Positions 1-21,869 of a stretch of 21,869 bases of DNA are shown piece after piece. This DNA comes from a virus. Made by a program: the position numbers and the translations under genes. Location: positions 1 to 21,869 of the IMG/VR virus record IMGVR_UViG_3300027608_000180. One strand, given 5' to 3'. Below the pieces are notes generated by a model, which made no database searches, was not told the DNA's origin, and saw only the letters and a list, made by a program, of their open reading frames with translations. Each line of letters starts with the position of its first letter. Position 1 is the first letter of the stretch.

Positions 1-44
1 AAGCTACCCTCCGTCCAGAAGGTTTCTGGCGATTATTGAGATGA
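1..44 (+). CDS. 3' end of an upstream gene (partial; frame uncertain)
   Basis: The window opens inside a coding region. Three frames are open from the left edge: one stops at 37-39, one at 42-44 and one at 74-76. The frame ending at 42-44 reads ATLRPEGFWRLLR, uses the codons common in the neighbouring genes (GCT, CGT, CCA, GGT) and leaves only 3 bases before the scaffold gene, so it is the preferred choice. By gene order this would be the portal or a small gene after it, but too little is present to name it. Confidence 0.35.
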   Translation, partial: ATLRPEGFWRLLR

Positions 45-47
45 CAA

Positions 48-962
48 ATGGAAAACACCAACCCACAAGGGAGTGAAAGCCTAGATGTAAACCAAGCCGC
101 TTCAGCGTTTGAGGGCATGATGGGTGAGTCTGAGGAAGCCGAACAAGGCCAAACCGAAGGTCAACCAGAGTACCAGCAAGAGACTGATGAAGTTGAGTAT
201 GAGGAAGAACCAAAGCCAAGATATAAAGTCAAGGCATCTGGTGAGGAAGTCGAAGTAGAACTAGACGAACTCATTAAAGGTTATCAACAAGGTACGGATT
301 ACACAAAGAAGTCTCAGGCTCTAGCTGAACAACGTAAGGCTGTTGAAGCTGAACGTGGTCACTTAGAGCAAGTTAAACAAGAGCGACAGGCATACGCCCA
401 GAAGTTGCAAGCGTTGGATAGCTTCCTTACGCAGCAAAATCGGGGTGTGGACTTAGATGTTCTAAAGGAAACAGACCCTATCGGTTATGCGGTAGCGGTA
501 GCTGAACAGAGTCAGCGTGAGAAACAGTTAGCAGTAGTCAGGAATGAACAGCAACGCATTGCCCAACAGCAACAAGCCGAGCAACAATCCTCTTTGCAAA
601 GCCATCTCCGTCAAGAATCTGAGAAGCTAGTGAGTCTAATTCCTGAGTTAGCTACGCCACAGGGTGATGCGGTACGGAAACAAATCCGTGACTATGCGAA
701 GTCTGTAGGTTGGTCTGACCAAGAACTCGGTTCTGTGTATGACAGTCGTGCTGTGCATACCTTGTATATGGCAATGAAGTATCAGCAACTTCAAAAGAGC
801 AAACCAGAGTTGAATAAAAAACTTGTGGCTGCTCCTAAGATGATGCGTTCTGGTACTTCAGTTCCTCAAGCTAGGTCTTCACAAGATAAACAGGTTATGC
901 AAAGGTTGCGTGAAACTGGAAAAGTTACTGACGCTGCCAGAGCATTTGAACGATTTTTATAA
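48..962 (+). CDS. capsid scaffolding-like protein
   Basis: This 304-residue, strongly hydrophilic protein lies directly before the major capsid gene, the usual place for a scaffold in short-tailed phages. The N-terminal 70 residues are very acidic. A short ordered-looking part around residues 55-85 (YKVKASGEEVEVELDELIKG) resembles the N-terminal segment shared by many phage scaffold proteins. Residues 90-200 are a long Gln/Glu/Lys-rich coiled coil, and the C-terminus is basic and helical, as expected for the part that binds the coat protein. It would act inside the procapsid and be lost on maturation. A weak purine-rich site (TGAG, about 7 bases upstream) supports the ATG at 48. The role is inferred from composition and position. 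Confidence 0.75.
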   Translation: MENTNPQGSESLDVNQAASAFEGMMGESEEAEQGQTEGQPEYQQETDEVEYEEEPKPRYKVKASGEEVEVELDELIKGYQQGTDYTKKSQALAEQRKAVEAERGHLEQVKQERQAYAQKLQALDSFLTQQNRGVDLDVLKETDPIGYAVAVAEQSQREKQLAVVRNEQQRIAQQQQAEQQSSLQSHLRQESEKLVSLIPELATPQGDAVRKQIRDYAKSVGWSDQELGSVYDSRAVHTLYMAMKYQQLQKSKPELNKKLVAAPKMMRSGTSVPQARSSQDKQVMQRLRETGKVTDAARAFERFL

Positions 963-980
963 ATTTTGGAGTATTAAATT

Positions 981-1931
981 ATGGCTACCTATCAAACATA
1001 TACCGCTATCGGTATGCGCGAAGACCTCTCTGATGTAATCTATAACATCAGCCCCACAGACACACCTTTTATGTCTTCTATTGGCAAGACAAAGGCTACT
1101 GCTGTTCTGCACGAGTGGCAGACTGACAGTTTGGCAGCAGCCAGCTTGTCTAACTACGCAGTTGAGGGTGCAACAGCATCTGACGCTACTATGTCTCCTA
1201 CGACTCGTATTGGTAACCGCACTCAGATTGCACAGAAGACTATCAAGATTTCTGGCACTTTGCAGTCTGTTGACAAGGCAGGCCGCAAATCCGAAAAAGC
1301 CTACCAATTGGCTAAAGCCAGCAGCGAAATTAAGCGGGACATGGAAACAACCCTGTTGAGCAACCAAGTTGCCGCTAATGGTGATTCCTCTACTGCTCGT
1401 AAATTGGGTGGCCTGCAAGCATGGTTGAATTCTAACTATGATGGCGGTACTTCTGGTGTTGCTGGTGACTTGGGTACTACTGCTCGTACAGATGGTACAA
1501 ACCGCACTTTCACAGAGGCAATTTTGCAAACTGTTGTTAAAGAAGTTTACGCTTCTGGTGGCAATCCTAAAGTGTTGATGGTCAACCCTGCTCACAAGCA
1601 GTTGGTTTCTGCCTTCACTGGTATTGCTGCACAGCGTTTCATGGCCCCAAGCAATACGCCTACAACTATCGTCAGCGCTGCAGACGTTTACCTGTCAGAT
1701 TTCGGTGCAATCTCAATTGTTCCCAACAGGTTCATGACTTCCACTAACTCATGTGGCGAGACAGCGTTTATCCTTGACCCTGACATGGCTGCTATTGCTT
1801 ACTTGCGTCCTTTCCAGACCAATGAGTTGGCTGTTACTGGCGACAATGAGTCTACACAGTTGTTGGCTGAGTACACCTTGGAAGTTAAAAACCAAGCTGC
1901 TCACGGCATTTTGGCTGACTTGACACCTTAA
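981..1931 (+). CDS. major capsid protein (SU10-like / DUF5309 type)
   Basis: This 316-residue protein has the opening typical of SU10-like major capsid proteins (DUF5309): TYTAIGMREDLSDVIYNISP followed by TDTPFMSSIGK at residues 6-37. The body has the expected pattern of an HK97-fold coat: an extended N-arm, E-loop-like region with EGATASDATMSPTTRIGN, a long helix around residues 105-135 (SEKAYQLAKASSEIKRDMET), and a beta-rich C-terminal part ending LEVKNQAAHGILADL. It follows the scaffold by 18 bases and has a good ribosome site (TTGGAG at about 966-971). A strong intrinsic terminator follows at once, which fits a highly expressed gene at the end of a transcript. A long reading frame on the opposite strand is only a shadow of this gene. 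Confidence 0.92.
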   Translation: MATYQTYTAIGMREDLSDVIYNISPTDTPFMSSIGKTKATAVLHEWQTDSLAAASLSNYAVEGATASDATMSPTTRIGNRTQIAQKTIKISGTLQSVDKAGRKSEKAYQLAKASSEIKRDMETTLLSNQVAANGDSSTARKLGGLQAWLNSNYDGGTSGVAGDLGTTARTDGTNRTFTEAILQTVVKEVYASGGNPKVLMVNPAHKQLVSAFTGIAAQRFMAPSNTPTTIVSAADVYLSDFGAISIVPNRFMTSTNSCGETAFILDPDMAAIAYLRPFQTNELAVTGDNESTQLLAEYTLEVKNQAAHGILADLTP

Positions 1932-1949
1932 TCTAAGGTAACCCAAAAG

Positions 1950-1985
1950 ATGCCTCAGACTTAAACCTCTGGGGCATTTTCTTTT
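1950..1985 (+). terminator. Rho-independent terminator after the capsid gene
   Basis: A 10-bp stem (ATGCCTCAGA at 1950-1959 with TCTGGGGCAT at 1968-1977, one G-T pair) closes an 8-base loop and is followed by the T-rich run TTTCTTTTC. It lies 18 bases after the capsid stop codon. It would end or attenuate the capsid transcript before the tail genes. Confidence 0.85.
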
Positions 1986-1998
1986 CTACTCAAACTGA

Positions 1999-2010
1999 TA
2001 GAATTAGGCT
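1999..2010 (+). promoter_or_regulatory. candidate extended -10 promoter for the connector/tail genes
   Basis: Right after the terminator, TGATAGAAT matches the extended -10 pattern TGnTANAAT (hexamer TAGAAT at 1999-2004). No good -35 hexamer is seen 16-18 bases upstream. The predicted start of transcription falls at about 2010-2012, on the ATG of the next gene, so the transcript could be leaderless or nearly so. Confidence 0.4.
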
Positions 2011-2325
2011 ATGCAAAATCCTAACAACTTCCGTGAAACTGCTGTCCATGCTGATGGTGAGGGCGGTATCGTTATTCAAACTCGTCAGGATGTTACTGAC
2101 ATTGTTGAGCAGAATAAAAAAGAATATAACTCGTATGACGAGAGAGCAAGATGGTCTGACCAATTGTTTGGTAACAAGGTTGCATCTATTCCTATGACAG
2201 TTATTGATGACTTGAATAAACAAGGAATCATGCGTGGCTTTGCTGTTCTTGATGACAAGCGGTTTGCTGCTTTTCTAAATGACCCAATGAATCGTGCATG
2301 GCGCACTAGAACAGGAGTTGTATGA
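2011..2325 (+). CDS. small protein between capsid and adaptor genes
   Basis: This 104-residue soluble protein is not recognised by sequence. It has no signal peptide or membrane segment. Residues 1-30 look flexible, residues 30-70 are helical and charged, and the end is rich in Arg (FLNDPMNRAWRTRTG). Its place between coat and adaptor, and a 4-base ATGA overlap with the adaptor gene, suggest a head-completion, minor capsid or connector-associated role. The start is uncertain in mechanism: only AGG three bases before the ATG could act as a ribosome site, and a candidate -10 element sits so close that the message may be leaderless. Confidence 0.75.
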   Translation: MQNPNNFRETAVHADGEGGIVIQTRQDVTDIVEQNKKEYNSYDERARWSDQLFGNKVASIPMTVIDDLNKQGIMRGFAVLDDKRFAAFLNDPMNRAWRTRTGVV

Positions 2326-2942
2326 GTTTTACTACCTATGCTGAACTACAGACAACTATTGCAGAATACTTGGCTCGTACAGACCTAACGACTCAGATTC
2401 CAGACTTTATCCGCTTGGCAGAAGTGCGCTTGCGTAGAGACTTGCGTATTCGCCAAATGCTGACTTCAACAACTTTAACCTGCGTATCAGGTACAGCAAC
2501 AGTTACCATTCCCTCTGATTTCTTAGAAATAAAAGATTTCGTGGTAGCAGGTAATCCTGTATTTCCATTGAACTACGAATCTCCGTCTTTATTCTCTCGT
2601 AATTCACGAAGCATGGACGCAGGTAAGCCATTGGATTACACAGTCTTATCTACGACATTTAAGTTAGCACCTATCCCTGATAGCAACTACACATTGAATC
2701 TCGTGTATTCTGCTGCGCCTACATTCTTGAGTACATCGAATACAAGCAATACATTCTTGACTGTATGTCCTGACTTGCTCTTGTACGCTGCTTTGCTTGA
2801 GGCAGAGCCTTACCTAATGAACGATGCTCGTCTAAACACATGGGGAAGTATGTTTGATAGGGCTATGACTTCTTTGACTCGCTCTGATGAGAAGGGTCAA
2901 TTCTCTGGCGTTCCAATAGCAATGCGGAATACATACATCTAA
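2322..2942 (+). CDS. head-tail adaptor protein (SU10 adaptor / P22 gp4-like)
   Basis: This 206-residue protein matches the pattern of short-tailed-phage adaptor proteins that bind below the portal ring and link it to the tail nozzle. The N-terminal part is the typical helical module: TYAELQTTIAEYLARTDL, then IPDFIRLAEVRLRRDLRIR (residues 5-45). A beta insertion follows (residues 50-130), including VTIPSDFLEIKDFVV and the PLDYTV element, and then a C-terminal helix with YAALLEAEPYLMNDAR and the partner-binding tail. It starts in a 4-base overlap with the previous gene and ends 1 base before the nozzle gene, so the three are likely co-translated. The family assignment comes from recognised motifs and gene order. 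Confidence 0.8.
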   Translation: MSFTTYAELQTTIAEYLARTDLTTQIPDFIRLAEVRLRRDLRIRQMLTSTTLTCVSGTATVTIPSDFLEIKDFVVAGNPVFPLNYESPSLFSRNSRSMDAGKPLDYTVLSTTFKLAPIPDSNYTLNLVYSAAPTFLSTSNTSNTFLTVCPDLLLYAALLEAEPYLMNDARLNTWGSMFDRAMTSLTRSDEKGQFSGVPIAMRNTYI

Positions 2943-2943
2943 T

Positions 2944-4380
2944 ATGCCTACACAAAGAATACAACTAGGTGAGTGGATGCCTGACCAATCAGGTATTACT
3001 GGTGTACTAACTGACGCTAAGAACGTGGTTTCTCAAGCCGTGGGTTACGGGCCATTCCCAAGTGCTGTGGCTTTTTCTGGTACTGCTGCTGAAGAATTGG
3101 TTACGCTATACGCTGCCAAGAATCCAGACTCTACGACTCAGTTGTTTACTGCTGGTGCTACTAAGATTTATACAGTAGATGGCGTAGGCGCATTGACTCA
3201 AGTTAAGTCAGGAATGACTACTGGCATTAACGACAAGGTGCGTTTTACTCAGTTTGGCAAGACTGTTATCACAACAAACAATGCTGACGTACTCCAAGCA
3301 TGGACGCTAGGAACATCTACATCGTTTGCTAATTTAAGCGCATCTGCACCAATAGCTAAATTTATTACTGTGGTGCGTGACTTTGTTGTGTGTGCTAATA
3401 CGTTAGAAACAACACAGCAACAGTATCGTGTTCGTTGGTCTGCTATCAATGATGAGACTGATTGGACAGAGAATGTAAACACTCAGTCAGATTATCAGGA
3501 CATCCCTGATGGTGGACAGATTGTAGGAATCCGTGGTGGTGAGTTTGGCTTGGTGTTCTTAGAGCGTTCAATCTCTCGAATGACCTATGTGGGAACTCCG
3601 TTCATATTCCAGTTTGACAATATCTCTCGTAATAAGGGATGTATGGTAGCTGGCTCGATTGCTCAGTACCAAGGCATTACATTCTTCCTATCGGATGATG
3701 GATTCTATTTGTGTGATGGTCAGACTATTCAGCCGATTGGTAGTGAGAAGGTTGACCGATTCTTTATTGATGACGCATCTGAGTCTGACTATGGTTCTAT
3801 GTCTGCTGCTGTTGACCCTATCCGTAAATTGGTAATTTGGAACTATGTAGATACAAGTGGAAATCGTAAACTAATCATTTACAACTTTGCCACTAAGAAG
3901 TGGACTTATGCAGATGCAGGTACAGACTACTTGTCTGAAGCCTCAACAGCATCTGTAACTTTAGAGCAACTAGATAGCATCTCAGGCTCTATTGACGCAT
4001 TGACGACAAGTTTAGATTCTCGTCTTTATGTTGGTGGTAAGTATTTCCTTGGTGGTACGTTAAGCACAAAGGTTTACACATACACAGGTCAACCCCTTAC
4101 AGGAAGAATCTCAACTGGAGATATTGACCTTGGTGGGCCATCAGTAGTAACTTTGGCTAGACCACAAGTAGATAATGGTTCTGCAACAATTGCTGTAGCT
4201 TCCAGAAAGCTATTAAGTGAGCAAGTTACTTATGGTACTGCTGTGGCTGCTGACTCAGAGAACAGGGTTTCTTTGCGTAGTGCTGGTAGATACCACAGAC
4301 TTCAGTTAGTGCCAACTGGTGCTGATTGGGTTAACGCTGTGGCTATTGATGTTGACGTAGCTGGTCAGGGTGTACGCTGA
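2944..4380 (+). CDS. tail nozzle / stabilisation protein (P22 gp10-like)
   Basis: This 478-residue beta-rich protein sits directly after the adaptor gene, the standard place of the nozzle protein that closes the tail channel in P22- and SU10-like virions. It is built from repeated short strands such as TLYAAKNPDSTTQLFTAG, ATKIYTVDG, KVRFTQFGKTVITTNNAD and IVGIRGGEFGLVFLERSISR, and later KLIIYNFATKKWTYAD, a pattern typical of the beta-propeller-like nozzle fold. There is no membrane segment. Its stop codon overlaps the next start by one base (TGATG), so the next gene is probably translationally coupled. The assignment rests on context and repeat style. Confidence 0.75.
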   Translation: MPTQRIQLGEWMPDQSGITGVLTDAKNVVSQAVGYGPFPSAVAFSGTAAEELVTLYAAKNPDSTTQLFTAGATKIYTVDGVGALTQVKSGMTTGINDKVRFTQFGKTVITTNNADVLQAWTLGTSTSFANLSASAPIAKFITVVRDFVVCANTLETTQQQYRVRWSAINDETDWTENVNTQSDYQDIPDGGQIVGIRGGEFGLVFLERSISRMTYVGTPFIFQFDNISRNKGCMVAGSIAQYQGITFFLSDDGFYLCDGQTIQPIGSEKVDRFFIDDASESDYGSMSAAVDPIRKLVIWNYVDTSGNRKLIIYNFATKKWTYADAGTDYLSEASTASVTLEQLDSISGSIDALTTSLDSRLYVGGKYFLGGTLSTKVYTYTGQPLTGRISTGDIDLGGPSVVTLARPQVDNGSATIAVASRKLLSEQVTYGTAVAADSENRVSLRSAGRYHRLQLVPTGADWVNAVAIDVDVAGQGVR

Positions 4381-5162
4381 TGTTCAGAAGCCTACCTGCG
4401 TTTGGTGGTGACCAGAGGGCTGTGGCTGAAGTTGTCCGTGGCATTATGGACGGAAAGACCAATAACACAGGGACTGTTACTTTAGCAACTGGTGGTGCTT
4501 TAACTACCACTTTGACAGACAGAAGGATTGGCCCAGACAGCGTAATCCTATTTGCCCCTGCCTCTGCTGCTGCTTTTGCTGATTCTGCGCCTTATGGTGC
4601 TTTTCAAGATGGAACAGACCAGACTGTAGCTAATACAACGACTGCCTATCCCATTACTTTTGATACAACCGACTTCTCTAATGGGGTTACTTTATCAAAT
4701 AGTTCTAGGTTAAATGTAAAAGCAGCAGGGTTATATAACATACAGTTTTCTATCCAACTGAAAAACACCACAAATGACTCACAAGATGCAGATATTTGGT
4801 TCAGAAAGAATGGAACAGATATAACTGGCTCAAATAGTAGGTTTGGTTTAGCCCAGAGAAAAGCGTCTGGTGACCCATATCATTTAATTGGGGCAATGAA
4901 CTTTTATGTAGATTTGGCGGCTAATGACTATATCCAGTTGATGTGGAGAGCGTCAGATGTTGGTGTAGTAATTGAGCATTATGTTGCTGGAACAAGCCCT
5001 ACAAGACCAGCTACGCCATCTGTGATAGCGACTGTTAACTTAGTGTCACTCGCTGCCTCAACTAACATTTACGCTAGTTCCCAAGGACAGGGTACGGCTA
5101 CGATAACCCACTTTGCAAATTCGACTGCTAATAAGACATATCGGTATGCAATTATTGGTTGA
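4380..5162 (+). CDS. virion protein with a C1q-like jelly-roll domain
   Basis: This 260-residue protein has a short N-terminal segment (about residues 1-50) likely to anchor it to the tail. Residues about 75-220 look like a C1q/TNF-like jelly roll: strands including TTAYPITFDTTDFSNGVTL, AAGLYNIQFSIQLKNT, ADIWFRKNGTDI, and YVDLAANDYIQLMWRASD. Such domains form trimers in viral and bacterial surface proteins and often bind ligands. The end carries another beta segment. It overlaps the nozzle stop by one base, and a probable promoter begins inside its last codons. A role as a nozzle-associated spike, decoration or adhesin is inferred. No catalytic motif is visible. Confidence 0.65.
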   Translation: MFRSLPAFGGDQRAVAEVVRGIMDGKTNNTGTVTLATGGALTTTLTDRRIGPDSVILFAPASAAAFADSAPYGAFQDGTDQTVANTTTAYPITFDTTDFSNGVTLSNSSRLNVKAAGLYNIQFSIQLKNTTNDSQDADIWFRKNGTDITGSNSRFGLAQRKASGDPYHLIGAMNFYVDLAANDYIQLMWRASDVGVVIEHYVAGTSPTRPATPSVIATVNLVSLAASTNIYASSQGQGTATITHFANSTANKTYRYAIIG

Positions 5163-5183
5163 TTTTAATAATTTATGTATAAT
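5155..5183 (+). promoter_or_regulatory. sigma70-like promoter
   Basis: The -10 hexamer TATAAT at 5178-5183 is perfect. TTGGTT at 5155-5160 is a fair -35 with a 17-base spacer rich in A/T. The predicted start is near 5190. It lies in one of the few intergenic gaps of the late region and would drive the internal virion, fibre and lectin genes. Confidence 0.6.
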
Positions 5184-5213
5184 GGATTCCGTGGATGACC
5201 CATCTTGGAATCC
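5184..5213 (+). other. hairpin overlapping the transcription start
   Basis: A perfect 7-bp inverted repeat, GGATTCC (5184-5190) and GGAATCC (5207-5213), flanks a 16-base loop that can add a small TGG/CCA pairing. No T-run follows, so it is not a normal terminator. It overlaps the predicted start of the promoter at 5155-5183 and lies 20 bases before the next gene. It may be an operator-like site or a transcript-end or leader structure. Confidence 0.45.
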
Positions 5214-5232
5214 GAAACTCTAGGAGTAAAAG

Positions 5233-6108
5233 ATGGCTACTACTACCACTTCAATTGACCCGACAATCCAACCTTTTCTAAGCTACGGGCTTACAGAGGC
5301 ACAAAAACTGTATCAGGGCGGTGGCCCACAGTATTATGGTGGGCAAACATTTGTAAGCCCATCGACTACCACTCAGACAGGATTACAGGCTTTAGAGGCT
5401 CGTGCTTCTTTAGGTAACCCACTGCTACAGTCTGCTCAGAATCAGTTGCAGAACACAGTTTCTGGTGGCTTCTTGGGTGGTAATCCATTCTTTCAAGGTG
5501 CGTTCCAACCTGCTGCTCAAGCTGCTCAGACTAAGTTTACTGACACATTAAGTGACATTTCATCCAAGGCTAGTTTAGCTGGACGTTATGGTTCTGGTGC
5601 AATGGGTAATTTGCAAGACAGGGCTGCTGGCGCATTTGGTCAACAATTGGCTAACACGGCTGGACAACTGGCTTATCAGAACTACGCTGATGAAAGAGGC
5701 AGACAACAAGCAGCTACGATGGCTGCACCTGCGATGGCTGGTGCTGATTACCAAGATATTCAGCAAATGTTGCAAGCAGGTCAAATGCGTGAGGGCTACC
5801 AAGGTCAGCAAATGCAGGGTGACATGGCTCGATTTAACTTCTTGCAAAACCAACCACAACAGAACTTACAAAACTATCTGTCACTTGTCTATGGTAATCC
5901 ATTGGGACGAGTTACTAACCAACAATCATCAGGGCCAACTGGCTTTCAAAATGCACTAGGTTTAGCGGCTGTTGGTGGTGGCTTGTATAAGAATCTTGGT
6001 TCACCTGATTTAAGTTTCTTGAATCCTTTTGGTTCAAACTTTTTAAATTCTGGATTTGGCAGTGCTAATGCAAATGCTGTTCTCAATCCTTACTTTACAG
6101 CAGGTTAA
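5233..6108 (+). CDS. Gln/Ala/Gly-rich probable internal virion (ejection) protein
   Basis: This 291-residue protein is rich in Gln, Ala and Gly with long predicted helices (residues 45-215), for example LGNPLLQSAQNQLQNTVSGG, QTKFTDTLSDISSKASLAG and YQDIQQMLQAGQMREG. It begins with a flexible Thr-rich arm. A weakly hydrophobic Gly-rich stretch lies around residues 235-255. The ribosome site AGGAG at 5222-5226 is strong. It is the first gene after a probable promoter and is followed by two larger soluble genes at gaps of 2-3 bases. This order (nozzle, then a small and two larger soluble helical proteins, then fibre) resembles ejection-protein sets of short-tailed phages. The role is inferred; no enzyme motif is seen. 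Confidence 0.65.
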   Translation: MATTTTSIDPTIQPFLSYGLTEAQKLYQGGGPQYYGGQTFVSPSTTTQTGLQALEARASLGNPLLQSAQNQLQNTVSGGFLGGNPFFQGAFQPAAQAAQTKFTDTLSDISSKASLAGRYGSGAMGNLQDRAAGAFGQQLANTAGQLAYQNYADERGRQQAATMAAPAMAGADYQDIQQMLQAGQMREGYQGQQMQGDMARFNFLQNQPQQNLQNYLSLVYGNPLGRVTNQQSSGPTGFQNALGLAAVGGGLYKNLGSPDLSFLNPFGSNFLNSGFGSANANAVLNPYFTAG

Positions 6109-6111
6109 ATC

Positions 6112-7428
6112 ATGGCTGGACTATTAGACATTTTTGGTACTGGCGGTGCAGACACAATGGGTCTGCTCGGTATGTCACCTGCTGATATTGCTCGTAATCG
6201 TGACGATGCACAAGCACAAGCCCTCTACGCATTAGCTGGCAGACTATTCCAAGGAGGGAATACTGGTCAGTCTATTGCTGAAGGCTTACAACGTGGTCAG
6301 CAAGCCTACAAAGGCGGTATGCAAGAAACCTTGCAAAGTCAGTTACAGAATGTCCAGTTGGCTGACATGATTCGTAAGCGTAAGTTAGAGCAACAACAAC
6401 TAGCCGAACAACAACGAATTCAAAGCGTTATCCAAGGTGCTGTAACCAAGCCTCAAGAGATTTATGGTGAGGACATAATGGGTCAGCGAGTGGGCGAAGG
6501 CATGACTGCTGGTGGTTTTGATTTGGCTCGTGCTGCGCCACAACTTGTGGGTTCTGCTGAAGGACGTAAGACTTTGGCTGAGTTGGTAGCATCTCAAAAA
6601 GCAATGTCTGGTGAACTTACTACATTACCAGAGGGTGCTAATCTTGTTCGTGTCAGCCCAACTGGAGATGTTAAAACTGTTGCTAGTGGCGCACCAAAGA
6701 AAGAAAAACCAGATATTGCTGGAGATGTAAAAGAAGCAAGACAAGTTCTTGGAATTATGACTCCAGTTGATGAAATGACTCAGACTGAAAGAGCATTGGT
6801 TCGTGCTTATATTGACAGAAAAGACGCAGGGAAAGCACCTAAAGTCTCTGTAGATTTGAAAGACCCAACTGCTGTAGCAATGGCTGGTCTTAAATTACAA
6901 AGCGATATTAGGCAAGACTTTAAAGGCCCGAAAGACACGGCTACTGCTTATCAAACAATGTATAACGCTGCCACAAACCCGACTCAAAAGGGTGATACGA
7001 CAATGCTCTATACATTCTTTAAAGTTCTTGACCCACAATCTACTGTGCGTGAAGGTGAGATTGAGATGATTAAACAATCTCGTTCTATCCCTGAGAAATT
7101 TAAAGGAATGGCTATAAAGCTGGCAAGCGGTCAAACATTGCTAGAAAGCGAAAGAGCAGACTTATTAAATCAAGCGTATCAATACGTTGCTAACCAACAA
7201 AGAGGTGTTACAGAAACAATTGATATGTATAAGGACTACGCTAAATCGTTTGGTTTAAATCCAGAAAAAGCTGTTCCTAATCCATTTGCAGATATTAAGA
7301 AGCCTCCATCAAAAACTGTGATGATAAATAAAAAATCAACAGTTGCAAAACTTGCTGATGATGGTAACTACTATATTCAGTCTGGAGTAAATACTGATGG
7401 AACACCTAAGTATTTTAAGGTTGACTAA
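6112..7428 (+). CDS. probable internal virion / structural protein
   Basis: This 438-residue protein is not recognised as a named family. The N-terminal 110 residues are helical, with a Gly-rich start (LDIFGTGGADTMGLLGMSP) and a Gln-rich coiled coil near residues 75-105. Residues about 235-400 are helical and end with VTETIDMYKDYAKSFGLNP. The last ~40 residues form a small strand-rich tail (KKSTVAKLADDGNYYIQSG) resembling the short C-terminal domain seen on some phage structural proteins. It lies 3 bases after the previous gene and 2 bases before the next. It has no signal peptide, membrane segment or lysozyme motif. An ejection or tail-interior role follows only from position and composition. 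Confidence 0.65.
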   Translation: MAGLLDIFGTGGADTMGLLGMSPADIARNRDDAQAQALYALAGRLFQGGNTGQSIAEGLQRGQQAYKGGMQETLQSQLQNVQLADMIRKRKLEQQQLAEQQRIQSVIQGAVTKPQEIYGEDIMGQRVGEGMTAGGFDLARAAPQLVGSAEGRKTLAELVASQKAMSGELTTLPEGANLVRVSPTGDVKTVASGAPKKEKPDIAGDVKEARQVLGIMTPVDEMTQTERALVRAYIDRKDAGKAPKVSVDLKDPTAVAMAGLKLQSDIRQDFKGPKDTATAYQTMYNAATNPTQKGDTTMLYTFFKVLDPQSTVREGEIEMIKQSRSIPEKFKGMAIKLASGQTLLESERADLLNQAYQYVANQQRGVTETIDMYKDYAKSFGLNPEKAVPNPFADIKKPPSKTVMINKKSTVAKLADDGNYYIQSGVNTDGTPKYFKVD

Positions 7429-7430
7429 GC

Positions 7431-9689
7431 ATGGCTAAATTAACACCAGTTACAGGAAACCCATTTGCAGGGCTTGAATCAGTATTGGTTCAAAAAGAAA
7501 AGTCTCAGCGCATTGAGCCATCTGAGCGTGGGCAAATGGCTGGTTACTTGCAGTTGTTAAAAGATGCTGGCGCAGGTAAAGCGGTTATTGGTGCTGTTTT
7601 AAATGCAGGTTCTCCACTAGACCAAGCTAAAGCAATTGTTAAAAATCTTCCAACTGCTGAAATTAAGTTTGATGTTGTTGCAGGGAACTATGTTCCATAT
7701 ATCACATACAAAGATAAGAATTACGCAATTACAAAGCAAGGTCTAACTGGTGAAGATGTAGCGGAGTTTTTGACCCCATCTATTGCTGATATTGTTTCTA
7801 CTGGTGGAGTAATGGGTGCGCTTAAAGTAGGCTCACAATTGCTGCCTCCTCCATTAAGGACGTTGGCACAAGGTGCTTTAGCTACACCTGTAAGAAGGGC
7901 TACTGTTGCTGGAACTACATCTGGTGCAACAGACCTTTCAATGCAAAACCTTGCGCAGGTTCTTGGTGGAGAAAAAGATACTTCTTATTTGCAAGCTGGT
8001 GCAACAACTTTGTTTGGTGGATTTGGTCAAAGAATTGGTGAAAACTTAGCCAAGAAATTTGGCAACAAGCAGACCATATTAGATAGCCAAGGAAGACTAA
8101 AGCCAGAAGTTGAACAGTATTTTATTGACCAAGGCTTAAACACTTCAAGATGGACACCTGACATTCTGATGGAGTTGGATAAATTACGCCAACAAGCAGG
8201 TAGGTCATTTTTTGATGATGCGGTATTGTCAACATCTGTTGCAAAAGCAGAATCAAAAGCATCTGGAATACCTACAACAAAAGGTCAGCAAACTGGTGAT
8301 GTAAACCAACTTGCTCGTGAGTATCGTATGAGGGCTGGCGCATCTGGTGACAAAGCTGCTACTACCATGCGTGAGTTTGACTTGGCACAAGCCCAAGCCA
8401 TTAAAGAGGCGCAAGAGCGTTTACAGGCTCAAACAGGTAGAACAACTCAACCAACATTTACCACTCGTCAAGAACAAGGCTCTGCCCTTGCTGAAGACTT
8501 GCGTAAGACAGCATCTGCAAAACTCAAAGAAGTAGATGAAGCATATAAAGAAATGAAGGATGTTCCTTTTTCTGTTATGCCAGATGACTTCAATGGATTG
8601 GCACAATACGCAACAGATTTTGCTTTAGCTGGTGACAGGATTCTTGACCCTAAGTTGTATCCTGAGATGATGGCAAATATTAAGTATTTGCGTGAACTTA
8701 CAGAAAAGTTTGGTGAAGATTCTTTCTCTTTGGGGAAGACAGAGCAAGTTAGGCGTGTTCTTTCAAGAACTGCAAACTCTGCAAGCAATGACGAAAGAAA
8801 GGCTGCTGCTCTTACATCCATTAAGGCTTTTGACACATGGTTAGATGACTTGGTTCAACAAGGTAAGTTCTTGGGTGACGAGACTGCTGTTACTAAGTTA
8901 AAAGACGCAAGAGCAAAGCGTACAGAATATGGTCAATTATTTGAGCCATCTCAAAGGCTTGGTGGTGATACTGCTGGAAGGTCTATTGAGCAAATCATTA
9001 AAAATGATGACGTAACTTCACCCGAAATTGTTAACAAGATTTTTGGTAACGCTGATGTTGGTGGCAACCAAAATGCTTTTAGAACAATTGATAGACTTGT
9101 AAAAGCGTATGGCGCAGACTCACCAGAAGTAAATCGAGTTCGTGAGGCTGTGTTCTATCAAATTATCAATGGCTCTGCTGGTGACCCTGCTAATCCTTTA
9201 AAGGTTGTTCAAAGGATTGATAAAGCAACTAAAGAAGGAAGTGAAATTCTTGACTTAGTTTTTAATGGTGAAGACTTGGGTAAGTTGTTTGACTTGCGTA
9301 CTCAGCTATCTAGGGTTTTGCCTCCAGACAATCCATTGTCAGCAAACTTTGCTGGTGCAGGTTCTATCAATCGTTCTGGCTCTGCTTATGAGTTGTCAAG
9401 AGGATTGGGCGACTTGCTACAAAAAATATCTACTGGTGGAACATTAGCAGCCACAGGTGACCCTGTTACAGCAGGTGGTCAGTATTTATTGCAAAATGCA
9501 ATGGGGACTGCTAAAGATATATTTAGGAATATGCCAGCCAAAGAAGCGGTGCGTGGTGCGACAATACCTAATGCAATGCCAAATAGTTTATTGTTTCCAG
9601 CAACTAGCGCAGCAGCAGGTTCTCAATTAGTTGAACAGGTATATCCATATCTTGAAGAACTTTTATCTGGCGGTCTGCTAGGTCAATAA
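7431..9689 (+). CDS. large probable internal virion / ejection protein
   Basis: At 752 residues this is the largest protein in the window. An N-terminal globular part (residues 1-110) is followed by a hydrophobic, Gly-rich region (about 115-200, with PSIADIVSTGGVMGALKVG and a later GATTLFGGFGQRIGENLAKK) that may associate with membrane. Long helices fill residues 270-620, for example EFDLAQAQAIKEAQERLQAQ. The C-terminus repeats the Ala/Gly-rich, weakly hydrophobic character. Large helical proteins of this type beside the tail genes usually are ejected with the DNA and help form a channel across the cell envelope. No lytic transglycosylase or peptidase signature is visible. The role is inferred from size, composition and gene order. 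Confidence 0.65.
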   Translation: MAKLTPVTGNPFAGLESVLVQKEKSQRIEPSERGQMAGYLQLLKDAGAGKAVIGAVLNAGSPLDQAKAIVKNLPTAEIKFDVVAGNYVPYITYKDKNYAITKQGLTGEDVAEFLTPSIADIVSTGGVMGALKVGSQLLPPPLRTLAQGALATPVRRATVAGTTSGATDLSMQNLAQVLGGEKDTSYLQAGATTLFGGFGQRIGENLAKKFGNKQTILDSQGRLKPEVEQYFIDQGLNTSRWTPDILMELDKLRQQAGRSFFDDAVLSTSVAKAESKASGIPTTKGQQTGDVNQLAREYRMRAGASGDKAATTMREFDLAQAQAIKEAQERLQAQTGRTTQPTFTTRQEQGSALAEDLRKTASAKLKEVDEAYKEMKDVPFSVMPDDFNGLAQYATDFALAGDRILDPKLYPEMMANIKYLRELTEKFGEDSFSLGKTEQVRRVLSRTANSASNDERKAAALTSIKAFDTWLDDLVQQGKFLGDETAVTKLKDARAKRTEYGQLFEPSQRLGGDTAGRSIEQIIKNDDVTSPEIVNKIFGNADVGGNQNAFRTIDRLVKAYGADSPEVNRVREAVFYQIINGSAGDPANPLKVVQRIDKATKEGSEILDLVFNGEDLGKLFDLRTQLSRVLPPDNPLSANFAGAGSINRSGSAYELSRGLGDLLQKISTGGTLAATGDPVTAGGQYLLQNAMGTAKDIFRNMPAKEAVRGATIPNAMPNSLLFPATSAAAGSQLVEQVYPYLEELLSGGLLGQ

Positions 9690-9705
9690 TTTAACGGAGT
9701 AAATA

Positions 9706-11706
9706 ATGGCAAAGACCAAGATTTCAGAATACAGCAGTACCGCTAACAACAATACTGACATTAACAGTATTAACTTAGCGGAGGGCATGGCCCCATCATT
9801 GGTCAACAATGCTATTCGTACATTGATGGCTCAATTGAAAGACTACCAAGCAGGTACGGCTGGTGACAATGTAACTGTAGGCGGTAACTTAGCCGTTACT
9901 GGTACATCTACCATGACAGGTACTGTGACGGGTACTGCGGGCTTCTCTGGCCCTATCACCACAGCGTCAATCACAGCTACTGGTGGAACTATCAATGGTG
10001 CGGTAATCGGTGGCTCATCTGCTCAAGCAATTACAGGAACTACAGTAACTGCTTCTACAGGTTTTGTAGGCGCACTAACAGGTGCGGTAACTGGTAATAC
10101 AGCAGGTGTTCACACGGGTGCTGTAACTGGTAATGTAACGGGTAACCTGACAGGCAATGTCACAGGTAACGTAACTGCTGCTTCTGGAACTTCTACATTC
10201 AATAATGTCACGATTGATGGCACATTGGACATGAGTTCTGGAACAGTAGGAACAATTACTGGTCTTGCTACACCTACCAATGCAACAGACGCAGCCACTA
10301 AGGGTTATGTAGATACTGCTGACGCTTTGAAGCTGAATCTAACTGGTGGCACTCTATCGGGTGCTATCGCTATGGGTACAAACAAGATTACAGGTCTTGG
10401 TACTCCTACTGCTGATGCTGATGCGGTTACCAAGTCTTATGTAGATGCTATTGCCCAAGGTATTGATGCCAAAGCCTCTGTGGTTGCTGCTTCTACTGCT
10501 AACCTTACGTTATCTGGCGCACAGACCATAGACGGAATTTCTGTTATTGCAGGTGACCGAGTATTGGTTAAAGACCAGACTACAACTACCGACAATGGTA
10601 TCTACTTGTGTGCATCTGGTTCATGGACTAGAACAACAGACGCTGACACTTATGCTGAGTTGGTTGCTGCTTACACCTTTGTTGAAGGCGGTACAGTAAA
10701 CGCTAATAACGGCTTTATCTGTACTATTGTAGCGGGTGGTACTTTAGGCACTACGCCAATTACGTTTGCTCAATTCTCTGGTGCTGGTCAGGTTACTGCT
10801 GGTACTGGCATGAGCAAGACAGGTAACACGCTTAACGTGAATACTGCATCATCCTCACGGATTGTTGTAGGGGCAGATGAGATTGACTTGGCTACAACTG
10901 GTGTTACTGCTAGTACATACAAGTCTGTAACTGTTGACACATTCGGACGTATCACAGCAGGTACGAATCCTACTACCATCTCTGGTTATGGTATTACAGA
11001 TGCTTACACAAAGACTGAAGTTGATACTTCTCTGAGTGGTAAGTTATCGACTACTGGTGGCACAATGAGTGGTGCTATTGCGATGGGTACGTCTAAGATT
11101 ACTGGATTGGGTGACCCTACCAATAACCAAGACGCTGCCACTAAGACTTATGTTGATGGCATCTTAGGTAGTGCAACATCTGCTGCTACAAGTGCTGCTG
11201 CTGCTGCGACTTCTGCATCTAACGCTTCTACCAGTGCTTCTAACGCATCTACAAGCGCAGGAAATGCCTCTACAAGCGCAACAAACGCTGCTGCTAGTGC
11301 TACCAGTGCTTCTAACACTTATGATGACTTTGATGACCGATATTTAGGTTCTAAAGCATCTGCACCATCTGTAGACAACGATGGTAACGCTTTGCTCACA
11401 GGTGCTTTGTACTGGAACACATCGACTAATAACTTATTTGTGTGGACAGGTTCAACATGGACTAATGCAGCGTTTACAGCAGGTTCATTTGCTACTTTGA
11501 CAGGTACTGAGACTCTGACAAACAAAACTCTGACTGCACCAGTATTGACTACTCCAAACATCACTACTGGATTGTTAATCTCAGGGTCTGCTGGCACAAG
11601 CGGTCAAGCACTTCTTTCTGGTGGTTCTGGGGCAGCACCTACTTGGGGTACTGCTGGTGTTTCAACAGGTAAATCTATTGCATTGGCAATGCTCTTTGGC
11701 TTCTAA
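9706..11706 (+). CDS. long repetitive tail fibre protein
   Basis: This 666-residue protein is a typical phage fibre. The N-terminal ~55 residues (KISEYSSTANNNTDINSIN, then LAEGMAPSLVNNAIRTLMAQ) form the head- or tail-binding module found on many aquatic phage fibres. A shaft follows with TG-rich turns (residues 70-160), two copies of a 38-residue unit (residues 210-247 and 447-484), a beta domain about residues 250-340, and an Ala/Ser-rich helical stretch (about 488-540). A later GTETLTNKTLTAPVLTTPNI segment and a C-terminal GKSIALAMLFGF tip are also common in such fibres. It would trimerise and reach toward the cell surface. The ribosome site is ACGGAG at 9693-9698. No enzymatic domain is visible. 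Confidence 0.88.
   Translation: MAKTKISEYSSTANNNTDINSINLAEGMAPSLVNNAIRTLMAQLKDYQAGTAGDNVTVGGNLAVTGTSTMTGTVTGTAGFSGPITTASITATGGTINGAVIGGSSAQAITGTTVTASTGFVGALTGAVTGNTAGVHTGAVTGNVTGNLTGNVTGNVTAASGTSTFNNVTIDGTLDMSSGTVGTITGLATPTNATDAATKGYVDTADALKLNLTGGTLSGAIAMGTNKITGLGTPTADADAVTKSYVDAIAQGIDAKASVVAASTANLTLSGAQTIDGISVIAGDRVLVKDQTTTTDNGIYLCASGSWTRTTDADTYAELVAAYTFVEGGTVNANNGFICTIVAGGTLGTTPITFAQFSGAGQVTAGTGMSKTGNTLNVNTASSSRIVVGADEIDLATTGVTASTYKSVTVDTFGRITAGTNPTTISGYGITDAYTKTEVDTSLSGKLSTTGGTMSGAIAMGTSKITGLGDPTNNQDAATKTYVDGILGSATSAATSAAAAATSASNASTSASNASTSAGNASTSATNAAASATSASNTYDDFDDRYLGSKASAPSVDNDGNALLTGALYWNTSTNNLFVWTGSTWTNAAFTAGSFATLTGTETLTNKTLTAPVLTTPNITTGLLISGSAGTSGQALLSGGSGAAPTWGTAGVSTGKSIALAMLFGF
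10084..10176 (+). repeat. tandem TGN-type short repeat in the fibre shaft
   Basis: Short units of the form GTAACTGGTAAT / GTAACGGGTAAC / GTCACAGGTAAC recur and encode repeated (A/N/L)VTGN steps at about residues 127-157. The codons differ between units, so it is an old protein-level repeat, not a recent slip. Such turns form a triple beta-spiral-like shaft. Confidence 0.7.
10333..10446 (+). repeat. 38-codon fibre repeat, copy A
   Basis: First copy of a 38-residue unit with TGGTLSGAIAMGTNKITGLG and ending AVTKSYVD. It is identical to copy B (11044-11157) at 28 of 38 residues. This is the GAIxMGxxKITGLGxPTxxxDAxTKxYVD unit common in phage fibres, probably a beta-helical shaft segment. Confidence 0.8.
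11044..11157 (+). repeat. 38-codon fibre repeat, copy B
   Basis: Second copy, 114 bases long like copy A, with TGGTMSGAIAMGTSKITGLG and ending AATKTYVD. Many third codon positions differ from copy A, so the duplication is not recent. Confidence 0.8.
11170..11320 (+). repeat. Ala/Ser-rich low-complexity repeat in the fibre
   Basis: Units of about 7 codons (A-S-N-A-S-T-S and variants, built from GCT/TCT/ACA/AGC codons) encode SATSAAAAATSASNASTS and its continuation. The heptad spacing suggests a trimeric coiled-coil linker. Confidence 0.7.
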
Positions 11707-11715
11707 GGAAATATT

Positions 11716-12087
11716 ATGGCAAATCCAAATATCGTAAACGTCACAAGTATTATTGGTAACTCTTTATCTGTTGCTGTTGGTACGAGTGCAACTCAACTTG
11801 CTTCAAACGCTGCATCAAGTGGCAAAGTCTTTAAGATTAACTCAATCTTGATTGCTAACATTGATGGCACAGCAGCGGCTGATGTGACTGTAAACATCTA
11901 CTCTGCGGCTGCTTTAGGTGGAACAGGATTGGCAATTGCGTCAACTATCTCTGTACCTGCTGATGCGTCATTGATTGTGACTGACAAAACTACAGCATTT
12001 TATTTGCTAGAGAATCAGTCTGTCGGTGCGCTTGCTAGTGCGGCTGGTGACTTAGTTGCTACGATTAGCTTTGAAGAAATCACATAA
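11716..12087 (+). CDS. small beta-rich virion-associated protein
   Basis: This 123-residue protein has no signal peptide, membrane segment or Cys. Alternating strands such as SLSVAVGTSATQLAS, GKVFKINSILIANIDG, ADVTVNIYSA and SLIVTDKTTAFYLLENQS predict a small beta-sandwich. It lies 9 bases after the fibre gene, with ribosome site AAGGAAAT before its ATG, and 9 bases before the lectin genes. Small proteins of this kind beside fibre genes may be fibre tips, decorations or connectors. The precise function is not recognised. Confidence 0.65.
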   Translation: MANPNIVNVTSIIGNSLSVAVGTSATQLASNAASSGKVFKINSILIANIDGTAAADVTVNIYSAAALGGTGLAIASTISVPADASLIVTDKTTAFYLLENQSVGALASAAGDLVATISFEEIT

Positions 12088-12096
12088 GGACTCACC

Positions 12097-13011
12097 ATGT
12101 CCATGCGATATGCAGCGGGGTTTATCTCCGCATTTTACAATCCGCTAAAGAATCCTAACGCTCCTACCATTGGTACGGCTACGGCTACTTTTAGTGGGAT
12201 AACAGTTGCGTTTACTGCTCCAAGTAATGTGGGCGGTAGTGCAATAACAAGTTATATAGCTATAGCTAAAAGAACCTCTGATGGTGTTTTGTTTACTGCA
12301 TCGGGTGCATCGTCACCGATTACTGTTACGGGTCTAACAGCGGTTGCGTTTACAGCTACAGTGGTTGCGGTAAATTCTTATGGGCCAAGCGCATCAAGTG
12401 CTGCTAGTAATTCTGTAACACCCCTGCCAGCTATTGGCTCTGCATTAGGTGGTGGATACTTTGCGGGTCAAATCTCGACTGCTGGTAATGGTGTGGCTGA
12501 TTACAACCTAGTAGTTGGCCCTGTTTCTTCAGCACAAAGTACAAGCAAACAATGGAAAATAGTAAACACAACAACTGCTGGAACTACATCGGTAATTAAC
12601 GGGCCAGCCAATAGCACAGCAATGAATGATGTAACTCATCCAGCGGCACTATTCTGTGAAGCGGTTACTGCTGGCGGTTTTACAGACTGGTATATGCCAG
12701 CTAAAAACGAGTTGGAAGTTTGTTATTACAATTTAAAACCAATGACAACTAGCAATAACACATCATCTGGAATAAATGCAAATGCAGTTCCAGCAAGAGC
12801 TAGTAATTACACGACAGGAACACCTGCTCAAACTTCAGCTACAGATTTTCAAGATACAGGTGCAGAAGATTTTTTAAATGGTTTTTACTGGTCTAGTACT
12901 GAAGGTTCTAGTACGGCAGCATTTTGCCAAGATTTTAGTGACGGACTTCAGGCCAACTATGGAAAGACTAATTCGCTTTTTGTCCGAGCCATCCGCAGAG
13001 TTGCAGTCTAA
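12097..13011 (+). CDS. FN3 + DUF1566/C-type-lectin-like adhesin 1
   Basis: This 304-residue protein is the first of three tandem paralogues. Residues 1-20 are a short arm shared in style with its neighbours. Residues about 21-110 form a fibronectin type III domain (PTIGTATATFSGITVAFTAP ... GLTAVAFTATVVAVNSYGPS). Residues about 117-304 are a DUF1566-type (Lcl C-terminal-like) domain with DWYMPAKNELEVCYYNLKP, the hallmark of this C-type-lectin/FGE-like fold. The last ~41 residues have a conserved YWSST frame, a variable patch and VRAIRRVAV at the end. It probably binds a host-surface ligand while attached to the fibre. Only this copy has the FN3 domain. Confidence 0.8.
   Translation: MSMRYAAGFISAFYNPLKNPNAPTIGTATATFSGITVAFTAPSNVGGSAITSYIAIAKRTSDGVLFTASGASSPITVTGLTAVAFTATVVAVNSYGPSASSAASNSVTPLPAIGSALGGGYFAGQISTAGNGVADYNLVVGPVSSAQSTSKQWKIVNTTTAGTTSVINGPANSTAMNDVTHPAALFCEAVTAGGFTDWYMPAKNELEVCYYNLKPMTTSNNTSSGINANAVPARASNYTTGTPAQTSATDFQDTGAEDFLNGFYWSSTEGSSTAAFCQDFSDGLQANYGKTNSLFVRAIRRVAV
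12886..13011 (+). repeat. variable C-terminal patch, copy 1 (DGR-target-like)
   Basis: These 126 bases (to the stop) encode the YWSST ... VRAIRRVAV frame. The ends match copies 2 and 3 closely (TGGTCTAGTA; GCCATCCGCAGAGTTGCAGT), while the centre encodes different residues at many positions. This layout matches variable regions of C-type-lectin targets of diversity-generating retroelements. Confidence 0.55.
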
Positions 13012-13019
13012 GGAAACAT

Positions 13020-13682
13020 ATGCCAAGTTACTCAGGTGTTTTTACTTTACAAGCGCAGATGCAAGCTAAGGCGGCAAGCAATTGGCCGCCTTTTCCACCA
13101 GCAATTGGTGCGGCTTATGAGGGTGGGTTTTATGCAGGGCAAATTTCAACAGCAGGGAATGGAATTGCAGATTACAACTTAGTTGTTGGCCCTGTAGCGT
13201 CTGCACAAAATACAAGTGTGCAATGGAAAACAAGTAACACTAGCACAGCGGGAACATCATCTGTCATTGACGGCCCATCTAATAGTTCCGCAATGAACAA
13301 TGCAACCCATCCAGCGGCTCAATTTTGTGAAGCGGTTACAGCGGGTGGATATACGGATTGGTATATGCCTGCTAAAAATGAATTGGAAGTTTGTTATTTT
13401 AATTTAAGACCTACTACATCAAGCAACAACACATCTTCGGGCATTAACACCAACGCTGTGCCAAGTAGAGGAAGTAATTACACAAGTGGCACACCAGCAC
13501 AAACTTCAGCAACAGCATTTCAAACAAGTGGGTCAGAGGCGTTTATCAATAACACTTATTGGTCTAGTACGGAGTATTCTAGTACACCCGCATGGGCGCA
13601 GTATTTTGATAACGGCTATCAATACTACACCACTAAAACTAATTTACGTCGTGTCCGAGCCATTCGCAGAGTTGCAGTTTAA
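13020..13682 (+). CDS. DUF1566/C-type-lectin-like adhesin 2
   Basis: This 220-residue paralogue lacks the FN3 domain. Its N-terminus (YSGVFTLQAQMQAKAASNWP, residues 4-23) is a short module found on many phage tip proteins and related to that of adhesin 3. The lectin-like domain (about residues 30-220) keeps GGFYAGQISTAGNGIADYNL, DWYMPAKNELEVCYFNL and the C-terminal frame from YWSST to VRAIRRVAV. The patch between differs from adhesin 1 at most exposed-looking positions. It follows adhesin 1 by 8 bases with a good AAGGAAA ribosome site. Role: receptor recognition, inferred. Confidence 0.8.
   Translation: MPSYSGVFTLQAQMQAKAASNWPPFPPAIGAAYEGGFYAGQISTAGNGIADYNLVVGPVASAQNTSVQWKTSNTSTAGTSSVIDGPSNSSAMNNATHPAAQFCEAVTAGGYTDWYMPAKNELEVCYFNLRPTTSSNNTSSGINTNAVPSRGSNYTSGTPAQTSATAFQTSGSEAFINNTYWSSTEYSSTPAWAQYFDNGYQYYTTKTNLRRVRAIRRVAV
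13557..13682 (+). repeat. variable C-terminal patch, copy 2 (DGR-target-like)
   Basis: Also exactly 126 bases. Against copy 1 about 16 codons in the centre change residue, mostly at first and second codon positions, with Tyr, Asn, Asp, Thr, Leu, Arg at the variable sites. Several codons in the conserved part differ silently, so it is not a fresh copy of the same template. Confidence 0.55.
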
Positions 13683-13691
13683 AGGACAACC

Positions 13692-14441
13692 ATGAGCCAA
13701 AAATATCCAGGCGGGTTTATTACAAAGAGTCCTGTAGCACCAGCAGGCCCTTATGAAACAAGCGTTGCAAAAGGCGTGTGGACACTTGACCAAGCTATGC
13801 AATTTAAGAAACAAGGGCTATGGCCTACTGCTGGAAATACTGCACCCCCAACAGTAATTGGTGAGGCTTATGGTGGTGGATATTACGCAGGTCAAATTGG
13901 TATCTCTAGCGTAGCAACACATTATTTAATTGTTGCTCCTTTATCATCAGGGCAAAGTAACTTAGCTTGGAAAAACGCAAACACAGCTACTACTGGTGCT
14001 GATAGCGTTATTGATGGGCCACAGAATACTGCTGACATGGTAGCTGATGGAAGTTCTACTGTTTATCCCGCTGCTTACTTTTGTAATGATGCGGTAATTG
14101 GTGGTTTTTCTGATTGGTATATGCCAGCTAAAAATGAACTGGAAGTTTGCTATTTCAATCTAAAGCCAGATACAACTAGCAATGTTACAAATTCTGGAAC
14201 TAACGCTAACGCAGTACCAGCCAGAGCCAGCAATTACACAACTGGCAACCCTGCACAAACTTCAGCAGTGTTGTTTAAAGTTGATGCAGCGCAACCTTTT
14301 GCAATTGATAATTATTGGTCTAGTAGTGAGTTTTCTTCCACAGTTGCGTGGAGGCAATATTTTGGTAATGGCTATCAGAAAAATTATGGTAGCAAAAGTA
14401 GTGCAAATCTTGTAAGAGCCATCCGCAGAATTGCAGTTTAA
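13692..14441 (+). CDS. DUF1566/C-type-lectin-like adhesin 3
   Basis: This 249-residue paralogue starts MSQKYPGGFITKSP, then has a GVWTLDQAMQFKKQGLWP module (residues about 28-45), the same kind as in adhesin 2 but longer. The lectin-like domain (about residues 55-249) keeps GGGYYAGQI and DWYMPAKNELEVCYFNLKP. It ends with the YWSSSEFSST frame, a variable patch one residue longer than in copies 1 and 2, and VRAIRRIAV. It is the most diverged of the three in the middle part. Ribosome site AAAGGA precedes the ATG. It probably provides a further binding specificity on the same tail. Confidence 0.8.
   Translation: MSQKYPGGFITKSPVAPAGPYETSVAKGVWTLDQAMQFKKQGLWPTAGNTAPPTVIGEAYGGGYYAGQIGISSVATHYLIVAPLSSGQSNLAWKNANTATTGADSVIDGPQNTADMVADGSSTVYPAAYFCNDAVIGGFSDWYMPAKNELEVCYFNLKPDTTSNVTNSGTNANAVPARASNYTTGNPAQTSAVLFKVDAAQPFAIDNYWSSSEFSSTVAWRQYFGNGYQKNYGSKSSANLVRAIRRIAV
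14313..14441 (+). repeat. variable C-terminal patch, copy 3 (DGR-target-like)
   Basis: This copy is 129 bases, one codon longer. It keeps TATTGGTCTAGTAG at the start and AGAGCCATCCGCAGAATTGC near the end. The centre encodes V, R, Y, G, Y, K and N/Y/G/S-rich positions that differ from both other copies. Confidence 0.5.
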
Positions 14442-14462
14442 TTTTTTATAAGGAGCATAACA

Positions 14463-14897
14463 ATGTTTATTTGTGTAACAGAAGTTGACCACAACACCCG
14501 TATCCCTTGCACTGTTGAACCACAGCGCACAGGGCCATCTATGCCCGCCATAAAGGGCTTAAAAGTAGTATGGCAAGACAAGTCAACATGGCCTGTTGAA
14601 CTAGCCTCAGATGGCACATATTTGCGTGCGCCTAAATACTATGGCACTTGCGATGACGATGCCGATACTACTATCGCTGGTGTCTTGCAAGTCTTGACTG
14701 AAACAGAATACAACGCACTTAGAGTTACAGAGCATGAAGCCACTAAGCCTTATCCATCTTGGATTGGTTACTTGGACACAATGAGTTGGTCTGCTCCTGT
14801 AGCACGTCCTGTAGATGCGGTGATGAATGGCGGCAATGTTCGTTATCAATGGGATGAAGCTACCCTTAATTGGATTGCTCAGACTGCACAAGCATGA
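14463..14897 (+). CDS. small protein after the adhesin genes (possible fibre-assembly factor)
   Basis: This 144-residue soluble protein has no recognised family with certainty. It has a beta-like first half (KGLKVVWQDKSTWPVELASD, residues 30-49; a CDDDAD acidic turn near 60) and a C-terminal part with NGGNVRYQWDEATLNWIAQ, a Trp-rich end that recalls tail-fibre-assembly proteins. A strong AAGGAG ribosome site is at 14450-14455. The stop overlaps the sulfotransferase start by ATGA, so the sulfation genes are coupled to it. A chaperone or fibre-associated role is only suggested by position. Confidence 0.6.
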   Translation: MFICVTEVDHNTRIPCTVEPQRTGPSMPAIKGLKVVWQDKSTWPVELASDGTYLRAPKYYGTCDDDADTTIAGVLQVLTETEYNALRVTEHEATKPYPSWIGYLDTMSWSAPVARPVDAVMNGGNVRYQWDEATLNWIAQTAQA

Positions 14898-15715
14898 AAG
14901 AGTTTTACTTTATCTCAGGTTTGCCAAGGTCAGGCTCAACCCTGCTTTCGGCTATTCTGCGTCAAAACCCTGAGTTTTATGCAGATATATCTTCACCCGT
15001 ACAAGGCTTGGTTACATCAACCATCAATGTTATTACGGGAAGTGAGAGCAACCACACAATAGATGAAGATAGACGTAGGCACATCCTCAAGTCAATATTC
15101 AATTCGTTTTATGAATCAGTCACCCCAAGCACAGTTTTTGACACTAGCAGGGGATGGACTTCTAAGACTTCTTTATTGAAAGACCTGTACCCACAGACAA
15201 AGATTATTTGCTGTGTGCGTGACTTGCCTTGGATACTTGATAGTTTTGAGCGTATTTCTGCCAAAAACTCCTTATATGGTGCGGCACTAACAGACGATGA
15301 AGCTAGGCAAACAGTCACTACAAGATGCGATGCTTTAATGGATGTTAAAAAAGAAGGCCAAGTGGTCAAGCCTTACTATTTCCTAGAAGAAGGTCTGTTG
15401 TTAAACCCCGACATGATTATGTTGGTGGAGTACGAATCTCTGTGCAAAAAGCCTGAGAGTGTGATGCGTGAGATATACAATTTCATTGGCAAACCTTATT
15501 ACCAGCACGACTATAAAAATGTCGAGTATGAGAATGAAGTGTTTGACAAAGCCTTGAATATGAAAAGCCTTCATACAGTACGAAAAGAAGTTACATGGCA
15601 AGAACGTCCATCTATTCTTCCTAAGTCTGTATGGGAGAAGTATTCTGGCAAAGAGTTCTGGCGCACACCCGCACCAGAGTTTGCAATGAAACAACTGTAT
15701 AAGGTCAAGGGATGA
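14894..15715 (+). CDS. PAPS-dependent sulfotransferase
   Basis: This 274-residue protein belongs to the sulfotransferase superfamily, which moves a sulfate group from PAPS to a hydroxyl or amine of a glycan, lipid or protein. The 5'-phosphosulfate-binding loop is clear at residues 8-18 (SGLPRSGSTLL). The 3'-phosphate-binding segment is at residues 107-120 (CVRDLPWILDSFER), with the expected Arg and Ser. The length is normal for bacterial and phage members. The ATG at 14894 is chosen over an in-frame ATG 24 bases upstream because it gives a 4-base ATGA overlap with the preceding gene. It overlaps the next gene, an APS-kinase-like fusion, by 4 bases. The acceptor is unknown; host-surface glycan or virion adhesin are both possible. 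Confidence 0.85.
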   Translation: MKEFYFISGLPRSGSTLLSAILRQNPEFYADISSPVQGLVTSTINVITGSESNHTIDEDRRRHILKSIFNSFYESVTPSTVFDTSRGWTSKTSLLKDLYPQTKIICCVRDLPWILDSFERISAKNSLYGAALTDDEARQTVTTRCDALMDVKKEGQVVKPYYFLEEGLLLNPDMIMLVEYESLCKKPESVMREIYNFIGKPYYQHDYKNVEYENEVFDKALNMKSLHTVRKEVTWQERPSILPKSVWEKYSGKEFWRTPAPEFAMKQLYKVKG

Positions 15716-16497
15716 AAAGAATTCTAATTATGGGTTTGCCTAATGCTGGTAAAACTTATCTAGCACAGCACGTTCTTGAACACTTGCAAAACAACCGCAA
15801 GACTGTCATGTGGCTTAACGCTGATGATGTGCGTAAGCAATTTAATGATTGGGACTTTTCCCATGAAGGACGTATTCGTCAGAGTTTACGGATGCGTGAG
15901 TTAGCTGACAGCTACGATGTGGACTATGTTATTTGTGACTTTGTTGCACCTTTGGTTGAGATGCGTAATAACTTTAAAGCTGATTGGACAGTTTGGGTTG
16001 ATACCATTGATAAAGGTAGATTTGAAGACACAAATAAGATATTTGTTGCGCCAGAGCAGTATGACTTTAGGATTACTGAGCAGAAGGCTGAGAAGTGGGG
16101 CGAGTTCATTGCCGCACACATTCTGGATGACCGCCAGCGTCCTGTCTTTGATTGGCAAAAAGAGACTGTCCAAATGCTTGGCAGATGGCAACCTTGGCAT
16201 GAAGGCCATCGTAAGTTGTTTGAAAGAGCATTGGCTAAAACTGGTCAAGTGGTTATCCAGATTAGAGACTGTCAAGGTTGGAATGGCTCAAACCCGTTTG
16301 CGGCTAATCAGGTCAAAGACTTTATCAAGCGTGACTTAGACCCTTTATATCAAGGGCAATATGAAATACAACTTGTACCAAATATTGTTAATATCACCTA
16401 TGGGAGAGATGTAGGTTATAAGATTGAACAGGAATCTTTTGACGATGCTACTCACGCTATTTCAGCAACAAAGATACGAAAACAAATGGGTGTCTAA
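15712..16497 (+). CDS. APS-kinase-like / HxGH nucleotidyltransferase fusion
   Basis: This 261-residue protein has two domains. Residues 1-~135 look like adenylylsulfate kinase: P-loop GLPNAGKT (8-15), the LNADDVRKQFNDWDFS segment (35-50) and the R-rich helix GRIRQSLRMREL (53-64), then CDFVAPLVEMRNNF. Residues ~150-261 look like an HxGH-type nucleotidyltransferase: GRWQPWHEGHRKLFERAL (157-174) and ISATKIRKQ (250-258), as in NMN-adenylyl-, cytidylyl- and, more distantly, ATP-sulfurylase-type enzymes. Beside a sulfotransferase the simplest idea is PAPS supply: an adenylyl transfer to sulfate, then 3'-phosphorylation. The second domain is much shorter than classical ATP sulfurylase, so its substrate is uncertain. 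Alternatives are another small-molecule kinase or NAD-type metabolism. Confidence 0.75.
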   Translation: MKRILIMGLPNAGKTYLAQHVLEHLQNNRKTVMWLNADDVRKQFNDWDFSHEGRIRQSLRMRELADSYDVDYVICDFVAPLVEMRNNFKADWTVWVDTIDKGRFEDTNKIFVAPEQYDFRITEQKAEKWGEFIAAHILDDRQRPVFDWQKETVQMLGRWQPWHEGHRKLFERALAKTGQVVIQIRDCQGWNGSNPFAANQVKDFIKRDLDPLYQGQYEIQLVPNIVNITYGRDVGYKIEQESFDDATHAISATKIRKQMGV

Positions 16498-16722
16498 ATG
16501 ACAGAAGTAACTCACGAACAAATCTACGAAAGACTGCTTGCGGTTGAGACTAAGGTAGATACCATCGACAAGAACACAAGTGGTCTTGTAGAGGCTATAA
16601 AGGCTGCTAATGGTGCTGTAAAGGTTCTTAACTGGATTGCATCTATTGCCCAACCTGTTTTATGGATAGGTGGGTTAGTCATTGCTGCGGGTGCTATCTG
16701 GCAGACATGGATTAAAAAGTAA
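16498..16722 (+). CDS. small single-span membrane protein, possible holin (XhlA-like)
   Basis: This 74-residue protein has an N-terminal amphipathic coiled coil (EQIYERLLAVETKVDTIDKN, residues 7-26) and one C-terminal membrane span (about residues 52-69, PVLWIGGLVIAAGAIW) followed by a short basic tail (WIKK). This layout is like XhlA-type holin or haemolysin proteins. Its ATG directly follows the previous stop (TAAATG). It is the first of several small membrane genes leading to spanins and endolysin, which supports a lysis role. Another gene of this cluster could be the true holin. Confidence 0.6.
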   Translation: MTEVTHEQIYERLLAVETKVDTIDKNTSGLVEAIKAANGAVKVLNWIASIAQPVLWIGGLVIAAGAIWQTWIKK

Positions 16723-16811
16723 TGGATTGGCTAGAAGCTATTATTGCTCTAGCCTTTTTGTTTTGCTTTGTCATGTTTTGTGGTCATGTCATTCTTTGGG
16801 CGATGCCGTGA
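16722..16811 (+). CDS. 29-residue membrane microprotein
   Basis: ATG at 16722 shares its A with the stop codon of the previous gene (TAATG). It encodes MDWLEAIIALAFLFCFVMFC, then GHVILWAMP: almost entirely one membrane span. The stop at 16809-16811 overlaps the next start (GTGA). Overlaps at both ends support that it is translated. It may be a holin partner, an antiholin or a lysis regulator, but nothing in the sequence decides this. Confidence 0.6.
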   Translation: MDWLEAIIALAFLFCFVMFCGHVILWAMP

Positions 16812-16960
16812 AATGGCTTCTGATGTCATCATTGTTGTTTACATTGGTGGCATCTAGTAAAGAGAAGATTGAATATCGTTGTGTGCGGTGGGCATGGACA
16901 GGAGATGTGTATAACCGCAAAGTAGTATGCCTTGAGTGGCAAAAGGTAGATAAGAGATGA
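16808..16960 (+). CDS. small secreted or membrane-anchored protein (GTG start)
   Basis: A GTG start at 16808 overlaps the previous stop (GTGA), giving a 50-residue protein. Residues 1-17 (MKWLLMSSLLFTLVASS) look like a signal peptide or anchor. The rest, KEKIEYRCVRWAWTGDVYNR followed by KVVCLEWQKVDKR, has two Cys that could pair in the periplasm. The stop overlaps the next ATG by 4 bases. An in-frame upstream ATG at 16682 would put a long tail inside the preceding genes, so the GTG is preferred. The function is unknown; it lies in the lysis-linked cluster. Confidence 0.65.
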   Translation: MKWLLMSSLLFTLVASSKEKIEYRCVRWAWTGDVYNRKVVCLEWQKVDKR

Positions 16961-17457
16961 TTCCCATCGACCCAATGACCGCCCTAGCAGGGATACAAAA
17001 CGCTATCAGCATGGTCAAGAAGGCCAGCAAGGTAGCCAATGACTTAGGCTCTCTTGCCCCGATGATTGGCAAGATGTTTGATGCCAAGAGTACCGCTACT
17101 AAAGCATTGATTGATGCTAAGAAAAACAAAGGCTCAAACATGGGGACTGCTCTCCAGATTGAGATGGCACTAGAGCAAGCCAGAGCCTTTGAAGAAGAAC
17201 TAAAGATGTTGTTTATGACAACAGGCAAGATTGACGTATGGAATAAAATTAAGGCTCGTCAAGACCAGATGGACATAGACGATGCAAGAGAACTAAGGTC
17301 TTTAGCGAAGGCAGAGAAAAAGGCCAAAGAAGAAGAAGAAGAAATGCAACAGTTAGCCATCATCATTGGTGGCGTTGCTTTTGTATGTTTATTGGTGTTT
17401 ATTGGTATCTATGAACTGATGGACTTCTGCGAAACCACTAAAAGGTGTGGGCGGTGA
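16957..17457 (+). CDS. helical protein with a C-terminal membrane anchor
   Basis: This 166-residue protein is mostly helical. Residues 1-130 are soluble, with a Lys/Glu-rich coiled coil near 105-132 (RELRSLAKAEKKAKEEEEEM). A single membrane span follows (about 133-152, LAIIIGGVAFVCLLVFIGIY), then a short tail with two Cys (FCETTKRCGR). It overlaps the previous gene by ATGA. The architecture recalls an inner-membrane-anchored coiled coil, as in some spanins, but the topology is reversed and a proper Rz/Rz1 pair lies downstream. The role is unknown. Confidence 0.65.
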   Translation: MIPIDPMTALAGIQNAISMVKKASKVANDLGSLAPMIGKMFDAKSTATKALIDAKKNKGSNMGTALQIEMALEQARAFEEELKMLFMTTGKIDVWNKIKARQDQMDIDDARELRSLAKAEKKAKEEEEEMQQLAIIIGGVAFVCLLVFIGIYELMDFCETTKRCGR

Positions 17458-17466
17458 GAGAACATC

Positions 17467-17622
17467 GTGAACGAATACCAAAAGACCTTTGACCTAGCCC
17501 TCAAGATATTCGTTTATGGATGTGTGGCTTTGTATTTCTTAGGTTTTCTAAAGTTCTTACCTGACGATTTGTCAGACAAGATAGTTAATCTCCTACTTGG
17601 AAAGGTTGGACTTGGTAAATGA
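17467..17622 (+). CDS. 51-residue single-span membrane protein (GTG start)
   Basis: GTG at 17467, preceded by GAGAGAAC, opens a 51-residue frame with one hydrophobic span at about residues 12-28 (KIFVYGCVALYFLGFLKFL). The C-terminus is PDDLSDKIVNLLLGKVGLGK, an amphipathic helix. The stop overlaps the next ATG by 4 bases. It fills what would otherwise be a 160-base gap in a region where genes are otherwise overlapping. A holin-like role is possible. Confidence 0.6.
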   Translation: MNEYQKTFDLALKIFVYGCVALYFLGFLKFLPDDLSDKIVNLLLGKVGLGK

Positions 17623-17819
17623 AATATCTACTGCTCTTGTTACTGCTTGTTGGTTGTGAAGACAGATACAGATATTTTTGCCAGAACCCAGATAATTTTG
17701 TTGCTGAACAATGTCAAAAGCCTCGCTGCCTATTTACGCAGACTTGTCCAGAATACTTAGTTGCACCTATTTTGACAAAGCAAATTGAAAACGTACAACC
17801 AGAGGAAGCAAAAAAATGA
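17619..17819 (+). CDS. small lipoprotein
   Basis: This 66-residue protein has a short lipoprotein signal, MKYLLLLLLLVGC, with the lipobox LVGC and lipidated Cys13. The mature part is small and has four more Cys (CQNP, CQKPRC, TCPEY), likely two disulfides in the periplasm, then a flexible tail. It overlaps both neighbours by 4 bases. It is not proline-rich like an o-spanin, and a better o-spanin lies downstream. It could be an outer-membrane lipoprotein affecting lysis or superinfection; the function is not known. Confidence 0.7.
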   Translation: MKYLLLLLLLVGCEDRYRYFCQNPDNFVAEQCQKPRCLFTQTCPEYLVAPILTKQIENVQPEEAKK

Positions 17820-18361
17820 AAGTTGCCGAAGTTAAAAGCACTGAGGAACTCATAGAACTTCTAAAAGTTTGCGGTTGGCTTTTTGCGGTTGTTGTTGTCA
17901 TGTTGGTGTTTGGAACAATAGTTATAGCTTTTTTGTATTCAATAATTTTTGTGACGCAACCAATCAAATCTCTTGCGCCTCTAGATGCTGCGGTACTTAA
18001 AATGTTAAATGACATTGTTCTTTTGTTGGTTGGCAGTATCACGACTCTGATTGGAATGTATGCACTCAACAAGGGGTCTAGAGCCATCGCAAATCGAATG
18101 ATGCCTACTACACCTACACAGCCTATGTGTGGCGGTTATGGAGGCTCTCAGGGCGGTTATCAATCAACTCCTCCAACCTATAACCCTCAAGGTGCTTATG
18201 GCGGTCTTCCAAGCCAACCATTCGGGGCTATGCCTGTTTGGAAGAATCCAGAACTAGATGAATCGTGGACTCCCCCTCCTCCTCCGACTACTCCTCCAGA
18301 GCATCTTGAAGATGACCAAGAGCGTGAAGAAATAGCACAAGCAAGAAAAGAGGCTGACTGA
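17816..18361 (+). CDS. two-span membrane protein with Pro/Gly-rich tail
   Basis: This 181-residue protein has two predicted membrane spans (about residues 19-46 and 63-84) separated by a short loop. A disordered Gly/Pro/Gln-rich segment follows (residues about 97-155, with GGYGGSQGGYQSTPP and ESWTPPPPPTTPP), then a charged helix at the end (DDQEREEIAQARKEAD). Two spans directly before spanin genes fit a holin-like role, but the tail is unusually long for one. It overlaps the lipoprotein gene by 4 bases and the i-spanin gene by one (TGATG). The function is not known from sequence. Confidence 0.65.
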   Translation: MKVAEVKSTEELIELLKVCGWLFAVVVVMLVFGTIVIAFLYSIIFVTQPIKSLAPLDAAVLKMLNDIVLLLVGSITTLIGMYALNKGSRAIANRMMPTTPTQPMCGGYGGSQGGYQSTPPTYNPQGAYGGLPSQPFGAMPVWKNPELDESWTPPPPPTTPPEHLEDDQEREEIAQARKEAD

Positions 18362-18852
18362 TGTTACCTATACCTTGGTTAATCGTTGGTGTTCTGGTAT
18401 CTCTCTTTGGTACATACCGAGTTGGTCACCACTATGGATGGTTAGAGCGTGATGGTGATATGAAAATTGCCATTGCCAAAAAGAACGAGGAGGCTCGTCA
18501 GATAGAGCAAAACATGGGTGAGAAACTTAATCAACAATCTCTAAAACTACAGGAAGCCAATGATGCTATCAACAAAAAAACTACTGCTTTATCCATTGCT
18601 AATCGTGCTGGCAAGTTGCGCCTCTGCCCCTCCAGTAACGTACAAGCCCCCACAAGTACCCCCGTTGCCAGCGCAGATACAAAAGCAACCAGTGAACCTG
18701 ACAGACCGACTGACACAGCTTCTGATGCCGAAAGAGCAACCATCGAAGCCATTGCCGAAATAGTTGCACAGGGTGATAGAAATACTATTGCACTCAATGC
18801 TTGTGTGGACTCATACAACGAAGTAAGGAATCTCTTAAATGGTAAGCCCTGA
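18361..18852 (+). CDS. Rz: i-spanin, Rz-like
   Basis: This 163-residue protein has an N-terminal inner-membrane anchor (residues about 4-21, IPWLIVGVLVSLFGTYRVG) and a periplasmic coiled coil (residues 30-80, rich in Glu, Gln and Lys). A flexible Ser/Thr/Pro part (88-120) and a second helix with Cys147 follow. This is the layout of Rz, the inner-membrane spanin that pairs with an outer-membrane lipoprotein to fuse the membranes at the last step of lysis. The partner is encoded inside this gene in another frame. The stop lies 14 bases inside the endolysin gene. Confidence 0.8.
   Translation: MLPIPWLIVGVLVSLFGTYRVGHHYGWLERDGDMKIAIAKKNEEARQIEQNMGEKLNQQSLKLQEANDAINKKTTALSIANRAGKLRLCPSSNVQAPTSTPVASADTKATSEPDRPTDTASDAERATIEAIAEIVAQGDRNTIALNACVDSYNEVRNLLNGKP
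18560..18763 (+). CDS. Rz1: o-spanin lipoprotein, Rz1-like, embedded in the Rz gene
   Basis: This 67-residue frame lies entirely inside the i-spanin gene in the +1 frame. It has a lipoprotein signal (KKLLLYPLLIVLASC, lipobox LASC, Cys20). The short mature part is proline-rich (APPVTYKPPQVPPLPAQIQK), the hallmark of Rz1. AGGA at 18551-18554 serves the ATG at 18560 or a second ATG three bases on. It would sit in the outer membrane and join the i-spanin across the periplasm. The nested arrangement is the same as in lambda. Confidence 0.85.
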   Translation: MMLSTKKLLLYPLLIVLASCASAPPVTYKPPQVPPLPAQIQKQPVNLTDRLTQLLMPKEQPSKPLPK

Positions 18853-19450
18853 CCAACTTAAAAAGATGCACATAGACCCATCTTTAGCAGATGCGTTTAA
18901 TGAGACATTTGATAGATTCGGAATTAGCACACCTGTTCAGCAAGCAAGTTGGATTGGTCAATGTGGGCATGAGTGTGGAAACTTTCGCATCATGGAAGAA
19001 AACTTAAACTATCGTGCTGCTACGCTTTTAAAGTTATTTCCTAGAACACCAAAAAGAGCATGGGGTTTTACGCCAGAGGAAGCTGCTGCCTACGAGAAAC
19101 AACCACAACGCATTGCTAACAGAATCTATGGTAATCGTATGGGTAACAGGGATGAAGCGTCTGGGGATGGGTTTCGTTTCCGTGGGTCTGGATTTTTACA
19201 GCTAACTGGTCATAGCAACTTCTTCCATGCAGGGCAAGCCTTGGGTGAAGACTTTGTAATGCAACCAGAGTTAGTCAGAACACCTAAATACGCTGCTATG
19301 ACAGCAGGTTGGTTCTGGCAGACACACAAGCTAAACCAGTATGCTGATAGCCGTGACTTCTTAATGATGACTAAAAAGATAAATGGAGGCACGATTGGTC
19401 TGGATGACAGAATCAAACACATCAATCATGCCTTGGACATTATTGCTTAG
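18839..19450 (+). CDS. endolysin, glycoside hydrolase family 19
   Basis: This 203-residue enzyme would cut the glycan chains of peptidoglycan at lysis. It has GH19 (chitinase/lysozyme) hallmarks: WIGQCGHECGNFRIMEENLNY (residues 38-58, with Glu45 as likely catalytic acid), and FRFRGSGFLQLTGHSNFF (112-129). The region TKKINGGTIGLDDR (178-191) holds the conserved Asn-Gly pair. There is no signal peptide, so release depends on a holin. AAGGA at 18825-18829 precedes the ATG by 9 bases. It overlaps the spanin gene by 14 bases and the convergent winged-helix gene by 11. Confidence 0.9.
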   Translation: MVSPDQLKKMHIDPSLADAFNETFDRFGISTPVQQASWIGQCGHECGNFRIMEENLNYRAATLLKLFPRTPKRAWGFTPEEAAAYEKQPQRIANRIYGNRMGNRDEASGDGFRFRGSGFLQLTGHSNFFHAGQALGEDFVMQPELVRTPKYAAMTAGWFWQTHKLNQYADSRDFLMMTKKINGGTIGLDDRIKHINHALDIIA

Positions 19451-19772
19451 ACTTCATAACTCGTTGTTGTTTGCCAGAGCGTCCTACCCTAGTTCCAGTA
19501 ATCTCAATAAAGCCCTTGTCTAGCAAAGCACGATAGCGTGGTGTTACTGATGAGTAACGATGCTCTGGCAATGCCTCTAGCACTTCATCTGAGATACACC
19601 CATCAGGAAAGCCTCTAATAGCCTCGTAAACGATTTGTTCTAGCTTGGTGCTATCAACTGTCTGCGCTGCTTCTTTTGAGGTTTCTGGGCTATCTTTACG
19701 ATGTAGCTTAAATGGTTCAGTACCGAAGAATCTGTCCATCGAATCTTTCATATTGTCAAAAAGGTCTCTCAT
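19440..19772 (-). CDS. winged-helix DNA-binding protein
   Basis: This 110-residue protein has a flexible N-terminal part (1-40) and a C-terminal winged-helix-like domain at about residues 42-108: helices LEQIVYEAIRGFP and ISDEVLEALPEHRYSSVTPR, then the wing KGFIEITGTRVGRSGKQQRV. The pattern (YSSVTPRYRALLDKGFIE) is typical of a helix-turn-helix followed by a wing. It is the last gene of the leftward operon, after ERF and the SSB-like gene. A perfect AAGGAGA site precedes its ATG. It may regulate transcription or assist recombination or replication; the target is unknown. Its 3' end overlaps the endolysin gene on the other strand by 11 bases. Confidence 0.7.
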   Translation of the reverse strand: MRDLFDNMKDSMDRFFGTEPFKLHRKDSPETSKEAAQTVDSTKLEQIVYEAIRGFPDGCISDEVLEALPEHRYSSVTPRYRALLDKGFIEITGTRVGRSGKQQRVMKSKQ

Positions 19773-19845
19773 TATCTTCTCCTTGAGGTGGGGGTACTAA
19801 CCACTCGTCTGCAAGCAAAAATTGCGTAGCGTTCCCCCCGTTAAC

Positions 19846-20094
19846 TTAAAATGGCAGGTCTAAATCGTCAAATTGCTCTTTAGCCTTTTTAGGCTTGTTT
19901 AGTGAAGCATCAGCGTTCTTATTCTTGATAGACAAAGACATAAACTTCTGTCCGTCCTTGCTTAGTTTAATCCAAGCAGATAGCCAATACTCTACCCCCT
20001 CTACGTTTACAGACCCTTTGTAGTCTGGAAACTTAGCATCGTCTTTGCGGTCATTCTTAAAGAGTGAACCTCTGTTTGTGTTGTCGTATTCCAT
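19846..20094 (-). CDS. SSB-like / OB-fold small protein with acidic tip
   Basis: This 82-residue protein has a compact beta-rich core (residues about 20-60: FPDYKGSVNVEGVEYWLSAW, then KFMSLSIKNKN), which resembles short OB-fold-like or DUF736-like proteins. The C-terminus ends in FDDLDLPF, close to the acidic tip (DDIPF) by which bacterial SSB binds partner enzymes. It follows the ERF stop by 2 bases with AAAGGA as ribosome site. Position directly after a single-strand annealing gene supports a single-stranded-DNA-binding role in phage recombination or replication. It is half the length of classical SSB. Confidence 0.6.
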   Translation of the reverse strand: MEYDNTNRGSLFKNDRKDDAKFPDYKGSVNVEGVEYWLSAWIKLSKDGQKFMSLSIKNKNADASLNKPKKAKEQFDDLDLPF

Positions 20095-20096
20095 AT

Positions 20097-20705
20097 TTAT
20101 CCTTTAGCGTTCTTTAACGCTGACCTTACTTTACTAGGAAGGAGTGTCCACAATGCAATCTTTTGTTCTGCATCTAGGTTCTCTTTCTCTAACTTAACCC
20201 AAGCTGCCTTGGGGTCACCTTGCTCGCAAGTGGCTATTAAATCCATTGCAAGTTCTTCAAGATACTTTAAATCCTCTAGTGGGATGTTGTCCATTGCACC
20301 CTGAGTAGGTGTAATGATAATCTTTTCTTCCTTAATGGGTGCAGAGGAATCCAGAGCATCATGCTCAACGATTTCCATTGCTGTAACCCACAGGTAACGT
20401 CTGGTGTATGTCTCGACTGCACCAAGGTTCTGGATGGGATGGCAACCTTTTAGGTTAGCTTCTGCCATTGGTGAAGTGATGACAAGGCTAGTGCCATCGT
20501 CTGTGTCTGTGATGGTCAGGCTTGCTATCTCTGTATCGTAGGACACTACACCACACAAACCAACTTCATTAAAGATTTGGTTAATCGTGGGGATAAAGTC
20601 ACCTAGTTCAAAGTATGAGTAGCCAGCAAACTTATTGTGACCAGACTTCTTGAGGGGTGCGTTTTGCAACATGATTCGTGCTGCCATTAACTTCTTGTGT
20701 ACCAT
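20097..20705 (-). CDS. erf: ERF-family single-strand annealing recombinase
   Basis: This 202-residue protein matches the ERF family of phage annealing proteins. The N-terminal part has KKLMAARIMLQNAPLKKSG and NKFAGYSYFELGDFIPTINQ (residues 25-43), the hallmark of the family. The later motif GAVETYTRRYLWVTAMEIVE (95-114) followed by HDALD is also typical. It pairs complementary single strands in recombination, genome circularisation or replication. The ATG at 20705 is preferred over an in-frame GTG at 20720, because AAGGA lies 7 bases before it and the GTG lies inside the previous gene. It heads the DNA part of the leftward operon, before the SSB-like and winged-helix genes. Confidence 0.85.
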   Translation of the reverse strand: MVHKKLMAARIMLQNAPLKKSGHNKFAGYSYFELGDFIPTINQIFNEVGLCGVVSYDTEIASLTITDTDDGTSLVITSPMAEANLKGCHPIQNLGAVETYTRRYLWVTAMEIVEHDALDSSAPIKEEKIIITPTQGAMDNIPLEDLKYLEELAMDLIATCEQGDPKAAWVKLEKENLDAEQKIALWTLLPSKVRSALKNAKG

Positions 20706-20706
20706 T

Positions 20707-20883
20707 TTAATTTCCTTCACTTAAATATTCTTCAATCATTGCTTCTTTGTCTTCATCGTATAAATCCCCGAAAGGTACGAAGTGGTTTTCTCCACAGCAT
20801 GAGCCAGTTGTTTTAGGCTCAGTACAGTAACAGCAGTAGTCACCATGCGATAAATCCTTGATTGCATCTTGTCTTGTAATCAT
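20707..20883 (-). CDS. Cys-rich mini-protein
   Basis: This 58-residue protein has five Cys (17, 18, 20, 29, 30, in CCYC and SCC) plus His residues, which could bind zinc, and a very acidic C-terminus (DLYDEDKEAMIEEYLSEG). The start at ATG 20883 is chosen because it overlaps the stop of the upstream gene (ATGA); an in-frame GTG at 20916 would run 34 bases into that gene. It ends 1 base before the ERF start. The function is unknown; small zinc-ribbon-like proteins are common in phage early operons. Confidence 0.65.
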   Translation of the reverse strand: MITRQDAIKDLSHGDYCCYCTEPKTTGSCCGENHFVPFGDLYDEDKEAMIEEYLSEGN

Positions 20884-21035
20884 TGGATTCTTTCGATAGG
20901 CTTTGCTACAAGCCACTTGTCACCCAACTGGCGTACTGACTTGACCCATTGCTTTTGATAGCTTCTAATGACCTCTGGAGGGGCATCGTAGGTGCTGAAT
21001 ATCTTACGGACATGGGTTAGGTAGTGTGTGTTCAT
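20880..21035 (-). CDS. 51-residue basic early protein
   Basis: This 51-residue reading frame (MNTHYLTHVRKIFSTYDAPP ... DKWLVAKPIERIQ) fills the gap before the Cys-rich gene. It starts 1 base after the stop of the 30-residue gene, has GGGTGAG just before its ATG, and ends in a 4-base ATGA overlap with the next gene. These joins on both sides argue that it is real. It is basic and helical (SYQKQWVKSVRQLGDKW), soluble, with no known motif. Confidence 0.65.
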   Translation of the reverse strand: MNTHYLTHVRKIFSTYDAPPEVIRSYQKQWVKSVRQLGDKWLVAKPIERIQ

Positions 21036-21036
21036 C

Positions 21037-21129
21037 TCACCCCCGCCAAGCTAAGAGAATACCAATGCCGCCAAAGATAACGATGGCTAACACATACTCA
21101 ACTAGCGTCTGAATAATCTTGCTTTTCAT
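21037..21129 (-). CDS. 30-residue membrane microprotein
   Basis: ATG at 21129 has an excellent AAGGAG ribosome site 6-7 bases upstream. The product, MKSKIIQTLVEYVLAIVIFG then GIGILLAWRG, is a basic start followed by one membrane span. It ends 1 base before the next gene. Its place in the early operon suggests a host-membrane or exclusion function rather than lysis, but this is not shown by the sequence. Confidence 0.6.
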   Translation of the reverse strand: MKSKIIQTLVEYVLAIVIFGGIGILLAWRG

Positions 21130-21144
21130 TTGGTTCTCCTTAAA

Positions 21145-21162
21145 TGGGGGACTAAGCCCCCT
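21145..21162 (-). other. GC-rich hairpin between two early genes
   Basis: GGGGG (21146-21150) and CCCCC (21157-21161) pair around a 6-base loop. On the minus-strand transcript it lies 7 bases after the stop of the 56-residue gene and just before the AAGGAG of the next. No T-run follows on that strand, so it looks like a processing or stabilising element rather than a terminator. Confidence 0.45.
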
Positions 21163-21168
21163 GTTGAT

Positions 21169-21339
21169 TTATTTGTTTTTTAGTGGTGAATTGGCTTTAA
21201 AGTCATAGCCAATGCTTTTCAACTCTTTAGTTGTATCAGCAAGGCTCATGTTGCTTACCTGCTGAACAGGGTAGCCAATGTTAATTAAAGCCTTACGTTG
21301 AGCAATTGCTAAAGTTACCATCCAGTTTGAATTTGTCAT
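21169..21339 (-). CDS. first gene of the leftward operon, 56-residue protein
   Basis: This 56-residue basic protein (MTNSNWMVTLAIAQRKALIN ... SIGYDFKANSPLKNK) is predicted helical and soluble. The ATG at 21339 is chosen over an in-frame ATG at 21417 because AAGGAAG lies just before it, and because the longer form would begin upstream of the promoter's predicted start (~21380). The segment IGYPVQQVSNMSLADTTKEL might form a helix-turn-helix-like hairpin but this is weak. As first leftward gene it could be a regulator or host-takeover protein. Confidence 0.6.
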   Translation of the reverse strand: MTNSNWMVTLAIAQRKALINIGYPVQQVSNMSLADTTKELKSIGYDFKANSPLKNK

Positions 21340-21356
21340 TTTGACTTCCTTAATTG

Positions 21357-21378
21357 CCCGCTTACGAATTGTTGCGGG
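21357..21378 (-). other. leader hairpin of the leftward transcript
   Basis: CCCGC (21357-21361) and GCGGG (21374-21378) form a 5-bp GC stem around a 12-base loop. On the minus strand it lies at the very start of the predicted message (start near 21380) and about 18 bases before the first ATG. It may stabilise the 5' end. Confidence 0.45.
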
Positions 21379-21386
21379 TTGAGTGA

Positions 21387-21414
21387 AGTATAGCAAACTA
21401 AACAGATACGTCAA
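21387..21414 (-). promoter_or_regulatory. leftward early promoter
   Basis: On the minus strand TTGACG (21409-21414) and TATACT (21387-21392) are separated by 16 bases, with TGC directly before the -10 (extended -10). The predicted start is near 21380, 41 bases before the first leftward gene. A half-site of the operator (TGTTGACG) covers the -35. Confidence 0.75.
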
Positions 21415-21439
21415 CAACTATTTTCTAGGTGATTTCCCT

Positions 21440-21460
21440 AAGTCAACATTTTGTTGACTT
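21440..21460. promoter_or_regulatory. palindromic operator
   Basis: AAGTCAACA (21440-21448) and TGTTGACTT (21452-21460) are perfect 9-bp inverted arms with a 3-base spacer. It lies directly upstream of the rightward -10 element where a bound repressor would cover the -35 region. A related half-site is at 21409-21416. The Cro-like protein encoded just downstream is the obvious candidate to bind it. Confidence 0.75.
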
Positions 21461-21475
21461 TGCTATACTAAGGAA
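21461..21475 (+). promoter_or_regulatory. rightward extended -10 promoter
   Basis: TGCTATACT (hexamer TATACT at 21464-21469) is the same 11-base word, TTTGCTATACT, as in the leftward promoter. No good -35 lies 16-18 bases upstream, where the operator sits. The predicted start falls on or next to the ATG at 21475, so the message may be leaderless, like the lambda cI message from PRM. Confidence 0.6.
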
Positions 21476-21627
21476 TGGACAAACAAACCGCTACCACACT
21501 TGCTGGCTCACAGAGTGAGCTTGCTCGTATCCTCGGCATAACTAGGGCTGCTGTCTTTCATTGGAAGACAATCCCTAAACTACGCATTTATCAACTAAAA
21601 GAACTCAGACCAGAGTGGTTCAAATGA
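21475..21627 (+). CDS. Cro-like repressor
   Basis: This 50-residue protein is mainly a helix-turn-helix: SQSELARILGITRAAVFHWK (residues 12-31), with the second helix RAAVFHWK as recognition helix, then TIPKLRIYQLKELRPEWFK. The size, the motif and the ending match small Cro-type repressors. It lies just after a palindromic operator and faces the leftward operon, as in lambdoid control regions. No CI-type partner is in the window. The ATG at 21475 follows AAGGA with no space, so initiation may be leaderless. It overlaps the next gene by ATGA. Confidence 0.75.
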   Translation: MDKQTATTLAGSQSELARILGITRAAVFHWKTIPKLRIYQLKELRPEWFK

Positions 21628-21812
21628 ACAAATATCTCTATAACAAGTCTTGCATGATGATGGCTTTAGCATTTGCTACAGAGAATCAATCTCTGGAAGA
21701 CTCAATTTATCAATTGCTAAACTACCACTTTTACAAAGAAAACGCACAAGCACAATACTTTTCTATGTCTCACAATGACAGAGAAACACTCCACACCTTA
21801 ATGATTCTATGA
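21624..21812 (+). CDS. 62-residue early protein
   Basis: The ATG at 21624 overlaps the Cro-like stop (ATGA), and the stop overlaps the next ATG. The 62-residue product (NKYLYNKSCMMMALAFATEN ... SHNDRETLHTLMIL) is soluble, helical, and not recognised. A GTG 9 bases upstream in the same frame is less likely because of the ATGA coupling. It belongs to the second early operon. Confidence 0.65.
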   Translation: MNKYLYNKSCMMMALAFATENQSLEDSIYQLLNYHFYKENAQAQYFSMSHNDRETLHTLMIL

Positions 21813-21869
21813 CCCAAGAAGCTATCATCAGAACCCTCCAGAACGGCTCACTTACATCCTACGACATGG
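21809..21869 (+). CDS. start of a gene cut by the window edge
   Basis: ATG at 21809 overlaps the previous stop (ATGA) and opens MTQEAIIRTLQNGSLTSYDM, still open at the end of the window. It is too short to identify; the text resembles the start of a small DNA-associated or helical protein. The coupling supports it as the third rightward early gene. Confidence 0.6.
   Translation, partial: MTQEAIIRTLQNGSLTSYDM

Follow-up and report, generated by a model that had tools for sequence, protein, structure and literature searches.

In the 21.9 kb linear virus record analysed here (the window), two adjacent genes probably form a cassette consisting of a compact PAPS synthetase and a sulfotransferase, that is, a self-supplied sulfation system whose acceptor is most likely a surface sugar or a sugar of a phage-modified glycan. 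According to the proposed mechanism, the C-terminal HxGH adenylyltransferase domain of a fusion protein (hereafter the NT domain) would move the AMP moiety of ATP onto sulfate to form APS, and the N-terminal APS-kinase domain, which is well supported by family and fold, would phosphorylate the 3'-OH of APS to give PAPS. The sulfotransferase encoded by the overlapping gene would presumably use this PAPS to sulfate its acceptor. On a more general level, we consider the chances about even that the NT domain, of roughly 115 residues, arose independently of Sat and CysDN as a third ATP sulfurylase class, that SAR11, haloarchaea, Marinimicrobia and many phages employ it in sulfation and not in sulfur assimilation, and that phages have spread it in the form of a 261-residue PAPS synthetase accompanied by interchangeable sulfotransferases.

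Two overlapping genes and their domains

Scaffold and major head proteins are encoded at the left end of the window and mark a virion structural region. Three Lcl_C (DUF1566) proteins follow (12097..13011, 13020..13682 and 13692..14441, all on the + strand; PF07603 at 1.7e-10, 4e-13 and 2.8e-10, respectively), the first of which is a possible carbohydrate binder, and then a 144-residue protein (14463..14897, +) with a weak match to PHROG 7759 (5.5e-6). The sulfotransferase gene (14894..15715) and the fusion gene (15712..16497) are both on the + strand and each shows an ATGA overlap with the preceding gene; the ATG at 14894 overlaps the stop codon of the gene at 14463-14897, and that at 15712 the stop codon at 15713-15715. 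Directly 3' of the fusion gene lies the gene for a holin-like protein (16498..16722, +; PHROG 689, 9e-4), followed by those for an Rz-like spanin (18361..18852, +; PHROG 2466, 5.2e-8) and an endolysin (18839..19450, +; PHROG 181, 3.4e-70). A preliminary description of this DNA had placed two genes with ATGA overlaps at 14894-16497, between tail lectins and lysis genes. Both the coordinates and the overlaps are confirmed, and the Pfam and PHROG matches agree with this placement, with Lcl_C proteins upstream and the holin-like, spanin and endolysin genes downstream.

By family, the 273-residue product of the gene at 14894-15715 is strongly indicated to be a PAPS-type sulfotransferase. It matches Sulfotransfer_3 (PF13469) with 65.9 bits against a curated cut-off of 27 (8.3e-18), and its match to Sulfotransfer_1 (PF00685, 5.9e-11) is also above the curated cut-off. 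Both cofactor motifs can be read from its sequence on the + strand, namely the 5'-phosphosulfate binding (5'-PSB) motif PRSGST (14924..14941) and the 3'-phosphate binding (3'-PSB) motif RDLPWILDS (15218..15244). Its best matches among PDB sequences are weak and include the CurM sulfotransferase and protein-tyrosine sulfotransferases. The corresponding phage family, PHROG 27463 (5.6e-49), is entered as of unknown function, without mention of sulfotransferase. Median dN/dS against relatives is 0.05 for the sulfotransferase and 0.03 for the fusion.

The fusion gene encodes 261 residues comprising an APS-kinase-like and an HxGH adenylyltransferase-like domain, as indicated by profiles and folds, and its phage family is PHROG 10255 (1.9e-48), an entry that is labelled 'kinase' and names neither of the two domains. 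The N-terminal half (residues 1-140; 15712..16131, +) is assigned with strong support from family and predicted fold to the APS kinases. APS_kinase (PF01583) matches residues 4-90 with 38.7 bits against a cut-off of 21.1 (1.3e-9), and a profile built from 43 homologues detects human PAPSS1 as the best match in the PDB (1.7e-18), followed by other APS kinases. In a Foldseek search with the AlphaFold2 model (mean pLDDT 89), APS kinases and PAPS synthetases alone were found among the best 50 PDB chains, the human PAPSS1 structure 1x6v being the top fold match of the kinase domain. The match to TIGR00455, the APS kinase equivalog of NCBIfam, is partial and misses the cut-off (26.0 bits vs 138.7).

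At the residue level, G8, G13 and K14 of the P-loop GLPNAGKT (15733..15756, +) are invariant. Residues described for APS kinase (PMC4373884) include the catalytic Asp480, the APS-stacking Phe492 (the first such Phe) and the adenine-contacting Arg497; in the family alignment these correspond to D38 and F49, which are invariant, and to R54 of the DR motif, which is at least 90% conserved. The Mg-binding first Asp of LDGD is missing in the window (Asn36, LNAD) and in most phage members, and the kinase lid (RDxKGLY and FTG(I)D, with the equivalents of Arg559 and Lys562) is likewise shortened in the window and most phage members. Haloarchaeal members of the family have DGD and a complete, canonical APS-kinase lid, their adenylyltransferase domain being the same. 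The two proteins had been described earlier as a PAPS-type sulfotransferase with both cofactor motifs and as an APS-kinase-like protein. The HMM search places the first inside the sulfotransferases, while HMM and structure comparisons place the N-terminal half of the second with the APS kinases; its C-terminal adenylyltransferase domain had been left unnamed.

This C-terminal domain (residues 150-261; 16159..16494, +), which also occurs as a separate gene in SAR11, is NMNAT-like by profile and fold and is devoid of the segment aligned with the NMN site. It carries, on the + strand, the HxGH catalytic motif GRWQPWHEGH (16180..16209; G157, R158, Q160, P161, H163, G165 and H166 invariant in 43 sequences), a GRDVGY motif resembling the GRD loop of ATP sulfurylase (16402..16419; G231, R232, V234, G235 and Y236 invariant) and ISATKIR, a second ATP motif to be compared with SGTxxR (16459..16479; T253 and R256 invariant). 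The forms that are invariant across the family are GR[WYF]QPxHxGH, GR-x-VGY and SxTxxR. Pfam CTP_transf_like matches the C-terminus of the fusion at 4.5e-4, an archaeal NMNAT model matches the isolated domain at 3.3e-8, and an NT-domain profile of 33 sequences detects the archaeal NMN adenylyltransferase MJ0541 in the PDB at 9e-13, with ISATKIR aligned to SGTEIR. Residues 76-109 of MJ0541, which we take to be the region including the NMN site, are skipped in this alignment. The cut-off of the NMN adenylyltransferase equivalog is missed by the NT domain (30.8 bits vs 181.2), and Foldseek with its predicted structure detects NMNAT (1ej2) and phosphopantetheine adenylyltransferase (PPAT).

Sat-type ATP sulfurylases are characterised by HxxH, the GRD loop, SGTxxR and the sulfate-binding QxRN motif (PMC3779200). 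HEGH, GRD and SATKIR of the NT domain occur in the same order as the first three, a resemblance that need not mean homology to Sat, and QxRN is missing, GRWQ standing in its place. The Pfam search of the fusion gave no match to the profile of the Sat family PF01747, to which the NT domain could not be assigned. With QxRN missing and a shortened lid in the phage kinases, sulfate can be named as the adenylyl acceptor by inference only.

Sulfotransferase linkage in relatives

Relatives of the fusion are encoded in 570 stretches detected by a viral scan, of which the best 80 were retrieved. A recognisable sulfotransferase is present in 76 of the best 80, and the remaining four (L067, L071, L073 and L085) each extend less than 4 kb upstream. 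A sulfotransferase like that of the window abuts the fusion in 51 of the 52 stretches L007-L058, L043 having a divergent sulfotransferase nearby; the pair thus recurs more often than by chance. More distant fusions (~40-50% identity) adjoin sulfotransferases of other families. PF13469 sulfotransferases lie beside the fusion in the window clade and in L146, L158, L168 and L170, a PF03567 sulfotransferase over the cut-off in L121 (weak in L113 and L118), a PF17784 match in L116 (1.3e-36) and a weak Stf0-like match in L091; L093 and L135 encode further P-loop sulfotransferase candidates that are unrecognised by Pfam. Directly upstream of the fusion in L116 (6667-7992), Sulfotransfer_4 is fused behind a glycosyltransferase-like N-terminal part. 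Phage DLP_6 encodes a Sulfotransfer_2 protein elsewhere in its genome. As a survey of related phages for the gene pair, these data show that it recurs in dozens of them and also in unrelated phages with other sulfotransferases.

An apparent set of diverse fusion loci without a sulfotransferase, obtained using tblastn and a narrow HMM of the window sulfotransferase, was discarded as largely a sensitivity artefact because the neighbours belong to other sulfotransferase families. A tandem pair of P-loop sulfotransferase-like proteins (TPRTGSS, TNRSGST), missed by Pfam or below its cut-off, was observed immediately upstream of the fusion in L091, L098 and L099. The sulfotransferases of L059, L064, L076 and L080 are ~590 residues long, with an N-terminal part similar to the sulfotransferase of the window.

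The association extends to plasmids. All eight haloarchaeal plasmids examined (L169-L171, L175-L179) have a sulfotransferase beside the fusion, in the order sulfotransferase, fusion (annotated cysC), with a small ORF between in some and a YqcI/YcgG gene alongside; this cassette possibly belongs to a natural-product pathway. A Rhodoferax plasmid shows the order tail fibre assembly, sulfotransferase, fusion, the fusion copy being truncated.

Phyletic pattern and alternative explanations

Across phages, haloarchaea, SAR11, Marinimicrobia and Omnitrophota, the kinase and adenylyltransferase domains are fused in either order or are encoded by split adjacent genes. In the genome scan, the fused kinase-NT form was found in one haloarchaeon, Alphaproteobacteria and some SAR11; two Omnitrophota have the order NT-kinase, and most SAR11 matches and Marinimicrobia encode the domains in two adjacent genes. 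The split genes of the SAR11 chromosomes L243, L245, L247, L256 and L257 share a conserved neighbourhood of metabolic genes, not sulfotransferases; in L257 a single gene separates the two, at a distance of 2.4 kb.

The NT domain replaces ATP sulfurylase phyletically. PF01747 is absent in 25 of the 25 scan genomes with the NT domain and CysN exceeds the cut-off in three of the 25; a fourth genome, Omnitrophota G051, where a CysN-like and a CysD-like gene lie side by side with scores below the cut-off, was counted as having canonical ATP sulfurylase. PF01747 or CysN is present in all 11 genomes of the same scan that have ordinary CysC only. In a sample of 194 Halobacteria, Sat or CysD over the cut-off was found in none of the six genomes with the fusion, Sat was found ~40 bases away in all four with CysC only, and ten genomes with neither kinase lacked Sat. 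Canonical ATP sulfurylase is present in 4 of 30 NT-domain genomes as compared to 15 of 15 ordinary-CysC-only genomes (Fisher p 1e-8, which ignores kinship; lineage-collapsed p 0.02), and for haloarchaea alone the counts are 0/6 (fusion) and 4/4 (CysC only; p 0.005). Single absences of ATP sulfurylase carry little weight, because the cellular set includes many MAGs and single-cell genomes. The earlier suggestion that the cassette is self-supplied gains strength, since the second protein also contains a domain that phyletically replaces ATP sulfurylase, with sulfate as its presumed acceptor. If the NT domain activates sulfate, it would constitute a new sulfate-activating enzyme class that is also present in SAR11, where 'Ca. 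Pelagibacter ubique' is reported to be without cysDN and sat (PMC5069961). In that case PAPS for sulfation could be produced in SAR11, and a function would be available for many phage genes annotated as 'kinase'.

Several observations were counted against the reading as a PAPS synthetase: the NT domain is nearest to NMNAT by sequence and not to Sat, and is without QxRN; the phage kinases have a shortened lid and, in the window, Asn36 in place of the Mg-binding Asp; the Casjensviridae fusions are without a sulfotransferase and the SAR11 split pair lies beside metabolic genes; and in four genomes the NT domain occurs together with canonical CysN or CysND-like genes. The missing QxRN and these four genomes would also fit an explanation in which the kinase makes PAPS from APS of the host, the NT domain acts otherwise or is a regulatory remnant, and the phage activates no sulfate. 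Bacterial hosts often supply APS, and phage homologues of 145-161 residues consisting of the kinase only (L160, L163-L166) point in the same direction. However, every catalytic motif of the NT domain is invariant in 43 sequences, and a separate NT gene lies beside the kinase in SAR11 and Marinimicrobia genomes that have no recognisable canonical ATP sulfurylase; we consider such dependence on host APS unlikely.

A role in NAD or other nucleotide metabolism, as a NadR-like kinase joined to an NMNAT with the sulfotransferase as an incidental neighbour, was suggested by the similarity to NMNAT and by the NADAR neighbour in Casjensviridae. Archaeal NMNAT is the nearest relative of the NT domain (9e-13). 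In four complete Casjensviridae genomes with the fusion (L002, L004-L006), whose genes were taken from public annotation, four Pfam models detected no sulfotransferase; a NADAR-like gene adjoins the fusion where annotated or scanned, and MazG-like and cysteine-dioxygenase genes are near. However, the kinase half groups by sequence and fold with APS kinases and not with the NadR ribosylnicotinamide kinase, residues 76-109 of MJ0541 are unaligned in the fusion family, and linkage with several sulfotransferase families is repeated in phages, bacteria and archaea. On account of this linkage and the kinase fold, NAD metabolism was rejected as the main reading, and we regard it as distinctly improbable.

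Some relatives of APS kinase, such as C. jejuni Cj1415, have other substrates, and the MeOPN pathway involves a kinase related to APS kinase together with a nucleotidyltransferase of a different fold. Although such relatives and the shortened phage lid could suggest that kinase and NT domain make another activated group (e.g. a nucleotide phosphoramidate, cf. capsule MeOPN) that is moved by a sulfotransferase-fold enzyme, the differing nucleotidyltransferase fold, the canonical lid in haloarchaeal homologues with the same NT domain and the presence of both PAPS motifs in the neighbouring sulfotransferase make this very improbable.

Known systems and the probable acceptor

The proposed PAPS synthetase resembles human PAPSS1/2 in its order of an APS kinase, homologous between the two, at the N-terminus followed by an ATP-activating domain, and in the two-step chemistry proposed for the fusion. 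However, the human enzymes are ~620 residues long with a C-terminal ATP sulfurylase (Sat), whereas the 261-residue fusion has an NMNAT-like domain without the QxRN motif and a shortened kinase lid. Sat-CysC fusions (Aquifex 2gks) and haloarchaeal sat-cysC pairs also link an ATP-activating domain to APS kinase, but the adenylyltransferase of the phage fusion represents another branch of the HxGH superfamily. Archaeal NMNATs (MJ0541, 1f9a; M. thermautotrophicus, 1ej2) share with the NT domain the GRxQPxHxGH and SGTxIR motifs and the fold; in contrast to them, the NT domain has no counterpart of MJ0541 76-109, and GRDVGY is specific to the NT-domain family.

A sulfotransferase together with a PAPS supply is of a known kind, while an NMNAT-like domain in place of Sat is apparently undescribed; no description of a 261-residue APS kinase-NMNAT-like fusion as PAPS synthetase was found in the literature searched (subscription papers excluded). 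Sulfotransferases, belonging to Sulfotransfer_3 as here, are encoded in OM43-phage genomes and cyanophages, and the report on them (PMC10580990) calls their function 'unclear'; its passages on these genes make no mention of a linked PAPS-making gene. A linked source of PAPS turns sulfation during infection into a testable hypothesis, and a one-chain PAPS synthetase of 261 residues, if real, would be a useful biocatalyst.

Gene neighbourhoods in relatives favour a glycan over a virion protein as the acceptor, which would most likely be a sugar in a glycan of the cell surface or in one modified by the phage. A glycan is probable because the relatives' fusions lie among glycosyltransferase genes (L131, L136 and L158), UDP-galactopyranose-mutase-like genes (L084, L086 and L121; names from reading the sequences) and, downstream of the fusion in L059, L064 and L080, ADP-heptose-like genes (HldE-C-like, cupin, HldE-N-like and epimerase, also by sequence reading). 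Since the upstream Lcl_C domains in the window are of the kind that recognises sulfated glycosaminoglycans in Legionella Lcl (PMC11162425), binding and sulfation may be connected. The three Lcl_C proteins (12097-14441) are tandem paralogues with differing N-termini beside the sulfation genes, and RCC1-like repeat proteins are found in their place in L059, L064 and L080.
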